Positions 1-64,000 of a DNA stretch of 64,000 bases are shown here, piece by piece. The position numbers and the translations under genes were made by a program. The notes under the pieces are model-generated. The model saw only the letters and a program-made list of their open reading frames with translations. It was not told where the DNA came from and did not search any database. This DNA comes from Cyanosarcina radialis HA8281-LM2 (GTDB lineage Bacteria; Cyanobacteriota; Cyanobacteriia; Cyanobacteriales; CCAP-1448): the NCBI GenBank assembly GCA_019359615.1, contig JAHHHA010000010.1:1-64000 (forward strand), in the 5' to 3' direction. Each line of letters starts with the position of its first letter. Position 1 is the first letter of the stretch.

Positions 1-64
1 ATTTCAACAGTTCCAGCAACTCAGCTTCTGATTCTTTAATCTCTATTTTTAGAACTCCTGACAT
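1..64 (-). CDS. IS630-type transposase / HTH protein, N-terminal fragment at window edge
   Basis: An ATG at position 64 on the minus strand opens 21 codons (MSGVLKIEIKESEAELLELL) that continue past the left edge. The sequence resembles the start of the cyanobacterial helix-turn-helix half of IS630-family transposases, which commonly begin MSGVLKIEI. Only the N-terminus is visible, so neither the catalytic DDE domain nor the inverted repeats can be checked. The family assignment rests on recall of that opening motif. Confidence 0.55.
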   Translation of the reverse strand, partial: MSGVLKIEIKESEAELLELLK

Positions 65-266
65 CGGCTTTACCTACTTAATTACTCCCTCTTTATCTGT
101 AGCATTATTTTATCCAAATGATATAATCGATCGATTGGGGTATGAATCTTGGGTTCTAGGAAATTATAACTGGCAATATTTTCGTAATAATAGTGCTTTC
201 GAGCAAGTCGGCAAACAGCTTTGCCGTCAAGCTGCTACCGATCGCAGAATTTATTCAGTTTGGTAA
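65..266 (+). pseudogene. Possible C-terminal gene remnant next to the IS
   Basis: A plus-strand frame is open from the window edge to a TAA at 264-266, and its last part reads like real protein (RLGYESWVLGNYNWQYFRNN, ending RRIYSVW). Its upstream part overlaps the transposase start antisense. A simple reading is that the insertion sequence interrupted a gene and left its 3' end here. I do not recognise the family. It could also be chance, because the frame is short. Confidence 0.25.
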
Positions 267-274
267 TTGCTATG

Positions 275-892
275 CTATCGAACGGCCATAACTGCACCAA
301 AAATTAAAAATAGCCAGCCGCCAATAAAAGCGAGCGTCCGTTCGGAAATTTTTCCGGCCAGACAACTGCCGCAAACTACGGCAATAACGGCGCAAATAGC
401 GTGTCCCAAGATTGCCCCTAGCGTCACCCCGATGGGATTATGCGCCGCGGCTAAGGCGATCGTGCTAAATTGGGTGCGATCGCCCCACTCTGCCAAAAAC
501 GTCAGCACGAATCCCTGACACCAAACACCCACTTGGGGATAGCGATACCACCAGCTTTTTTTCTCTTGGCGATCGTCTACCGCCGCAGTAGCTTCCTTAA
601 CTACAGCGCAGTTTGGTTCGGCTGGTAGGCGACTGGCATCGAATAGCAGCTTGACTCCAAATCCTAAAAATAAAGCCACAACTAGGTGATGAGTATAGGC
701 TTCAGGCAATAGAGCTACTACTTGCCCTAACATCACCGATAGGATAGTCATTGCCGCTAAAGCAGCAATCACAGCCGATAATACCAATCGCTGCGAATGA
801 CGCATCGCTAAAATCATGGCGATAAAAAAAGTTTTATCTCCTAATTCTGAAACTGTAATCAGCAATAATCCGGCGGTAAAAGCTGTTAGCAC
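275..892 (-). CDS. mnx: Manganese exporter of the TMEM165/GDT1 (UPF0016) family
   Basis: A 205-residue membrane protein with the duplicated family signature: ELGDKTFFIAM near residue 17 and EWGDRTQF near residue 135, each in a three-helix half, with a polar linker around residues 95-115. The two acidic E-x-G-D motifs form the cation site. Cyanobacterial members (Mnx of Synechocystis) move Mn2+ out of the cytoplasm, toward the thylakoid lumen or outside. The start is GTG at 892 with AGGAG nine bases upstream. A candidate Mn-sensing leader lies just upstream (989-1132), which fits the function. Transport of Ca2+ or H+ by other family members is the main alternative. Confidence 0.85.
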   Translation of the reverse strand: MLTAFTAGLLLITVSELGDKTFFIAMILAMRHSQRLVLSAVIAALAAMTILSVMLGQVVALLPEAYTHHLVVALFLGFGVKLLFDASRLPAEPNCAVVKEATAAVDDRQEKKSWWYRYPQVGVWCQGFVLTFLAEWGDRTQFSTIALAAAHNPIGVTLGAILGHAICAVIAVVCGSCLAGKISERTLAFIGGWLFLIFGAVMAVR

Positions 893-988
893 TCTCTCAA
901 GCTCCTGTAGTTTTCTACAATCTTCCCGACCGAGCTTGACGAGATTGAAGACACCTCACCAAGCTCGCATCAGGTATGCGAACTCAGT

Positions 989-1132
989 GAAAGTCTCGCT
1001 CTCAAGTTTGATTATCTTGCTGTCGTTGAATCTCGATCGACAGCTAAAACTTGCTATCTGAACCAGGCTATTCGCCAGTATGTTGACTCAGAATGACTGG
1101 CTTTTTTCGCCAGCAGCTACTCCCTTTCAAAG
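989..1132 (-). promoter_or_regulatory. Candidate yybP-ykoY manganese riboswitch
   Basis: Read on the minus strand, the leader of the Mn exporter contains GAAAGGGAGTAGC (conserved L1 side), then GTCAACATACTGG (conserved L3 side with CAUAC), then GCGAGACTTTC, whose CTTTC pairs with the opening GAAAG to close P1. Between them a 7-bp hairpin GCTGTCG/CGACAGC forms a side arm. These are hallmark elements of the yybP-ykoY class, which binds Mn2+ and is known upstream of UPF0016 exporters. Past the aptamer, 896-988 holds GAGCTTG/CAAGCTC and TCGCAT/ATGCGA stems that could form the expression platform. The assignment comes from motif reading, not a covariance-model score. Confidence 0.7.
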
Positions 1133-1512
1133 TAAGTATATCTTACCCGAAATTTACTCTAAAATCAACTGAATTATGAATTATAAATTATGAATAGTGA
1201 AATTACCATTTTAGATAGATGTTTATTTCATTTTTGCCTCATAATTATTTCAAAATTTTCTCAGATTTTCTGCTAACAAGACGACCAAAAACTATAAAAT
1301 GTTACCAGATAGGGGACAGGGCAAGTCTGAGCCACTCAAAAAACTGTCTCCTCGACAGATGATATCGATGGGTAGTAATGGCAAACTCAAGGTATGTGGC
1401 TGGCCGACAGCCAATCGATCGAAATAAAGAGATTTGGCATCCACCAAGTCAGGATTCTATAGGCTGATGTCGTTTTTTTGGGTTTGCGATCGGTACTCAG
1501 GACTAATTTCTT
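1133..1512. other. Intergenic, 380 bp, no gene seen
   Basis: AT-rich spacer between the riboswitch and the MFS gene. It contains an ATGAATTATAAATTATGAAT-type short direct repeat at about 1175-1195 and a GGGGACAG/CTGTCTCC inverted repeat at about 1313-1351. I see no convincing coding frame. It must carry the promoters of both divergent genes, but I cannot place them. Confidence 0.5.
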
Positions 1513-2778
1513 ATGTTGCCAGCTAAGACTCCCACAGATAGTGGTGGATTTCGCGCCCTGCTGAAAAATCGAAATTTTTTGCTGCTGTGGGGCGGACAAA
1601 TCCTTTCTCAGGTAGCAGATAAAGTCTTGTTCGTCTTGCTGATCGATTTACTAGGAGCATTTCCGTCGATGTGGTTTGCCCCTAACTCTACTCGTTCGGT
1701 ATTGATGATCGCCTATACCCTGCCAGCAGTGCTGTTTGGCTCTGCTGCTGGTATTTTTGTCGATCGCTTTCCCAAAAAATTCATTCTCAATCTCAGCAAC
1801 CTGATCCAGGCATCGCTGTTATTAGTTTTGCCTTGGTTGCCCAGACAGTTTCTCAGCTTGTTACTGATTACCTTCCTGATTTCAGGTCTAGCGCAGGTTT
1901 TTGCCCCGGCAGAGCAGGCAGCCATCCCGCTGTTAGTAAAGCGCGAGAACTTAATGACGGCTAACGCCCTGTTCACGACCTCAATCATGGGGGCGATGAT
2001 CGTAGGCTTTGCCATCGGAGAATCGGTGTTGACTTGGGGCAGGCAGTGGCTCGGCATCAACGGGGGAGAACTGCTAGTAGCGGGGTTGTATATTTTGTCT
2101 ACCGTGGCGATCCAGTCGATCGATGTGAGCGAACCCCCTCCCGACGATCGACACGTCAAAGTTCATCCTTGGAAAGATATCAAAGAAGGCTGGCGCTACC
2201 TGCGCAAAAACAAACTGGTGCGCAACGCCATGTTGCAGATGACGATGATGTATTCCGTCCTGGCGGCTTTGCAGGTATTATCGATTCCTTTAGCCGAAGA
2301 AGTTGGGATCCCGTTTGGCTACTTGCTATCGGCTTTGGGCATCGGCATGGTATTAGTGGCTGGCGTGTTAGGGCATTGGAGCGATCGCTTCCACCACAAA
2401 CCCTTACCGTTGATCGGGTTTTTGACGGCGAGTTTTGCCTTAACCGTGTTTAATTTTACCCGTTCCTCAACCATCACCTTGGGGCTGAGTGCGATCTTAG
2501 GGGCTGGTGCGGCTCTGGTAGCCCTGCCGATGCAAACTTTAATTCAGCAGCAAACGCCAGAATCGATGCGGGGTAAAGTCTTTGGCTTCCAAAATAATGC
2601 CGTCAACTTGGCTTTAACTATACCGATAGGCATCTCAGGACCCTTAACCGATTTCATCGATCGACTCTTTCCTGGTTATGGCTTGCGGGTAGTCCTGTTA
2701 GGCATCGGCATCTTTGCCAGCGTGGTCGGAATTTGGGCTTGGCGCAGTACCCGTAGGGTGTTGGAGGATTTGATTTAG
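1513..2778 (+). CDS. MFS transporter (MFS_3 / EntS-like efflux type)
   Basis: A 421-residue protein with about 12 hydrophobic segments. It has the N-terminal pattern FRALLKNRNFLLLWGGQILS typical of MFS_3 permeases, and the loop-2/3 motif FVDRFPKK (a form of D-R-x-G-R-K/R) near residue 83. The second half contains GHWSDRFHHKP, the equivalent loop motif. Relatives include enterobactin exporter EntS and macrolide efflux proteins, so export of a small molecule is likely, but the substrate is unknown. A G-rich octamer array starts directly at the stop codon. There is no operon partner. Confidence 0.8.
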   Translation: MLPAKTPTDSGGFRALLKNRNFLLLWGGQILSQVADKVLFVLLIDLLGAFPSMWFAPNSTRSVLMIAYTLPAVLFGSAAGIFVDRFPKKFILNLSNLIQASLLLVLPWLPRQFLSLLLITFLISGLAQVFAPAEQAAIPLLVKRENLMTANALFTTSIMGAMIVGFAIGESVLTWGRQWLGINGGELLVAGLYILSTVAIQSIDVSEPPPDDRHVKVHPWKDIKEGWRYLRKNKLVRNAMLQMTMMYSVLAALQVLSIPLAEEVGIPFGYLLSALGIGMVLVAGVLGHWSDRFHHKPLPLIGFLTASFALTVFNFTRSSTITLGLSAILGAGAALVALPMQTLIQQQTPESMRGKVFGFQNNAVNLALTIPIGISGPLTDFIDRLFPGYGLRVVLLGIGIFASVVGIWAWRSTRRVLEDLI

Positions 2779-2883
2779 AGATGGGGAGATGGGGGGATGG
2801 GGGGATGGGGAGATGGGGGGATGGGGAGATGGGGAGATGGGGAGATGGGGGGATGGGGAGATGGGGGGATGGGGGGATGGGGG
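2779..2883. repeat. Octamer tandem array (GGGGAGAT/GGGGGGAT)
   Basis: About 13 units of an 8-bp repeat, GGGGAGAT with GGGGGGAT variants, begin immediately after the MFS stop codon. The plus strand has regularly spaced G4 tracts and so has G-quadruplex potential. The same octamer recurs at 18176-18244, 43409-43468 and 45411-45538. Confidence 0.9.
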
Positions 2884-2905
2884 GCACAGGAGAGACAGTA
2901 AATAA

Positions 2906-2963
2906 TTCTGAACTTCTGACTTCTGACTTCTGACTTCTGACTCCTAAACTCCTAAACTCCTAA
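2906..2963. repeat. Short tandem repeat (CTTCTGA / CTCCTAAA)
   Basis: Seven units of 7-8 bp, first ACTTCTG-type, then ACTCCTAA-type, in the spacer before ilvB. This resembles the short tandemly repeated repetitive (STRR) sequences known from heterocystous cyanobacteria. Related arrays lie at 5476-5523 and 49834-49919. Confidence 0.85.
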
Positions 2964-3047
2964 AAATTAATTAATCTGTAGCGCCAAATAGGATACAAAA
3001 TTTAAAATAGAAGATCGCAGGTGTGTTTTGTCAGAGGTCTTAGGTTG

Positions 3048-4913
3048 ATGGTGAGTTCCCCAAGTCTACCCACTGAAATCGCGTTTCCCCCTACAACTAG
3101 CAGTCGTCGCACGGGTGCGTTCGCTCTGATTGATAGTTTGAAACGCCACGGCGTACAGCATATTTTCGGCTATCCTGGCGGTGCCATTTTACCGATTTAC
3201 GACGAACTATATCGAGCAGAAGCGGCTGGCGGTATCCAACACATTTTGGTGCGGCACGAGCAAGGTGCAGCCCACGCCGCCGACGGCTACGCTCGCGCTA
3301 CTGGTAAAGTCGGCGTTTGTTTTGGTACTTCCGGCCCTGGGGCTACCAATTTAGTTACAGGAATTGCCACTGCCCAAATGGACTCGATTCCGATGGTAAT
3401 CGTTACCGGACAAGTAGGTCGGGCAGCAATCGGCACCGATGCGTTTCAGGAAACCGATATTTATGGTATTACCCTGCCAATTGTCAAACACTCTTACGTA
3501 GTCCGCGATCCGAGGGACATGGCCAAAACCGTAGCTGAGGCTTTCCACATTGCCAGCAGCGGCCGTCCGGGACCCGTTTTAATCGACGTGCCCAAGGATG
3601 TGGGGTTAGAGGAATTTGACTACATACCTGTAGAACCGGGAATGGTGAAGTTGCCAGGATATCGCCCCACCGTTAGAGGCAATCCTCGGCAGATCGAGCA
3701 AGCAGTGCGCCTGATCCGGCACAGCCACCAGCCTTTAATGTATATCGGTGGGGGAGCGATCGCAGCGGGCGCTCATGGCGAAATTCGAGCCTTAGCAGAA
3801 CTCTTTCACATCCCCGTTACCACTACTTTGATGGGTAAGGGCGCTTTTGACGAAAAACATCCCTTGTCAGTGGGGATGCTGGGAATGCACGGCACGGCTT
3901 ATGCTAACTTTGCCGTCAGCGAGTGCGACTTGTTAATTGCCATTGGAGCCAGATTCGACGATCGCGTTACCGGGAAATTAGATGAATTCGCCTCCCGCGC
4001 TAAGGTGATTCATATCGACATCGACCCGGCGGAAGTCGGGAAAAACCGCGCCCCTAACGTCCCCATCGTGGGAGACGTGCGGCAGGTGTTGATGGATATG
4101 TTGCGCCGCTGTCAGGAATTAGGCATCGAGAGCGCCCCCGCCCGAACTCAACCTTGGCGCGATCGAATCGATCGCTGGCGGGTAGAATATCCGCTAGTCG
4201 TGCCGGAATATCCCGATATTTTGTCGCCCCAAGAGGTCATTGCCGAGCTAGCGCGGCAAGCACCAGATGCCTATTACACCACCGATGTCGGACAGCACCA
4301 AATGTGGGCAGCCCAATTTTTGAAAAACGGCCCCCGGCGCTGGGTCACTAGTGGCGGCTTGGGAACCATGGGGTTTGGGATGCCAGCGGCGATGGGGGTG
4401 AAGGTAGCTTTGCCAGATGAAGAAGTCATCTGTATCAGCGGCGATGCCAGCTTCCAAATGAATATGCAGGAGTTGGGAACTCTAGCCCAATATGGCATTA
4501 ATGCCAAAACCGTGATTATCAATAATGGCTGGCAGGGAATGGTGCGTCAGTGGCAGCAAGCCTTTTACGGCGAACGTTACTCTTGCTCGAACATGGAAGT
4601 AGGCAAACCCGACTTCGTGTTGTTGGCGCAAGCATTTGGGATGAAGGGAATGCTGATTCGTCGGCGAGAAGAATTAAAAGATGCGATCGCCGAAATGCTA
4701 GCCCACAAAGGCCCTGTCTTAGTTGATGCCCAAGTCAAGAGAGACGAAAACTGTTACCCCATGGTCGCTCCGGGTAAGAGCAATTCCCAAATGATCGGTT
4801 TGCCAGAACGTCCAAAACTCCAACAAGCCACCGAATTGCTATATTGCAGCAGTTGCGGAGCAAAAAACGTCGCTAGCAACAACTTCTGCCCGGAATGCGG
4901 CACGAAATTGTAG
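3048..4913 (+). CDS. ilvB: Acetolactate synthase large (catalytic) subunit with C-terminal zinc ribbon
   Basis: ThDP-dependent enzyme that condenses two pyruvates, or pyruvate and 2-oxobutyrate, at the start of branched-chain amino-acid synthesis. With the ATG at 3048 it has 621 residues. An in-frame GTG at 3021 would add nine residues, but ATG is preferred. The ThDP catalytic Glu is in [18 protein letters not shown], the FAD/dimer region follows ([11 protein letters not shown]-type middle domain), and the C-terminal ThDP-binding motif is GDASFQMN...NNGWQGM. The last about 30 residues form a C-x2-C-x10-C-x2-C ribbon ([10 protein letters not shown]...NFCPECG), beyond the usual end of the family. 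No ilvN or ilvC is adjacent. A strong terminator follows. Confidence 0.95.
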
Positions 4914-4942
4914 GTCGATGTTAGTTAATCGATAAATTGAGA

Positions 4943-4969
4943 GGCGCGAGCGATCGCGTCTTTTTTTTT
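4943..4969 (+). terminator. Intrinsic terminator of ilvB
   Basis: Stem GGCGCGA/TCGCGTC with a four-base loop, followed directly by nine T residues, 30 bases after the ilvB stop. Confidence 0.9.
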
Positions 4970-5055
4970 CAAAATATTATTAAGCAGGCGCTCGCCTAAC
5001 AACTTAGCTTGTTAGACTGATTTAGTATTATTTAAAATAAAATAGGTAGAAAACC

Positions 5056-5445
5056 ATGAAAGAAAGTGTTGGTTCCCTGAGAGCGTATTTCATTGTTGTT
5101 GGTTTATTGAGTGGGTTCGACCACTATAAGCTTTTGACAGTAGCGAGTGGAAACATAATCCTTTTGGTTTTGGGCTTAATTGGTATGGCACTATCAATTG
5201 CCTCCTTATATATAGGGATATCGCTGCCAAAACTCCTGGTCGAATCCCCCAAATTAATTACTACAGTATTATTGGTTGCTCTGGGATTTCTAGTTTTAAC
5301 CTCTCTTCTAATTATGTCAGTCGGTTTAGGGACTTCTGCAATAGTACGTTTAGTTATTGGCGGTTTGATAATCTGGTATCTTTTCAACAGCGTTAAACGG
5401 TTATCGGCAGAAGAAAGGAGCAAAGTAGGTCGAGCGGATAATTGA
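5056..5445 (+). CDS. Small membrane protein, unknown function
   Basis: A 129-residue protein with about four hydrophobic helices (roughly residues 8-22, 30-52, 66-88 and 96-113) and a short basic C-terminal tail (KRLSAEERSKVGR). I recognise no family. It starts with ATG preceded by AAAATAGGTAGAAAACC. It lies alone between ilvB and a convergent AAA ATPase gene. Its composition is AT-richer than ilvB. Confidence 0.6.
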   Translation: MKESVGSLRAYFIVVGLLSGFDHYKLLTVASGNIILLVLGLIGMALSIASLYIGISLPKLLVESPKLITTVLLVALGFLVLTSLLIMSVGLGTSAIVRLVIGGLIIWYLFNSVKRLSAEERSKVGRADN

Positions 5446-5475
5446 GATGACAAGGGGGATCGATCGCGTCTCTCA

Positions 5476-5523
5476 AACTTCTGAACTCCTGAACTTCTGA
5501 ACTTCTAAACTTCTGAACTTCTG
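5476..5523. repeat. AACTTCTG octamer array
   Basis: Six units of AACTTCTG with single-base variants (AACTCCTG, AACTTCTA) fill the gap between two convergent genes. Confidence 0.9.
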
Positions 5524-5524
5524 T

Positions 5525-6736
5525 TTAAACAAATCGTCGATCGAATTGGGCGATTAAATCGACTCTACCTTTGCGTAGAACTGCTGGATCTAGTCTTTCA
5601 GTAGTATTGCACGTCATCAACACTACTAATTTTTGCTGGTTGTGAATTCCCGATTCATCGATGACGCTTTGGTACAAAGTTCCATCTAGCAAACTCAAAA
5701 TATGCTCGGTTTTATTATTACCTTGCGCGACGGCACTAGCTCGATCTTGAGCTAAGTTATCTGCTTCATTAATAATGATACAGATGCGTTCTAAGTAGGT
5801 AGGAGGTACAAAGTTTTCTACTGCGTCGTGGTCGAGAATAAAAATTACATAGCCAAGAGGAACTAGAATCTCTTTAGCCACGGCTTGCGTCCAAGCAGTT
5901 TTACCCGTACCCGGTTCTCCGTGAACTAAAACAGCTAACTGATGGCGATCGAGAATTTCTTGCTGTACTTTGTCAGTAAAACTTTGAATTTCAGCCGGAA
6001 ACGATCGAATCGGATATTGACTGTGAACTTGTCCGATGCGACTCTTGTAACCGCTGAGGATGGCAGCTAGATTGTAAGTGGCTTTCCTAATCAGAGGCGC
6101 TAATTGCTTGGCCATTAAGGTATATTGTTGGCGTTCTCGATCGTAATTATCGATTCGCAGCCAAATTTCTTCTTTAGCCCAATAAGCATACACCGTACCT
6201 AATGTTTCTAGCCGCTCCCAACTGACGAACCGTTCGGTAGGATAATAAAAATATCGCTCCCAATAATACTGGGTAATGATATTCGGTTTTCCCAAAATTG
6301 CCAGGATTTTGAGAATGGTAATTTCTTGTAATTTATTCAAAACGAAATCGATCGGAATGCCGTCGCGACTGACATTTTGTTTGATGGGAGTTTCTGTAGC
6401 TAAAACATCTTTATAACGGTAATCTGGAGTGGGCGGTTCGGGAGTAATATAATTCCAAAATTCATCTAAGTTATAGCGAGTATCGCTAGAAAAGAGATTT
6501 AATACATTTGCCCACCACGCATATTGATTGCGTCCGATCGCATCAGCTAAATCGCTAGCTATTCCAACAGTTTTTTGACTTAGCTCCCAAGTATCATTAG
6601 TAGCTAAATGCCATAAATATTCCCATTCTAATTGGCGGTTTAACGGTCGCCAGCCAGCACCAAGCAAGCCTCGATTTTGAGGATTGTTGTTTGAACCATA
6701 GTTGTTGTCTTGTCCGCCAAAGTAACCCGAACTCAT
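5525..6736 (-). CDS. AAA-family ATPase, function unknown
   Basis: 403 residues. The N-terminal 20 are Gly/Asn/Gln-rich, followed by a helical region rich in Trp and Tyr (about 30-240), then an AAA core. Walker A is HGEPGTGKTAW near residue 272. The Walker B position reads ICIIINEADN, with Asn in place of the usual first Asp. Sensor 1 is LMTCNTTERLD, and an arginine-finger-like GRVDL follows. FtsH/Rca-like AAA proteins share the core. The odd Walker B may weaken hydrolysis or be normal for this subfamily. It is a single gene, 67 bp upstream of kptA's end and on the same strand. Confidence 0.7.
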   Translation of the reverse strand: MSSGYFGGQDNNYGSNNNPQNRGLLGAGWRPLNRQLEWEYLWHLATNDTWELSQKTVGIASDLADAIGRNQYAWWANVLNLFSSDTRYNLDEFWNYITPEPPTPDYRYKDVLATETPIKQNVSRDGIPIDFVLNKLQEITILKILAILGKPNIITQYYWERYFYYPTERFVSWERLETLGTVYAYWAKEEIWLRIDNYDRERQQYTLMAKQLAPLIRKATYNLAAILSGYKSRIGQVHSQYPIRSFPAEIQSFTDKVQQEILDRHQLAVLVHGEPGTGKTAWTQAVAKEILVPLGYVIFILDHDAVENFVPPTYLERICIIINEADNLAQDRASAVAQGNNKTEHILSLLDGTLYQSVIDESGIHNQQKLVVLMTCNTTERLDPAVLRKGRVDLIAQFDRRFV

Positions 6737-6803
6737 GTTGGAATGTTGGGTGTGGGGTGTAAGGTGTGGAGTTGAAATTGTGAATTCTAGATTGTAATTT
6801 AAT

Positions 6804-7379
6804 TTATATTTTCATAGGCTTGAGCGTCCAAGAATCTATAAGTTGCAAGTATTCGGGGGGAACGCGATCGACTAACCATACTCCATTATCCGAACAATAA
6901 AATAGATAATCAGCTTCAGACATTGCCCTGGCATCTACAGTAAAAATAGCCGGACGGCCGTGACGCATACCCACAGCTTTTGCTGTTGCTATATCTTTAG
7001 ATAAATGGACGTGATGGCGCGACATTTTCTCTAAGCCTGTAGTCAGAATTAATTTAACCGATCGCTCTCCTGTTCCATGGTATAGCACATCTGGAGGATC
7101 GACAGGTTCTAATTGCAAATCTACTTCTACGCTATGCCCCTGATTCGCACGAATTCGAGTTCTTGTAGCATCGAATGAAAATCGTTTTTTGTCATTCTTC
7201 GATACTACTTCATTGAGTTCCTCAAGGCTAATTTTAAATTCATGCTTCCGACACGCAGATAAAAGTTCTTCTACTTCCACCCAGCCACCTTCGGCGAGTT
7301 CCAGTCCAATTCGTTCGGGACTGTGCCGTAGATGTTTGCTCAAGTATTTGCTGATTTTCACTAAACGAGAATCGTTCAT
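6804..7379 (-). CDS. kptA: RNA 2'-phosphotransferase (Tpt1/KptA family)
   Basis: 191 residues, the full KptA length. The winged-helix N-terminal lobe has the signature YLSKHLRHSPE (residues 12-22), then KKRFSFD and IRANQGHS. The NAD+-binding lobe has LYHGT (99-103) and RHHVHLSKD (121-129). The family removes an internal 2'-phosphate from RNA with NAD+. Fungal Tpt1 acts in tRNA splicing, while the bacterial role is unresolved and may be RNA repair. The stop of the upstream methyltransferase lies four bases before this start, so the two are probably co-transcribed. Confidence 0.93.
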   Translation of the reverse strand: MNDSRLVKISKYLSKHLRHSPERIGLELAEGGWVEVEELLSACRKHEFKISLEELNEVVSKNDKKRFSFDATRTRIRANQGHSVEVDLQLEPVDPPDVLYHGTGERSVKLILTTGLEKMSRHHVHLSKDIATAKAVGMRHGRPAIFTVDARAMSEADYLFYCSDNGVWLVDRVPPEYLQLIDSWTLKPMKI

Positions 7380-7383
7380 GCTA

Positions 7384-8064
7384 TTAACCTTTCATACCGC
7401 CAAAGATAGCAAAATTAAAATACCGCCAGTGACAGCCAACTTCTGTAAAACCAGCTTTCTTTAGCCATTGAATTTGGTCTTCCACTGAAGAGGGTATATC
7501 TTCTTCCAGATATTTTTGAAACCAATGGCGATCGTCTTCTCCATTGGACTTTATATAGTCACGCCACAGTTGCTCGTATTGCTTGGTTAATTTGGTAGTA
7601 GCACCTGTAACCACATCGCGAATTAGTAACAAACCTCCAGAGTTCATGGCTGAGAACAGCCGTTTGAATAGATTTTGTTTGGCATCGTTATCTAAATGAT
7701 GAATGGCTAAACCAGAAATCACCAAGTCATATCCAGAACCCAGATCGTCTGTAGCAAAATTTCCTAATTTCAAAAGCGATCGCTCTTCATAAGCTAACAA
7801 GTTCTTTTGACAAACTGCCAGCATATTTTCAGCCAGATCGAACGATACCACAGTAGCTTGAGGAAAGTTTTGCAAAATCAGGTGCGATAAAATCCCCGTA
7901 CCGCATCCCAAATCTAAAGCTTTAAAACGATCGCCCTTGTCAAAAGGAATTAATTCCAACAACAAAGTATGCTGTTCTCGATAGTAAGGAATCAACTTCG
8001 GGATTAAGCGATCGTAGTTAAACGCTTGCCGTTCAAAAGTGTTGCGTACTTCCTCTAAATTCAC
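7384..8064 (-). CDS. Class I SAM-dependent methyltransferase
   Basis: 226 residues with a Rossmann methyltransferase fold: motif I ALDLGCGTGILS (about residue 49), motif II VVSFDLAENML, motif IV YDLVISGLAIHHL and motif VI GGLLLIRDVV. It starts with GTG at 8064 with AAGGAG nine bases upstream. Tight coupling to kptA suggests an RNA-related or co-regulated role, but that is inference. The substrate is unknown, and UbiE-like small-molecule methylation is equally possible. Confidence 0.8.
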   Translation of the reverse strand: MNLEEVRNTFERQAFNYDRLIPKLIPYYREQHTLLLELIPFDKGDRFKALDLGCGTGILSHLILQNFPQATVVSFDLAENMLAVCQKNLLAYEERSLLKLGNFATDDLGSGYDLVISGLAIHHLDNDAKQNLFKRLFSAMNSGGLLLIRDVVTGATTKLTKQYEQLWRDYIKSNGEDDRHWFQKYLEEDIPSSVEDQIQWLKKAGFTEVGCHWRYFNFAIFGGMKG

Positions 8065-8682
8065 GAGTCATTTCTCCTTCAGATGTTTGCGGTTCGCGAT
8101 CGATTAGATATCTAGCAAAAACTGATAAATCATCAATTACATCTGCTCCTTCGGCTTTGCTCAGGACAAGGTTTATCTGCGTTTATCTCCGTTATATATC
8201 CACCAATTAGATTTATGATGATTGGCAAGGTGGCGATCGCTTTCATCTCCTGCGTGCAAGTTGCTAGAGCAAAGCGTTTGTCGCTTAGAAGGAACTCCGC
8301 CGATGAGTTTTTACACACTCTTTAAAGGATGGCCACTTCTACGCCAACCTGCCGGGTTCTTTGCGCCTTCGTCGCTTCTCGCCCAATGCCTTAGAGCATT
8401 GGTACCTTTCCTCTCGTACTAATGTATGTAAGCTCTCGCTGTTAGGGCACGCCAGAAGTTATACTACATTATACTACGAAAAGTTAGTAATGGTTTTCGG
8501 AAACTGGTTTGCGCAAGATCGGCGATACGTGCGAAGTACGCGCTGCGCGAACGCTTGGCGGTAAATTCTCAGAATCGACCGATTGGATATTATGGGTAAG
8601 GGCGCAATCCTTCGGCAGAGCTACGGAACAGCATTGCGCCCCTACTACGTGTGGTGTCTGTGCGGTAAGTCCCGATCGAATA
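8065..8682. other. Intergenic, 618 bp, repeat-rich and probably non-coding
   Basis: Contains several dispersed cyanobacterial repeat fragments: CTCCTTCGGCTTTGCTCAGG (8148-8167), a GCCAATGCCTTAGAGCATTGGTACC-like inverted repeat near 8388-8405, CGCTGCGCGAACGCTTGGCG (8541-8560), and the composite hairpin at 8599-8645. Open frames here have repeat-derived composition and no recognisable protein. The DUF5682 promoter must lie within. Confidence 0.6.
8599..8645. repeat. Composite hairpin repeat (GGGCGCAAT...ATTGCGCCC), copy 1
   Basis: Outer arms GGGCGCAAT and ATTGCGCCCCTA enclose a second element, CCTTCGGCAGAGCTACGGAA. A copy identical over 46 bp lies between urtC and urtB at 35183-35228. The plain hairpin without the inner element occurs at 44280-44305 and, degenerate, at 15707-15733. 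Confidence 0.9.
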
Positions 8683-10953
8683 ATGTCAAACTCGTTAACA
8701 GTCTTCGGCATTCGCCATCACGGTTGCGGCTCGGCTCGCAGCCTGGTGCAGTCATTGCACCAATTAAAACCAGATGCGATCTTAATTGAAGGTCCTCCAG
8801 AAGCCGATGAATTAATCCCCTTGGCAGCAGAGGCAGGGATGAAACCTCCGGTAGCCCTACTGTTATATGCCCCAGAAGATCCGCAGCGATCGGTATACTA
8901 TCCCTTTGCGGCCTTCTCCCCAGAATGGCAAGCGATGCAGTATGGATTGAGGCAAGGAATTCCAGTGAGGTTTATGGATTTACCTCAAACCCATCAACTA
9001 GGAAGCGACGAGTCAACTACCGAACCGGAAGCGATGCTTGCTGGCGAAGCCGAAGCCGATGCTAGCGAAGAAATAACCCCCGATCGCCTGCTGCAAGATC
9101 CCCTACAATGCCTAGCAGCAGCCGCAGGCTACGAAGATGGGGAACGCTGGTGGGAACAGATGGTGGAACACCGACGGGATAGTACGGAACTGTTCGCCGC
9201 CATTTTGGAAGCAATGACGGCCCTGCGAGAAGAATTGGGCGATATTCACCAGGGCAGCCCTACGGAACGACTGCGGGAACAACAGCGAGAAGCCTATATG
9301 CGCCAGACGATTCGCGAGGCTCAGAAACAAGGCTTTAGCAAAATTGCCGTCGTCTGCGGCGCGTGGCACGCCCCAGTCTTAGCCGCCATGTCCCCCGCCA
9401 AACCCGATAGCGAGTTACTCAAGGGACTACCAAAAATCAAAGTCGAAGCCTCATGGATTCCCTGGACTTACAGCCGCTTAGCACTGTCCAGCGGCTATGG
9501 GGCGGGAATTGAATCGCCGGGATGGTACGAACATCTATGGACAGTAAAGAAACCGCAGCAAATTACTACCCGATGGCTAACGCGCGTGGCTCACCTGTTG
9601 CGACAGCAGCAGATGGATGCTTCTTCTGCCAGCGTCATCGAAGCCGTGCGGTTGGCAGAAACCTTGGCGGCAATGCGCGATCGCACCGTTCCAGGATTGG
9701 CCGAATTGAACGAAGCCGTGCAAACGGTGCTGTGTTTTGGGGATACCTTACCCATGCAGTTAATTCGCGAACGGCTGATCGTCAACGATCGCTTGGGTAA
9801 AGTTCCCACTAGCCCTACCATTCCCCTACAACAAGATCTCCAACGCCTTCAGAAACGGCTGCGACTCAAACCAGAAGTAGATTCGCGATCGCTAGAATTA
9901 GATCTGCGGCAACCCAACGATCTAGCGCGATCGCAACTTTTACATCGCCTCAACCTGCTAGAAGTTCCTTGGGGCAAGCTGGCCCGCACCAGCGGTAAGG
10001 GGACGTTCAAAGAAGCCTGGAATTTGGCTTGGCAACCGACCTTTGAGGTGCAGTTAATCGAACGCAGTCGCTGGGGAACCACGGTAGAAGCCGCGGCCAG
10101 CAACTACGTCCGCCATTTAGCCGCCACTAGTACCCAATTACCTCAATTGACCGATCTCCTCGATCGCGCCCTGCTAGCCAATTTACCCGCAGCCATTAAA
10201 TTATTGCTCGATCGCCTGCAAGCAGAAGCCGCCCTCGCCCAAGATATTGCCCATTTAATGGCAGCCCTCCCGGCCCTAGCGAACGTGTTGCGTTACGGCA
10301 ACGTCAGGCAGATCGAAACATCCATGGTAGGCTCGATCGTCCGAGGATTCGTGGTGCGAATTTGCGTAGGCTTGCCTCTAGCCTGTGCCTCCCTCAACGA
10401 TGAAGCCGCTGGGGAAATGGACAAACATATCGTGGAGACAAATCGAGCAGTAAGTCTGTTAGAGCAACCCGATCTCACGAATGACTGGCAGAACGCCCTA
10501 CGAGGGCTAGCCGATCGCGCCAGCTTGCACGGACTGATTGCGGGGCGGTGTTGTCGCTTGTTACTAGATGCAGGATCGTTAGATATCGATGAGATTGCTA
10601 GGCGATTGAGTTATGCCCTTTCCACCGCTAACGAACCCACTCAAGCTGCTGCTTGGATCGAAGGCTTACTTAAAGGTAGCGGGCTGCTGCTACTGCATCA
10701 AGACGCGCTCTGGCAGGCGATCGATGAATGGCTTGCAGGGCTACCAGTAGATACCTTTACAGAGGTATTACCCTTACTGCGTCGCACCTTTTCCACCTTT
10801 CCAGCAGCAGAGCGACGACAAATGGGAGAGAGGTTGCGTCAGGGCAAAGTTAGAAATCAGATTCCCGGCTTAGAAGCCAAATCTGTAGATCTAGATCTCG
10901 ATCGAGCCGCTGCGATCGTGCCTTTGATTGCCCAACTGTTGGGAGTCAGTTAA
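8683..10953 (+). CDS. DUF5682 family protein
   Basis: 756 residues from the ATG at 8683. The frame is open upstream, but that part is repeat sequence, so the start is placed at MSNSLTVFGIRHHGCGSA. The N-terminal region has ILIEGPPEAD and later KIAVVCGAWHAPVL, a ChaN/TraB-like pattern, followed by a long helical C-terminal region. DUF5682 proteins are usually encoded with a MoxR-type AAA ATPase and a VWA/CoxE-like protein. A VWA gene of that kind is present 2.7 kb downstream (13670-14863), but no MoxR gene is in the window. The biochemical function is unknown. Confidence 0.8.
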   Translation: MSNSLTVFGIRHHGCGSARSLVQSLHQLKPDAILIEGPPEADELIPLAAEAGMKPPVALLLYAPEDPQRSVYYPFAAFSPEWQAMQYGLRQGIPVRFMDLPQTHQLGSDESTTEPEAMLAGEAEADASEEITPDRLLQDPLQCLAAAAGYEDGERWWEQMVEHRRDSTELFAAILEAMTALREELGDIHQGSPTERLREQQREAYMRQTIREAQKQGFSKIAVVCGAWHAPVLAAMSPAKPDSELLKGLPKIKVEASWIPWTYSRLALSSGYGAGIESPGWYEHLWTVKKPQQITTRWLTRVAHLLRQQQMDASSASVIEAVRLAETLAAMRDRTVPGLAELNEAVQTVLCFGDTLPMQLIRERLIVNDRLGKVPTSPTIPLQQDLQRLQKRLRLKPEVDSRSLELDLRQPNDLARSQLLHRLNLLEVPWGKLARTSGKGTFKEAWNLAWQPTFEVQLIERSRWGTTVEAAASNYVRHLAATSTQLPQLTDLLDRALLANLPAAIKLLLDRLQAEAALAQDIAHLMAALPALANVLRYGNVRQIETSMVGSIVRGFVVRICVGLPLACASLNDEAAGEMDKHIVETNRAVSLLEQPDLTNDWQNALRGLADRASLHGLIAGRCCRLLLDAGSLDIDEIARRLSYALSTANEPTQAAAWIEGLLKGSGLLLLHQDALWQAIDEWLAGLPVDTFTEVLPLLRRTFSTFPAAERRQMGERLRQGKVRNQIPGLEAKSVDLDLDRAAAIVPLIAQLLGVS

Positions 10954-11036
10954 GGCGATGAATGCACCAATTCCGCCATTTGAAGTTTATAAAGAATTGC
11001 GATCGATCTTTAGATATATCGAGCGCAGGTGAGGTT

Positions 11037-11267
11037 ATGGCGATCCAAAACGAGCAACAATATCAAGTTACTCAGACCAACTTGAAAGAGTTAGAACAAG
11101 CTCTAGCTAATTTAGATATTAATCCCTCTACTTTAAGTCCCCGTTTGTTACAAGCCCAGAAGCAGGGAGTAGAAGTTTTAATCGCCCGCTTGCGCTCAGA
11201 AATAGTTGAATACGATCGTTTCAAACAACAGCTACAGACGACGATTGCTACTAATTCTGAGAATTAA
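11037..11267 (+). CDS. Small HigA-like protein without visible HTH, hypothetical
   Basis: 76 residues from the ATG at 11037, which has a strong AGGTGAGG ribosome site three bases upstream. The frame extends further 5' but without support. The sequence MAIQNEQQYQVTQTNLKELE and a mostly helical body resemble the N-terminal part of cyanobacterial HigA-type antitoxin proteins that begin with NE-x-QY. No helix-turn-helix and no adjacent toxin is visible, so it may be an orphan or a different small helical protein. Confidence 0.6.
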   Translation: MAIQNEQQYQVTQTNLKELEQALANLDINPSTLSPRLLQAQKQGVEVLIARLRSEIVEYDRFKQQLQTTIATNSEN

Positions 11268-11439
11268 CCAGAAGGTGCTGTTATCCCCTTTGGGATTCAT
11301 TCTGCTGGCTGAAGCAAAATCTACCTGGTGGCTGTGTATCCAAACGCAGTGTGTTGAGTAAGATTTAGTCATTATTTACAGGGTAAAAGTTATGTTCGGC
11401 CTGTATCAAAACCAGCATTATCAAAGCCATCGGAGGACT

Positions 11440-11919
11440 ATGAAGTATTTGACGAGAAACCGATTAGGCGCGATCGCCGCTGCTAGTGCTGTCAGTATCG
11501 CTAGCATTGCCACCCTTACCAGCCTGTCACCAGCCCAAGCCCAAAGTTGCGCGGCCTTACCAGTTGTGGGCGGTTCGGGAACAGAAGTGCAAAAATCAGT
11601 ATCTCCTCCCAGCACTGGAATTACTAAGAGTAACTGGAACACCGATTTTGCCGTGCCCAGCAATCGAAGTTTTCGTCGCTATGTGGCTCGGATTGTGCCC
11701 CAAAATGGAGGCGAATACGAGGTGCGGGTGTCTCTGAAATATAACAATGACACTGCCGATAACGCGTTTAACCGGACAATTGAGTTAGCAGAAAATAAAC
11801 CTTACGACATTCAAGGCGCAGCAAGGGCAAATGCTACACCTTACCAGGTAAACATAGAAGTGGGTGGGTTGAAGGCCCTTGGAAACACCTATACAATTTC
11901 GGCTTTCGGATGCAACTAA
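11440..11919 (+). CDS. Secreted protein, unknown function
   Basis: 159 residues from the ATG at 11440, chosen because GGAGG lies three bases upstream. An in-frame start at 11392 lacks this. A clear signal peptide (KYLTRNRLGAIAAASAVSIA, then SPAQAQ) predicts export. The mature part of about 120 residues has two cysteines (SCAALP near the new N-terminus and FGC at the C-terminus) that could form a disulfide, and a beta-rich pattern (YEVRVSLKYN). I recognise no family. It is probably periplasmic or extracellular. Confidence 0.7.
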   Translation: MKYLTRNRLGAIAAASAVSIASIATLTSLSPAQAQSCAALPVVGGSGTEVQKSVSPPSTGITKSNWNTDFAVPSNRSFRRYVARIVPQNGGEYEVRVSLKYNNDTADNAFNRTIELAENKPYDIQGAARANATPYQVNIEVGGLKALGNTYTISAFGCN

Positions 11920-11974
11920 AATCTTGTCGGCTTGAATACTTACGTACAAGGTCGATAATTAATGTAGATCGAGC

Positions 11975-13171
11975 CTAAAAAGGAATATCGTCGAGTCCGT
12001 TACAATTTTCTAGAGTTAATTCTCCAGCCAGAAATGCTTGTAGTTTTTCTGGCCTTGTTGGTAAGCCAAAATCTTGCAGCATAGAAGCTACGTAATATAA
12101 GATATAATTTTCTGAATATCCCAACCAAAGCTGTTTGCTATTGGCGATCGCTTCTAAGCCCAAACGTTGTTCGTCAGATAGTTGCTCTACCGTTAATGTG
12201 TCAGGCATGGCTTCACTATCAAAAATGATATTGAGAATATACCTGGCAATCTCATAACTAACTTCGTGTGAAACCTTAGCCAAAGCATTAATTAGAGTTG
12301 GTAGCGATCGCAGCGATCTTCTTCCAACCCGATTCAAAGCAATGCTGCACCAATACTGCATAATTTCAGACTCTAGCAAACTATCAAATTGCCAAGGATA
12401 TCGATCGAACATTGAAGCTACTTCACTAGGATTGCCGATTGAATCCACTAGCAGATCGATTACTGGTTCGGGAACGCGCTGTGGAATGCTTCTCGCCAAA
12501 CCAATTGCTGCATTTATCCTCAAAAATAAAGAGGTTTCTGTATCGAATATCTTTTGCAGCCACGCCGTATTTTCAGGTCGATCGTCAGATAAAAGTCCCA
12601 CAGATAAAACTATAGCAGCACCAACTCCCTCATCCTGTTCGGTAGCGAACTGCGATCTCAGCCAGTTTATATTTTGGTCGTCACAATCAGTTAATATTCC
12701 TAGTAAATAAGCAGCAGCACCTCGAAGAAATGGCTGTTCTTGGGCTAATAATAATTGTTGATATACCGAGGAGCCTTTCTGTACTTCAGAACGTACTAGA
12801 TGGCTGGCACAAGCTGATTCCCACCATATAGATTCTACATATTCATCCGAGTAAGATTGAAAGAAAACTGCTGCTGGATGAGCGTAATCAAAAAGGCTCT
12901 CAAAAGTTATTGAACTTAGAAAGGCAACAATATTTAATTTGTCTTCAACTTCTGGTTCTTGTAATAGCTCGATTAAAAACGGGACTGCAAGAGCGGTCGT
13001 TTCACAGACAGTGCCTTGATGGTGAAGGTCTTCGGATAAAGTCCAAATAGCATCTAGACGAACGCTCCGCTCTTTGGATGTTAAATTCCGAATAGCTTTT
13101 GGAATATTACTGGCATTACAACGAAAATGGCTTAGTTTCTTCCAGCGAATTGAATCTAATTTTTCTAGCAT
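11975..13171 (-). CDS. HEAT-repeat-like protein, unknown function
   Basis: 398 residues, almost entirely helical, with repeated hydrophobic patterns (VRLDAIWTLSEDL, LRGAAAYLLGIL, VGAAIVLSVGLL, LRINAAIGLARS) about 40-50 residues apart. These are typical of HEAT/armadillo solenoids that bind other proteins. There are no catalytic motifs. Similar solenoid proteins in polymorphic-toxin loci act as immunity proteins, but no toxin is adjacent and I do not assign that role. It is convergent with the secreted-protein gene. ATG start at 13171. Confidence 0.6.
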   Translation of the reverse strand: MLEKLDSIRWKKLSHFRCNASNIPKAIRNLTSKERSVRLDAIWTLSEDLHHQGTVCETTALAVPFLIELLQEPEVEDKLNIVAFLSSITFESLFDYAHPAAVFFQSYSDEYVESIWWESACASHLVRSEVQKGSSVYQQLLLAQEQPFLRGAAAYLLGILTDCDDQNINWLRSQFATEQDEGVGAAIVLSVGLLSDDRPENTAWLQKIFDTETSLFLRINAAIGLARSIPQRVPEPVIDLLVDSIGNPSEVASMFDRYPWQFDSLLESEIMQYWCSIALNRVGRRSLRSLPTLINALAKVSHEVSYEIARYILNIIFDSEAMPDTLTVEQLSDEQRLGLEAIANSKQLWLGYSENYILYYVASMLQDFGLPTRPEKLQAFLAGELTLENCNGLDDIPF

Positions 13172-13669
13172 AAACGCTCAGTTCGAGATTATCTAGAGAA
13201 GTCCGATCGCTTTTTAATACCAAATCCGTTTAGCAAAACCTGGTTTGCCCTCACCCCGCCCTAACGGGCACCCCTCTCCCATGGGAGAGGGGAAGGATTT
13301 TAGCTTCGCTTCACCCTCTAGGGAGGCGATCTCTAACGAACATCCCTCTCCCCATGGGCTAGCGTGTATAGACATCTTGCCCTCATGCCTTCAATCTCCT
13401 TCCCTCAAAGGTAAGCGATCGAGGGGGAAGAATCGGTTTTTCTTTCTCCCCTTCTCCTGCGGGAGAAGGGGCTGGGGGATGAGGGCAGCGATTTGGGGCT
13501 TTTAAAAACTGGATTTCGTATGACTTCTTCCCAATTGGTTATATTGTTTGAGTCGGCGATCGCTTGCTTATTTAAATATTTCGATTTTAAGGGGAATGAA
13601 AGTCAATCGCCTTTCATTTTTCCATTTAAAAGGGCGAAAATTAGGAAAGCTAAAATTACAAGCTGCATC
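13172..13669. other. Intergenic, 498 bp, with CCCTCTCCC-type repeats
   Basis: Contains a block, about 13248-13490, of dispersed repeat: CCCTCACCCCGCCCTAACGG, then CCTCTCCCATGGGAGAGGGG (a near-perfect palindrome at about 13272-13291) and CTCCTGCGGGAGAAGGGG. This type is widespread in bacterial intergenic regions. Frames through it are low-complexity and not credible genes. The 3' 160 bp is AT-rich leader of the VWA gene. Confidence 0.65.
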
Positions 13670-14863
13670 ATGGTCAACAATTCTTCTGAATCGGAACGGT
13701 TGCGGCGCTGGCGCTTGGTTTTAGGCGGTGGCGATGCCGATGGTATTGGATGCCAGGCAGGGGCAGGTGGCATGGCTGGAGAAGGAGGCGTAGAACTCTC
13801 AACCCAAGATCGGGCAATGGATGGGGCTTTGACGGCCCTGTACGATAGCGATCGCAGCGGCGGATTGGGCAGTTCTTCGCCTAAAGTAGCGCGATGGTTG
13901 GGCGATATTCGCACCTACTTTCCCACTTCGGTAGTGCGATTGATGCAGCAGGACGCTTTAGAACGCTTGAACCTGCGGCAAATGCTGATGGAACCGGAAA
14001 TGCTCTCAGCGATCGAGCCGGATGTGGGACTAGTTGCCAATCTTCTCTCTCTCAGTCATGTCATGCCCGGTAAAACTAAGGAAACGGCGAGGATCGTCGT
14101 CCGAAAGGTCGTAGAAGAATTGCAGCGGAAGTTAGAACAACCGACGCGGCAAGCAGTTATGGGCAGCCTTAATCGGGCAATTCGCAACCGTCGCCCGCGC
14201 CACACAGAAATCGATTGGCATCGCACTATTCGAGCAAATTTGCGCCATTATCAGCCGGAGTATCGCACGATTATTCCAGAAACTCGCATCGGCTACGGAC
14301 GCAAGCGATCGTCTTTGCGAGATATTATTCTTTGCGTGGACCAAAGCGGCTCGATGGCAACTTCTGTAGTTTATGCCAGTATTTTCAGTGCGGTACTCGC
14401 TTCGTTGCCCGCTGTCAAAACTAAATTAGTGGTATTCGATACCGCGATCGTCGATTTAACCGATATGCTGCAAGATCCGGTAGAAGTCCTCTTCGGCGTG
14501 CAATTAGGCGGAGGAACAGACATCAACCGCGCTTTGGAATATTGCCAGGGATTAGTCCGTCAGCCTCAAGACACCATTATGGTGCTGATTAGCGACCTCT
14601 ATGAAGGTGGCAACCAGGAAAAAATGCGGCAACGAATAGCAGCGATCGCAGCTTCAGGGGTACAATTTATTACCCTTTTAGCCCTCAACGATGAAGGTAC
14701 GCCCTTTTACGATCGCACTAATGCCGCATTTATGGCCAGTTTAGGAATTCCTGCCTTCGGCTGCACTCCAGACTTATTCCCAGACTTAATGGCAGCGGCC
14801 ATTCAACACCAGGATATCGGCCAGTGGGCAGGCGATCGCGATCTGGTAATAAGTAACAAGTAA
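13670..14863 (+). CDS. VWA-domain (CoxE-like) protein
   Basis: 397 residues from the ATG at 13670 (MVNNSSESERLRRWRLVLGG). The frame continues 5', but the added residues look non-coding. The N-terminal half is helical with a Gly-rich loop. The C-terminal half is a von Willebrand A domain with the metal-ion-dependent adhesion site D-x-S-x-S in CVDQSGSMATS, the Thr in GGGTDINRAL and the Asp in LISDLYEGG. In other genomes it pairs with a MoxR AAA ATPase and DUF5682. Here only the DUF5682 gene is nearby, separated by three unrelated genes. Confidence 0.85.
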   Translation: MVNNSSESERLRRWRLVLGGGDADGIGCQAGAGGMAGEGGVELSTQDRAMDGALTALYDSDRSGGLGSSSPKVARWLGDIRTYFPTSVVRLMQQDALERLNLRQMLMEPEMLSAIEPDVGLVANLLSLSHVMPGKTKETARIVVRKVVEELQRKLEQPTRQAVMGSLNRAIRNRRPRHTEIDWHRTIRANLRHYQPEYRTIIPETRIGYGRKRSSLRDIILCVDQSGSMATSVVYASIFSAVLASLPAVKTKLVVFDTAIVDLTDMLQDPVEVLFGVQLGGGTDINRALEYCQGLVRQPQDTIMVLISDLYEGGNQEKMRQRIAAIAASGVQFITLLALNDEGTPFYDRTNAAFMASLGIPAFGCTPDLFPDLMAAAIQHQDIGQWAGDRDLVISNK

Positions 14864-15105
14864 CAAGTAATAAGCTTGCCCTGAGCCTGCCGAAGGGTAA
14901 TAAGTGTAACTCTTAACTTTTTCAGCACTTATATCTCTGATTCGTAACTTTTGACAAAGGATAATATTTACTGAATTTTCAATTTGTTGCGCTCTTTAGC
15001 GAACGTGAAAAAGTTCTCATCTAAGTTTCATTGAAATTTAATTCTGAATGGCGATTCTGTGATTAAGCAACAAAAAAGTTGCGAGCAATCGGAGGAATCT
15101 CAATT

Positions 15106-15669
15106 ATGAAGAACATTAATTTATCTGCGATCGCCGTTTTGACTACCATTGGCGTTCTGGCGGGGGCGCAAGTCGCTTTAGCTGAAGAAACTACTTGCCG
15201 GGGTACTCTCGGCGCTGTCACCCTAGATAACGTCAGAGTGCCCAGTGGTGCTACCTGCACCTTGAACGGTACGAGAGTACAAGGAACCGTTAAAGTCGAG
15301 TCTAATGCCACTTTAAGAGCAGTTGGGGTGGGTGTCGTCGGTAACATTCAAGCCGAGAATGCCAGAGCAGTTACGGTTGGCTCTAGTTCGGTAATTGGAG
15401 GGAGCATCCAAATCGAACAAGGTGGGGCAGCTAACATTGCCAATTCTCAAATTAATGGCGACTTGCAGTTGTTCCAAAATCGAGGTCTGCTAGTGGCAAC
15501 CAGCAACCGGATCGGCGGCAGTCTCCAAGCATTCCAAAATACTGGCGGTGTGAGAATTAACACGAACCGAATTAATGGGAATTTGCAGTGCAAGGAAAAC
15601 AATCCCGCACCTACCGGAAGAGGCAATATCGTCCAAGGAAGCAAGGAAGACCAGTGTTCCAGGCTCTAA
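15106..15669 (+). CDS. Secreted polymer-forming / beta-solenoid-like protein
   Basis: 187 residues from the ATG at 15106, with GGAGGA ten bases upstream. The signal peptide ends VALA-EE. The mature part is built of short repeats with period about 18-22 residues (VKVESNATLRAVGVGVVGNI, IGGSIQIEQGGAANIANSQI, INGDLQLFQN, IGGSLQAFQN, INGNLQCKEN), as in bactofilin-like or right-handed beta-solenoid proteins. Four cysteines may pair. Probable location is periplasm or cell surface. The function is unknown. Confidence 0.75.
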   Translation: MKNINLSAIAVLTTIGVLAGAQVALAEETTCRGTLGAVTLDNVRVPSGATCTLNGTRVQGTVKVESNATLRAVGVGVVGNIQAENARAVTVGSSSVIGGSIQIEQGGAANIANSQINGDLQLFQNRGLLVATSNRIGGSLQAFQNTGGVRINTNRINGNLQCKENNPAPTGRGNIVQGSKEDQCSRL

Positions 15670-15706
15670 AAATCTTATAGGGCTTACGCACAGATCGAAA
15701 AGTTAG

Positions 15707-15733
15707 TAGGGGCGCAAAGGTTTGCGTCCCTTA
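15707..15733. repeat. TAGGGGCGCAAA hairpin repeat, degenerate copy
   Basis: Arms TAGGGGCGCAAA and TTTGCGTCCCTTA around a GG loop. Same family as 44280-44305, with imperfect right arm. Confidence 0.8.
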
Positions 15734-15778
15734 CTTTATGGCGTACAATTCCTATTTATGTAGCTAAATCTGCCTAGT

Positions 15779-15856
15779 CCTGGCGGTTGAAACCGCGTCT
15801 ACACAAACGTAGACGCGCTAGCGGCTTCCCGCAGGGTAGGCCGCCTACACGGACTA
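15779..15856. repeat. GGTTGAAACCGCGTCTACAC repeat with an inserted second element
   Basis: A repeat type frequent in cyanobacterial intergenic DNA (GGTTGAAACC..., ...CCTACACGGACTAA) is interrupted by GCGCTAGCGGCTTCCCGCAG and GGTAGGCCGC, a different palindromic element. This nested organisation matches that seen at 8599, 35183, 20986 and 24573. Confidence 0.7.
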
Positions 15857-15876
15857 AAGAATAAACGAGATTCGAT

Positions 15877-16647
15877 ATGACTGCAAGTTGGGCTAACGCT
15901 CCTCAACTGCGATCGATTATTTCCGAGCAACCTTATCCGCTGATGTTTGCCACCATTAGCGGGGCGCATTTGTATGGTTTTCCCTCGCCCGATTCTGACT
16001 ACGATCTTAGGGGAGTTCACATTCTTCCCCTGCCAGAAGTGGTGGGATTGACGATAGGACGCGAGACGATCGAAGTTTCTAAGGTTGAGGAAGGCTTAGA
16101 AATCGACTTGGTAACTCACGATCTAAAAAAATTCTGCGGACTCCTACTCAAGCGCAATGGCTACGTTCTAGAGCAACTATATTCCCCGCTGGTAGTTAGC
16201 ACTACCCCAGAACATGAAGAATTAAAAGCGATCGCTGCTGGCTGCATTACCAAATACCACAGCTACCACTATTTAGGATTTGCCCAAACTCAGTGGGGAC
16301 TGTTGGCCAAAGAAAATCCCCCTAGAGTCAAGCCTTTGCTTTACGTCTACCGCGTATTATTAACAGGTATTCACTTAATGCAAACGGGTGTAGTTGAGGC
16401 TAACTTAGTCAAACTCAACGAAAAGTTCCAATTACCCTACATTTCTGACTTAGTAGCCAGAAAACTAGCAGGGGCAGAGCGATCGGTTTTAGCGACAGCC
16501 GATCTGACTTGGCACGATCGGGAATATACTCGCCTGTGCCAGGAGTTGGAAACAGCCAGTCAGCAAAGTCACTTGCAAGAAGAACCCTCTGTAAAGGCTG
16601 CGCTCCACGAGTTGGTAGTCAGAGTGAGACTAGTAAGTAATAAGTAA
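15877..16647 (+). CDS. Predicted nucleotidyltransferase (DNA polymerase beta superfamily, COG3541-like)
   Basis: 256 residues. The Pol-beta-fold active site is SGAHLYGFPSPDSDYDLRGV (about residues 31-50): the G-S/A-x-x-x-G helix start and the paired acidic S-D-x-D-L-R. A third acidic residue is likely in LEIDLVTHDL (about 74). The C-terminal helical half (KPLLYVYRVLL) is typical of the COG3541 group. Such proteins transfer a nucleotide to an unknown acceptor, and some members occur in RNA-repair cassettes. Nothing here identifies the substrate. Standalone gene. Confidence 0.8.
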   Translation: MTASWANAPQLRSIISEQPYPLMFATISGAHLYGFPSPDSDYDLRGVHILPLPEVVGLTIGRETIEVSKVEEGLEIDLVTHDLKKFCGLLLKRNGYVLEQLYSPLVVSTTPEHEELKAIAAGCITKYHSYHYLGFAQTQWGLLAKENPPRVKPLLYVYRVLLTGIHLMQTGVVEANLVKLNEKFQLPYISDLVARKLAGAERSVLATADLTWHDREYTRLCQELETASQQSHLQEEPSVKAALHELVVRVRLVSNK

Positions 16648-16685
16648 TAAGTAATTCTTCCCCTTATTCCTTGCCCGATGCCCGC

Positions 16686-17210
16686 TTATCTAGAAAAAGG
16701 GCTGACAGATCTAGAGGGGGCTGCGACTGCGGGTTTAGGAATTTCGATCGGGGGAGCGTTTAAAGCCACCATTAAATTTGGCGATTCTGCTACCGTTTGC
16801 GGTGCGGGGGCTTCGGCTATTTGGGGAACGGGAGATTGACTGCCAGAGAAAATGCTGGCTAAACCACCGATAACCACAGCCGCGATCGCGGAGCCGCCTA
16901 TAACGAACAACCGCCGAAAGCGATAGCGATTGAGACGGATAAATACTTGTTCGATCGTTTCTTCTACAGGAACTCGATCTAAGGGCAATGGTAGAGATTG
17001 CATGACTTGCCGCAGCCTGAGAAGTTGAGCGTACTGGCGCTGCACTTCTGGCTCTCGATCTAGCCACTCTTGCACTTGGCGACGTTCGGCAACCGTCACC
17101 TCACCATCTATGTAAGCACTAAGCAATTCAAACCGAGAGCGCAGCAAACTATCAATTTCCTTGCTGCCTTTGATGTGAAGATCGTTACCAGATTCAGAGT
17201 TGGGAGTCAT
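16686..17210 (-). CDS. sapG: Anti-sigma factor of the SigG pair
   Basis: 174 residues from the ATG at 17210. The frame could start at 17255, but MTPNSESGND is the better N-terminus. The N-terminal cytoplasmic domain (LLSAYIDGEVTVAERRQVQE, about 25-80) matches the anti-sigma fold. A single transmembrane helix follows (LFVIGGSAIAAVVIGGLASI, about 112-131), then a Pro/Ala-rich periplasmic tail. No H-x3-C-x2-C zinc motif is present. It is downstream of the sigma factor gene on the same strand, the usual order. The SigG/SapG pair is described in Nostoc punctiforme as a cell-envelope stress module. The symbol is by context. Confidence 0.75.
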   Translation of the reverse strand: MTPNSESGNDLHIKGSKEIDSLLRSRFELLSAYIDGEVTVAERRQVQEWLDREPEVQRQYAQLLRLRQVMQSLPLPLDRVPVEETIEQVFIRLNRYRFRRLFVIGGSAIAAVVIGGLASIFSGSQSPVPQIAEAPAPQTVAESPNLMVALNAPPIEIPKPAVAAPSRSVSPFSR

Positions 17211-17339
17211 GTGAGCTTTACAACTGCGAGCGAATTTGTGAGATCTAAGAACCATTAAAAATCAGTCTAGGCATTAACCCATAGTTTCACCTCAGTAGAT
17301 CTAAGTAATTTAACTTTCTCTTTTGAGGCGGCGTTAGAC

Positions 17340-17999
17340 TTACCGCTCGTCTAGGTAGGGTTGGAGATGCGCTTGCAGTCTCGATCTGGCCCTGGCAATC
17401 CTCGACTTGACGGTACCTAAAGATACACCAGTAATTTCCGCAATTTCCTCATAAGCCATGCCCTCAATTTCTCGTAAAACGATCGTCGTGCGGAACGCCT
17501 CTGGTAAATCGGCGATCGCCAAATGGAGTTGCTCGTAGAACTCGCGCGTGCTCAAATCTTCATCTGGGCTAGGACTGTCAGCCGCAATTTCCCAATCCAT
17601 TTCCCCTTCTTCGGTCATGTGGGGAGCGTCGAGCGATAGAGGATGAGAAACCCGCTTGCGTTTCCGTAACTCGTCGTAGAACAGATTAGTCGCAATCCGG
17701 CTCAACCAACCGCGAAACTTTTCTGGTTCTTGCAGGCGCTTGATATTGCGATAAACCCGAATCCACACTTCTTGAGCCAGATCCGATCGATCTTGCCAAT
17801 CGGGGGCTAAGTGGTACAAAAGTTTATCCACGTGAGATTGATACCGACGCATGAGTTCGGCAAAAATGGCGCGATCGGGACGATTCCCGGCCTGAGAGCG
17901 CAAAATCAGATCGTAGTTTGAGAGTTTCTGTGGTTGCACGGACGTTTGAGGACTACTAACCTCAACCGTTGACCAGGATACAGCAATTGATTGACTCAT
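17340..17999 (-). CDS. sigG: RNA polymerase sigma factor, ECF (group 3) SigG
   Basis: 219 residues from the ATG at 17999. The frame is open to 18074, but MSQSIAVSW fits the family start. Region 2 spans about 45-115 (FAELMRRYQSHVDKLLYHLA, DLAQEVWIRVYRNI, FRGWLSRIATNLFYDELRKR). Region 4 spans about 155-210 (LPEAFRTTIVLREIEGMAYE, GVSLGTVKSRIARARSRL). It directs transcription of its own regulon and is held by the membrane anti-sigma encoded next. The divergent response regulator at 18250 shares the 250-bp intergenic region, which includes an octamer array. Confidence 0.93.
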   Translation of the reverse strand: MSQSIAVSWSTVEVSSPQTSVQPQKLSNYDLILRSQAGNRPDRAIFAELMRRYQSHVDKLLYHLAPDWQDRSDLAQEVWIRVYRNIKRLQEPEKFRGWLSRIATNLFYDELRKRKRVSHPLSLDAPHMTEEGEMDWEIAADSPSPDEDLSTREFYEQLHLAIADLPEAFRTTIVLREIEGMAYEEIAEITGVSLGTVKSRIARARSRLQAHLQPYLDER

Positions 18000-18175
18000 G
18001 GCATATTTTGACAACCTTAGTTTCTCTCGACGCAGTTGCTTTGGCAAAAGTTCCTGAATCGGATAACAGGGCATAGAGCATAGGGCATGGAGGATGGGAC
18101 ATCAGAGATAAAGAACGGGGAATAGCCATATAATTTGTATAATTTCCATCTATTTATTCCATTTCCTCTCCCCTC

Positions 18176-18244
18176 CCCATCTCCCCATCTCCCCATCTCC
18201 CCATCTCCCCATCTCCCCATCTCCCCATCTCCCCCTCTCCCCCC
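18176..18244. repeat. CCCCATCT octamer array abutting a start codon
   Basis: About eight CCCCATCT units end five bases before the ATG of the response regulator. They leave no purine-rich ribosome site on the plus strand. The G-rich strand is the template of that gene. Confidence 0.9.
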
Positions 18245-18249
18245 CAGCT

Positions 18250-20286
18250 ATGAGAATCTTACTAGTGGAGGATGACGAACAGACTGCCGTTCTGCTCGCC
18301 AATGCCCTTACCGCTCAGCATTATGTCGTCGATCGCGCTCCCGACGGTCAAGCCGCTTGGGAACTAGCAGAAAGCCTGACTTATGACTTGATTTTGCTAG
18401 ACATTATGTTGCCCAAACTCGATGGCATCAGTTTGTTAAAAAGACTGCGATCGCAAGGCCAGCGAGTTCCGGTGCTACTGCTGACGGCTAAAGAAGCCGA
18501 GAATGACAAGGTAATGGGCTTAGACGCTGGGGCTGATGACTATGTGGTGAAGCCAGTCAGGCTACCAGAACTAGCAGCCCGGATTCGCGCCCTGCTGCGC
18601 CGAGGGGGTGCGGCTACTCTTCCCATACTCCAATGGGGCAACTTGCGGCTCGATCCGAGCCAGTGTGAAGTTACTTATGGCGATCGCCCTTTATCTTTGA
18701 CTCCTAAAGAGTATGCGATTTTAGAGTTCTTTTTACGCCACGGGCATCAGGTGCACAGCCGCAGTGCCATCTTAGACCGATTGTGGTCGTTTGAGGAAGC
18801 GCCGGGAGAAGAGACGGTCACGGCTCATATTAAAGGACTGCGGCAAAAGCTCAAAGCGGCGGGAGCGATCGATCTAATCGAAACCGTTTACGGCTTGGGT
18901 TATCGGCTCAATCCAGTCGAACTCAAACCCCCAGTCTCACCTCCTAGCGCCGATAGCCAGAAGCAACAAGAAATGCGGGCGTTTGTCGCCAAAGTTTGGG
19001 ATAAAGCCAAACCAAATTTGCTCCAGCAGGTAGCAACTTTAATAGAAGCCGCTCAAATGTCGATCGCAGGCGATCTGCCTGAAGAAATGCAGCAACGCGC
19101 TAGGCAGCAAGCTCACAAACTAGCTGGTTCGTTAGGAACTTATGGTTTAGGAGCGGGTTCGGAGTTAGCCAAGCTAATCGAAACCATATTAGAGTTAGAG
19201 AGCGCGTCGGTCAGCGCCCAGAAGGATTACTTTCACTCCTTGGCAACAGACTTGCAGCAACTAGTAGAGTCTACAGATTCTCAATCTTTACAGCAACAAA
19301 ATTCTCCATCCTTAGAAGTTACCCCAAGCTTACCAAAAGACGAATTGCTGCCGCTGCTACTGCTCGCAGATAGCGATCGCCAAAGGGCAGAACAGTTAGC
19401 TCAAGAAGCTAATAGGACGATCGCTGTCGATCCTCAAGCTGCCAGAACCGCAATTTCCATTTTGGCAGTAGATGACGATCGCTTGCTGCTAGATAGTCTT
19501 TGTACCTTACTAGAACCTTGGGGCTTAAAAGTAACGGCGCTCGATCGTCCGGGGCAGTTTTGGGAGGTTTTGGCGCAGACTAACCCCGAATTAGTCGTAT
19601 TAGATCTAGAAATGCCAGAAGTCACTGGTATTGAATTGTGTCAGGCGATTCGCGACGACTCCCGCTGGGGTTGGTTGCCCGTGCTATTTTTGACCAGCAA
19701 AAGCGATGCCAAGAGCATTCAACAAATATTTGCAGCGGGAGCAGATGATTATGTCAGCAAGCCCATCCTGGTTCCAGAACTGGTAACTCGCCTGCTCAAT
19801 CGTCTAGAACGGAGCCGAATGCTGCGCTCGCAAGCCGAAATCGATTTGCTGACCGGAGTTACTAACTGGCAAAAATCAATCCAAGATGTAAATAAGTACC
19901 TGCTTTTAGCCCGGCGTTCTCAGCAGCCTTTATCTTTGGTAGTTTTGGAAATCGACAATTTAAAACAGTTGAACCAGCAATCGGGACATGGAGCAGGCGA
20001 TCGCATCTTACGGGAATTCGGACAATTGCTGCTGGCCAAGTTCCGGCGCGAGGATGTCGTCTCTCGTTGGGGCGGGGCTGAATTTGTGGTTGGCTTGTAT
20101 GGGACGAGCAAAGCTGAGGCGATCGAATCTCTAGCAGAAATTTTGCCAGAAATTAAGAGCAGAATTACCTTTAGTGCTGGCGTGGCGCAGTATCCCGATG
20201 ATGGCACAGATTTACAGACGCTATATCGATCGGCGCAGTCGGTTTTATGTCAAGAGCGGGCAGCAGGTGGCGATCGCTTGGAATAA
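18250..20286 (+). CDS. Multidomain response regulator REC-OmpR-Hpt-REC-GGDEF(degenerate)
   Basis: 678 residues. Receiver 1 spans 1-118 (phospho-Asp51 in LILLDIMLPKLDG), an OmpR/PhoB winged helix about 125-220 (LTPKEYAILEFFLRHGHQVH), and an Hpt domain about 235-345 with the phosphorylatable His in QQAHKLAGSLGTYGLGAG. Receiver 2 spans about 397-520 (VVLDLEMPEVTG), then a GGDEF-like domain about 530-678. The cyclase signature reads GGAEF, so the catalytic Asp/Glu is missing, while the RxxD inhibitory site (RRED, five residues before) is intact. It combines DNA binding, phosphorelay and possible c-di-GMP sensing. No histidine kinase is adjacent. Confidence 0.9.
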   Translation: MRILLVEDDEQTAVLLANALTAQHYVVDRAPDGQAAWELAESLTYDLILLDIMLPKLDGISLLKRLRSQGQRVPVLLLTAKEAENDKVMGLDAGADDYVVKPVRLPELAARIRALLRRGGAATLPILQWGNLRLDPSQCEVTYGDRPLSLTPKEYAILEFFLRHGHQVHSRSAILDRLWSFEEAPGEETVTAHIKGLRQKLKAAGAIDLIETVYGLGYRLNPVELKPPVSPPSADSQKQQEMRAFVAKVWDKAKPNLLQQVATLIEAAQMSIAGDLPEEMQQRARQQAHKLAGSLGTYGLGAGSELAKLIETILELESASVSAQKDYFHSLATDLQQLVESTDSQSLQQQNSPSLEVTPSLPKDELLPLLLLADSDRQRAEQLAQEANRTIAVDPQAARTAISILAVDDDRLLLDSLCTLLEPWGLKVTALDRPGQFWEVLAQTNPELVVLDLEMPEVTGIELCQAIRDDSRWGWLPVLFLTSKSDAKSIQQIFAAGADDYVSKPILVPELVTRLLNRLERSRMLRSQAEIDLLTGVTNWQKSIQDVNKYLLLARRSQQPLSLVVLEIDNLKQLNQQSGHGAGDRILREFGQLLLAKFRREDVVSRWGGAEFVVGLYGTSKAEAIESLAEILPEIKSRITFSAGVAQYPDDGTDLQTLYRSAQSVLCQERAAGGDRLE

Positions 20287-20313
20287 ATACTGTTTTTGGA
20301 ATTGGCATAACGG

Positions 20314-20541
20314 TTAAGTCGAGTGGCGGCTAATATCCTTCGCTTCCTCCGCCAAATCTCTCAGTCTTCCGCTCCAATGTTTTGTTAGGACTGGCTTTGG
20401 CGACAAGTTCACGACTTCTTTGCTGCTTTCTGCTTGCTTTTTGCGTAGGTCTGCGAATATTGCGTCCAAATCGTAGTCAAAGGATTTTGCATACTCTTCA
20501 CGAATTCGGTGGATTTCTTCGACGATCTCATCTGTCCACAT
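20314..20541 (-). CDS. Orphan antitoxin-like protein (paralogue of the one at 23819)
   Basis: 75 residues, MWTDEIVEEIHRIREEYAKS..., nearly identical to the protein at 23819-24046. The intact paralogue follows a PIN-domain toxin gene. Here the toxin has been lost except for its first six codons and last bases (20545-20573). It is therefore an antitoxin left without its partner. It could still neutralise the intact toxin, because the first 35 residues differ at one position. There is no recognised DNA-binding domain. Confidence 0.75.
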   Translation of the reverse strand: MWTDEIVEEIHRIREEYAKSFDYDLDAIFADLRKKQAESSKEVVNLSPKPVLTKHWSGRLRDLAEEAKDISRHST

Positions 20542-20544
20542 GAC

Positions 20545-20573
20545 CTAATCTCCCAATAGACGGTTTCACTCAT
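20545..20573 (-). pseudogene. Deletion scar of a PIN toxin gene
   Basis: The minus strand reads ATGAGTGAAACCGTCTAT (codons 1-6 of the intact toxin at 24523) joined directly to TGGGAGATTAG, the last 11 bases of the same gene, then the antitoxin start. Compared with 24050-24523, about 445 bp of toxin is missing. Confidence 0.85.
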
Positions 20574-20589
20574 AAAGATTCAAGACATT

Positions 20590-20630
20590 CTCTAATCGCT
20601 ACTTCCTTGTTGACACCAAAAAGCGATCGT
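20590..20630. repeat. CPBP-gene 3'-tail repeat, copy A (partial)
   Basis: CTAATCGCTACTTCCTTGTT and ACCAAAAAGCGATCG match the end of the protease gene at 25336-25372. The copy stops at the HIP1 site. It is followed, on the minus strand, by the same leader bases and toxin start as copy D, so A and D units are duplicates. Confidence 0.85.
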
Positions 20631-20631
20631 A

Positions 20632-21003
20632 TTATACAAAATCCGGCGCTCGCCAAAGCTTTATAGGTTTATCTTGATACTTTCGTCGGATCTCTCGTTC
20701 TTCCTCCCAAGTGGAATTATTAGTATAAATACCAGCCTCATAACATTCAGCTTCGCTTTGAACCATCTGAGTGAGGCTAGGAAACTCTTTATAATATTCG
20801 CCGTAATAACCATCTACAAATTCAAGATTAAGGATAGGGGTTGTTTCCTGTTGCTCTGAATCTCCGAGAACCGCATAACAGCTTCGATTATCGTAATCCC
20901 AAAAGAGGGGAAATAGTTGAGGATGCCACTGTTCGCGAATCCAAAATGACTCAAACTCAGTAATCGCTACTCCCTCGTCTAAAGAGCGATACGTGCTACG
21001 CAC
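20632..21003 (-). CDS. SMI1/KNR4-like protein, 5'-truncated
   Basis: 123 codons from a GTG inside a repeat. The first 16 residues are encoded by the CPBP-tail repeat and an inserted palindromic element in a different frame, so the native N-terminus is missing. The remainder (FESFWIREQWHPQLFPLFWD, RSCYAVLGDSEQQETTPILNL, FPSLTQMVQS) resembles the C-terminal two-thirds of SMI1/KNR4 (SUKH) domain proteins, many of which are immunity proteins of toxin systems. Similarity is by pattern only. It is probably a fragment. Confidence 0.45.
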   Translation of the reverse strand: MRSTYRSLDEGVAITEFESFWIREQWHPQLFPLFWDYDNRSCYAVLGDSEQQETTPILNLEFVDGYYGEYYKEFPSLTQMVQSEAECYEAGIYTNNSTWEEEREIRRKYQDKPIKLWRAPDFV

Positions 21004-21063
21004 AGGCTACGCCAACGCACTTCATAACATCAATCCCATTAACCCAGCTAGAGGATGGCGATC
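20958..21063. repeat. CPBP-gene 3'-tail repeat, copy B, with inserted element
   Basis: AATCGCTACTCCCTCGT and CATCAATCCCATTAACCCAG plus CTAGAGGATGGCGATCG match copies C, D and E. The HIP1 GCGATCGC is split by the 25-bp element at 20991-21015. In the protease frame the copy has a TGA stop (shared with copy D), so it is not functional coding sequence. Confidence 0.9.
20986..21018. repeat. Palindromic element inserted in a HIP1 site, copy 1
   Basis: GCGAT|ACGTGCTACGCACAG...GCTACGCCAA|CGC: the halves GCGAT and CGC of a HIP1 octamer flank the element. Compare the uninterrupted site in copy C at 21706-21713. Confidence 0.85.
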
Positions 21064-21135
21064 GACATATAGAGCGGATCTAGCTTTGCAGAAACTCGTT
21101 CTCTTGCTGTTGAAGTTGTTAGACTTATTCGATCG

Positions 21136-21663
21136 CTATTTCTTGTTCTCAAATTCTTCGTACTCCACAGGTATTTTGATGCCGAAGTGTTGGCAGATAG
21201 CTCTAACATCTCGATAATCGTTCTCATCAGGTCTATATCCAGTGTGAAACTTCACCATCCACTCTGGCGATATACATTTGACGGGATACCCATTCACAGA
21301 ACCAATTCCGGTTAGAGAATCAGATGGATACTCAATCCCATAAATATTATTGCCTGCGGAATCAAATGTATACGAATGAATATCGATTTGATGCCCGCGC
21401 TCGTCTGCCAAGACAAAGTTACAATCGCGCGTATCCTTACGGTGCAGATCTCGATAGCCTCTGGCTTCAAGCAAAGAGCGTATTCGAGCTAAATCTTGAT
21501 GCCGAACGGCTATATCTAGGTCAGCATGGGTTCGTGTTTGTCTTCCCAGCAAAGCATCAACACCCCATCCACCATCGATGCAAATATCTATGCCATGCTG
21601 CTCGAAAAGTTGTACTATTTCGATCGCATTCTTGGCGGTCATTTCAGGCTCTTTTTCTAGCAT
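21136..21663 (-). CDS. Nucleotidyltransferase, lincosamide/aminoglycoside-type (Lnu/AadB-like)
   Basis: 175 residues. The Pol-beta-type active site is DGGWGVDALLGRQTRTHADLD (about residues 27-47, with the G-W-G-x-D...D-x-D arrangement of this family), and the third acidic residue is likely in HQIDIHSY. Relatives include LnuA/LinB and ANT(2'')-type enzymes that adenylylate antibiotics, but most chromosomal members are untested. The start is ATG at 21663, or ATG at 21642 after AAAGAG. It lies between tail copies B and C, so it is one of the repeat-bounded modules. A resistance function is not shown. Confidence 0.7.
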   Translation of the reverse strand: MLEKEPEMTAKNAIEIVQLFEQHGIDICIDGGWGVDALLGRQTRTHADLDIAVRHQDLARIRSLLEARGYRDLHRKDTRDCNFVLADERGHQIDIHSYTFDSAGNNIYGIEYPSDSLTGIGSVNGYPVKCISPEWMVKFHTGYRPDENDYRDVRAICQHFGIKIPVEYEEFENKK

Positions 21664-21666
21664 CGG

Positions 21667-21753
21667 TATATTCCCTAATCGCTACTTCCTCGTCGATACC
21701 AAAAAGCGATCGCACTCAAAAATATCAATCCCATTAACCCAGCTAGAGGATGG
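21667..21753. repeat. CPBP-gene 3'-tail repeat, copy C
   Basis: Best-preserved extra copy. Positions 21681-21751 match 25341-25411 with four differences in 71 bases. In the protease reading frame three of the four are synonymous and one is Met to Ile. The copy ends SSD-stop where the gene ends SSDRGI-stop. Confidence 0.95.
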
Positions 21754-21788
21754 CGATCGACAGCTATAATTTAAGATAAATAGATTTT

Positions 21789-22214
21789 CTAATCGGGTGG
21801 ATGGTAGCCCATAATGGCGAGAACTTGACGCATATTTCTGACCCCATCGCGATTGGTTTGAAGGAGGGCGATCGTAGCGCGTCCGATGGGAGTAAGCCCT
21901 ATCATCTGAGTTACATCTTCATTCCAAGAAAAATGCTCTTCCCAAACCATTTGGCGGGGATGAAATAACGAAATAGTTTGGCTTGTAACTGGATCGAGGG
22001 CTTCAGTTTTGGTGTATTTGTAATTGTTACAGGTTTGGCAGGAGAGAGCTAGATTTTCTGCAACGGTCTGACCGCCACGGCTAACGGGTTGGATGTGGTC
22101 GATTACCAGGGGATCGATTGCAAACTTGGCCTGACTGCGGCAATATTCACAGGTTCCTCTGGCGCGATCGAATACGAGTTGCTTCAAGGCAACTGGAATG
22201 TATTCGCTAGACAT
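21789..22214 (-). CDS. HNH endonuclease family protein
   Basis: 141 residues. Zinc-coordinating CEYC (about 23-26) and SCQTCNNYK (about 59-67) flank the catalytic IDHIQPVSRGG motif (about 38-48), a complete HNH core. The rest is a helical C-terminal region. The start overlaps the end of the upstream 124-residue gene by eight bases, so the two are translationally coupled. This pair recurs in cyanobacteria. The target DNA is unknown. Confidence 0.85.
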   Translation of the reverse strand: MSSEYIPVALKQLVFDRARGTCEYCRSQAKFAIDPLVIDHIQPVSRGGQTVAENLALSCQTCNNYKYTKTEALDPVTSQTISLFHPRQMVWEEHFSWNEDVTQMIGLTPIGRATIALLQTNRDGVRNMRQVLAIMGYHPPD

Positions 22215-22581
22215 ATGTTACGGGCTGGATGCCAAGAGTTTCCATCAGGTCTAGCAGGGAAACTTGACGTAGCAGGGCGAGATTAGCGAGGGCTTCGAGA
22301 CGTTGGACACCAATTTGTTCGATTCGATCGCTCAAGTCGATTAGGGCGTTATATTCAGTGTCGGTGAGGGTTTCAGCTTCTCGCTTTTGACGTAGGATTT
22401 GGTAGCGATCGCGGATGTCAGCGGGGATACCTTGGTTGATTTGCAACAGAAGTTGAGCTTCTGTTTCAGGGAGAACCTTTGCTTTGCGGCGGGCGCGGAG
22501 GAATACGACCTGATGGAGCAAGCGATCGAGGTCGTTTTCGTCGAGTCGATCGACTTCCTTAATTAGTTCCTCAAGGCTCAT
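22207..22581 (-). CDS. Small helical partner of the HNH protein
   Basis: 124 residues, MSLEELIKEVDRLDENDLDR..., strongly helical and charged, with no catalytic motif. The first 35 residues look like antitoxin N-termini of the cyanobacterial type (xLxELxxxVxxLxxxxLxxL). It overlaps the HNH gene start by eight bases. A regulatory or neutralising role for the nuclease is plausible from the coupling but unproven. Confidence 0.65.
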   Translation of the reverse strand: MSLEELIKEVDRLDENDLDRLLHQVVFLRARRKAKVLPETEAQLLLQINQGIPADIRDRYQILRQKREAETLTDTEYNALIDLSDRIEQIGVQRLEALANLALLRQVSLLDLMETLGIQPVTYV

Positions 22582-22627
22582 AGATAGTTAGGAATAGTAA
22601 GGTTTTGGTCTTATTGTAACGTCAGGC

Positions 22628-22668
22628 GATCGGATGGTATAAATACTGCATTTGGAATTAGTATAACG
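22628..22668. repeat. ATAAATACTGCATTTGGAAT spacer repeat
   Basis: GATCGGATGGTATAAATACTG followed by TTTGGAATT and ATAACG. Similar sequences end the modules at 20278-20312 and 23777-23817, giving a second family of module-boundary repeats in this region. Confidence 0.7.
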
Positions 22669-22705
22669 ATGTTAGTCTGCTTGTGTAATGCTTCTTAAAA
22701 TGCGC

Positions 22706-23653
22706 CTAAACAAGTTTTAACTCCATCTGAATATTACAGCGCTGATAGGGTGAAGGCTGCCCAACTATTTTCCGAAACCCTAACTTTGTGTAGAGGTTAA
22801 TAGCAGGCTCTAAAACTGTATTGCTCTCTAGAAAAATTGTTTCTGCTTTTAACTCACGCGCTTTGCCGATCGCTGTTTGCCCCAAGAGCCATCCAATCCC
22901 TTTGCCTCTAGCTTGTTCTTTGACTGCCATTTTAGCCAATTCATAGCTAATGTCATCCCTCTTAATTAAGGCACAAGTGCCAACAACTTCGCTATTATAC
23001 AGTGCCATGAAGATGTATCCACCAGGCTGCAAAATTTTTTCATCTGGACGATCGAGGGACTGACGATCGGCTTCTTCTATCTGAAAGTATTTTCCAATCC
23101 ACTCATAGTTCAAGCGTTTGAAATCATCGTGAAACTCTGGTAAGTAGTCAACGATTTCAACAGTCTGCCGTTCGCGCGTTTTTCGCACCGCTCGGACACG
23201 ATCGAAAAAGCTTTGGTTAGCAAGTAGAAATTCAATCTCCGCCATCGCATTCCAGAGATTATGCTGTGATTCTAATAAAAGTTCCTCAACAGCCTGGTTT
23301 ACGTCTATACACTGCCGTTCGAGGTGAGAAATCATCTGCTTTCCAGTATCAGAGAGCCTAACAACGCTCACTCTCGCATCCTGACTATGTTTTTCAGTTG
23401 TTGCGAATCCTTTACTGCTCATCTCTTTCACAATCTGACTGACAGAGGCATGAGAGTGTCCGATCGTTTGAGCAATCTCAGTAATGGCTGCGTTCTCCTT
23501 CTGGGACAGAACATAGAAAACAGGAAACCACCTTGGATCTAACGGAACGTTGTAAAGCGCATAAATTCTTGCAGCATCTTCTGTCAGGCGATCGCTCAGT
23601 CGTCGCAAACGGCTACCTAACGCAACTTTACCAATTTGAGAGTAGAAATCCAT
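22706..23653 (-). CDS. MarR regulator fused to GNAT acetyltransferase
   Basis: 315 residues. The N-terminal MarR winged helix spans about 30-130 (AITEIAQTIGHSHASVSQIV recognition region, then the wing KHSQDARVSVVRLSDTGKQM). The C-terminal GNAT domain spans about 150-310, with acetyl-CoA loop KEQARGKGIGWLLGQTAIGK (R/Q-x-x-G-x-G/A). This fused architecture is a recognised family. It probably senses a small molecule and may acetylate it. A palindrome immediately upstream (23655-23690) suggests autoregulation. Confidence 0.9.
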   Translation of the reverse strand: MDFYSQIGKVALGSRLRRLSDRLTEDAARIYALYNVPLDPRWFPVFYVLSQKENAAITEIAQTIGHSHASVSQIVKEMSSKGFATTEKHSQDARVSVVRLSDTGKQMISHLERQCIDVNQAVEELLLESQHNLWNAMAEIEFLLANQSFFDRVRAVRKTRERQTVEIVDYLPEFHDDFKRLNYEWIGKYFQIEEADRQSLDRPDEKILQPGGYIFMALYNSEVVGTCALIKRDDISYELAKMAVKEQARGKGIGWLLGQTAIGKARELKAETIFLESNTVLEPAINLYTKLGFRKIVGQPSPYQRCNIQMELKLV

Positions 23654-23654
23654 A

Positions 23655-23690
23655 ATAATGTAAGTGCTTACGTAAGCTTTTACGCATTAT
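23655..23690. promoter_or_regulatory. Candidate MarR operator
   Basis: Perfect 12-bp palindrome GCTTACGTAAGC (23666-23677) within a broader imperfect dyad AATGTAAG...TTTTACGCATT, directly before the MarR-GNAT start. The position and symmetry fit autoregulation. Confidence 0.5.
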
Positions 23691-23818
23691 CGCAGATGTT
23701 TTGGGAAAATTACAAGCTAACTATCGCCCAGACTAAATTTTTCTGCCTAATCTAAGAATTAGGATATTAGCCAGACGATCGGGTGGAATAAATGCTGCTT
23801 TTGGAATTGTCATAAAAG

Positions 23819-24046
23819 CTAAGTCGAGCGGCAGCTAACATCCTTCGCTTCCCCAGGCAGATCTCTCGATCTTCCACTCCAACGTTTTGTTATACCTGGC
23901 TCTGGCGACAAGTTAACTACTTCTTTGCCGCTTTCTGCTTCCTTTTTGCGTAGGTCTGCGAATATTGCGTCCAAATCGTAGTCAAAGGATTTTGCATATT
24001 GTTCGCGAATTCGGTGGATCTCTTCGACAATCTCATCTGTCCACAT
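23819..24046 (-). CDS. Antitoxin of a PIN-toxin module
   Basis: 75 residues, MWTDEIVEEIHRIREQYAKS, acidic and helical N-terminus. Its ATG is three bases after the toxin stop (TAG-GTT-ATG), so the order is toxin first. Paralogue of 20314-20541. There is no named DNA-binding fold. The antitoxin role is inferred from the pairing with the PIN gene. Confidence 0.75.
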   Translation of the reverse strand: MWTDEIVEEIHRIREQYAKSFDYDLDAIFADLRKKEAESGKEVVNLSPEPGITKRWSGRSRDLPGEAKDVSCRST

Positions 24047-24049
24047 AAC

Positions 24050-24523
24050 CTAATCTCCCATTAGTTCGTTGGGCGTACAAAGGATAGGCAACACATAACC
24101 GAAATCGAGACTAATCTCCGCTAACTTTCCCTGGATTTGAGCATTGGCAATATGTTTGCAATTCCACGTTAGCAGATAATCCATACCGTGTATGGTAGCG
24201 GCAGCAATGTGAATCGCATCCACCTTCGCCTTTGGAGGAAGACTACTTCGAGCCAGAAATTGTGCAGCTAAATTTTGTACCGCTTGGTTCAATGCCAGCA
24301 GGGGAAAGTCGCGCAAAATCTCCAGTCTTTGAGCGGCGATCTCTGCGTCCCCCTGTGCTACTTCGTCTAGAACGGCTTCTGACGTGTAAAGAATAAAGGC
24401 GTTTCGACGAAATTCCCACCAATCCTTTGTTATTTCGATATTTGCAGCGATTATCAGATCTTTGGTCGATCTAGCCGTGAGATATCCCAGAATGCTGGTT
24501 TCAATATAGACGGTTTCACTCAT
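24050..24523 (-). CDS. PIN-domain (VapC-type) toxin
   Basis: 157 residues. PIN acidic residues: YIETSILGYL (Glu8 in place of the usual Asp), SEAVLDEVAQGD (about 48-59), PPKAKVDAIHIAAATIHGMDY (Asp about 107) and LTWNCKHIAN. Such proteins are Mg2+-dependent RNases. The gene is intact, in contrast to the deleted copy at 20545-20573, and is preceded by CPBP-tail copy D. Annotated relatives are type II toxin-antitoxin VapC family. Confidence 0.85.
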   Translation of the reverse strand: MSETVYIETSILGYLTARSTKDLIIAANIEITKDWWEFRRNAFILYTSEAVLDEVAQGDAEIAAQRLEILRDFPLLALNQAVQNLAAQFLARSSLPPKAKVDAIHIAAATIHGMDYLLTWNCKHIANAQIQGKLAEISLDFGYVLPILCTPNELMGD

Positions 24524-24535
24524 AAAGATTCAAGA

Positions 24536-24666
24536 CATTCTCTAATTGCTGCTCCCTCGTTGATATCAAAAAGCGATACGTGCTACGCACAGGAGGACGC
24601 GGTTCCGTCGCTACGCCAACCACTTCATAACATCAATCCCATTAACCCAGCTAGAGGATGGCGATC
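24536..24666. repeat. CPBP-gene 3'-tail repeat, copy D, with inserted elements
   Basis: Shares with copy B the element insertion at the HIP1 site and the CACTTCATAACATCAATCCC variant, and adds GAGGACGCGGTTCCGTC inside the element. B and D therefore share ancestry after the first insertion. The copy leads directly into the PIN toxin gene on the minus strand. Confidence 0.9.
24573..24620. repeat. Palindromic element in a HIP1 site, copy 2, itself interrupted
   Basis: GCGATACGTGCTACGCACAG, then an extra 17 bp (GAGGACGCGGTTCCGTC), then GCTACGCCAAC. It is nested inside tail copy D. Confidence 0.8.
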
Positions 24667-24743
24667 GTGGTTCGTCCGATAGCGGGTTTGGGTAAGTCCT
24701 AAATTAGTAAAATGTGAATACAGAATCTAGAGGTTAACGAAAT

Positions 24744-24962
24744 ATGCTCAAAAGCTCCTCAGTTATTAGCGTATCTCCTGACGTTATGGGCGGCACCCCA
24801 GTTTTTGCTGGTACTAGAGTTCCAGTTCAGACGCTTCTGGACTATCTGAAAGCAGGAGAATCAATCGACGACTTTTTAGATGGATTTCCAACTGTGACCA
24901 GAGAGCAGGCCGTCGCGTTGCTTGAAGAGGCTGGAGAACGGCTCGTTGGCATGGTGGCATAG
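24744..24962 (+). CDS. DUF433 antitoxin
   Basis: 72 residues with the DUF433 pattern ISVSPDVMGGTPVFAGTRVP followed by LLDYLKAGESIDDFLDGFPTV and a helix-turn-helix-like end. DUF433 proteins are antitoxins and probable DNA binders paired with DUF5615 proteins, as here, one base apart. The module is on the plus strand, opposite to its neighbours, between tail copy D and the CPBP gene. Confidence 0.88.
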   Translation: MLKSSSVISVSPDVMGGTPVFAGTRVPVQTLLDYLKAGESIDDFLDGFPTVTREQAVALLEEAGERLVGMVA

Positions 24963-24963
24963 T

Positions 24964-25284
24964 ATGAAGCTCCTATTAGATGAGTGTATCGATCGCAAAC
25001 TTGCAAGGGAGTTTCCTGACCATGAGGTGAAAACAGTTCCACAAATGGGATGGGCAGGGGTAAAGAACGGTCAACCTCTTGCTCTTGCAGAAGCAGAGTT
25101 CGATGTTTTTATTACTGTTGACCGCAACTTATCGTTTCAACAGAATTTGCCACAGTTCGACATTGCAGTAGTTGTCCTGCAAGCACCATCCAACTGTTTA
25201 GCAGATATCAAACCTCTAGCACCGAAAGTTTTAGAAATTTTGAATACCGTGGCTAAGGGAGAAGCCAGGGTAGTCAGCACTTAG
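24964..25284 (+). CDS. DUF5615 PIN-like toxin
   Basis: 106 residues from the ATG at 24964. MKLLLDECIDRKLAREFPDH is the family N-terminus with conserved Asp/Glu. VFITVDRNLSFQQN carries the second acidic cluster, as in PIN-like (Mut7-C-related) nucleases. It lies one base after the DUF433 stop, a standard toxin-antitoxin pair. An upstream in-frame start at 24922 overlaps DUF433 and is unlikely. Confidence 0.88.
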   Translation: MKLLLDECIDRKLAREFPDHEVKTVPQMGWAGVKNGQPLALAEAEFDVFITVDRNLSFQQNLPQFDIAVVVLQAPSNCLADIKPLAPKVLEILNTVAKGEARVVST

Positions 25285-25325
25285 AAATAGAAGTGAATAA
25301 GGACGATCGCCTTGCCCAAAATTAA

Positions 25326-26156
25326 CTATATTCCCCGATCGCTACTCCCTCGTCGATACCAAAAAGCGATCGCACTTAAAAACATCAACCCCATTAACCC
25401 AGCTAGAGGATTGCCATCTACACCCGTAATCCAATCGGAAACGCGATCGGAATAACGCACCATTTGCCCCACGTTAATAATGTAATACCCCCACACTAAA
25501 CCAGCGTGCAGCCCGATCGAAGTTCCTAAACGCCCCCGATGTTTTCTTTTTGCCCAAACCAACGTTAATCCTAATAGCAACAATCCTGGAAATTGAGGAA
25601 AAGTCCGAATAACTTCAGATAGGGGCTTGATAAAGTGCGTTAAAGCAAACAAACCAGCATTTGCCCAGAGTGCTACAGAAAGACGATAATCTCTTTGCAA
25701 CTCATCTAGCAGCCAGCCTCGAAATACAAACTCTTCTGCTAAACCAACGCCCAAGGCGCTCAACAATCCTTCTAAAACTAGTTGAGGTAAAAATAGCTTT
25801 GGCTGTTGCCACTCTATCCAACCAATTTGCCCTTCTACCCCAAACAAAATTAGTACCAAAAACAGCCCAATAGTTAAACCATTGAGCAGTTCGATCGCAT
25901 TTTTTCTACTTCTCTCTAAACCATAGCTTTTAAAAACTTGAGTTTGCCCGTAAACCTTTTGGTTCCAAAACCGCAGCCAGGGGATAAATAACCCGAATAA
26001 CAGCCCCATCGTCAGGATCGTTACCAAATTGCGATCGCCCACCAAGAAGTGAATCGGCGCAGCCAGCGGGAGCCACAGCAGCAGCAAAACAGTCAAAAAG
26101 ATGCCCAGCCGTGCTAGGAGCGGGTACTGGGCTAGGCGAGGTAAATTCAGCCACAA
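25326..26156 (-). CDS. CPBP-family intramembrane metalloprotease
   Basis: 276 residues with about eight hydrophobic segments. The CPBP (CAAX protease and bacteriocin-processing) motif is AEEFVFRGWLLDEL (about 140-153: E-E-x-x-x-R), followed by FALTHFIKP (His) and a later histidine in GLHAGLVWGYY. It starts eight bases after clpS, on the same strand, so the two are one operon. The last 29 codons correspond to the repeat found four more times between 20590 and 24666. The substrate is unknown. Confidence 0.88.
   Translation of the reverse strand: MWLNLPRLAQYPLLARLGIFLTVLLLLWLPLAAPIHFLVGDRNLVTILTMGLLFGLFIPWLRFWNQKVYGQTQVFKSYGLERSRKNAIELLNGLTIGLFLVLILFGVEGQIGWIEWQQPKLFLPQLVLEGLLSALGVGLAEEFVFRGWLLDELQRDYRLSVALWANAGLFALTHFIKPLSEVIRTFPQFPGLLLLGLTLVWAKRKHRGRLGTSIGLHAGLVWGYYIINVGQMVRYSDRVSDWITGVDGNPLAGLMGLMFLSAIAFWYRRGSSDRGI
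25327..25412 (-). repeat. Copy E: source-like 3' end of the CPBP gene
   Basis: The functional gene end, encoding NPLAGLMGLMFLSAIAFWYR and RGSSDRGI-stop. It contains the intact HIP1 site that is split by the element in copies B and D. Confidence 0.9.
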
Positions 26157-26164
26157 AAGTTTTA

Positions 26165-26446
26165 TTATTCCTCTGGTTCGATCGAGCTAGTTAAACCGTG
26201 ATTTTTCAAAGTTTCGCAATAAAACTCGGCGTGTTCTAGAGCGCAGGCAATCACCAGCGCCTTGCCACTGTGATGAGCTTCCATCATAATGTCGATCGCT
26301 TGAGGTTGCGTCAGGTTAGGTACTGTGGTCAACAATACCTGGACCACGTACTCCATGGTATTGAAATCGTCGTTATGCAACAGCACGCGGTAGCGCGGTG
26401 CAAGTTTACGGGAAGTTGAACGCTTTTCAAGAGTTTCAACAGACAC
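26165..26446 (-). CDS. clpS: ATP-dependent Clp protease adaptor ClpS
   Basis: 93 residues. The signature YRVLLHNDDFNTMEYVVQVL (about 19-38) includes the N-end-rule substrate pocket (N-D-D and Met), and MMEAHHSGKALVIACALEHA holds the other pocket residues. It delivers N-degron substrates to ClpC/ClpP. It is the first gene of a probable two-gene operon with the CPBP protease. Confidence 0.95.
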   Translation of the reverse strand: MSVETLEKRSTSRKLAPRYRVLLHNDDFNTMEYVVQVLLTTVPNLTQPQAIDIMMEAHHSGKALVIACALEHAEFYCETLKNHGLTSSIEPEE

Positions 26447-26540
26447 AGATATACCTCTTCTTAATTAGTTCAACAGCTTTTCAGCAACACAGTCAGTTAT
26501 TCTAACAAAAGATCTCAAAAAACTGATAACTGCTACTGGT

Positions 26541-26864
26541 ATGACAGATCCATCAGTACCTCAGCCTCAAATTCGCGCCCGCGTCTTAGTTTCGGGAATC
26601 GTGCAAGGAGTGGGCTATCGGTTTGCCACCTCAGATCGGGCAGCAGAATTAGGAATCGCTGGTTGGGTAAGGAATTTAAGCGTTGGCGCTAGCCTGTGCG
26701 ATAGCACGTATCGTCGCGTCGAAGCCGTGTTTGAAGGCACTGAGGCAGCAGTATCGGCTATGGTTCGCTGGTGTCACCAAGGACCGCGAGGAGCCGTAGT
26801 TAAAGATGTTGCAGTGGAATACGAAGAAGTAGAAGGTTTGCGCGGATTTGAAATCCGGCGATAA
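26541..26864 (+). CDS. acyP: Acylphosphatase with an in-frame repeat insertion
   Basis: 107 residues. VSGIVQGVGYRFATSDRAAE has the catalytic Arg of the phosphate loop (V-Q-G-V-G-[FY]-R), and GIAGWVRNL the catalytic Asn. The family normally continues N-L-x-D/G-x-V-E-A-x-x-x-G. Here about ten extra residues (VGASLCDSTYR) lie between NLS and RVEAVFEG, encoded by a copy of the palindromic element (26680-26714). The insertion is at the loop after strand 2, so the fold may tolerate it. It hydrolyses acyl phosphates in the cytosol. Confidence 0.92.
   Translation: MTDPSVPQPQIRARVLVSGIVQGVGYRFATSDRAAELGIAGWVRNLSVGASLCDSTYRRVEAVFEGTEAAVSAMVRWCHQGPRGAVVKDVAVEYEEVEGLRGFEIRR
26680..26714. repeat. Palindromic element in frame inside acyP, copy 3
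   Basis: Reverse orientation of the 20986 element: GCG-TTGGCGCTAGCCTGTGCG and TAGCACGTATCG. Relative to the 25-bp form it has two extra single bases, making 27 bp, a multiple of three. Removing it restores AAGCGATCGTCGCG, a HIP1-like site. Confidence 0.8.
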
Positions 26865-26939
26865 TAATTGTTTTTTAAAGACGGCAGTTAATAGAAAAAT
26901 CTCTATAATTAAAATCAGGGGGTTTTTTATAGGATAAAT

Positions 26940-27326
26940 ATGGCTAATGAGCGAGAAGTATTAGCTGCTAATGAAGCTTTTTATCGAGCTTTTGAGAAAA
27001 AGGATATTGAAGCGATGAGTGCCATTTGGTCGCAAGGCACTGCTAGTCTTTGCATTCATCCAGGGCGAAATAGTTTGCGAGGTTGGAAAGCGATTAGAGC
27101 TTCTTGGGAGGCCATATTTAAAAATACTCAATATCTAGAAATTGAAACAGAGATTATCAGTGCAGAAGTACGTAATGACGTTGCCTATGTAGTTCTGGTC
27201 GAAAAGGTGCTGCAAGTAAGTGGTGGCAGAAGAGTACGATCGCAGTCGATGGCCACAAATATCTTTGAAAAGATGGCATCTTCTTGGTATTTAGTTCATC
27301 ATCACGGTAGTCCACTAATGGGTTAG
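26940..27326 (+). CDS. SnoaL/NTF2-like (DUF4440-type) protein
   Basis: 128 residues of the NTF2-like cone fold: VLAANEAFYRAFEKKDIEAM at the N-terminus, then WSQGTASLCIHPGRNSLRGW, and the C-terminal strands WYLVHHHGSPLM. These match a subgroup of nuclear-transport-factor-2-like proteins (SnoaL_3) common in cyanobacteria. No enzyme activity can be assigned. Start ATG at 26940. Confidence 0.8.
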   Translation: MANEREVLAANEAFYRAFEKKDIEAMSAIWSQGTASLCIHPGRNSLRGWKAIRASWEAIFKNTQYLEIETEIISAEVRNDVAYVVLVEKVLQVSGGRRVRSQSMATNIFEKMASSWYLVHHHGSPLMG

Positions 27327-27418
27327 ATTGATATCAAAACCGCTTGTATAAGCGCACTACATATTATGACCGATTAACCGGATTTGATATGACTTTGCTT
27401 AGCGAATGAATTGGCAGC

Positions 27419-27838
27419 TTACATACCTATAATATGAACTACCAATTCTCTCATATGTCCGTGTTTGCGGTGTTCCCAGAGGTAAATACCTTGCCAGGTT
27501 CCTAACACCAATCTACCTTGCGCGATCGGGATTTGCTCGGAGGTATGAGTAATAGCAGTGCGGATGTGGGCTGGCATATCGTCGGGGCCTTCTGTACTGT
27601 GAATGTAGCTTTTGCCGTCTTCCGGTACTAACTTGGCAAAGAATTTTTCTAGATCTAATAGCACATCTGGATCGGCATTTTCTTGAATTATTAAACTGGC
27701 AGAAGTATGGCGCAGAAATATAGTACAAAGTCCGGTTCTTATTCCCGATTCGGTTACGATCGCCTGCACTTTAGAAGTGATTTTGCACAGCGATTTACCT
27801 GCCGTCTGCACTCGAAGTAGATGTTGATGTTGATTCAC
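27419..27838 (-). CDS. YjbQ/UPF0047 family protein (secondary thiamine-phosphate synthase type)
   Basis: 139 residues covering the whole family: GLCTIFLRHTSASLIIQENA with the metal-binding His, STEGPDDMPAHIRTAI with H-x-x-x-A, and LGTWQGIYLWEHRKHGHMRE at the C-terminus. Some members have weak thiamine-phosphate synthase activity, and the physiological role is not settled. GTG start at 27838. Standalone gene. Confidence 0.9.
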   Translation of the reverse strand: MNQHQHLLRVQTAGKSLCKITSKVQAIVTESGIRTGLCTIFLRHTSASLIIQENADPDVLLDLEKFFAKLVPEDGKSYIHSTEGPDDMPAHIRTAITHTSEQIPIAQGRLVLGTWQGIYLWEHRKHGHMRELVVHIIGM

Positions 27839-27977
27839 GATCGCTGATTTATTTGATAATGCTACTCTCTAGTCTGACTCCATACTAGTATTATTAGACA
27901 ACTATAAACCTTGTCGCGTAGCATAATACTACACAAAAATTGGTACGCTAGATCGAGAGTGAGAAGGAGAATCAAAG

Positions 27978-28000
27978 CCTCTCTCCTCGTAGGAGAGAGG
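27978..28000. repeat. Perfect 10-bp inverted repeat (CCTCTCTCCT/AGGAGAGAGG)
   Basis: Hairpin in the 247-bp gap before argS, with a loop of CGT. No T-run follows, so it is more likely a dispersed repeat of the CCTCTCC type than a terminator. Confidence 0.75.
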
Positions 28001-28085
28001 TTTGGAGAGAGGTCAAAATTGCACTGTACCCAATCCTTTCTAACTTGCATACCTGCAAATTTATGGAAACTCCTTACCTTAAATC

Positions 28086-29843
28086 ATGAACTCAATCCAA
28101 GAAGAACTTAAATTAAAATTCCAAGTAGCGATCGCCCAAGCATTGGATACAGAGGGCGCTGAAACCGACCCGATGCTGGTTCCTGCCAGCAATCCGCAAT
28201 TTGGCGATTATCAATCTAACGTCGCCATGTCTTTGGCGAAAAAGGTAGGAAAACCACCAAGAGCGATCGCCGAATCTATAGTCCAACATTTAGATCTGGC
28301 CGATCTTTGCGAACCTCCAACCATTGCCGGGCCGGGTTTTATCAACTTGACGCTAAAACCTGCATATCTAGAAGCCCAACTCAATGCTATCTCCAGAGAC
28401 GATCGCCTGGGAGTAGCAACAACCAAACACCCGCTGCGAGCGATCGTGGATTTTTCTAGTCCCAACATTGCTAAAGAAATGCACGTCGGCCACCTGCGAT
28501 CGACGATTATTGGAGATTGCATCGCTCGGATTTTAGAATTTCGGGGTCAGGATGTCTTGCGACTCAATCACGTCGGCGATTGGGGTACTCAGTTTGGGAT
28601 GTTGATCGCCTACCTGCGGGAAAAATATCCAGAGGCGCTAACTACCAGGGATGCTTTAGATCTAGGAGATTTAGTCGAGTTTTACCGTCAAGCCAAAAAG
28701 CGGTTCGACGGAGATCCGGCTTTTCAGGAAACTGCCAGACTTGAAGTGGTGAAGTTGCAATCTGGCGTAGAAGAGTCTCGCTTTGCTTGGAATTTGCTAT
28801 GCGAACAATCGCGGCGCGAGTTTCAGCAAATCTACCAACTGTTAGACGTGCGGTTAGACGAACGAGGAGAATCTTTCTACAATCCTTTGCTGCCAGCAGT
28901 AGTAGAAGATCTCGACCAGGCAGGTTTATTAGTCGAGGACGCTGGGGCTAAGTGCGTATTCTTAGAAGGCTTTACTAACAAAGCTGGGGAACCTTTGCCT
29001 TTAATCGTGCAAAAATCCGACGGGGGTTATAACTACGCCACCACCGACTTAGCCGCCCTCCGCTACCGCATCCAAGAAGATGAAGCTAAGCGAATTATTT
29101 ACATCACAGATGCAGGACAAGCCTCTCACTTTGCCCAAGTATTTCAGGTAGCGCGGCGGGCAGGTTGGATTCCTGATGATGTCGAGTTGGTTCACGTTCC
29201 CTTTGGTTTAGTGCTAGGTGAAGACGGCAGAAAAGTAAGCACTCGTGCGGGGGAATCTGTCAGGTTAAAGGATTTGCTAGAGGAAGCGATCGCTCGATTT
29301 CGGGCTTACCTAGAAGCCAAATGTATTGAAGACCAACGGGAGGAAACCGCAGAATTTAAAGCTGAGGTGTCCAAAGTAGTTGGTATCAGCGCGGTGAAGT
29401 ATGCCGACTTAAGCCAAAACCGCACTAGCAATTACATCTTTAGTTACGACAAGATGCTAGCACCACTGGGGAATACTGCACCCTATATGCTGTATGCTTA
29501 CGCCCGAATTCGGAGTATCGGTCGTAAGGGACAAATTGATTTCGATCGGTTAGGAAATGAAGCAAAAGTTTTACTCCAAGACGAAACGGAATTAAATTTA
29601 GCCAAGCATTTATTGCAATTGAGCGAGACGATTAATGCTGTCGAAACCGACTTACTGCCGAATCGGTTGTGTCAGTATTTATTTGAATTGAGCCAGAAAT
29701 TCAATCAATTTTACGATCGCTGTCCGGTACTAGAGGCAGAAGCACCTGTAAAAACATCTCGATTGCTGTTGTGCGACTTGACGGCTAGAACTTTAAAGCT
29801 AGGGCTAGCTCTCTTAGGAATTCCAGTCTTAGAGCGAATGTAG
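28086..29843 (+). CDS. argS: Arginyl-tRNA synthetase
   Basis: 585 residues, normal length. The N-terminal Arg-tRNA domain spans 1-110. The class I HIGH motif is present as [20 protein letters not shown] (about 119-138). The KMSK-equivalent region is [12 protein letters not shown] (about 376-387), as in ArgRS lineages lacking a canonical KMSKS. The C-terminal DALR anticodon-binding domain (about 460-585) includes [18 protein letters not shown]. Charges tRNA-Arg. ATG start at 28086. Confidence 0.97.
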
Positions 29844-29938
29844 AATATACATTTGGCAAAAGTCGATAACGTATCAAAATCATCTGCGTTTATCTGCATC
29901 CATCTGCTGTTAATCTGCGTTATAAATCTAAAGTTTGG

Positions 29939-30472
29939 ATGTTTGCCAAAGATCTAATCAAAAAAATGGTGTTAGAAACCGATCGCTTAATTTTGCGCGA
30001 ACTAACACTCAACGATGTAGACGATCTACTTAAAGTTTTGGGCGATCGCGAAGCCATGAAGTTTTACCCTCAGCCGTTCGATCGCCCGATGACTCAGGCA
30101 TGGATCGAACGAAATATCGACAGGTATAAGCAAAACGGCTTCGGATTGTGGGCAACAATTCTCAAAGAAAGTAATAAGTTAATTGGCGATTGTGGATTAG
30201 TCGTGCAACAAGTTAATGGGGTTGAAGAGGTAGAAATTGGCTACCATATTCGTCGCGATCTGTGGGGACGAGGTTTAGCCACAGAAGCGGCTCAAGCCTG
30301 TCGCGATTGGGGGTTCGATCGATTAGGTGGCGATCGACTAATCTCCTTGATTCATCCTGGTAACATCGCCTCTCGTCGGGTGGCTGAAAAGGTGGGGATG
30401 AGCCTAATCGAAGAGATAGAGTGGAAACATAAATCGACGTGTATTTATGCAGTCGAACGGGAAGTAAGGTAG
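29939..30472 (+). CDS. GNAT acetyltransferase (RimJ/RimL type)
   Basis: 177 residues from 29939, or 168 from the second ATG at 29966, where the family consensus (LETDRLILREL) begins and which I consider more likely. The acetyl-CoA loop is RRDLWGRGLATEAAQACRDW (about 107-126). ASRRVAEKVGM is the conserved C-terminal helix. Acts on protein N-termini or small molecules, target unknown. Standalone gene after argS. Confidence 0.85.
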   Translation: MFAKDLIKKMVLETDRLILRELTLNDVDDLLKVLGDREAMKFYPQPFDRPMTQAWIERNIDRYKQNGFGLWATILKESNKLIGDCGLVVQQVNGVEEVEIGYHIRRDLWGRGLATEAAQACRDWGFDRLGGDRLISLIHPGNIASRRVAEKVGMSLIEEIEWKHKSTCIYAVEREVR

Positions 30473-30559
30473 ATCGCAATCGCGGATCTCGTAGGTTGGG
30501 TTGACGCTAGGAAACCGAACATCGATCGATGTGTTGAAGTAACAGATATATTGGGAACC

Positions 30560-30686
30560 ATCAAACAGCCAAAAATTTCTGAATCACATCTTGAGTTCGA
30601 TTTCTAAAATAATCGAAGGTTGAATGACTTCGGTAGGTTCGTCTAATAAAAGTAACTGAGGACGACCCATTAAAGCACGGGCGATC
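30560..30686 (-). pseudogene. Duplicated, internally deleted 3' end of urtE
   Basis: The minus strand matches the end of urtE (31496-31760) in two blocks: the last about 36 bases (encoding TQDVIQKFLAV-stop) and a block around the Walker B region (RPQLLLLDEPTEG area). About 143 bp between them is missing. Differences in the second block are few. It lies just upstream of the DUF104/PIN module, so that module is bracketed by two copies of the urtE end. Confidence 0.9.
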
Positions 30687-30749
30687 TCGCAGGAAAAGTA
30701 ATTTGTATGCCATCATGAGAAAGTCAAGATCGAGCGTAAAGAAATAAAT

Positions 30750-30986
30750 ATGACAATAACTACAGAAGCGGTATACGAGCAAGGAGTGCTGAGACTAGAT
30801 CGGCCAATTCCATTAGCTGAAGGAACTCGTGTCGAAGTCGTTGTTATCTCAACTAAATTTTCTGAAGATAGTACGCCTAGCGAGATTTTAGCTAAGATTG
30901 CTGCTTTACCTTTAGAGGGAGATAGCGATGAGTTCTCTGGGCGAGAACACGATAAAATGCTTTATCCTTCGTCAAGTGCAACATGA
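30750..30986 (+). CDS. DUF104-family antitoxin
   Basis: 78 residues. The N-terminal TTEAVYEQGVLRLDRPIPLA and GTRVEVVVI form the AbrB-like DUF104 (AF2212-type) domain, followed by an acidic flexible tail that would bind the toxin. The stop overlaps the PIN toxin start (ATGA), a typical toxin-antitoxin organisation. Confidence 0.88.
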   Translation: MTITTEAVYEQGVLRLDRPIPLAEGTRVEVVVISTKFSEDSTPSEILAKIAALPLEGDSDEFSGREHDKMLYPSSSAT

Positions 30987-31378
30987 TTTTTGTAGATACT
31001 AGTGCCTGGTTTGCTAGCATTGTACCCTCAGATACCGATTACAAAACTGCTGCTACTTGGGTGACTCAAAATACTCAACCCCTGCTGACAACCGATTACG
31101 TTGTAGATGAAACTCTAACTCTTCTGAGAAGTCGGGGTGAGGCTTTGAGAGCAAGCAACTTAGGGGAGGCATTCTTTTCAGGTACTCTGGCAACCCTCTA
31201 TTTCTTAACGAAAGAAGATATTCAACATACTTGGCAGATTTTTCAACATTTCTCCGATAAAAATTGGAGTTTTACGGACTGTTCTAGCCGAGTTGTGATG
31301 GCTAAACTCAATTTGACTGATGCCTTCACCTTCGATAGTCATTTTCGCCAATTTGGGTTCGTCAACGTTGTGCCTTAA
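30983..31378 (+). CDS. PIN-domain toxin (VapC-type)
   Basis: 131 residues. MIFVDTSAWFASIVPSDTDY has the first catalytic Asp, TTDYVVDETLTLL the Glu, SFTDCSSRVVMAKLNLTDAF the third Asp (FTDC), and FTFDSHFRQFGF the C-terminal Asp. A full PIN active site, so it is a probable RNase. Overlaps its DUF104 antitoxin by four bases. Located next to urtE and convergent with it. Confidence 0.92.
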   Translation: MIFVDTSAWFASIVPSDTDYKTAATWVTQNTQPLLTTDYVVDETLTLLRSRGEALRASNLGEAFFSGTLATLYFLTKEDIQHTWQIFQHFSDKNWSFTDCSSRVVMAKLNLTDAFTFDSHFRQFGFVNVVP

Positions 31379-31496
31379 AAAGCGATCGCTTCCATAGCCA
31401 AACCTCTTCTCTAGTTCGATCGCAGATCTTGTCGGTTAGGTTAAACGCAGTGAAACCCAACTTCGACTAAATTTGTCAGGCATTCCAAGATAGCTA

Positions 31497-32198
31497 TCAA
31501 ACAGCCAAAAATTTCTGAATCACATCTTGAGATAGTTCGCTAGTCGGGCCAGAAGCGACTATACCCCCTTTTTGCATGGCATAGTAGCGATCGGCTTGTC
31601 GGACGAAGTGCAAGTGTTGTTCGACTAATAACACTGAAATCCCGGTAGTGGCAACAATCCGCTTGATAGCTGCTTCGATTTCTAAAATAATCGAAGGTTG
31701 AATCCCTTCGGTAGGTTCGTCTAATAAAAGTAACTGAGGGCGACCCATTAAAGCACGGGCGATCGCTAGCTGTTGTTGCTGTCCTCCGCTCAAGTCGCCA
31801 CCCATGCGCCAGAGCATGGTTTTTAACACCGGAAACAATTCAAATATTTCTGCGGGGATTTGCTCTTTGCCCCTGTAACCTTTACGAGTGGCCTCGAAAC
31901 CGATTAACAGATTTTCTTTCACCGTCAGCCGAGGAAAAATTTCTCGTCCTTGGGGAACGTAGCCGACTCCCATTTTGGCCCGGCGATCGGCTGATTTATC
32001 GGTGATAGTTTTATCGGCAAAATCAATTCTGCCAGTTCTAGGTTTGATTAGCCCGATAATGGTTTTTAAAAGAGTAGTTTTGCCAACTCCATTGCGTCCG
32101 ATCAAGCAGATCGTCTCTCCTGCGGATACGCTTAAATCTACATTCCGCAGAATATGGCTTTCACCATAGTAAACATTGAGATTGGAAATTTGCAGCAT
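31497..32198 (-). CDS. urtE: Urea ABC transporter ATP-binding subunit UrtE
   Basis: 233 residues, LivF-like. Walker A GRNGVGKTT (about 35-43), signature LSGGQQQQLAIARAL (about 136-150), Walker B LLLLDEPTEGIQPSI, switch His in VEQHL. With UrtD it powers the UrtBC channel. Separated from urtD by a MazF-type toxin-antitoxin pair, which is unusual in urt operons. Confidence 0.96.
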   Translation of the reverse strand: MLQISNLNVYYGESHILRNVDLSVSAGETICLIGRNGVGKTTLLKTIIGLIKPRTGRIDFADKTITDKSADRRAKMGVGYVPQGREIFPRLTVKENLLIGFEATRKGYRGKEQIPAEIFELFPVLKTMLWRMGGDLSGGQQQQLAIARALMGRPQLLLLDEPTEGIQPSIILEIEAAIKRIVATTGISVLLVEQHLHFVRQADRYYAMQKGGIVASGPTSELSQDVIQKFLAV

Positions 32199-32243
32199 TA
32201 GTTTATATCTAGCAATTAGTGAAAATAAGGTAAAAAATGCAAT

Positions 32244-32594
32244 TTATCTACCCATGATTGCCTGGATAACCTTCTCAAGAGCTTGACAATCTGATGTCTG
32301 AAGTTGACCTAATTTTCTGATAACCAAACTTCGATCGATTGTAGTCAGAACGGGTTTAATAATTGAAGGTTTGATTAAGCCAGCAGCTTGCCATTGGGCG
32401 ATCGTTATTTCACCAAATGTACTGCCTGGATTTGCTTGACTGGTAATAGCCATTAAGATGAGATCCGATCGCTCTTGATGATAAGCGTCAGAACTAACGA
32501 CGACGGCTGGACGCTTCTGGCTTGTTGTTTGGTCGGTGAACGGAAAGGGCACTAAGACAACATCGCCAAATTCATAAGTTGTCATATTCGGCAT
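32244..32594 (-). CDS. MazF/PemK-family toxin
   Basis: 116 residues, or 113 from the second Met. YEFGDVVLVPFPFTDQTTSQ KRPAVVVS is the conserved MazF start, and LILMAITSQ carries the S/T of the active region. It is an mRNA interferase by family. Its start overlaps the 3' end of the DUF2281 gene by 23 bases, or 14 from the second Met, so the pair is coupled. It lies inside the urt operon on the same strand. Confidence 0.9.
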   Translation of the reverse strand: MPNMTTYEFGDVVLVPFPFTDQTTSQKRPAVVVSSDAYHQERSDLILMAITSQANPGSTFGEITIAQWQAAGLIKPSIIKPVLTTIDRSLVIRKLGQLQTSDCQALEKVIQAIMGR

Positions 32595-32790
32595 CAGCAG
32601 GGTTGTCCCAAACTCTTTGTAGCAACGGCTCAGAAAGCTTTGCTGCTGCCATAGTCAACCACCTATCCGTATGGCGCTCGTAGAGAAAGTCAATAAAATC
32701 TTCAACTTCAGTAACTTTCTCAGGAGGCAATTGCTGGAGCTTTTCCATCATTCTTTGCTCGTAAGAGTTGTAACTTTTCATTATCGGCAC
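32572..32790 (-). CDS. DUF2281-type antitoxin
   Basis: 72 residues. EKLQQLPPEKVTEVEDFIDF LYERH is the DUF2281 core, which is commonly partnered with MazF or PIN toxins in cyanobacteria. The C-terminal WDNPADAEYDNL is the acidic tail expected to contact the toxin. It is located 31 bases after urtD on the same strand. Confidence 0.88.
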   Translation of the reverse strand: MPIMKSYNSYEQRMMEKLQQLPPEKVTEVEDFIDFLYERHTDRWLTMAAAKLSEPLLQRVWDNPADAEYDNL

Positions 32791-32821
32791 GATTTCTACT
32801 GTTCTTCAAATTTAGCTAAAT

Positions 32822-33634
32822 TCACGCCTCAGTTTCTTCTTGTTTGCCTAAATAAACTTCGATCACTCGCGGATCGGTTTGAACTTCTTCAAAGTCGCCT
32901 TCGCACAACACCGTACCTTCATGCAGCACCGTGACCTTGCGGGCAATCTGACGGACGAATTCCATATCGTGTTCGATGACTAAAATTGAATGACTTTCGG
33001 CCAGGGCTAACAATAAGTCGCCGACGTTTTGGGTTTCTTCATCCGTCAGTCCGGCTACGGGTTCGTCAACTAGCAACAGGTCGGGCGATTGGGCTACTAA
33101 CATCCCGATTTCTAATCTTTGTTTCTCGCCGTGAGAAAGTAAGGCCGCAGGCAAATCGGCTTTGGCGGTTAAACCCACAGTTTCTAAAAGGGAAATTACT
33201 CGACGGCGATCGCTACTATTAGAACGACGGAACAAAGTGCCAACAATATTTTTTTTGGGGTTACAAGCAAGTTCTAAGTTTTCGCGTGGAGTCAGGTTGA
33301 GAAAAACTCTCGGAGTTTGAAACTTCCGTCCAATTCCTAGTCGAGCGATTTGATGTTCGGCTAGGCGTTTAGTATTTCTGCCTTTGAATCTTACCTGGCC
33401 CTCAGTCGGTTGCACTTTACCCGTAATTGCATCTAGAAAAGTTGTCTTCCCCGCCCCGTTGGGACCGATTACTACTCGCAGTTCTCCGACATCCATGCTG
33501 AAGTCCAAATGGTTCAGAGCCTTGAAACCATCAAAACTAACGGTTAAATTTTCTGTTTCGACAATTTTCTCGCCGATCGTACTAACTGTTGCTACTGGTT
33601 TTGTATCCTCAAAATTGTCCATAAATTTTTCCAC
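32822..33634 (-). CDS. urtD: Urea ABC transporter ATP-binding subunit UrtD
   Basis: 270 residues, LivG-like. Walker A GPNGAGKTT (about 57-65), signature LSHGEKQRLEIGML (about 166-179), Walker B LLLVDEPVAGLTDEE, switch IEHDMEF. The N-terminal 25 residues are variable, and the start may be Met5. Partner of UrtE. Confidence 0.96.
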   Translation of the reverse strand: MEKFMDNFEDTKPVATVSTIGEKIVETENLTVSFDGFKALNHLDFSMDVGELRVVIGPNGAGKTTFLDAITGKVQPTEGQVRFKGRNTKRLAEHQIARLGIGRKFQTPRVFLNLTPRENLELACNPKKNIVGTLFRRSNSSDRRRVISLLETVGLTAKADLPAALLSHGEKQRLEIGMLVAQSPDLLLVDEPVAGLTDEETQNVGDLLLALAESHSILVIEHDMEFVRQIARKVTVLHEGTVLCEGDFEEVQTDPRVIEVYLGKQEETEA

Positions 33635-33847
33635 TGACTGGCAATCGGATAAAACTCGATCGCTCTATAGATTGCTGTGAATTAAAAACTGGGATGGGGT
33701 GGTTTTGACTTCAAATTCGATCGCGTGCGGCTGAGATGATGTGGGCTATCGGTGGGGCAGTTCGATCGACGTTGATGCTTGGGAAACAACAGGGTTGGCA
33801 AAACCTGCCCCTACGAATATTTCCGATCTGATACGATCGACTAACGC

Positions 33848-35134
33848 TCAACTTTCCAGATTTTCTCGCTCTCGTTGGATCTCTGGATCTTCTTCGATTC
33901 TGGGATAGGTAGCGACTTGGGGACGGATACCGATAAAGGTTTTTATTTGTTGGATCGGTTGCGATCGCAGCCATCCGACTAAACCATCTGGCAATACCAA
34001 GACTACTAGTAAGAACAGTCCTCCTTGGAAAAATAACCAAGTGGCGGCGAACTGTTCGCTTAAAAAACTCTTAGCAAAATTAACTAACACCGCTCCCAAC
34101 ACTGCCCCAGATAGACTCGCCCGACCTCCGACGGCTACCCAAATTACCATTTCGATCGAAAAGGCAATATCCATCGCTTTGGGTGAAATCAGACCTGTTT
34201 GGACGGTGTATAAAGCGCCTGCAATTCCAGCTAAACCAGCAGAAATGGCAAACACCACGACTTTGAAAGTTGTAGGATTGTAGCCAGAAAAGCGAACTCT
34301 AGGTTCATCGTCGCGAATAGCAACCAACAACCTGCCAAACCGCCCGCTGGTGAGCCACCGACAGAGGGCGTAGGCTGCAACTAGGAACAGCACGGTGAGG
34401 GTGTAAAAAATAAATTGCGTCTGCTCGGAATTGATATCTTCTTTGCTAATCCAGCATACTGGTGCTACCACCAAGCGCCAAGAGTTAATATTCCAAGACT
34501 TAATACTTGGGTAAAAAGACTGGATGCAGGTTCCCCAGCGGCCCAAATTAATGGTTTTGAAGTCTGTCAGTCCGTTAGTGCCGTTGAAAAACCCTTGCTG
34601 ACCGTTAAAGAAATTAAAAAAGACGATCGTTGCTGCTTGGGTAAGAATCGAAAAGTAAACCCCTTTAATACGGTTGCGGAAGACCAAATAACCCAGCAAT
34701 CCCCCCAGTAACGTTGGCAGCAAAACTACTGCGGCTAGGGTAAAAGGAAAAGAATAAAATGGCTTCCAGAACCCAGGTAGTTCCTTAACATCGTAAAGAC
34801 TCATAAATTCTGGTAACTGGATGCTCGCATTTGGGGGAATTTGCAATTTCAGGTACATCCCGATCGCATAACCGCCCAAAGCAAACAAGATCCCGTGTCC
34901 CAAACTCAGCAACCCCGTATAGCCCCAGATCAGGTCGATTCCCAAAGCCACGATCGCTAGTGCTAGAAATCTACCCAATTGATTGACCCGCGAAGCTTGC
35001 CCCAAATCTACTAGCATCGGTGGGACGAACAGGATGACAATTAGAGCGATCGCTGTTACCACGGCTATTTCAATTAGCAGCCGTTTTTGCTGGGGCTTCA
35101 TCCCTCGACTTTTAGGTAAAACCTCGTCCCCCAT
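33848..35134 (-). CDS. urtC: Urea ABC transporter permease UrtC
   Basis: 428 residues, LivM-like, about ten helices. Conserved segments include LIWGYTGLLSLGHGILFALG near the N-terminus and FRNRIKGVYFSILTQAATIV. The start is ATG at 35134, or Met12 at 35101 (MKPQQKRLLIEIAV). A 213-bp gap to urtD (33635-33847) holds no gene. It contains a short repeat (GTTGGCAAAACCTGCCCCTA). Confidence 0.95.
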   Translation of the reverse strand: MGDEVLPKSRGMKPQQKRLLIEIAVVTAIALIVILFVPPMLVDLGQASRVNQLGRFLALAIVALGIDLIWGYTGLLSLGHGILFALGGYAIGMYLKLQIPPNASIQLPEFMSLYDVKELPGFWKPFYSFPFTLAAVVLLPTLLGGLLGYLVFRNRIKGVYFSILTQAATIVFFNFFNGQQGFFNGTNGLTDFKTINLGRWGTCIQSFYPSIKSWNINSWRLVVAPVCWISKEDINSEQTQFIFYTLTVLFLVAAYALCRWLTSGRFGRLLVAIRDDEPRVRFSGYNPTTFKVVVFAISAGLAGIAGALYTVQTGLISPKAMDIAFSIEMVIWVAVGGRASLSGAVLGAVLVNFAKSFLSEQFAATWLFFQGGLFLLVVLVLPDGLVGWLRSQPIQQIKTFIGIRPQVATYPRIEEDPEIQRERENLES

Positions 35135-35182
35135 TCCCCATTTCCTCCCTACCAGGTAACACTTTTTCTCTTTGGTTTGTAC

Positions 35183-35228
35183 GGGCGCAATCCTTCGGCA
35201 GAGCTACGGAACAGCATTGCGCCCCTAC
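35183..35228. repeat. Composite hairpin repeat, copy 2
   Basis: Identical over 46 bp to 8600-8645, located in the urtB-urtC gap within the operon. Confidence 0.92.
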
Positions 35229-35231
35229 TGC

Positions 35232-36389
35232 TTACGCATCAACTGTCCGTCCTTTTTCTGGGAACAATCCACCTGGTTTGATTTGCAGGAAGACAATAAT
35301 TAAAGCAAACACCATGACTTTGGCCATATCGGTGCTGCCAAAAAATTCAACTAGATCGGTTAATGGTTTGCTAGCAGCTACCAGCGGCAATAATGCTTTA
35401 GAAGCAATGATGTAATCGATCGTACCGATGGCTAAAGCGGCGACGATCGAACCGACCAACTTACCGACCCCACCGACTACCACCACCATAAAGGTGTTAA
35501 CGATATAGTTCTGACCAGTGTTAGGGGCGACCGAGCCGAGCAAGCTGATAGCGACACCCGCCACACCAGCTAAGCCAGAACCCAAAGCAAAGGTGAGCGC
35601 GTCTACTTTTTGAGTTGGAATGCCCAAACAGGCGCTCATACTGCGATTTTGCGTTACCGCCCGAATCCGCAATCCCCAACTGGTACGCTGGAAAAAGAGA
35701 TACAAAGCGATAATGCAGGCGATCGTCAACGCAATAATAAACAATCGCACGTAGGGTAGCGTTAAAGTTCCAATATTTAACCCCCCAAACAGCCATTTCG
35801 GGGCTGTCACTGCCACGCCCTGAGCGCCAAACCAAGGTTTGGTGACAGCTAATTTATAAGTTTGACTGAGAAAACCTCCAGTTACGGCAGCAATTCCTAT
35901 CGATAGGGGTAACATTACTGTTATTACCCATTTGCGAATCTGCTGAAAATTTGGCAGGCGATTTAAAACCCAAAGTCCACCAAAAAATAACAGGCAAAAT
36001 ATAGCAATTCCAATTACCAAAACCCAGTTTACCGTTCGCACGAACTGTTGCAAAATCAAGCTTACGCCCCAAGTTGCCAACAGAGTTTCTAGCGGTCTGC
36101 CGTAAAGATAGCGAATTACTCCTCTTTCTAAAATTAATCCAGCGATCGCCCCGACTATAAAAGCTAGGATTAAAGCAAAGAAGATGTAGCTTTCTTTCCA
36201 AGGGCTGCCGAAAGCTTTGCAGACATTTTGCACTAAAAAAGTCGTATATGCTCCTAACATGATTAACTCGCCATGAGCTAAGTTAATCACGCCCATCAAT
36301 CCAAAGACGATCGCTAGCCCTAGCGATGAAATTAATAACACCGCACCAGTGCTAAGACCGTTAAAAATAACTTCAAGAACTTCTAACAC
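35232..36389 (-). CDS. urtB: Urea ABC transporter permease UrtB
   Basis: 385 residues, LivH-like, about nine helices. IFNGLSTGAVLLISSLGLAI, FGLMGVINLAHGELIMLGAY and GVGKLVGSIVAALAIG are typical UrtB segments. GTG start at 36389. The stop is followed at once by the composite repeat. Confidence 0.95.
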   Translation of the reverse strand: MLEVLEVIFNGLSTGAVLLISSLGLAIVFGLMGVINLAHGELIMLGAYTTFLVQNVCKAFGSPWKESYIFFALILAFIVGAIAGLILERGVIRYLYGRPLETLLATWGVSLILQQFVRTVNWVLVIGIAIFCLLFFGGLWVLNRLPNFQQIRKWVITVMLPLSIGIAAVTGGFLSQTYKLAVTKPWFGAQGVAVTAPKWLFGGLNIGTLTLPYVRLFIIALTIACIIALYLFFQRTSWGLRIRAVTQNRSMSACLGIPTQKVDALTFALGSGLAGVAGVAISLLGSVAPNTGQNYIVNTFMVVVVGGVGKLVGSIVAALAIGTIDYIIASKALLPLVAASKPLTDLVEFFGSTDMAKVMVFALIIVFLQIKPGGLFPEKGRTVDA

Positions 36390-36483
36390 AGTTAGTGAAT
36401 TATGAATTGTGAATTATGAATTCAGAAGTCAGAATCTAGAATTAATTATCTCATTGTGACTTCTGAATTCTGTATTCTATGTG

Positions 36484-37824
36484 CTAAACCTTATATTTCC
36501 CTCCCTTATTCGGATCTGACCAATCGCAAGCAAAGCCTTTAGTGTCAGCTACGAATTGATTCCAAGGAATTGGTTTAACTGCTGTCTTAGTCTCGAAAAC
36601 GATCTTAAACAAACCGTCATCGGCCACCTCTCCAATCCGCACGAATTTAGACAAGTGATGGTTATTTTCTAACGTCACTTGGCCTTCAGGAGCGTCAAAA
36701 GTTTGCCCGATCGCGGCTTTGCGAACTGGTTCTAGATCTGTAGTTTTGGCTTTTTCCACCGCTTGCTTCCATAGATAAACCATGATGTAAGCAGCTTCCA
36801 TCGGGTCGTTAGTAACGCGGTCGTCGCCGTATTTCTTCTTAAATGCCTCTACAAACTTCTTGTTAGCTGGCGTATCGACAGTTTGGAAGTAGTTCCAAGC
36901 GGCATAGTGTCCTACGAGATATTCTTTGCCAATAGCTTTGATTTCTTCTTCAGCGACGCTCACAGACATGGTGGGATATTTATCTGGGGTTAATCCCGCC
37001 TCTTGCATTCCCTTGAAGAAAGCGACGTTACTATCACCATTAAGGGTGTTGAAAATTACGCCGCCATTGGGCAAGGCCTTTTTAATTTTGGCAATGATGG
37101 GGGCGACTTCGGTGTTGCCTAGAGGAATGTAATCTTCACCAACGGTCTTGCCACCTTTAGCTGCCAACTGAGCTTTGATAATGGTGTTAGCCGTCTTGGG
37201 AAAAACGTAGTTAGAGCCGACCAAGAAAAATTCTTTGCCCTTGTTCTGCAACAGCCAATCGACGGCTGGTTCGATTTGTTGGTTGGGTGCAGCACCCGTA
37301 TAGAAGATATTTTGAGAGCATTCTTGACCTTCATACTGCACTGGATACCAGAGCATATGTTTTTTCTGCTCGAATACTGGCAGTACGGCTTTGCGGCTAG
37401 CAGATGTCCAACAGCCAAAAACCGTCACCACCTTGTCTTGATCGATCAGTTTTTTGGCTTTTTCGGCAAAGGTAGGCCAGTCAGAGTTGCCATCCTCGAC
37501 GACAGCTTCGATTTGCTTGCCTAGCACCCCACCAGCGGCGTTAATTTCTTCGATTGCTAGCTGTTCGGCATCGACTACGCTCTTTTCGCTAATCGACATG
37601 GTGCCGCTCAAAGAGTGGAGAATTCCCACCTTGATGGTGTCTCCTCCTCCTGATGTAGTATTTGAAACTGGGGATGCACCAGTAGCAGGAGACGATCCAG
37701 CGCCAGGAGTAGAAGCTGTACCGCTTTCTGGGGGTGGGGTGGTACAAGCCTTCAACAGCAAGCTGGTTCCCAAGGCAGCAGAACCGTAAAGGATAAATTT
37801 GCGCCGACCTATTTGATGACTCAT
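36484..37824 (-). CDS. urtA: Urea-binding lipoprotein UrtA
   Basis: 446 residues. N-terminal [20 protein letters not shown] plus Cys27 forms a Tat-type signal with a lipobox, followed by a Pro/Gly/Ser/Thr-rich tether (about 28-62). The receptor domain opens [20 protein letters not shown] as in UrtA. Captures urea (and short amides in some species) in the periplasm. Located 76 bases after the upstream ABC ATPase gene. No separate NtcA box was found just before it. Confidence 0.96.
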
Positions 37825-37900
37825 GTTGTTCGCTCCTCTCTGTTATTAACTCAATAGAGCTAAATAGTTAATCTGTGATATTACGGCTACACCGTAACAG

Positions 37901-38716
37901 CTAATTGTTATCTGGGATACAAAAATCTGTCAATTGCTCTCGTGCTTCAGGGTACAAGATCGCTGCTTCTCCCCGCAGCAGTTCGACGATCTCGTATTTG
38001 TAGTTTTGAAAAGTGGGGGAACGTCTGAGTGAATAATTGCGATCGCTAGGCAGATCTAATGACACTTCCCGCTGAATCGTACCGGGTCTAGAACTGAGGA
38101 CGTAAACCCGTTGAGAAAGAAAGACGGCTTCCTCTACGTCATGGGTAATCATCAAGATAGTAATCCCTGTTTGCCGCCAAAGTTGTAGCAAAAATTGCTG
38201 CATGGTTTCTTTGGTTTGCACGTCTAACGCTCCGAAAGGTTCGTCCATCAAGAGAATTTTTGGTTGACAAGCTAGGGCGCGAGCGATCGCAACTCGCTGC
38301 TTCATCCCCCCAGATAATTCTTTAGGAAGCGACCTAGCAAATTGCAACAAGCCCACTACTTCTAGGTAATAAGCTACTCGCTCTCTTCGTTCGTTTTTAG
38401 GCACTCCCTGCAACTTTAAGCCGAAGCCTATGTTGTCAGCGACGCTCATCCAAGGGTAAAGGGTATAGCTTTGGAATACCATACCGCGATCTGGACCCGG
38501 GCCGATGACGCGACGGCCATCGACTAAAATTTCCCCCGTTGTGGGGGTATCTAGTCCGGCAATTAACCTTAATAGAGTTGATTTTCCCGAACCCGACGCT
38601 CCCACGGCGCAGACAAATTCGGATTCTTCAATATGCAAGTTGATATCTTCAAGGGCAACGGTTGCTCCTCTTTTAGTGGGAAATTGTTTGTGTAATTGAG
38701 AAACTTCTAAATGCAT
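37901..38716 (-). CDS. NitT/TauT-family ABC importer, ATP-binding subunit (probable guanidine importer)
   Basis: 271 residues. Walker A GASGSGKST (about 38-46), signature LSGGMKQRVAIARAL (about 133-147), Walker B ILLMDEPFGALD, switch ITHDVEEA. SsuB/TauB/NrtD-like. Belongs with the permease and binding protein upstream. In Synechocystis the homologous trio (sll1080-1082) lies beside the guanidine hydrolase, and the riboswitch at the head of this operon supports guanidine or a related cation as substrate. That is inference. Confidence 0.88.
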   Translation of the reverse strand: MHLEVSQLHKQFPTKRGATVALEDINLHIEESEFVCAVGASGSGKSTLLRLIAGLDTPTTGEILVDGRRVIGPGPDRGMVFQSYTLYPWMSVADNIGFGLKLQGVPKNERRERVAYYLEVVGLLQFARSLPKELSGGMKQRVAIARALACQPKILLMDEPFGALDVQTKETMQQFLLQLWRQTGITILMITHDVEEAVFLSQRVYVLSSRPGTIQREVSLDLPSDRNYSLRRSPTFQNYKYEIVELLRGEAAILYPEAREQLTDFCIPDNN

Positions 38717-38801
38717 TTTAAAAAGTGTTGAGTGTTGAGTCAGGAGTTCGGAATTAATGATTCACTTTTTAGTATTCCCTTTTTTGTCTTTTCTATCTCT
38801 C

Positions 38802-39641
38802 CTACCTACTCGCCCAACGACAAGAAAGGTGTTGTAGAAGGCGAAATAGTAAATCGATCGCGAGTCCAATGATGCCAATAACAATTAGTCCGACAAAGAT
38901 TTCATCTGTTTTGAGATAACGTTGACCGACGCTAATTCGACGACCTAAACCTTCTGTTGCTGCTACTAATTCAGAAACGATTACTAAGTTCCAAGAAGCT
39001 GCCATGTTGACGCGGCAGGCATCAATAATATTTGGCAAAATAAAGGGGAAGATGACTTGAAACAGCACTTGCGATCGCTTAGCTCCTAAAGTGTATGAGG
39101 TTTCGATCGACTCCTTGGGAACGAATTTAACGGCATCCATAATCATTAAAGTGTTAAAAAATAAAGTGCCGATAAAAATTAGTAAGATCTTTGTCGTTTC
39201 ACCCACGCCAAAATACAAAATCAGTAAAGGGATAAATGCTGGTGCGGGCATATAGCGCACGATGCCAATAATTGGCTCTAGCAGAGCGCGTAGACTGGCA
39301 AAAGTCCCCATTAATGTGCCTAAAGGGATAGAAATTATTGCTGCCAAGGAGAAGCCGCTAATTACTCGAAAAAGGCTAAAAGCAATATCTTTAGGCAACT
39401 CTCCCGTTAGCCAAAGACGTTGAATTGCCGATAAAACTTGCAGGGGAGTTGGGAGAAATAGCGGTTTGACTAATCCAGAATTAGATACGATCCACCACAA
39501 GCATAAAGGAATCCCAATCGAGAGACAAATCAAAACCCAATTGAGAGATTTAGGGATATCCTCAGCAATCCGCCAGAAAACTGTCGGGGGCAACATTTTC
39601 TGTTCGCGATCGATCTTTGATTTTGACAATTTATTAGTCAT
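38802..39641 (-). CDS. NitT/TauT-family ABC importer, permease subunit
   Basis: 279 residues, about six helices. The EAA-type loop is in FVPKESIETSYTLGAKRSQV LFQVIFPF..., coupling to the ATPase. MPAPAFIPLLILYFGVGETT is the standard BPD_transp_1 core. Part of the importer in the guanidine operon. Start ATG at 39641. Confidence 0.9.
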   Translation of the reverse strand: MTNKLSKSKIDREQKMLPPTVFWRIAEDIPKSLNWVLICLSIGIPLCLWWIVSNSGLVKPLFLPTPLQVLSAIQRLWLTGELPKDIAFSLFRVISGFSLAAIISIPLGTLMGTFASLRALLEPIIGIVRYMPAPAFIPLLILYFGVGETTKILLIFIGTLFFNTLMIMDAVKFVPKESIETSYTLGAKRSQVLFQVIFPFILPNIIDACRVNMAASWNLVIVSELVAATEGLGRRISVGQRYLKTDEIFVGLIVIGIIGLAIDLLFRLLQHLSCRWASR

Positions 39642-39682
39642 AAGTTAGAGAATCGGCTTCTGGATTATTCCAGCGCCAAGCT

Positions 39683-40723
39683 TTAGGTTTTTGGCGATTT
39701 TTCCGCATAAGCCTTAACAAAGCGATCGTCAAAGATTTTGGTTAAATCTGGAGTTTGTTTTATCAGACCGCTATCTACCAAGAATTTACTAATTTCTTGG
39801 GCGGCATACGGCAAAGATGTCATATCTTTACCGGGTTTAAATGCTTGCAAATTCTCTTCAATGGTAAAAATTTTAGTGCCAGCTTCATATTGCTTGTATT
39901 CTTCGACTGTTACTCCTGCTCTTTTAGCCATAATTTCATAAGCTTTATCTTTATTACCCTCGATAAATTTCAAAGTATCAAACCAACTATTAACTAGAGA
40001 TTGCACTTCTGCTGCTCTATCTGTCACCATTTGGCGAGTGACTACTAAATGATCGGGAATAGCACCTGGAAAGTCTTTAGAACTAAACAGTTCTTTGCTG
40101 CCAGGACGCTCTAACGCCCTAGTTGTAAAGGGGGCAAAAACTCCCACTGCATCTACTTGTCCGGCAACAAAGGCCGCCGCTGCCGCGCCTGTTTCTAAAG
40201 GTTGGAATTCAATATCTTTTTGCGTCAATCCGGCTTTCTTCATGCCTAATAACAACAAGAAATGATCTACAGTTCCTTCTTCAGCAGCTACTTTTTTACC
40301 TTTCAAATCGGCAATAGTATTAATCCCTTCTCTGACAATAATTTTGTCATTTCCAGTCGAGTTATCGTTGACCAAAACAATAACTTGATCCGAGCCTGCC
40401 CCCACTGAGCTAATAGTGTCGTTCAAAGTTTGAGTATTAGCGTCAAGCTGGTTAGCAGTTAGAGCTTTAATCGAGTCTAAATAGCCATCAAACCACTTTA
40501 GATCTACGGCAACTTTATTAGCTTCAAATATCTTTTCATCTTGGGCAACTTGCCAGGGAAACCAACCAGGCCAAGCACTAAAACCGAACCGAACTGGTGT
40601 TGCATTCGAGGTCGTGCCAGGTGAGTTTTGCGAATTTGGCGTTGGTGTTTGAGTACAGCTAACAACAATAACTAAAGCGACAAAAAATAGAGCCAAGTAA
40701 GAAAGGATAGATCTAATTTTCAT
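39683..40723 (-). CDS. NitT/TauT-family substrate-binding lipoprotein
   Basis: 346 residues. Signal with lipobox FFVALVIVVSC (Cys23), a Thr/Pro/Ser/Asn linker, then an NMT1/SsuA-like domain: VRFGFSAWPGWFPWQVAQDE, VAAEEGTVDHFLLLLGMKKA, ETGAAAAAFVAGQVDAVGVF. Aromatic residues near FSAWPGWFPW may form a cation-binding cage. The ligand is probably guanidine from context, not from motif. It follows hypB by 31 bases. Confidence 0.9.
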   Translation of the reverse strand: MKIRSILSYLALFFVALVIVVSCTQTPTPNSQNSPGTTSNATPVRFGFSAWPGWFPWQVAQDEKIFEANKVAVDLKWFDGYLDSIKALTANQLDANTQTLNDTISSVGAGSDQVIVLVNDNSTGNDKIIVREGINTIADLKGKKVAAEEGTVDHFLLLLGMKKAGLTQKDIEFQPLETGAAAAAFVAGQVDAVGVFAPFTTRALERPGSKELFSSKDFPGAIPDHLVVTRQMVTDRAAEVQSLVNSWFDTLKFIEGNKDKAYEIMAKRAGVTVEEYKQYEAGTKIFTIEENLQAFKPGKDMTSLPYAAQEISKFLVDSGLIKQTPDLTKIFDDRFVKAYAEKSPKT

Positions 40724-40754
40724 TAGCTTGTTTTCGTGAAACGTTACGGTATTA

Positions 40755-41462
40755 CTATTTGCTAACTGAAGCCAGAGCGAGCGAGCGCTGTTGTCGATTT
40801 ACCACCTGCCTGACCCAATCAAACCAAATATCCAATCCCTCCCCAGTTTTAGCTGAAACCGGAGCGATCGCCACATGAGGATTCATCTGCCGAACGTTGC
40901 CAGCAATGCGATCGATATCGATATCTAAATAAGGAGCCAAATCGATCTTAGTAATCAACAAACAATCTGCTTCCTGAAACATAATCGGATACTTCAGCGG
41001 TTTATCTTCCCCTTCAGTTACGCTCAAAAGTGCCACCTTAAAGTGTTCTCCTACTTCAAACTCAGCCGGACAAACTAAATTACCGACATTTTCCACCAAC
41101 ACCAAATCGAACTCTTTCGGCTCGTATTGACCTTCTAATTGATGAATTCCACCCGCCACCATCTTCGAGTCTAAATGACAGGAACGCCCCGTATTAATTG
41201 CTATCACTGGCACGCCGTATTGCCGCAAACGTTCTGCATCTAACTCAGTCGTCATATCACCTTCAATGACAGCAATTTTTAACTCATCATTCAAAGCTGC
41301 GATCGTCTTTTCTAACAAAACCGTCTTCCCCGCCCCGGGACTGCTCATAATATTGAGACAAGTAATCCCCCACTCATCAAAATGCGCTCGATTATGGTCA
41401 GCCCCCGCCTGATTAGCATGAAGTAAATTAATTCCTAACCCTGCCTCAAAAGTTTGATGCAT
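40755..41462 (-). CDS. hypB: HypB-type Ni GTPase, accessory to guanidine hydrolase
   Basis: 235 residues. P-loop [14 protein letters not shown] (about 41-54), switch region [20 protein letters not shown], metal site [12 protein letters not shown] (Cys and His), [14 protein letters not shown], and G4 TKIDL. A short N-terminus lacks the His-rich Ni store. No hydrogenase genes are nearby. In guanidine-degrading bacteria this HypB paralogue (GhaB) loads Ni into GdmH. Confidence 0.93.
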
Positions 41463-41521
41463 AATCTCCCTTTACGAACCTCTGTACTTAACCTTCGCAC
41501 CCCTTTGCGTTAAAAAATTAC

Positions 41522-41878
41522 CTAAACGCCCACTGCATACTCAATCTTCTCAATCTTCAATTCCCTACCAGATCGAATATTTTCCATCGGCGACTCGCAT
41601 TGAGGACAAGCATACCGAAGTCCTATTTCTGGGCGATATTCTTCCTGACAGCGATCGCAAAAAGCAATCAAAGGAATTTCATCAATTGCCAACCTCACCC
41701 CCTGCAAAAAAGTATTCCGACTTTGCACCTCAAAAGCAAATTGCAAACTTACTGGTTCCACGCAAGTAAACTCACCAACAGTCAGACGAATGCAACTAAT
41801 TTGCGGTCGTTCTGGTTGAGACTCCCACCAATCCTTTACAGTTAAAATCAGCGCCTTAGTCATGTCAGTTTCGTGCAT
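41522..41878 (-). CDS. hypA: HypA-type Ni chaperone, accessory to guanidine hydrolase
   Basis: 118 residues. MHETDMTKAL has the invariant MHE Ni ligand, and CDRC (about 74-77) with CPQC (about 91-94) form the zinc site. Its ATG directly follows the gdmH stop with no gap, which implies coupling. Its counterpart in the known system is GhaA, which works with GhaB to insert Ni. Confidence 0.93.
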   Translation of the reverse strand: MHETDMTKALILTVKDWWESQPERPQISCIRLTVGEFTCVEPVSLQFAFEVQSRNTFLQGVRLAIDEIPLIAFCDRCQEEYRPEIGLRYACPQCESPMENIRSGRELKIEKIEYAVGV

Positions 41879-43039
41879 TCAAATCCACTCTTGAATAACT
41901 TCCGGTTGCGCTTCTGGATGGATATAATTAGGTTTTTCTTTCCTCGGTAACTGCCCTGAAACCACTAAATGAGCCATCGTGTCGCAAATCACGCGAGTAG
42001 CCATCAACGAAGTCATATCGCTGATATCATAAGGGGGCGAAACTTCCACCACTTCCAGCCCGCAAACAGGCGATCGCTGGATAATTTTACCCAACATATA
42101 AAGCGCCTCTCGCGGCAGTAAACCACCCGGTTCCGGCCAGCCAGTTCCCGGAACAAACCCCGCATCAATGCAATCGATATCGAAGCTGATATAAACGCAA
42201 TCAGTGCCATCTAATGCTCGTTCGAGAGCGAATTCTACCGCTGCATCCAAGCCCCTCTCTGTAATATCAGTTACCGTCAAGATATTGGTAGCTCGTTCTC
42301 GACAAACTTTGACTCCTTGACGGGGAACTTGCCAACCGCCAATGCCTAATTGCACTAAATTTTTTGCTGGCGCATTCTTGATATTAGTGGCATGAAACCA
42401 AGGGCAAGTGTGCATCCGTTCGTCTAAATCGGTTTCTTGGGTATCGACGTGGCGATCGAAGTGAATAATTCCGACTTTTTTATCGCCCAAATGACGGCAA
42501 ACGCCCCGAACTGTAGGAAACCCGATCGAATGATCTCCGCCTAAAATAATCGGAAATGCCCCCGAACCAAAAATATGAGCGATTCCCTTAGAAATCTGAT
42601 CGAAAGACTTTTCAATATTGGCAGGAATCGTAAATATGTCGCCGACATCGCAGAGGGTAATTTGTTCCCTTAAATCGACCCCTAATTCAAAGTTATAGGG
42701 CGTATACAGGGCAGAAATCCGGCGAATTCCTTGAGGACCGAAACGAGTTCCAGGACGATAGGTAGTACCGCAATCGTGAGGCACGCCGACGATCGCTACA
42801 TCGTATTTGCCGACTTGACGGACATCTTCTAAATAGGGGGCTTTGAGAAAAGTATTAATTCCGGCGAAGTGAGGTAATTCTCCGCGCGAAAAAGTCGGAA
42901 TCGATCGATCTCGAATGCTATTTGCTGCTTCTAGTCCTAACTCTAAACCGCGATCGACTTCTTGTTGCCAACCCGTTAGGGGTAAATTAGCTTCTTTTTC
43001 AAGAGCGCGATTAGCTTCAGAATCAAATTGTTCAGTCAT
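41879..43039 (-). CDS. gdmH: Ni2+-dependent guanidine hydrolase (ureohydrolase family)
   Basis: 386 residues from the ATG at 43039. An in-frame GTG at 43057 lies in the terminator T-run and is rejected. The ureohydrolase metal residues are GGDHS (His170), HFDRHVDT (Asp195, His197, Asp199; note DRH, not the DAH of agmatinases) and SFDIDCIDAGFVPGTG (Asp287, Asp289). The 60-residue N-terminal extension and neighbours (HypA/HypB, importer, guanidine-I riboswitch) match Sll1077 of Synechocystis, shown to split guanidine into urea and ammonia. Older annotation would call it agmatinase (speB). Downstream urt genes fit recapture of urea. Confidence 0.93.
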   Translation of the reverse strand: MTEQFDSEANRALEKEANLPLTGWQQEVDRGLELGLEAANSIRDRSIPTFSRGELPHFAGINTFLKAPYLEDVRQVGKYDVAIVGVPHDCGTTYRPGTRFGPQGIRRISALYTPYNFELGVDLREQITLCDVGDIFTIPANIEKSFDQISKGIAHIFGSGAFPIILGGDHSIGFPTVRGVCRHLGDKKVGIIHFDRHVDTQETDLDERMHTCPWFHATNIKNAPAKNLVQLGIGGWQVPRQGVKVCRERATNILTVTDITERGLDAAVEFALERALDGTDCVYISFDIDCIDAGFVPGTGWPEPGGLLPREALYMLGKIIQRSPVCGLEVVEVSPPYDISDMTSLMATRVICDTMAHLVVSGQLPRKEKPNYIHPEAQPEVIQEWI

Positions 43040-43047
43040 GGGAATAC

Positions 43048-43107
43048 CAAAAAACACAGCCCAGGAAATTCATAACAGATCCATAACTGTTACGTACCTC
43101 CCGGGCT
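43048..43107 (-). terminator. Riboswitch-controlled intrinsic terminator before gdmH
   Basis: Minus strand: AGCCCGGGA pairs with TCCTGGGCT (nine pairs, one G-U), enclosing a TAACAG/CTGTTA inner hairpin, then six T residues at 43049-43054. The left arm is the conserved 3' part of the aptamer, so ligand-bound folding excludes the terminator. The T-run ends nine bases before the ATG. Confidence 0.9.
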
Positions 43108-43205
43108 TTTTTCCCGCCGTGTTACCAACCATATAGTTGGCTTACTTCTCTTGGACCAGTCATTTAAACCCGATCGAGTCAAACCGGAACCCTAGAAGCT
43201 ATTAG
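43094..43205 (-). promoter_or_regulatory. Guanidine-I (ykkC) riboswitch
   Basis: The minus strand shows the ykkC core in order: CTAGGGTTCCG, ACTGGTCCAAGAG, a hairpin CCAACTATATGGTTGG, ACACGGCGGGA, and AAGCCCGGGAGG. These are the conserved guanidine-binding segments of subtype 1 (ACGGCGGG loop, not a ppGpp-type variant so far as I can judge by eye). Ligand binding should let transcription proceed into gdmH. Confidence 0.94.
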
Positions 43206-43227
43206 TTTTTTCACTGGATAAGGTTCT

Positions 43228-43269
43228 ATTCAATCAATCAATCGGATCGATGAATGTATTCAAAGTTAC
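43228..43269 (-). promoter_or_regulatory. Candidate NtcA-activated promoter of the guanidine operon
   Basis: The box GTA-N8-TAC lies at 43256-43269 (minus: GTAACTTTGAATAC). Exactly 22 bases downstream on the minus strand is TTGAAT (43228-43233), a four-of-six match to TATAAT, the spacing known for class II NtcA promoters. The transcript would start about 15-20 bases before the aptamer. Confidence 0.65.
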
Positions 43270-43408
43270 AAAGATTAGCAAGGCATCGCGCCAGCAAGTA
43301 TCGCTCTCATTCAAATTTCTGTTGCAGCGATCGCTATTGTCGAGGGAGAAGTGAGAAGTTCAGGAGCTTTGGCAGTGTTGAGTGTTGAGTGTGAAGTTAA
43401 TAAGGTTT

Positions 43409-43468
43409 CCATCTCCCCATCTCCCCATCTCCCCATCTCCCCATCTCCCCATCTCCCCATCTCCCTCT
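43409..43468. repeat. CCCCATCT octamer array abutting the psb29 stop
   Basis: About seven units. The G-rich strand is the minus strand, the psb29 mRNA sense, so the array lies directly in its 3' UTR. Confidence 0.9.
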
Positions 43469-44167
43469 CTACTCTCCTACTTCCTTATTCTCATCGGCAG
43501 GAGAAGCGATCGCTTCTTTCTCTCGGGCCCGTTGTTCTCGTTTTTTGCGATCGGCATTGAGAGCATCTTCGATCGCTAACTGCATCTGAGATAACTTTTC
43601 CAGATTGCTGCGATAGAGTTCTAGGTCTTTTTGCAATTTTTCTGTCGGCAAGTGCAAAGCGGTACAGATTTGCTCGTACAGTTTTTCATCTTTAGCTGCT
43701 TCTGGATCTGTCAGTTCTAACAAAGTAAACAGCCCGATCCCAAACAGACGGCTGTATTTGAATTTGGGGTTGTTAGCGATCCCGCTCAAAATCGTCGATA
43801 ATTCCCCCCCGCTGTTGATGGCAGCGAGCGAGTCCATCAATCCCGCTCCGCTCTTCACCAGCGCTTCTAGATGCTTAGCATCCTGCTGGTACTTAGAGGC
43901 TTCCCCTCCAACCGATCGACAGAGGGCGGCAAAAATTGAATCTCGATCGCGTTCTGGTCGATAGCCTTGCATGAATTTGTTAAATGCGGTCACTACGCCC
44001 AAAGCATAGATGGGGTCGTAGCGAAAATCAGCATTAACCGCCAGCAAGTGCATTTCTACCATTAATTCCTCTACTACTTTGTGGTAGATGGAATTAATCG
44101 GACGGGTGTGATAAGTATAGAAATCTCTTTTGGTATCTGAAACGGTACGAAGGTTATTCACTGGCAA
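43469..44167 (-). CDS. psb29: Photosystem II biogenesis protein Psb29/Thf1
   Basis: 232 residues. The family start NNLRTVSDTKRDFYTYHTRP INSIYHKVVEELMVEMHLL, then the central FNKFMQGYRPERDRDSIFAA LC, and a charged coiled-coil C-terminus (QLAIEDALNADRKKREQRAR). Needed for PSII assembly and FtsH protease stability in thylakoids. Monocistronic by appearance. Confidence 0.95.
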   Translation of the reverse strand: MPVNNLRTVSDTKRDFYTYHTRPINSIYHKVVEELMVEMHLLAVNADFRYDPIYALGVVTAFNKFMQGYRPERDRDSIFAALCRSVGGEASKYQQDAKHLEALVKSGAGLMDSLAAINSGGELSTILSGIANNPKFKYSRLFGIGLFTLLELTDPEAAKDEKLYEQICTALHLPTEKLQKDLELYRSNLEKLSQMQLAIEDALNADRKKREQRAREKEAIASPADENKEVGE

Positions 44168-44279
44168 ATTTCAAAGGCTACTTAGATCTATTGTCTCGCT
44201 TGGGGAGTAGTTTGCCAAGAATTCTATCGGTTGTGGGGATCGTTGCGCTAGGAGTTTCGAGCGGAGACACCATACATAG

Positions 44280-44305
44280 TAGGGGCGCAAAGCATTGCGC
44301 CCCTA
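44280..44305. repeat. Perfect hairpin TAGGGGCGCAA/TTGCGCCCCTA
   Basis: Eleven-base arms around AGCA. This is the simple form of the element seen in composite form at 8599 and 35183. Confidence 0.92.
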
Positions 44306-44379
44306 CCCATGGAATATAATTTTTTACCGAAAATTTCGATCGCAATCGCACGAGATCGAACAGGGCTGAGCCTTTAGCC

Positions 44380-45387
44380 TTAGAAAGCTCTTCTGTCAGA
44401 GGGACGAGAAGGGTTCGATCGCTGGTTGACAGGATCGCTCACCATATCGTTGTCAGCGTCTTCCTCTTGGTTCATATTCATCGATCGCACCTGCTCGGTC
44501 ATTACTGGGTTCGAGCCGGGATTAGCAGCCGTTCTGGTACCGATAAAGCCATTGGGTTGCGAACTATCGTATCTAGCCCCAATTAATTGAGGAGCCTTCG
44601 GCATCGCTTTGAGGAAAGTGCTAATCGGAATGCCCAAATTAAAACCAGTTTTATCTCCTACAGATCCAGCACTAGTTTCAGTACCCGATTGCTGTCCTCT
44701 TGCCATCTCGCTCAGTTCTCGATCGCCCAAGCCGTGGATGGCAACAACTCGACCTGCTACGTCAAACACTGCCCCGCCGCTCATTCCAGCCCTAGTGACG
44801 TTGGTATAAACCACTGCATAACCACCTTCTATCGGGCCGGAATCTGAGTCGCTTTGCACGGCTTCGCCATCTAAACGACTGGAAACTAACGCTCCGGTAA
44901 ATTGGAAGATTCGTCTTTTAATCGCCGCCCCTGGACTGGGGAACCCAGCAATATATACCCCCGCTCCTTCAGAGGCAAAATCGGAATTGCCCAGAGTGGC
45001 GACTTGATATTCGCGATCGCTACAGAAGCGAACCAGAGCTAAATCTAAACCTGGCAACTTTTGAATATCTCGATTGTCGATCTTGATTTTTTCTCGCTGA
45101 TTTCCCACTACAGGCCAGGGGCTAATAATTTGATACTCATCGTCTGTAGCCTTGACCACATGGGCTGCTGTCAATACTACATAGGTATTTTGGCCTTTTT
45201 CCCGATAGCGACCGATAACTACACCAGAACCAGAACCACCGATCGCTGGTTCGATCCGCACTACTGTATGTTTGGCAATTTTGGCGACCTCAGTTGGCAA
45301 TAAAGCATCGGCCGCACGCGCCGGACTGGCCATAACGACAACGGCAGCACCAACCAAGCAAGCAGGCAATAAATTTCGGTGTAACAT
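44380..45387 (-). CDS. Secreted trypsin-like serine protease (Deg/HhoA-like fold)
   Basis: 335 residues from the ATG at 45387. The frame runs on upstream only through the octamer array, giving SPHLPISP repeats that are not protein. The signal peptide ends SPARA-AD. The catalytic triad is His in TAAHVV, Asp in LDLALVRF and Ser in AGMSGGAVFD. No PDZ domain. An Asn/Ser/Pro-rich C-terminal tail follows. Same strand and type as the next gene upstream (45614), so tandem paralogues. Periplasmic by prediction. Confidence 0.87.
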   Translation of the reverse strand: MLHRNLLPACLVGAAVVVMASPARAADALLPTEVAKIAKHTVVRIEPAIGGSGSGVVIGRYREKGQNTYVVLTAAHVVKATDDEYQIISPWPVVGNQREKIKIDNRDIQKLPGLDLALVRFCSDREYQVATLGNSDFASEGAGVYIAGFPSPGAAIKRRIFQFTGALVSSRLDGEAVQSDSDSGPIEGGYAVVYTNVTRAGMSGGAVFDVAGRVVAIHGLGDRELSEMARGQQSGTETSAGSVGDKTGFNLGIPISTFLKAMPKAPQLIGARYDSSQPNGFIGTRTAANPGSNPVMTEQVRSMNMNQEEDADNDMVSDPVNQRSNPSRPSDRRAF

Positions 45388-45410
45388 GACGTTCGTTCCT
45401 AGTGAGATGT

Positions 45411-45538
45411 AGGGGAGAGGGGGAGAGGGGGAGATGGGGAGATGGGGAGAGGGGGAGATGGGGAGATGGGGAGATGGGGAGATGGGGAGATGGGGAGATG
45501 GGGAGATGGGGAGATGGGGAGATGGGGAGATGGGGAGA
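45411..45538. repeat. GGGGAGAT octamer array upstream of the protease
   Basis: The longest array, about 15 units with GGGGAGAG variants. It ends 23 bases before the protease ATG, so it fills the 5' leader. Confidence 0.92.
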
Positions 45539-45613
45539 AATTTTAACTCCACACTCAACACTCCACACTTAACACTTCCTAACCTCGTGAACTTCTGAAC
45601 TTCTCACTTCCAA

Positions 45614-46789
45614 TTACCAGGCTCTTTGGCCGCGAGGCTGTCGATTTGGTAAATTTTCTGTCGGTCTGTAAGCGGAAGCAGCGGGGGTTTGTGAGGGGGA
45701 GTTGCGGCAATTACTGGCTACCCAAGCGCAATTGGCAGCGCGGCGAGGATTGTTGTTAAAACGGCGTTGCTGGCTCCGCAACTGATGTCGATCGTAATCG
45801 GGCTGCGATCGATCGCTATTAGGTACAGACTGTTCTGGCGCGGGTAACGGTTGCCTTCTGGTTTGAGGTAGGCGTTGGCGTACCCTGCTGGGGGGCAAGG
45901 GATCGCCCTCTACCTGGGGAACCTCTGGCGCTGCTGGCCGTTCTGAGGAATTGGTTGGTGGAGCCGATAGGGGAATCCCTTGACGATTGACCGCTACCTC
46001 AGAAAATTGGGGAGATCTGCCGAAGAAAGCTTCCATCGGAATTGCCCAACTAGAATAGTCCATTGTTTGTCTGGATTCCGCAGCGGGCGTGGAGCCATCT
46101 TTAAATATATAAGTGTTACCCCAAAGGGGAAATTTATGCTTGCCATTAATGGCAATTACTTGACCGTAACGATTGAGTACCGGACCGCCGCTCATGCCTT
46201 TAGCAATGTCATTGCTGTAGCCGATTTGATAGCCTCCTCTCATCGATCGCCCCAGCAACTCAGAAATTTGTCCGGTAGTGAAGTTAAATCCCGAATCTTG
46301 GGAGGTATTAGCATCAGCCGGAAAACCAGAAGCATATACTGGTTCGCCCACTTTTAAACCCGCAGAATTTCCTAAAATCGCAATCTGGTAATTATTGGGA
46401 CTGCGAAATTGCAACATAGCTAGATCGTTGTCGTTGAATTCTCTACCCGACTGCTGGGCGGCATAAATTTTGCCATCTGGGGTTTGGATGCGATACGTCG
46501 TTCCCAATCTGAGGACGTGAGCGTTAGTCAGAACTGTATACCGTTGTCCTTGATTTTGGATTAAAATTCCAGAACCCGATCCTTGTCCGGCTAGAACCTT
46601 GACGGTAATGTTGCGGGCGCGAGCGCGGATTTGACTGGCAGATAATGGCTCTAAACTTTGAGCGATCGAAAAATCGTTCGTTCGTTCGAGGCGGGGAACT
46701 GTTTGGGAATAAGCTGCCTGTGTTGCTAGCATCGCTAACAGACTACCAACACAGAGCGAGCGACCTACTAACCGTATTTGCATTAGCAA
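45614..46789 (-). CDS. Secreted trypsin-like serine protease, second paralogue
   Basis: 391 residues, or 389 from Met3. The signal peptide ends AAYS-Q. The triad is His in LTNAHVLRLG, Asp in NDNDLAMLQF and Ser in AKGMSGGPVLN. The C-terminal about 120 residues are Pro/Gln/Arg/Ser-rich and lack a PDZ domain. Paralogue of the gene at 44380, with the COP23 gene just upstream. The three may form a secreted group. Substrates are unknown. Confidence 0.87.
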   Translation of the reverse strand: MLMQIRLVGRSLCVGSLLAMLATQAAYSQTVPRLERTNDFSIAQSLEPLSASQIRARARNITVKVLAGQGSGSGILIQNQGQRYTVLTNAHVLRLGTTYRIQTPDGKIYAAQQSGREFNDNDLAMLQFRSPNNYQIAILGNSAGLKVGEPVYASGFPADANTSQDSGFNFTTGQISELLGRSMRGGYQIGYSNDIAKGMSGGPVLNRYGQVIAINGKHKFPLWGNTYIFKDGSTPAAESRQTMDYSSWAIPMEAFFGRSPQFSEVAVNRQGIPLSAPPTNSSERPAAPEVPQVEGDPLPPSRVRQRLPQTRRQPLPAPEQSVPNSDRSQPDYDRHQLRSQQRRFNNNPRRAANCAWVASNCRNSPSQTPAASAYRPTENLPNRQPRGQRAW

Positions 46790-46909
46790 TCCTTTGGACT
46801 TACGCCAAATGAATTAGTTTCTTAACTATAAGGTAAGAATTTGGCAAATTCATCTCGACGTTAGGTTAGTTTCCCTGCCTAGAGCGCGTTTGCGTCAGCA
46901 ACTATCGAA

Positions 46910-47413
46910 CTATCTTTGCAGCAGAGTGCTGAATTCGATGTAGGGACGGCCAGTGCTTTCAAACAACGGACCGGCAGCCAAATCTCTGACATTAAACAGT
47001 CTTTGCAATGTATCGGCGGCATCCGCGCCTGATTTGAGGGTAAATAAGACATTGCTAGAATTGCAGCTACCACCAGAATAAGTAGCGCAAACAACTTTTT
47101 GACGATTAACAATGCCGACGGTCAGAAAATCTAAACGACCCTCGTTAAAAGCATCTTGAAAACGACCAGCAACTTGATAGCAACGCTCGTAAGAATTGTA
47201 ACCAGAATCAGCAAAATATTCAGAGAAAAACCTGATGATTGGAGTTGTGCGACCAGTCTCTTCCGATCGAGCTACCAAAGTAGGAAGAGAACCAGACGTA
47301 TCGCAGCGAAAGTTTACAGATTCGGCATAGCTAGGAGCGCTTAAAATTGTGCCAACGCTGCTCAATGCTACCACCCCACTTAAAGCCACCAAACTCTTAC
47401 GTAACATTTGCAT
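46910..47413 (-). CDS. COP23-domain secreted protein
   Basis: 167 residues. The signal peptide ends PSYA-ES. The mature domain has VNFRCDTSGSLPTLVA, RCYQVAGRFQDAFNEGRLDF and QKVVCATYSGGSCNSSNVLF, with four or more cysteines. This matches the COP23 (circadian oscillating polypeptide, 23 kDa) domain known from Cyanothece. Frequently found near trypsin-like protease genes in cyanobacteria, as here. Molecular role unknown. The start may be Met3. Confidence 0.82.
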   Translation of the reverse strand: MQMLRKSLVALSGVVALSSVGTILSAPSYAESVNFRCDTSGSLPTLVARSEETGRTTPIIRFFSEYFADSGYNSYERCYQVAGRFQDAFNEGRLDFLTVGIVNRQKVVCATYSGGSCNSSNVLFTLKSGADAADTLQRLFNVRDLAAGPLFESTGRPYIEFSTLLQR

Positions 47414-47640
47414 AACTCCTGAAACTGATTGTAATTGAATCGGTATTTGAATTTTGTTCTATGGAGTTCTACAAATTGACTCTACTCTTTTCCGGAAGGT
47501 TAGCAATTTATTTTTGGAGAAAATTCGGATTTGGGCAAATCCGATCTTCAAACCCTTGTGCGTTCAGCTTTAGCGTTAAAAGCACAAAGTTCGTGAAGGC
47601 TAGCCAGAGGGTGTCCACAATTGAAGGTTTTTAAACCAGC

Positions 47641-47697
47641 TTAAGTCTCGTAATCGAACGTCCAGATAGCGGCGTTAAACTTTTGAGCGATCGCTAA
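47641..47697 (-). pseudogene. C-terminal remnant of a PIN toxin
   Basis: The minus strand reads FLAIAQKFNAAIWTFDYET-stop, the usual end of VapC-type PIN domains (L-A-x-x-x-x-A-A-I-W-T-x-D). It is preceded in frame by a stop and directly follows the CopG-like antitoxin gene. The rest of the toxin is absent. Confidence 0.7.
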
Positions 47698-47709
47698 GAA
47701 CTAACCGCC

Positions 47710-47919
47710 TCATTCGAGATCTTCCTCGTTCACAGAGGCATCTGGTGGCGCATTCTCGACGATGCCTGCCAGTTCTATTAGGCCCGCGCCATTACGGGGG
47801 CGCAGTTTATCTGCTAGGGCAGATTGAACGATACTAGAGGGATTTTGGTCGGGATGTGCTTCTAAGTAGGTTTCTAATTGCTTCCAAAGTCCATCTGGAA
47901 TGTATAGAGTTCTTTTCAT
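47710..47919 (-). CDS. Orphan CopG/RHH-like antitoxin
   Basis: 69 residues. MKRTLYIPDGLWKQLETYLE AHPDQNPSSIVQSALADKL is a ribbon-helix-helix pattern (strand, then two helices), followed by an acidic tail (PPDASVNEEDLE). Its expected partner, a PIN toxin, survives only as the 19-codon remnant immediately downstream (47641-47697). Confidence 0.75.
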   Translation of the reverse strand: MKRTLYIPDGLWKQLETYLEAHPDQNPSSIVQSALADKLRPRNGAGLIELAGIVENAPPDASVNEEDLE

Positions 47920-47982
47920 GGCCGATCCGATCTGATGTACGGCAAAGGTTGTACATCGATCGTAACTCCATTTTCCCTGTTA

Positions 47983-48243
47983 TTAGAAGTCTTCGTAGTC
48001 GTCGTTGGAGTTTTCCCATTGCCGATCGCGCTGCGAGAACTGCCAAAATAAAGGAGCGATCGCGCCCCCAATTGCCCCCGCGCCAGCACCAAAAGCCAAC
48101 ACTACCCCGAAGGGCAGGTTAACTGACTGCCAGCCTAAAAATCTCAAAGATATCAGGGTGGCGTTTTGCACCGATAGAATCGCGATCGCGCCGATCCAAG
48201 CAGCTAGAACTATGGAAGTGGCAAAGTTGGTAAAGGTTTTCAT
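47983..48243 (-). CDS. LapA-domain (DUF1049) membrane protein
   Basis: 86 residues from the ATG at 48243. Upstream codons are repeat-derived. Two transmembrane helices (about 6-26 and 43-66) and a short charged C-terminus, with the LapA pattern ILSVQNATLISLRFLGWQSV NLPFGVVLAFGAGAGAI. Family members help lipopolysaccharide assembly in E. coli. The cyanobacterial role is unknown. Confidence 0.8.
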   Translation of the reverse strand: MKTFTNFATSIVLAAWIGAIAILSVQNATLISLRFLGWQSVNLPFGVVLAFGAGAGAIGGAIAPLFWQFSQRDRQWENSNDDYEDF

Positions 48244-48248
48244 AAAAG

Positions 48249-48291
48249 AGGGCGGAGCAGGGGAGGCAGGGGAGGCAGGGGAGGCAGGGGG
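48249..48291. repeat. AGGGGAGGC nonamer repeat
   Basis: Four units of GGGGAGGCA directly upstream of the LapA-like start. The G-rich strand is plus. Confidence 0.8.
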
Positions 48292-48355
48292 CATTCTTAA
48301 CTCAACACTCAACACTCAACACTCAACACTCCACACTTCCATAGCTCCTGAACTC

Positions 48356-49801
48356 CTAGTTAACTGGTTCCATCTTAGCGATGATGTCTTCCATGTATTG
48401 GGCAATTTGGCCTAACTTAGCAGGAGAGTTAGTTTCTAAGTAAACGCGCATCAGCGGTTCTGTCCCCGATGGACGGAGAAGTACCCAGCCACCATCTTCT
48501 AGGTAAAGTTTGATGCCATCTTTGCGCCCGATTTCCTTAATTTTGATACCAGCAATCTCTGTGGGTGGGTTGCTAGCAAATGAATTGAGCACGGCAGCTT
48601 TATGAGCGTCGTCGAGGTGTAAGTCCAGACGTTTGTTATCCAACGGGCCGTCAGCCTCTTTGATAGCTTCTTCTACTAGTTGGCTCAAAGGCTTGCCTTC
48701 ATAGGCGATCGCTTCTGCCACTAGCATATCGGCTAAAATGCCGTCTTTTTCTGGGATATGTCCTAAGACGCTCAACCCACCCGATTCTTCACCGCCGATC
48801 AATACCTGCGTCTCGCGCATCTTCTCGCCGATGTATTTAAAGCCGACAGCCGTTTCGTAGATTTTTAAACCGTACTTGGCCGCTAAGTTATCCAAAAGGT
48901 GGGTAGTCGCTACAGTGCGAACGATCGCTCCCGTCTGACCTTTATTTTTACTCAGATGACGCGCCAGCAGGAGCAAAACCGTGTTGGGAGTGAGGACGTT
49001 ACCTTGTTCGTCCACAATACCAAAGCGATCGCTATCTCCATCTGTAGCCAAACCAATATCGGCTTTGTCATCCTTCACCGCTGCCACTAACTCGATGAGT
49101 TGTTCTCCCTTCGGTTCGGGCATACCGCCACCGAATAACACATCCCGCTGGGCGTGGAAGGTTTCGGTTTGGCAACCGCAATGTTCTAAAACCGTATCTA
49201 AGTAGCCGCGAGAGGTGGAGTAGAGGGCATCGTACTTGACTTTCAGTTTGGCAGAACGAATGCGATCGACATCAATGAGGGTGTAAATAAACTTGAGATA
49301 TTCTGGTTTGGGGTCAAAAGTCGAGATTTTATCGGTATTTTTGCCACTAGGAGGAGCATCGCTGGCTCCAGCAATATTGGCAACAATAGTATCGGTAATT
49401 TCTGGCGTGGCAGGTCCGGCGTAGTCGGGGATATACTTAATGCCGCAGTAAGGCGCGGGATTGTGACTGGCCGTAAACATCAAAGCACCAGCCGAATTGA
49501 GGTAACGAGCGTTGTAAGCAATTACCGGAGTCGGACAATCGCGATCGACTATTTTCACCGTCCAGCCATCATCGGCTAGAATTTCGGCGGCGGTTTGGGC
49601 GAATCGATCGGCTAAAAACCGAGTATCGTATGCTACTAACACCGGACGATCTTTAGCATAAGCCGTTTTTAAGTAGCTGGCGATCGCCCGCGTTACCTTA
49701 CAAACGTTGGCAAAGGTAAAATCGTCGGCAATAATTCCCCGCCATCCATCGGTACCAAATTTAATCTGTTGTGAATTGCTAGCTACACTCATGGCGGCCA
49801 C
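48356..49801 (-). CDS. Phosphoglucomutase/phosphomannomutase family protein
   Basis: 481 residues in four alpha-D-phosphohexomutase domains. Phosphoserine loop TASHNPAPYCGIKY (about 110), metal loop DGDSDRFGI (about 258), sugar loop GGEESGGLSV (about 338) and phosphate loop RPSGTEPLMRVY near the C-terminus. All key residues are present. Interconverts hexose 1- and 6-phosphates. Similar to the second PGM of cyanobacteria, exact sugar uncertain. The start is ATG at 49801 or 49792. Confidence 0.93.
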   Translation of the reverse strand: MAAMSVASNSQQIKFGTDGWRGIIADDFTFANVCKVTRAIASYLKTAYAKDRPVLVAYDTRFLADRFAQTAAEILADDGWTVKIVDRDCPTPVIAYNARYLNSAGALMFTASHNPAPYCGIKYIPDYAGPATPEITDTIVANIAGASDAPPSGKNTDKISTFDPKPEYLKFIYTLIDVDRIRSAKLKVKYDALYSTSRGYLDTVLEHCGCQTETFHAQRDVLFGGGMPEPKGEQLIELVAAVKDDKADIGLATDGDSDRFGIVDEQGNVLTPNTVLLLLARHLSKNKGQTGAIVRTVATTHLLDNLAAKYGLKIYETAVGFKYIGEKMRETQVLIGGEESGGLSVLGHIPEKDGILADMLVAEAIAYEGKPLSQLVEEAIKEADGPLDNKRLDLHLDDAHKAAVLNSFASNPPTEIAGIKIKEIGRKDGIKLYLEDGGWVLLRPSGTEPLMRVYLETNSPAKLGQIAQYMEDIIAKMEPVN

Positions 49802-49833
49802 TTCCTCTTTAGTCTCAATTCAATACTACAGGA

Positions 49834-49919
49834 GGCAGGAGTCAGAAGTCAGAAGTCAGGAGTCAGAAGTCAGGATTCAGAAGTCAGAAGTCAGGAGTCA
49901 GAAGTCAGGAGTCAGAAGT
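49834..49919. repeat. GTCAGAA heptamer array
   Basis: About 12 units of AGTCAGA(A/G) heptamers, reverse complement of the TTCTGACT arrays at 2906. Lies between divergent genes. Confidence 0.9.
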
Positions 49920-49971
49920 TAGTTTTCTCCCCATCTCCCTCTCTCCTGCCAAAAATGATAAATTAGCTGCA

Positions 49972-50562
49972 ATGGCGATCGATAAGAGTAATAGAGCTAC
50001 TGTGAGCGAAATTCAACCCCCTAACGTCCAAGACTTGCAAGATGAGGTGTCTAGCCTCCGCGAAGAGTTGCAGATTCGCGATCGATTGGTACAGCAGTTA
50101 TCTCAGGAAGTCTTTCGGTTGGTGAAGGGGGATGCAGAGTCGGTGCCAAAATTACCAGGGTCCGAACGAAACGTCGGCGAGATTACTTTGTTCTCCCAGC
50201 AACTGCAACAAGTAGAACAGCAGACGACTTTCTACCAAGGACAAATCGATGCCCGCGATGCTGAGATTATAAGGTTGCGGGCATCAGTCGAGGAATTAAG
50301 CGATCGCAGCCAAATGTTAGAACGAGTTCTCAAGGAGCTACCGCAGCTTTATCGCCAAAAGTTTGCCGAACGCTTAGTCCAGGTGCGAGACAAGGTAGCA
50401 AGGTTGCAACAAGATAACCGCCAACTTCAGGCCAAATTGCAAAGTGCGAATTACCGCTTGGCTGCGAGAACACCGAAAAAAAATCTGGAATTGCCCAACT
50501 TTCCTCGCCCAGTATCCGGCGCTTTACCGCCCTTCGGGCACATCCAAGATGCTGATTCTTAG
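49972..50562 (+). CDS. Coiled-coil protein (Npun_F5560-like)
   Basis: 196 residues, mostly coiled coil (about 18-150; LQDEVSSLREELQIRDRLVQ, LERVLKELPQLYRQKFAERL, VARLQQDNRQLQAKLQSANY), with a basic proline-containing C-terminal tail. I associate it with the cyanobacterial family named after Npun_F5560, from recall. Possibly a cytoskeletal or cell-division accessory. Function unknown. Confidence 0.7.
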   Translation: MAIDKSNRATVSEIQPPNVQDLQDEVSSLREELQIRDRLVQQLSQEVFRLVKGDAESVPKLPGSERNVGEITLFSQQLQQVEQQTTFYQGQIDARDAEIIRLRASVEELSDRSQMLERVLKELPQLYRQKFAERLVQVRDKVARLQQDNRQLQAKLQSANYRLAARTPKKNLELPNFPRPVSGALPPFGHIQDADS

Positions 50563-50996
50563 CTAGGCACGATAAGAGGCGTTCAGCCATCAGCTTGTTG
50601 TTCGAGCCGATAGCTGAATACCGAACGCAATTTGTATAAATCTCGCATAACTGGCGATCGCTTTGAGATTCGCTGGTTAACTTGCTATTTCCTAGAAAGC
50701 CATTAGCTACCCGAACAGAACCCATAGCATATGGCTATTCCTATGACCTATGACCCATGCCCCATGCCCTATTATCTACCTATGCAAAAAGCGTTTTTTT
50801 GTTATGCAGAAACTTCATATAACGAAATATTTTGTAATTTTATATACTAATTACCTCTATCGATAGGCATAAATTATTACTAATAGAGGCAAAGATAACG
50901 CAAAAAGATGAAGGGTATAAGGCTGAAGAAAAGCCAATATTTATCCTTCGCGATTTTGAGTTTATGTCACTCCTGAATTATCATTTAGGCGATCGA
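50563..50996. other. Intergenic, 434 bp, containing the nrtA promoter
   Basis: The first 200 bp has no gene. It includes CTATGACCTATGACCCATGC-type short repeats (about 50738-50770). The NtcA-dependent promoter lies at 50834-50875, leaving a 115-bp leader to nrtA. Confidence 0.7.
50834..50875 (+). promoter_or_regulatory. NtcA-activated promoter of nrtABCD
   Basis: GTA-ATTTTATA-TAC at 50834-50847 matches GTA-N8-TAC exactly. A -10 box TAAATT starts at 50870, with 22 bases between, the canonical class II NtcA arrangement. No -35 box is needed. Confidence 0.85.
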
Positions 50997-52310
50997 ATGA
51001 CAAGATTTTCCCGCAGGCAGTTTATCATCACGGCAGGAGCCGCTACAGCCGGAACCATGCTGGCTCACGGTTGTTCCTCATCAACTTCTAGCAATTCCCC
51101 TTCATCAACTGTTAGTCAAGCAGCGAATGCTCCCAAAGTAGAAACTACTCAAGCCAAGTTAGGATTTATCGCTTTAACTGATTCTGCCCCCCTAATTATT
51201 GCCCAAGAAAAGGGGTTATTTGCCAGGTACGGCATGAAGGATGTGGAAGTCGTCAAGCAAGCTTCCTGGCCTGTTACTCAAGGTAATTTAGAAATTGGTT
51301 CGGCAGGCGGTGGCATTGATGGGGCGCACATTTTAACTCCTATGCCTTACCTGATGACTTTGGGTAAGACTAAAACTCAGCAGCCAGTACCGATGTATAT
51401 CCTGGCGCGGTTAAACACCAACGGGCAAGCCATATCAGTTGCTAACACTTATAAAGATTTGAAAGTAGGCTTAGATAACAAAGCCCTCAAAGAAGCCTTT
51501 AGTAAGGCTAAAGCTGGTGGCAAATCAGAAATTAAAGTTGCCGTGACATTTCCTGGTGGCACTCACGACTTGTGGATGCGTTACTGGCTAGCCGCTGGTG
51601 GCATCGATCCCACCAAAGATGTTTCAGTTACTCCTATTCCACCACCGCAAATGGTGGCCAATATGAAATTGGGCAGCATGGAAGCTTTTTGCGTGGGAGA
51701 ACCCTGGAACGCTCAATTAGTCAACCAAGGTGTAGGGTATACGGCTTTAGTCACTGGAGAATTGTGGAAAGACCATCCTGAAAAAGCTTTTGCCATGCGA
51801 GCCGATTGGGTAGATAAAAATCCTAATGCTGCTAAAGCACTATTAATGGCAATCATGGAAGCCCAACAGTGGTGCGAAAAAGCTGAAAACAAAGAGGAAA
51901 TGTGCAAAATTGTTTCCCAAGCTAAATGGTTCAAAGTGCCAGTAAAAGATATCATCGAACGCTCTAAAGGGAATATAGATTACGGCGACGGTCGCCAGCA
52001 ACAAAATTTTGGCGAGCGCATGAAGTTCTGGGCAGATGATGCTTCCTATCCCTTCAAGAGTCATGACTTGTGGTTCTTAACTGAAAACATTCGCTGGGGT
52101 TACATTCCAGCCGATACCAATACTAAAGAATTGGTCGATAAAGTCAACAAAGAAAATTTGTGGAGAGAAGCAGCTAAGTTACTTGGCGTTGCTGATGCTG
52201 AAATTCCTAAAAGCACTTCTCGCGGGGTAGAAACCTTCTTTGATGGCGTGAAGTTTGACCCAGAAAAACCAGAGGAATACTTGAAAGCTTTGAAGATTAA
52301 GAAAGCTTAA
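50997..52310 (+). CDS. nrtA: Nitrate/nitrite-binding lipoprotein NrtA
   Basis: 437 residues from the ATG at 50997 (an ATG at 50964 is in frame). Tat-like signal SRRQFIITAGAATAGTMLAH with lipobox Cys. The NrtA domain includes LGFIALTDSAPLIIAQEKGL, GGTHDLWMRYWLAAGGIDP and CVGEPWNAQLV, contacting nitrate. Periplasmic receptor of the ABC permease. Confidence 0.96.
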   Translation: MTRFSRRQFIITAGAATAGTMLAHGCSSSTSSNSPSSTVSQAANAPKVETTQAKLGFIALTDSAPLIIAQEKGLFARYGMKDVEVVKQASWPVTQGNLEIGSAGGGIDGAHILTPMPYLMTLGKTKTQQPVPMYILARLNTNGQAISVANTYKDLKVGLDNKALKEAFSKAKAGGKSEIKVAVTFPGGTHDLWMRYWLAAGGIDPTKDVSVTPIPPPQMVANMKLGSMEAFCVGEPWNAQLVNQGVGYTALVTGELWKDHPEKAFAMRADWVDKNPNAAKALLMAIMEAQQWCEKAENKEEMCKIVSQAKWFKVPVKDIIERSKGNIDYGDGRQQQNFGERMKFWADDASYPFKSHDLWFLTENIRWGYIPADTNTKELVDKVNKENLWREAAKLLGVADAEIPKSTSRGVETFFDGVKFDPEKPEEYLKALKIKKA

Positions 52311-52465
52311 GCAAGTCAAGCGTCGGCAAGCTCAGCTACCAAATAAAAAGCTTGCACTGACCGAAGCGAAGGTGTCAAAAGTCAAAAATAAAACAGCTAA
52401 TTCTGAGGTTTTTGGCTTTTGATTATTTCACTGTCTTAAATATAGAATTATAGCTAGGAGAAACA

Positions 52466-53311
52466 ATGACTGCTACCACTGAATTTCGATCTTCAAGAAA
52501 AAAGAATAAAAATCCGATCGCCAAGTTGTTGCAAAAACAATTACCAATATTTTTGCCACCAATAGTTGCGATCGCAGGCTTTTTAGTTATCTGGCAGATC
52601 CTTTGTCCCGGAGGTTCTAAAGGTTTGCCTGGGCCTTTGCAGGTATGGAATGAAACTGTAGATCCTTATATTACGCAACCATTTTTTGATAACGGCGGTC
52701 CTGATAAAGGTCTGGGTTGGCACATTTTAGCTAGCCTACAAAGGGTGGGAATTGGATTCTCTCTGTCAGCTATAGTTGGGATTGGTTTAGGTGTCTTAAT
52801 TGGGGTTAACCAGTTTTTCCATCGCGCTCTCGATCCAGCATTTCAAATCATGCGAACCATTGCGCCTTTAGCTTGGTTGCCGATCGCTCAAACTGGATTT
52901 AGCGACAATGCTAGGGCAGCACTTTTTGTGATTTTTATCACAGCCATCTGGCCGATAATCATTAACACTGCCGAAGGAGTCAAGAATATACCACAAGACT
53001 ATAGAAATGTGGCTAGAGTTTTAAAACTGCCAGCGAGAAAATATTTCTTGAAGATTCTCTTTCCCGCAGCAGTTCCTTACATCTTTACTGGATTGAGAAT
53101 TGCGATCGGCTTGTCCTGGCTGGCAATTGTAGCAGCAGAAATGTTGATGTCAGGCAGTGTAGGAATTGGTTCGTTCATTATCGATGCCTTTACTTCTAGC
53201 TTAATTAGCCAGATTATTGTCGCTGTAGTTTACATTGGTGTCGTTGGCTTTGTCCTCGATCGCTTAGTCGGTTTCATCGGCTCTTTATTAGTAGCCCAAG
53301 AACACAAATAA
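52466..53311 (+). CDS. nrtB: Nitrate ABC transporter permease NrtB
   Basis: 281 residues, about six helices. The cytoplasmic EAA-type loop is RNVARVLKLPARKYFLKILF PAAVPY, and MRTIAPLAWLPIAQTGFSDN is a NrtB signature. ATG at 52466 preceded by AGGAGAA. The 155-bp gap after nrtA shows only short repeats. Confidence 0.95.
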   Translation: MTATTEFRSSRKKNKNPIAKLLQKQLPIFLPPIVAIAGFLVIWQILCPGGSKGLPGPLQVWNETVDPYITQPFFDNGGPDKGLGWHILASLQRVGIGFSLSAIVGIGLGVLIGVNQFFHRALDPAFQIMRTIAPLAWLPIAQTGFSDNARAALFVIFITAIWPIIINTAEGVKNIPQDYRNVARVLKLPARKYFLKILFPAAVPYIFTGLRIAIGLSWLAIVAAEMLMSGSVGIGSFIIDAFTSSLISQIIVAVVYIGVVGFVLDRLVGFIGSLLVAQEHK

Positions 53312-53390
53312 AAAGTAAGCAATGGGGAACGGATAATTTTGTTGCCCCATTCTCAATTTTTGACTTTTGACTTTTGACTTTTGACTTATT

Positions 53391-55406
53391 ATGTCTTTCT
53401 TTGTTGAAATCGACCACGTAGATCGCATATTTCCCCTACCCAACGGCGGTAAATATGTGGCGCTAAAGAATATTGAACTCAAAATCAAACAAGGCGAATT
53501 TGTTTCCTTAGTCGGTCACTCCGGCTGCGGGAAATCTACATTGTTGAATATTGTCGCTGGTCTAGATCGACCGACCCATGGCGGGGTAATTCTTGAAGGA
53601 CGAGAAGTGAAGGGGCCGGGGCCAGATCGGATGGTCGTGTTCCAAAATTACTCCTTGCTGCCTTGGTTGACAGTCCGAGAAAACATCGCCCTCGCTGTCG
53701 ATGAAGTATTTGCAGGCAGACCTAAAGGCGAACTTAAAGAGATTATCGAACATCACATCGATTTAGTAGGATTGCAGGCAGCGGCGAAAAAGCGCCCTGG
53801 AGAACTATCGGGGGGGATGAAACAACGGGTAGCGATCGCTCGCGCCCTAGCCATTCGTCCGAAGTTGCTGCTGTTAGACGAACCGTTTGGTGCCTTGGAT
53901 GCCTTAACGCGCGGCGGTTTGCAAGAACAGTTGATGAAGATTTGCCAGGAAAGCCACGTTACTTGCATCATGGTGACGCACGATGTCGATGAAGCCCTGC
54001 TGCTGTCGGATCGGATCGTGATGCTCACTAACGGGCCGGAATCTCACATCGGACAGATTCTCAACGTGCCCATCCCTCGCCCCCGCGAACGCATGGAAGT
54101 GGTGAAGCATCCCCTGTACTACCAGATGCGGAACGAAATTATCTACTTCCTCAACCAGCAGAAGCGGGCGAAGAAACGCGCCAGCCAGGTATCTACCCCC
54201 CAAGTGGCGATTACTGGTGGAGGACTGGAAAAAGTCAGCTTAAATCTGGGCTTTATTCCTCTGACCGATTGCGCCCCGCTGGTAGTGGCCAAAGAAAAAG
54301 GCTTCTTCCAAAAACACGGATTTACTGAAGTCAACCTCAGCCGCGAACCGAGTTGGCAAGACATCGCCCAAGGAGTGGCTACAGGTCGTCTCGATGCTGC
54401 TCAGATGGTGGCGACTATGCCCCTGGCTTTGACGATTGGCATGGGCGGGAAAAAACCGCTGCCAGTGGTGACGGCTTTAATTCTGAGCCGCAACGGTAAC
54501 GCGATTACCTTCAGCAAAGAACTTTATCAGCAAGGGGTGCGATCGCTCAAAGATTTCCGCGAGGCGATCGATCGAACTCCCGATAAGGTTTACAACTTGG
54601 GGGTAGTACATCCAGCTTCCATGCACCACCTGCTCTTGCGCTACTGGCTGGCGGCTGGCGGTATCGATCCCGATCGAGATGTGAATTTGATGGTGATTCC
54701 ACCTACCCAAATGATAGACCATCTCAAATCCGGTCAGATCGACGGCTATTGCGTCGGCGAACCGTGGAATTCTCGCGCTGTCTCTGAAGATTTAGGTTTT
54801 ATCGTCGCTCACGATCTAGAAATCTGGAAAGGTCATCCAGAGAAAGTTTTAGGGCTGCGAGAAGATTGGTTAGAGCAGCACCCCCAAACTCATATGGCTT
54901 TGGTGAAAGCTTTGCTGGAAGCTTGCGACTACTGCGACAATCCGCGCAATCGAGAAGAAATCTTAAGCTTGCTGTGTCAGCCTCAATACGTCGGTTCGGC
55001 AGCAGAGTATACCCGCAACGGCTTTATCGATCCATACGATCGCGGTACGGGAGAAGAACCCCAATTGTTGCGGCGGTTCAACCAGTTCCATGTCGATAAT
55101 GCCAACTGTCCGGGACGAGTTGAGGGCTTATGGATTCTGACTCAATTGGCCCGTTGGGGAATTGCTCCTTTCCCGAAGAATTGGCTGGAAATCGTCGAAC
55201 GGGTGCGTCGGGTAGATTTATTCTGCGAGGCGGCTAGGCAATTGGGTTTACCGGATATCGAGCCGGATCGGGAGCCGTTTGCCCTGTTCGACAAGATGGT
55301 GTTCAATCCTGACGATCCGGTGGGGTATCTGAAGCGCCTAGACATCGTGCGGGAGTTTGAGGTGGAGGAAATTGTTATCGATCCGACTGCGGATGTGAAG
55401 GTTTAA
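53391..55406 (+). CDS. nrtC: NrtC: ATPase fused to a NrtA-like regulatory domain
   Basis: 671 residues. The ATPase domain (1-255) has Walker A GHSGCGKST, signature LSGGMKQRVAIARAL, and Walker B LLLLDEPFGALD. A linker (about 256-283) leads to a C-terminal NrtA-homologous domain (about 284-660: LGFIPLTDCAPLVVAKEKGF, MHHLLLRYWLAAGGIDPDRD, GYCVGEPWNS), which mediates ammonium inhibition of transport in Synechococcus. Confidence 0.97.
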   Translation: MSFFVEIDHVDRIFPLPNGGKYVALKNIELKIKQGEFVSLVGHSGCGKSTLLNIVAGLDRPTHGGVILEGREVKGPGPDRMVVFQNYSLLPWLTVRENIALAVDEVFAGRPKGELKEIIEHHIDLVGLQAAAKKRPGELSGGMKQRVAIARALAIRPKLLLLDEPFGALDALTRGGLQEQLMKICQESHVTCIMVTHDVDEALLLSDRIVMLTNGPESHIGQILNVPIPRPRERMEVVKHPLYYQMRNEIIYFLNQQKRAKKRASQVSTPQVAITGGGLEKVSLNLGFIPLTDCAPLVVAKEKGFFQKHGFTEVNLSREPSWQDIAQGVATGRLDAAQMVATMPLALTIGMGGKKPLPVVTALILSRNGNAITFSKELYQQGVRSLKDFREAIDRTPDKVYNLGVVHPASMHHLLLRYWLAAGGIDPDRDVNLMVIPPTQMIDHLKSGQIDGYCVGEPWNSRAVSEDLGFIVAHDLEIWKGHPEKVLGLREDWLEQHPQTHMALVKALLEACDYCDNPRNREEILSLLCQPQYVGSAAEYTRNGFIDPYDRGTGEEPQLLRRFNQFHVDNANCPGRVEGLWILTQLARWGIAPFPKNWLEIVERVRRVDLFCEAARQLGLPDIEPDREPFALFDKMVFNPDDPVGYLKRLDIVREFEVEEIVIDPTADVKV

Positions 55407-55463
55407 GCTGTAGATTTTTTTTAACGCAAAGGTACGCAAAGGTAAGCGCAAAGGTTCGCCAAG

Positions 55464-56300
55464 ATGCAAACTACTAATAGCAATGTCGCTCTCGATCGCA
55501 AGTCTCAGGTTGCCAACCCGTTTTTGGTAATTGAGGATGTCTCTAAGGTCTATCGAACTCCTGACGGACTGCATACGGTTTTGGATGGGGTTAATCTGAC
55601 GGTTGGTGAAGGTGAGTTTATCTGTCTGATCGGTCACTCTGGTTGTGGCAAATCGACGCTGTTGAATATGGTGTCTGGGTTTAATACACCGACGACGGGA
55701 GAAGTGCGGTTGCAAGATCGGAGGATCGATCGACCCGGACCCGATCGCATGATGGTGTTTCAAAATTACTCGCTGCTGCCTTGGATGAGTGCGTTTGATA
55801 ACGTTTATTTGGCAGTCGATGCGGTTTATCCGAACAAACCAGAGCAGCAGAAAAAGGGGCTGGTAAAAGAGTATTTGAACTTGGTGGGATTGTCGGAAGC
55901 TGCCGATAAGAAACCGACTCAACTTTCTGGGGGGATGAAACAACGGGTCGCTATTGCCCGCGCTTTGGCGATTCACCCGGAAATTTTGATTTTAGACGAG
56001 CCGTTTGGGGCGTTAGATGCGATTACTAGAGAAGAGTTGCAAGAAGAACTGTTAAAAATTTGGCGCGAACATCAAGTAACCGTGTTGATGATTACGCACG
56101 ATATTGATGAAGCCCTATTTTTAGCCGATCGATTGGTGATGATGACGAATGGCCCTCATGCCAAAATTGGCGAGGTGTTAGACATTCCTTTTCCTCGCCC
56201 TCGCAATCGAGCCAAAATTATGGAAGATTCTACCTACTACGAGTTGCGCAATTATGCCCTCGACTTCCTGTTCCGCCGTTTTGCTCATGATGTAGATTAA
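55464..56300 (+). CDS. nrtD: NrtD: nitrate transporter ATPase
   Basis: 278 residues. Walker A GHSGCGKST, signature LSGGMKQRVAIARAL, Walker B ILILDEPFGALDAITREEL, switch ITHDIDEALF. Forms the heterodimeric motor with NrtC. narB, which often follows, is not present. Confidence 0.96.
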   Translation: MQTTNSNVALDRKSQVANPFLVIEDVSKVYRTPDGLHTVLDGVNLTVGEGEFICLIGHSGCGKSTLLNMVSGFNTPTTGEVRLQDRRIDRPGPDRMMVFQNYSLLPWMSAFDNVYLAVDAVYPNKPEQQKKGLVKEYLNLVGLSEAADKKPTQLSGGMKQRVAIARALAIHPEILILDEPFGALDAITREELQEELLKIWREHQVTVLMITHDIDEALFLADRLVMMTNGPHAKIGEVLDIPFPRPRNRAKIMEDSTYYELRNYALDFLFRRFAHDVD

Positions 56301-56486
56301 TTGATAGGATATCGGTGAGGCAGGGCGGGTTCGATCTAGCTCTTGCAGACCGCTGCGCGAACGCCGTCAAGGCCGCCTCTTGCAAAAGTCAATACCTCAT
56401 CAATTTAATCTGTGTTTATCTGTGTTTATCTGTGGTCAAAAAAGCCTTTTAAAACGGTATTAAGTTGCAAGTCCCTTAACTACATA

Positions 56487-56522
56487 AAAAATAGAGACGT
56501 TCAAAAAACGGCTCTATTTTAA
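56487..56522 (-). terminator. Intrinsic terminator following the ndhD tail copy
   Basis: Stem AAAATAGAG/CTCTATTTT with a 15-base loop. On the minus strand a run of six T follows. It could also work for nrtD on the plus strand, with a weaker T-run. Confidence 0.75.
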
Positions 56523-56534
56523 TTGGTTGTGAAT

Positions 56535-56594
56535 TCGATCGAGTCTGGGGACGGGAACGATCGCTTCTGCGACTTGCCAATCGGGTTGTTTTTG
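56535..56594 (-). pseudogene. Duplicated 3' end of ndhD
   Basis: The minus strand reads [19 protein letters not shown], matching the NdhD C-terminus ([18 protein letters not shown]). It differs from 59721-59776 at only two or three of about 55 bases. It lies just after the stop of the outer-membrane protein gene. Confidence 0.9.
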
Positions 56595-56613
56595 AGGCTC
56601 ACATCAATTGGCA

Positions 56614-58944
56614 TCAATACGAATATCTGATACCTAGCTTAAATTGAGAATCATCGGTTGTTGCCTGTAATTTATGACCAAAAACATCCTCATCATAGTC
56701 AATAATTCGGCGTTGAAAACCAATTTCTAAGATCGAAGCATTGGGTTTATCGCTCAGTATAATCCCACCTTTAATACCATAGGTAATATTGTCATTAATC
56801 GTTCCCGCAGCCGCACTTAAAGTAAAGATTTTCCCTAACTTAATCCCCAAATTCACTTGAGTTCCATAAGCTGAATCAGGTAAAATACCGCTAATATATT
56901 GCGTTGCTCCTAAGTTAAAGTCTCCGAATTTAGCATTAAACCCTACTGATAAAACATTAGGTCTAAGAACCGTGCCGAATTCAGTTTCAGCCCCATCAAA
57001 AACATAATTAGAGTTAATAAATAAATTAATTCTAGAATTTTTTCCTACGGTTAAGGGAGTAGCTAATCGCAATCCTATCTGACTGGGATAGTCTAAATCT
57101 GATTCGCTATAGTATCTACCTGTAGCAGACAAACTAAGATTTTTCCAATTTTTGGTGTAATCAGCACCCAAATAAGCATTAACTCGATCGCTGAAAATCA
57201 TGCCTGCCATCAATCTCATAGATTGATTGCTATTGGTGCGATTATATGAATAGGCTAGGCTGGGGAAATACTCATAAGTTCTGGTGTCTCTAATTTTAGT
57301 CACGCTGTCAACATCTCTCTGGACAATATCGACATAAGCTTGACTGTAGATCTGACCGTTAAATGACACGAGATTTCCATCGATTAAAGCAACGGGAACG
57401 ACATTACTATCTATTCCCCCCTCGGCTCCGGCTGACAAAACAGTTACTTCAGAACCCGTTGGAACTAAAAAATTTTCGCTGGTGACAGAGCGATCGCCTA
57501 CAGGTGATAAACCGATCCAAATCCCATTATATTCAGCCGTAGGGTGTCGGCGATTTTGTCTGGGGTTATCGGCTCTTCCTTGTTCGTAAGAGGCTACAGT
57601 TAAACTATTATCGGGAATATAAAAATTGTTAGCAGCTTGATATAAATTAAGGTTGATATCTGTCCTGGGTTTTCCTGCCGAACCAGCTAAATTAGGATTA
57701 GCTTTAGGCACAACTCTGGCTAAAGCTTGAACGCCGCTGTTCAAGGCAAAGTTCGGATCGCCAGGAATCAGCCAAAATCCTCTACGATTTTGTCCGATTA
57801 CTTGTTGAGTAGCATTTGATTTAAATACTCGATCGATCTCCGTTAAGCCAAATGGTTGTACGGTCGTCGTACTTTCATCGCGAGTAATCGTCGATCTATT
57901 AGTTTGGCTGTTGCCAGCAACGCTGCCAGCATTAGGCATATACAAGTCGAGCGCAAACTGACTATCTTGAAAACCGGGTTGAAACATTGAGGCAGCGATT
58001 TCATCGGATACCGGATCGCCAAGTTTACTGGTTTGGATAATTTTAGTCGGAATTAAAAGTTTGGGATCGTAACTGCTTTCATCAAAACGCAAACCTGGCA
58101 CGAGAGTACACCAATTACCAGCTTCGGCTTTACCAATTAGGGCACAGTCGCCAATTAATGAGGTTCGCAGACGAAAACCGATCGTGGTGCTAGGATCTTT
58201 TCTAACTAATTCTGTAGTCCTTTTTTGAGCAAAAGGTAGTGTTTGTAAATATGTACCTGTTTGTTCGGAGGTAAAAACATTATTTGCGGAAATACTTTGA
58301 GTAACTTTTCCTTCAATTCTATACAAAGCACTAACGCCTATAGTACCATCAACAATTGATGGTTCCAATTCCCAGCGAGTGGTGTGATTAATAATTGTGT
58401 TATTTAAAGGGATAGTAGTAAATTGAGTATTTTTTAGTTTTTCTTCTGGCACTACAGTAGGTGGAATTATATATTCACTTGACTGCTTTTCTTCATCTAA
58501 ATTGCTCTCAGGAGTTTCAGGTAAATCCGAGTTGACTGATTCAGTCGATCGCTGGGCAGGAGATTGGTTAGAGGTTTCTGTTGGCAAAGAGTTTTGTGCT
58601 ACTTCAGATGTAGCTGAAGAGCGATTCTCCTGCGGAGATGCTTTGCGAACGAGTGATTTATCTATTTCGTTGTTGCTAGCAGGTGAATGGTTTAACTCTA
58701 CTAGGGGTTCAGAATGTGGGGATGGCGAAGGCGCTTGGTTAAAATTTTCTGAGATGTTTGTATCTAATGGAACCGCAACTTCAGTTTTAAGATCGCTAGA
58801 TAAAACTTGAGTTTGCGCTTGGCTCGGCAAACAATTACTTAAGTCAACAGCAAATGAAGCGATCGCCAAAAAGCAGTAAAAAATAGTTGGATAAGTCTGG
58901 CTGAGTTTTGAATTACTAGGAAAGGTAGTTTTTAAAGTTAACAT
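56614..58944 (-). CDS. Outer-membrane beta-barrel protein, unknown function
   Basis: 776 residues. Signal-like N-terminus (YPTIFYCFLAIASFAVDLSN, LPSQAQ), then a Ser/Glu/Pro/Asn-rich linker (about 50-170), a beta-rich central domain with four cysteines, and alternating amphipathic strands to the C-terminal FKLGIRYSY. Ending in an aromatic residue is the BAM recognition mark of outer-membrane barrels. No TonB box, POTRA or SLH domain is evident. Lies between ndhD and the copy of its 3' end. Confidence 0.65.
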   Translation of the reverse strand: MLTLKTTFPSNSKLSQTYPTIFYCFLAIASFAVDLSNCLPSQAQTQVLSSDLKTEVAVPLDTNISENFNQAPSPSPHSEPLVELNHSPASNNEIDKSLVRKASPQENRSSATSEVAQNSLPTETSNQSPAQRSTESVNSDLPETPESNLDEEKQSSEYIIPPTVVPEEKLKNTQFTTIPLNNTIINHTTRWELEPSIVDGTIGVSALYRIEGKVTQSISANNVFTSEQTGTYLQTLPFAQKRTTELVRKDPSTTIGFRLRTSLIGDCALIGKAEAGNWCTLVPGLRFDESSYDPKLLIPTKIIQTSKLGDPVSDEIAASMFQPGFQDSQFALDLYMPNAGSVAGNSQTNRSTITRDESTTTVQPFGLTEIDRVFKSNATQQVIGQNRRGFWLIPGDPNFALNSGVQALARVVPKANPNLAGSAGKPRTDINLNLYQAANNFYIPDNSLTVASYEQGRADNPRQNRRHPTAEYNGIWIGLSPVGDRSVTSENFLVPTGSEVTVLSAGAEGGIDSNVVPVALIDGNLVSFNGQIYSQAYVDIVQRDVDSVTKIRDTRTYEYFPSLAYSYNRTNSNQSMRLMAGMIFSDRVNAYLGADYTKNWKNLSLSATGRYYSESDLDYPSQIGLRLATPLTVGKNSRINLFINSNYVFDGAETEFGTVLRPNVLSVGFNAKFGDFNLGATQYISGILPDSAYGTQVNLGIKLGKIFTLSAAAGTINDNITYGIKGGIILSDKPNASILEIGFQRRIIDYDEDVFGHKLQATTDDSQFKLGIRYSY

Positions 58945-58969
58945 CGATCTAAAAAAATATAGACGACGA

Positions 58970-59006
58970 AATAAAAAGAACTGAAAGCTGAAATAACTCT
59001 CAGTTC
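58970..59006 (-). terminator. Intrinsic terminator or attenuator between the secreted protein and the barrel gene
   Basis: Minus strand GAACTGA...TCAGTTC stem (15-base interior) followed by TTTTTAT. It ends about 26 bases before the barrel gene's ATG, so it either terminates the upstream gene or attenuates the barrel gene. Confidence 0.65.
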
Positions 59007-59078
59007 CTTGCTGAGTTTTTGCAATATTGACAAAACAATAAATGCTACAGAGTTTTATTGCCTCTATAGCAATAGCTC

Positions 59079-59486
59079 TTATTCTTCAACATATTCAGCT
59101 ATCAAGCCTGAGAGATTGAGGTTGTTCGCTTGAGAGGTTGTTAGGCTTTCGGTAGACTCTTCATCGGCTTCTGCCTCAACTTCCTGATAAGTATAACCGT
59201 CGCCATCTACTCCTATCTCGGAATACATTTCAAGTTCTCCACCCGTACCCAACGCACCAACATTCATATTGCCATTAGTATCAGTCATGGCATAAGCAAA
59301 AGCAGAAGTTTTACCAACTGCTGCTGCTGCCACTACATCAGTTACAGCGCCATTTTCATCCATTTGAACGCCAATACCGACGGCGACCCCACCTTGGCCG
59401 GCAGAAGCTTTAGGCACCATAGCGACACCACTCAGCAATACTAAACCAGCAGTTAATGCAGAAGTTAAACCTAATTGCAATTTCAT
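59079..59486 (-). CDS. Secreted acidic protein, unknown function
   Basis: 135 residues. Signal peptide LTAGLVLLSGVAMVPKASAG, then a Gly/Ala-rich segment (GGVAVGIGVQMDENGAVTDV VAAAAVGKTSAF) and a strongly acidic C-terminal half (EVEAEADEESTES). No family recognised. Adjacent to the barrel gene on the same strand, so possibly a functional pair. Confidence 0.65.
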   Translation of the reverse strand: MKLQLGLTSALTAGLVLLSGVAMVPKASAGQGGVAVGIGVQMDENGAVTDVVAAAAVGKTSAFAYAMTDTNGNMNVGALGTGGELEMYSEIGVDGDGYTYQEVEAEADEESTESLTTSQANNLNLSGLIAEYVEE

Positions 59487-59647
59487 GAATAATTCTCCGA
59501 AAAGTAGTTGATACAGATCGACAATATGATTACTATTGCCTTGCTTCTATCTTGGTTCGATCGAACAGAAAAAGCGCTGGTAAAAATACGTAATGTGATA
59601 AATTATGCGATCGCTAACTTCGGTGATTTTAGCGATCCATTAAATTA

Positions 59648-59682
59648 AAAAAAACTCCACCCACTTTTGGGATGGAGTTTTT
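59648..59682 (-). terminator. Intrinsic terminator downstream of ndhD
   Basis: AAAAACTCCACCC pairs with GGGATGGAGTTTTT across a short loop. On the minus strand it is followed by a T-run. It starts 34 bases after the ndhD stop. Confidence 0.88.
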
Positions 59683-59716
59683 CGCTACTTTACTTTTTTA
59701 TCGATCTGGTTGAGTC

Positions 59717-61291
59717 TTAATCGATTCTGGGAACGGGAACGATCGCTTCTGCGACTTGCCAATCGGGTTGTTTTTGCGCTAGCACTGGCAGAGCATCCCG
59801 AACGCGATCCGCTACTGCTACTGTTTTGACATCATAGGTTTGGGTGGCAATTTTGGGATAAAAACCGATACCGATGATGGGAATTAACAAGCACAGCGTC
59901 ACAAAGATTTCGCGGGGTTTGGCATCGAACCAAGGATCGATCGCTAGTTGGGGATTTTCTTGCCCGTAAAACACTCGGCGCAACATCGAGAGTAAATAAA
60001 TTGGAGTCAGGATCAATCCTACAGCCGCTAACAGCACGACTACCACTTTGAAGCTAGTAGAGTAAGCATCGCTGGTAGCAAAGCCGATAAATACGGTTAA
60101 CTCGCCGACAAATCCGCTCATTCCAGGTAAGGCGAGGGAAGCCATCGAGCCAGCAGTGAACAACGCAAACACCTTGGGCATAGCTTTGCCAATTCCGCCC
60201 ATTTTTTCCATCATCAAGGTATGGGTGCGTTCGTATGTCACCCCCGAAAGGAAGAACAAGCAGGCGGCAATTAGCCCGTGAGAGATCATTTGCAACACTG
60301 CGCCGTTAAATCCTACATCCGTCAGCGAGGCAATTCCGATTAGTACGAAGCCCATATGAGCTATTGAAGAACAAGCCAGACGGCGCTTGAGATTGTCTTG
60401 AGCGAAAGCTGTCAGCGAGCCATAGATAATATTGACTATTCCCAGGATGGCTAGAACCGGGGCAAAGTAAACATGAGCGTTGGGCAGCATCTCGACATTC
60501 ATCCGCATCAGCGCATAGCCACCCATTTTCAGTAACACCCCAGCCAGGATCATCGATACTGGGGCAGAGGCTTCGCTGTGAGCATCTGGCAACCAGGTGT
60601 GTAAGGGGAAGATAGGCAGTTTGACACCGAAAGCGATTAATAAAGCTGCGTAAACCAGCAGTTCAAATACTAGGGGATAGTCTTTCGCGCCTAGTTCTGC
60701 CATGTTCAACGTTACAGAATCGCCGTAGAATGCCATGGCTAAGGCGGCGATGAAAATAAAGATCGAGCCTAAAGCGGTATAAAGAATAAATTTAGTAGCT
60801 GCATACGATCGCTTTTGTCCTCCCCAAATCGAGATCAGCAGGTAGACTGGCACTAACTCCAGTTCCCACATCAGGAAGAACAACAACATATCTTGAGCGG
60901 CAAACACCCCAATTTGGGCGCTATACATTACCAGCATCAGGGCATAAAACAAACGCGGCTTGTTAGTAACCTTCCAAGCCGCGACGATCGCTAAAGTAGT
61001 AACTAAGCAAGTAAGTACGATTAAGGGCATCGACAAGCCATCGACTGCCACCGCCCAATTTATCCCTAACTGGGGTATCCAGGGATAGGTTTCTGCTAGT
61101 TGAAATGTTGAGTTTTGTAAACTGTAGTGTTGCCCGAAGGCGAAAACGGTGAGGGCAAAGTCTAATAAACCCACGCCCAGAGCATACCAACGTATGGTTT
61201 TACCCTCTTTATCGGGCAGGAAAGGGATCGCAAAGGTGGCTAGCAGCGGCAACAGAATTATCGTGCTGAGCCAGGGAAAATGAGCCGTCAT
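59717..61291 (-). CDS. ndhD: NDH-1 subunit 4, NdhD1/D2 type
   Basis: 524 residues, 14 helices, Proton_antipo_M. Key residues: [18 protein letters not shown] (Glu in TM5), [20 protein letters not shown] (Lys in TM7, HTWLPDAH), [19 protein letters not shown] and a C-terminal lateral-helix-side tail. Proton-pumping subunit of the thylakoid NDH-1 complex for respiration and cyclic electron flow. ndhF is not adjacent. The last 19 codons are duplicated at 56535-56594. Confidence 0.95.
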
Positions 61292-61611
61292 TTTTTTGAC
61301 TCCAAATGGGTAATTTAGCTAAGAAGGCGTGGAATATTGCTGGATCTGGTAGTCCCACAGGCATTTGCCTTAACCTTGGCTCTCCCCGTCAGACCGAGCC
61401 AGCAGAAGAATTAGTAATTTATGCTTATTCCTATTTTATTGCATTTCTTTACATATTATAAAGTTTTATTAAATACAAATCGTCAGCAAAAATCTATAAA
61501 TCGCGATCGCAGCGACGCAAAAACTTCCGTAATTACCCTGATGTGACTTTTACGGGCTTACAGTGGATATTTCAAATCTGGGGTGATATGACAGTGGTGA
61601 GCAGGGGTAGT
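61292..61611. other. Intergenic, 320 bp, upstream of ndhD; no gene seen
   Basis: Next to ndhD lies a GC-rich leader segment (CTCCCCGTCAGACCGAGCCA, 61382-61401), then an AT-rich block (about 61415-61500) that probably holds the promoter. I see no RNA gene or recognised riboswitch. Confidence 0.5.
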
Positions 61612-62901
61612 TCAGGTTCTCCCCGTCACCGACAAGCCTTCAACGATTAAAGATGGGGTATAGCAAGAACCGTTCCAGTCAGCATCCCCTCCCAACCTAG
61701 CTACTTGTTTGAGGGCAGCGTAAACATTGCCACTAACCATGGTGTCTTTGACTCGACCGACAATTTGCCCTTTTTGAACGCGATAGCCTAGATCGACATT
61801 GATGGAAAAATCGCCAGAAATACCAGCACCGCCGCCGAGAATTCGATCGACTATCAATCCTTCATCTAGTTCTTGGATTAGATCCAACAGCGAACCAGAT
61901 CCCGGCTCGATCGATAAATTGACCAAACCTGGCGTAGGATAACCGCCCAAACCGGGGCGAAACCCATTACCTGTAGTCTCCTGGCCTAATTGACGGCCGA
62001 CAGTGCGATCGCAATAAAACAGTCGCAACACCCCCTTTTCGATCGGGGTTAGCGTTTGAGTAGGCGTACCTTCGTCATCAAACGGACAGCTATAAGGCCC
62101 TACATCTGGTTGCTGGCTCAAAGTGAGGTCGGGGGCAATTACTTGCGTCCCCAAGCGATCGCTCCAAGGGGATGCCTGCTCTAGTACCCGTTTGCCATTG
62201 AGGGCTGCTTGCACTGTATCCCACAACAGATCGGCGGCATTACTGGTCAGTAATACGGGAACGCGTCCTAAAGGCGATGCTGTATTTTCTTTGGCCCAAT
62301 GCAATCGTTGCAAGATCGGGTTAACGACTTTTTCAATATCTAAATGTCCCCGCTGAGTTTGGCCGTCGGCTACGCTCAAAAAATCTTCTCCTCGCACCCA
62401 CTCCGCCGACAGAAAGCAACTGAGCGTAGTATCGGCGTAGCTACAATCTAATCCCAAAGAGTTAATCAATCGAGTGCTTTCGACCTCGCAATCCCACTCG
62501 CTGGTACACAGCACCTCTGGATAAGCATCGCGAACTTTGGCGATCGCTTCTTTGCCCATCGATACCAGTTCTTCGACGGCGATCGCCTCGCCCAAATCTG
62601 GATAAACTAACTTGTTATCGGGAGTCAGTTCGATCGTTTCCGGTTCGTTGAGTTGCGACAGGGCGATCGCTTTTTCTACCAATGTCGCCACTTCTACCGG
62701 CCCGTAAGCCACTGCCAACCCCGGACGACCGCCGCGCCAAACTCGCAACGCCGTACCCTCACTCTGGATGCTTTCCAGTTGTTTGAGCCGATTAGACTCA
62801 AAAAATACTGGATGAGAGAGCGATCGCGACTGATAAACTTCTGCTGCTTCTGCCCCTGACTTGGCAGCGACTTCCAGCAACTGTTCTGCGATTTCCTGCA
62901 T
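61612..62901 (-). CDS. TldE/PmbA-type protein (TldD/PmbA family)
   Basis: 429 residues. The N-terminal domain is AKSGAEAAEVYQSRSLSHPV, with C-terminal conserved NGFRPGLGGYPTPGLVNLSI and ILGGGAGISGDFSINVDLGY. The H-E-x-x-x-H metal site of TldD is absent, as in TldE/PmbA. In E. coli TldD/TldE is a heterodimeric protease acting on peptides (microcin, CcdA). No tldD is in the window. ATG start at 62901. Confidence 0.9.
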   Translation of the reverse strand: MQEIAEQLLEVAAKSGAEAAEVYQSRSLSHPVFFESNRLKQLESIQSEGTALRVWRGGRPGLAVAYGPVEVATLVEKAIALSQLNEPETIELTPDNKLVYPDLGEAIAVEELVSMGKEAIAKVRDAYPEVLCTSEWDCEVESTRLINSLGLDCSYADTTLSCFLSAEWVRGEDFLSVADGQTQRGHLDIEKVVNPILQRLHWAKENTASPLGRVPVLLTSNAADLLWDTVQAALNGKRVLEQASPWSDRLGTQVIAPDLTLSQQPDVGPYSCPFDDEGTPTQTLTPIEKGVLRLFYCDRTVGRQLGQETTGNGFRPGLGGYPTPGLVNLSIEPGSGSLLDLIQELDEGLIVDRILGGGAGISGDFSINVDLGYRVQKGQIVGRVKDTMVSGNVYAALKQVARLGGDADWNGSCYTPSLIVEGLSVTGRT

Positions 62902-63051
62902 ATTTAACCTAAAAGAAAAACTGCCTCAATCTGCCCTGATGTTTCGTCGATTAGACCTTTGGATTTGTCAAAAGGAAAAAAGCGATCGCCCTTGCCGCTG
63001 GATAAAAAAGCTAAATATACTTGGATATTTAGATTTGCCGAGGCAACGTTA

Positions 63052-64000
63052 ATGACAACTTCCCAACAGGCCAACATAGCATTAGCTGTAATTCTAGGAT
63101 ACTTAACCGCATCTACCTCAATTGGGCGATCGCAACCTAGCAGAGAATTTACGACTTTTGCTCGCTGGTGTCAGAATTTGCCTAAGCTGTCTGCCAAACA
63201 AAAAGCTACGGTGGAGGTGTTGTTAGCCAAAGCCGGGACTAAAGAATGTAACGCCGCCAGTCAAACCCTAGCCAAGCTGACCGCACTGAACCTAGAAAAG
63301 AAGCAGATATCGGATTTAGCGGCGCTATCGAGTTTGACTAACTTAACCGATCTTAACCTTAGCAGTAACTCGATCTCGGAGATCGAGCCGTTATCGAAGC
63401 TGACTAATTTGACCAAGCTCAATTTGGAAAACAACCAAATCTCAGATCTCAGACCTCTATCGGGGTTGAATAAGCTCGGTCAACTCTATCTTTGGAACAA
63501 CTTTATTACCGATATCGCCCCATTATCCAGTTTGACCGATCTTGCCGAACTCAACCTTAGCAGTAACTACGAACTCTCAAATATTAAACCGTTAGCCAAG
63601 TTAATCAAATTAAGGAAACTGGGACTAAAAAACGATCCGATTTCAGATATCACACCGCTAGCAAATCTAACCGATTTGACGGCGATCGATCTGGAAACGA
63701 CGCAGGTTACAGACCTCAAACCACTATCAAAACTTACCAAACTAGAGAGCCTTTATCTTCGTCGCTCTTTTCACTACGAAATTGAAGACATCACGCCGCT
63801 AGCAAACCTGACTCAACTAACGCGCCTCGACCTTGAAAGAAATGAAATCAAAGACATCGCACCGCTAGCAAACCTGACAAACCTGACCGACCTCAATCTC
63901 AAAAACAACAAGATCGGAGATATCAAACCGCTATCAAACTTGACTAAACTCAACGTTCTTAACCTAGAGAGCAACCAAATCAGAGATATTACAGCACTAG
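63052..64000 (+). CDS. Leucine-rich-repeat protein, 3' end beyond the window
   Basis: 316 codons are visible, with no stop before the edge. The start at 63052 (MTTSQQANIALAVILGYLTA) resembles a signal segment. A helical region (about 30-75) leads to LRRs of the internalin/SDS22 type, period 22: LTNLTDLNLSSNSISEIEPL, KLTNLTKLNLENNQISDLRP, and further about ten repeats. Internalin-like LRR proteins bind other proteins. Location outside the cytoplasm is likely. Confidence 0.88.
   Translation, partial: MTTSQQANIALAVILGYLTASTSIGRSQPSREFTTFARWCQNLPKLSAKQKATVEVLLAKAGTKECNAASQTLAKLTALNLEKKQISDLAALSSLTNLTDLNLSSNSISEIEPLSKLTNLTKLNLENNQISDLRPLSGLNKLGQLYLWNNFITDIAPLSSLTDLAELNLSSNYELSNIKPLAKLIKLRKLGLKNDPISDITPLANLTDLTAIDLETTQVTDLKPLSKLTKLESLYLRRSFHYEIEDITPLANLTQLTRLDLERNEIKDIAPLANLTNLTDLNLKNNKIGDIKPLSNLTKLNVLNLESNQIRDITAL

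Follow-up and report, generated by a model that had tools for sequence, protein, structure and literature searches.

A predicted NtcA-activated promoter in series with a guanidine-I riboswitch at a cyanobacterial gdmH operon

NtcA-dependent promoters and guanidine-I riboswitches are each already known. The canonical NtcA-activated class II promoters, such as those of glnA, urtA and nirA, share the GTAN8TAC site, and in Anabaena this site has been described as GTA-N8-TAC with a T or C followed by an A at the inner positions and with AT-rich flanks; its most conserved part in the ChIP data is GT-N10-AC (PMC3898017). NtcA and a riboswitch have also been found together, with opposite sign to what we propose below: the leader of gifB combines one transcription factor with one riboswitch, NtcA repressing and glutamine activating, and both read nitrogen excess (PMC6316151). 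With respect to the genes, the closest described system is the sll1077-1082 operon of Synechocystis PCC 6803, for which we did not find the assignment of an NtcA promoter in the literature. Our search likewise yielded no paper that joins NtcA to a guanidine riboswitch, although the papers on the Synechocystis NtcA regulon and on the discovery of GdmH fell outside it and a prior mention is thus possible.

The DNA analyzed here (the window) comprises the first 64,000 nucleotides of a contig of Cyanosarcina radialis HA8281-LM2. It contains an operon with the same gene order (gdmH-hypA-hypB-ABC), GdmH orthologue and riboswitch class as sll1077-1082 (PMC8390497, PMC10094980). The features are collected in Table 1. 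The first gene product is co-linear with the solved structures 7esr/7oi1 over residues 7-385, the next best structures scoring 595 and then 168 bits, and on the basis of orthology to Sll1077 and of the adjoining hypA and hypB nickel chaperones we assign it as GdmH. The leader resembles that of gifB in the pairing of one transcription factor with one riboswitch, but NtcA would activate here and the ligand is the substrate of the pathway. Unlike at the canonical class II promoters, the promoter is followed by a ligand-gated terminator and has a -10 element that deviates from TAN3T.

Table 1. Features of the gdmH operon and its leader in the window
Feature	Position	Strand	Basis
NtcA box TGTA-N8-TACA, TGTAACTTTGAATACA	43270-43255	minus	read from sequence
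NtcA box core GTA-N8-TAC, GTAACTTTGAATAC	43269-43256	minus	flanked by T and A
Predicted -10 element TTGAAT	43233-43228	minus	conserved spacing of 22 bases
Predicted transcription start	43219-43222	minus	inferred: box centre + 41.5
Guanidine-I riboswitch aptamer, full length	43206-43096	minus	RF00442, 79.1 bits (gathering 63)
Intrinsic terminator	43107-43049	minus	fold -30.8 kcal/mol, z -5.7, then six U
gdmH, Ni-dependent guanidine hydrolase orthologue	43039-41879	minus	structures 7esr/7oi1, 781 bits
hypA-type nickel chaperone (ghaA)	41522-41878	minus	TIGR00100, 115.9 bits
hypB-type nickel GTPase (ghaB)	40755-41462	minus	TIGR00073, 312.7 bits
ABC transporter substrate-binding protein, putative guanidine importer	39683-40723	minus	TIGR01728, 231.9 bits
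ABC transporter permease	38802-39641	minus	NCBIfam TauC/SaoP-type matches below cut-off
ABC transporter ATPase	37901-38716	minus	NCBIfam SaoA/NrtD-type matches below cut-off

The aptamer is the only RF00442 copy in the genome, and the terminator ends 10 bases ahead of the gdmH start codon (43039). The 5' arm of the terminator, AGCCCGGGAGG, doubles as the 3' aptamer strand (43107-43096); the two structures are thus expected to compete, as in a guanidine-on switch. On account of this overlap we classify the leader as having a competing expression platform.

According to the original prediction, a GTA-N8-TAC motif precedes a plausible -10 box by 22 bases, the latter matching the consensus at only four of six positions. 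Both points hold: the gap between the core and TTGAAT is exactly 22 bases on the minus strand, and TTGAAT shares four of six bases with TATAAT. Following the rule that relates box centre and start (around 41.5 bases, as quoted in PMC3898017), transcription would begin around 13-16 bases 5' of the aptamer. TTGAAT has a T at both ends and lacks the A at position 2, and thus does not obey the strict TAN3T rule; among the comparison sites an A at position 2 is found in 80% and a T, as in TTGAAT, in around 14%. Given that TAN3T occurs at a spacing of 20-24 in just 45 of the 119 comparison sites, the strict rule is of no diagnostic use in this case. Judged by its sequence, we call the window promoter an NtcA-box promoter with a non-canonical -10; the deviation would be tolerable, yet it suggests a weak promoter. 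The hexamer TAGAAC, a few bases 3' of TTGAAT, was considered as an alternative -10 and dropped, as the conserved spacing is 22.

The poor -10 would also fit a box that is merely a chance match, in which case an unrelated weak promoter, or read-through from psb29, would drive the operon and the riboswitch would be its sole control. Read-through is made conceivable by the fact that between psb29, which lies upstream and ends at 43469, and the leader no terminator was found on the operon strand, but it leaves the conserved box unexplained; against an unrelated promoter speaks that a scan of 43030-43500 found none of the sigma-70 type. The numbers also weigh against chance. In the genome of 6.5 Mb TGTAN8TACA occurs 48 times, compared to 38 times for the reversed pattern, and several of the 48 are repeats near contig ends. 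From this count a stretch of 100 to 150 bases should contain around 0.001 occurrences, which argues that the box in the window is not a chance match. A genome search with GTAN8TAC-N20-24-TAN3T, a pattern that the window site cannot match, gave 129 matches versus 177 for the reversed controls; without enrichment, this pattern alone is therefore no evidence genome-wide. Scored with a 26-column matrix, built from 119 sites at other loci with the window left out, the box in the window reached 19.96 bits, the median of the real sites being 20.04, and it ranked second of the 127,950 positions in the window. A plus-strand site at 50834 ranked first; it has TAAATT at a spacing of 22 and precedes a nitrate-transporter-like ABC operon (50964-56300) that encodes a substrate-binding protein, a permease, an ATPase-binding-protein fusion and an ATPase.

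To follow the box across cyanobacteria, guanidine-I aptamers were located in sampled genomes of the class and the phylum, and 140 loci were fetched. Outside family f26, GTA-N8-TAC was present within 120 bases 5' of the aptamer in 46 of the 74 sampled gdmH loci, whereas dinucleotide shuffles gave 1.2 boxes on average (maximum 5 in 200 shuffles) and each of the other spacers from N3 to N15 was found at most five times. Motif density fell from 3.45 per kb within the 200 bases preceding the aptamer to 0.21 per kb in more distant upstream DNA, and it was 0.08 per kb downstream. A protein search for named gdmH loci with an aptamer, a set that overlaps the former in part, gave a box within 120 bases in 44 of 71 cases. 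In the non-redundant union, with the window included, 83 of 131 gdmH loci had a box within 120 bases and 94 within 250; a recognisable box was absent from about a quarter to a third of gdmH loci. The motif was also enriched at the 53 aptamer loci where the first gene is not gdmH (13 within 120 bases, 1.0 expected; 28 within 250 bases, 1.9 expected). Together, the boxes upstream of guanidine riboswitches span around 25 cyanobacterial family groups with a fixed geometry. The sister genus of the window has GTGTATTTTTATAC with TATGCT at spacing 23, and a locus of another family (L066) has the identical GTAACTTTGAATAC. Within the outgroup f32, which consists of small genomes outside the class that presumably lack NtcA, there was no enrichment (1 of 23 loci, 0.3 expected).

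The geometry of the boxes is informative as well. TAN3T stands at exactly 22 bases after the box in 34 of the 119 sites, while most other spacings have 0-5 and the runner-up, spacing 28, has 11; at spacing 22 the frequencies of the T and the A are 0.73 and 0.80. Among relatives the boxes are placed anywhere between -45 and positions beyond -200 relative to the aptamer, which makes some of the 5' leaders much longer. Just one of the 119 boxes starts nearer than -44; at such distances the predicted start would come to lie within the aptamer itself. This near absence can be understood from the need for an activator site to precede the complete aptamer. The DNA adjoining the boxes cannot be aligned from locus to locus (median identity 0.25). 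This argues that selection, and not recent descent alone, has preserved the box, and that it moves together with the operon rather than with the gene upstream. The combined score of box and -10 was 23.2 for the window, versus a median of 17.1 for matched gdmH loci and of -11.5 for controls. Since the box recurs much more often than expected from shuffles, from other spacers or from flanking DNA, and considering the fixed -10 spacing and the unalignable flanks, we regard a chance match with the riboswitch as sole control as improbable.

The genome itself also bears on which regulator would use the site. It encodes NtcA (378.9 bits to the NtcA model), and the seven weaker CRP-family matches to the same model could be taken to mean that another CRP/FNR-family regulator binds here. 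The motif derived from the comparison sites, however, has the traits of the Anabaena NtcA site (PMC3898017), the top-scoring site of the window precedes the nitrate-transporter-like operon, and glnA of this genome has the same type of box, GTATCGCTAGATAC, followed by TAGGAT at a spacing of 22, equal to that of the window promoter. Use by another regulator is accordingly the least probable of the alternatives that we considered.

Direction of control is a separate matter, as NtcA might bind and repress, or account for a minor share of expression only, as at gifB. A precedent next to a riboswitch exists, as gifA and gifB are repressed from sites at -30.5 and -7.5 (PMC6316151). The 22-base gap to the -10 is, in contrast, the geometry of an activator, with the spacing seen at known NtcA targets, and the Synechocystis data have the opposite sign to gifB: the orthologous operon is repressed by excess ammonium, a response that Slr1821 also influences (PMC10094980), and its last gene, sll1082 (labelled nrtD), goes up upon nitrogen deprivation (PMC12638213). 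Repression or a minor role by NtcA thus seems even less credible than a chance match.

The best explanation for the leader, and in our view a very probable one given sequence and conservation, is a promoter activated by NtcA that is connected in series with a terminator controlled by guanidine. The original prediction of an NtcA box upstream of the guanidine riboswitch is in this respect supported by the conservation and fixed geometry of the box, by the presence of NtcA and by the similar glnA promoter. NtcA with 2-oxoglutarate would bind the box, centred around 41.5 bases upstream of the start, and recruit RNA polymerase to the weak -10, so that, with poor or oxidised nitrogen, RNA synthesis starts around 15 bases 5' of the aptamer. 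The nascent RNA would terminate before gdmH unless guanidine binds the aptamer which, judging from the known riboswitch class, would then withhold the common strand from the terminator stem. The products of the operon would take up guanidine and convert it by hydrolysis into urea and ammonium. Since the two steps, initiation and termination, follow one another, their effects are expected to be multiplicative, and output would roughly follow the product of NtcA activity and guanidine, that is, a graded AND.

The Synechocystis expression data agree with both inputs. The requirement for nitrogen limitation that was originally proposed fits the repression of the operon by ammonium, but as a strict condition it probably goes too far: Sll1077 was up 20-fold in a guanidine-producing Synechocystis strain for which nitrogen starvation was not reported (PMC8390497). 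For this reason a graded AND is preferred over a strict one. The arrangement points to guanidine being used by cyanobacteria as a source of nitrogen and not just cleared as a poison, since a detoxification system should not await nitrogen shortage. The gdmH operon would then join the NtcA regulon, which would account for the ammonium repression in Synechocystis, and it would provide a natural gate made of a transcription factor and a riboswitch, with a lineage seemingly missing one input as a built-in comparison.

Several lineages depart from the strict pattern. In family f26 (genomes of 2.3-3.7 Mb, probably picocyanobacteria) none of 15 loci had a strict GTA-N8-TAC, but all 15 had GT-N10-AC at -47 to -51, compared to 12 of 116 control windows, and all 15 had the hexamer NANNNT at spacing 22. 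Within genus f5/g5, presumed to be Synechocystis, four genomes have the aptamer; two of them carry GTAN8TAC and two GTAN8CAC, and all four boxes are followed by TAGGGT at spacing 22. In genus g193 (L138, L147, L162, L169, L177 and L179) gdmH lacks the box and has TTGACC-N17-TTAGAGT instead, likely an activator-independent promoter with a -35 element in place of the activator site. One reading is that throughout the class Cyanobacteriia guanidine use is by default, and was ancestrally, controlled by the gate of NtcA plus guanidine, that this gate has degenerated in the picocyanobacteria-like family and that one lineage has lost it for a -35 promoter. The gate would then extend to other operons with a guanidine riboswitch (UAAP genes of the carboxylase route, symporters, stand-alone importers and type III glutamine synthetase). 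We give this reading even chances; if true, such a gate has not been described before.

Several minor observations were made along the way. At three loci (L139, L148 and L180) a guanidine-I aptamer with an NtcA box is directly followed by a type III glutamine synthetase gene (591 bits to TIGR03105 for L148), with importer genes 3' of it. At five others (L090, L122, L135, L157 and L167) the aptamer is followed by a sodium/solute symporter, a candidate guanidine importer, and the boxes are at about -136 to -165. Relatives of gdmH without an aptamer seed in the 700 upstream bases (416 for L237) were found at L182, L188, L198, L201, L210, L218, L237, L241 and L251, and that of L241 (Prochloron) has two GTAN8TAC boxes upstream. 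In the window, a tandem GGGGAGAT-type repeat lies between psb29 and the NtcA box (about 43408-43465). The same TGTAGCTTAAGCTACA is found around 85 bases from several contig ends (G000 contigs C5, C38 and C47, bases 85-101) and is probably part of a repeat that breaks the assembly. Finally, a contig labelled Candidatus Gracilibacteria (L195) contains a cyanobacterial gdmH together with an aptamer and an NtcA box, and probably represents a mislabelled bin.
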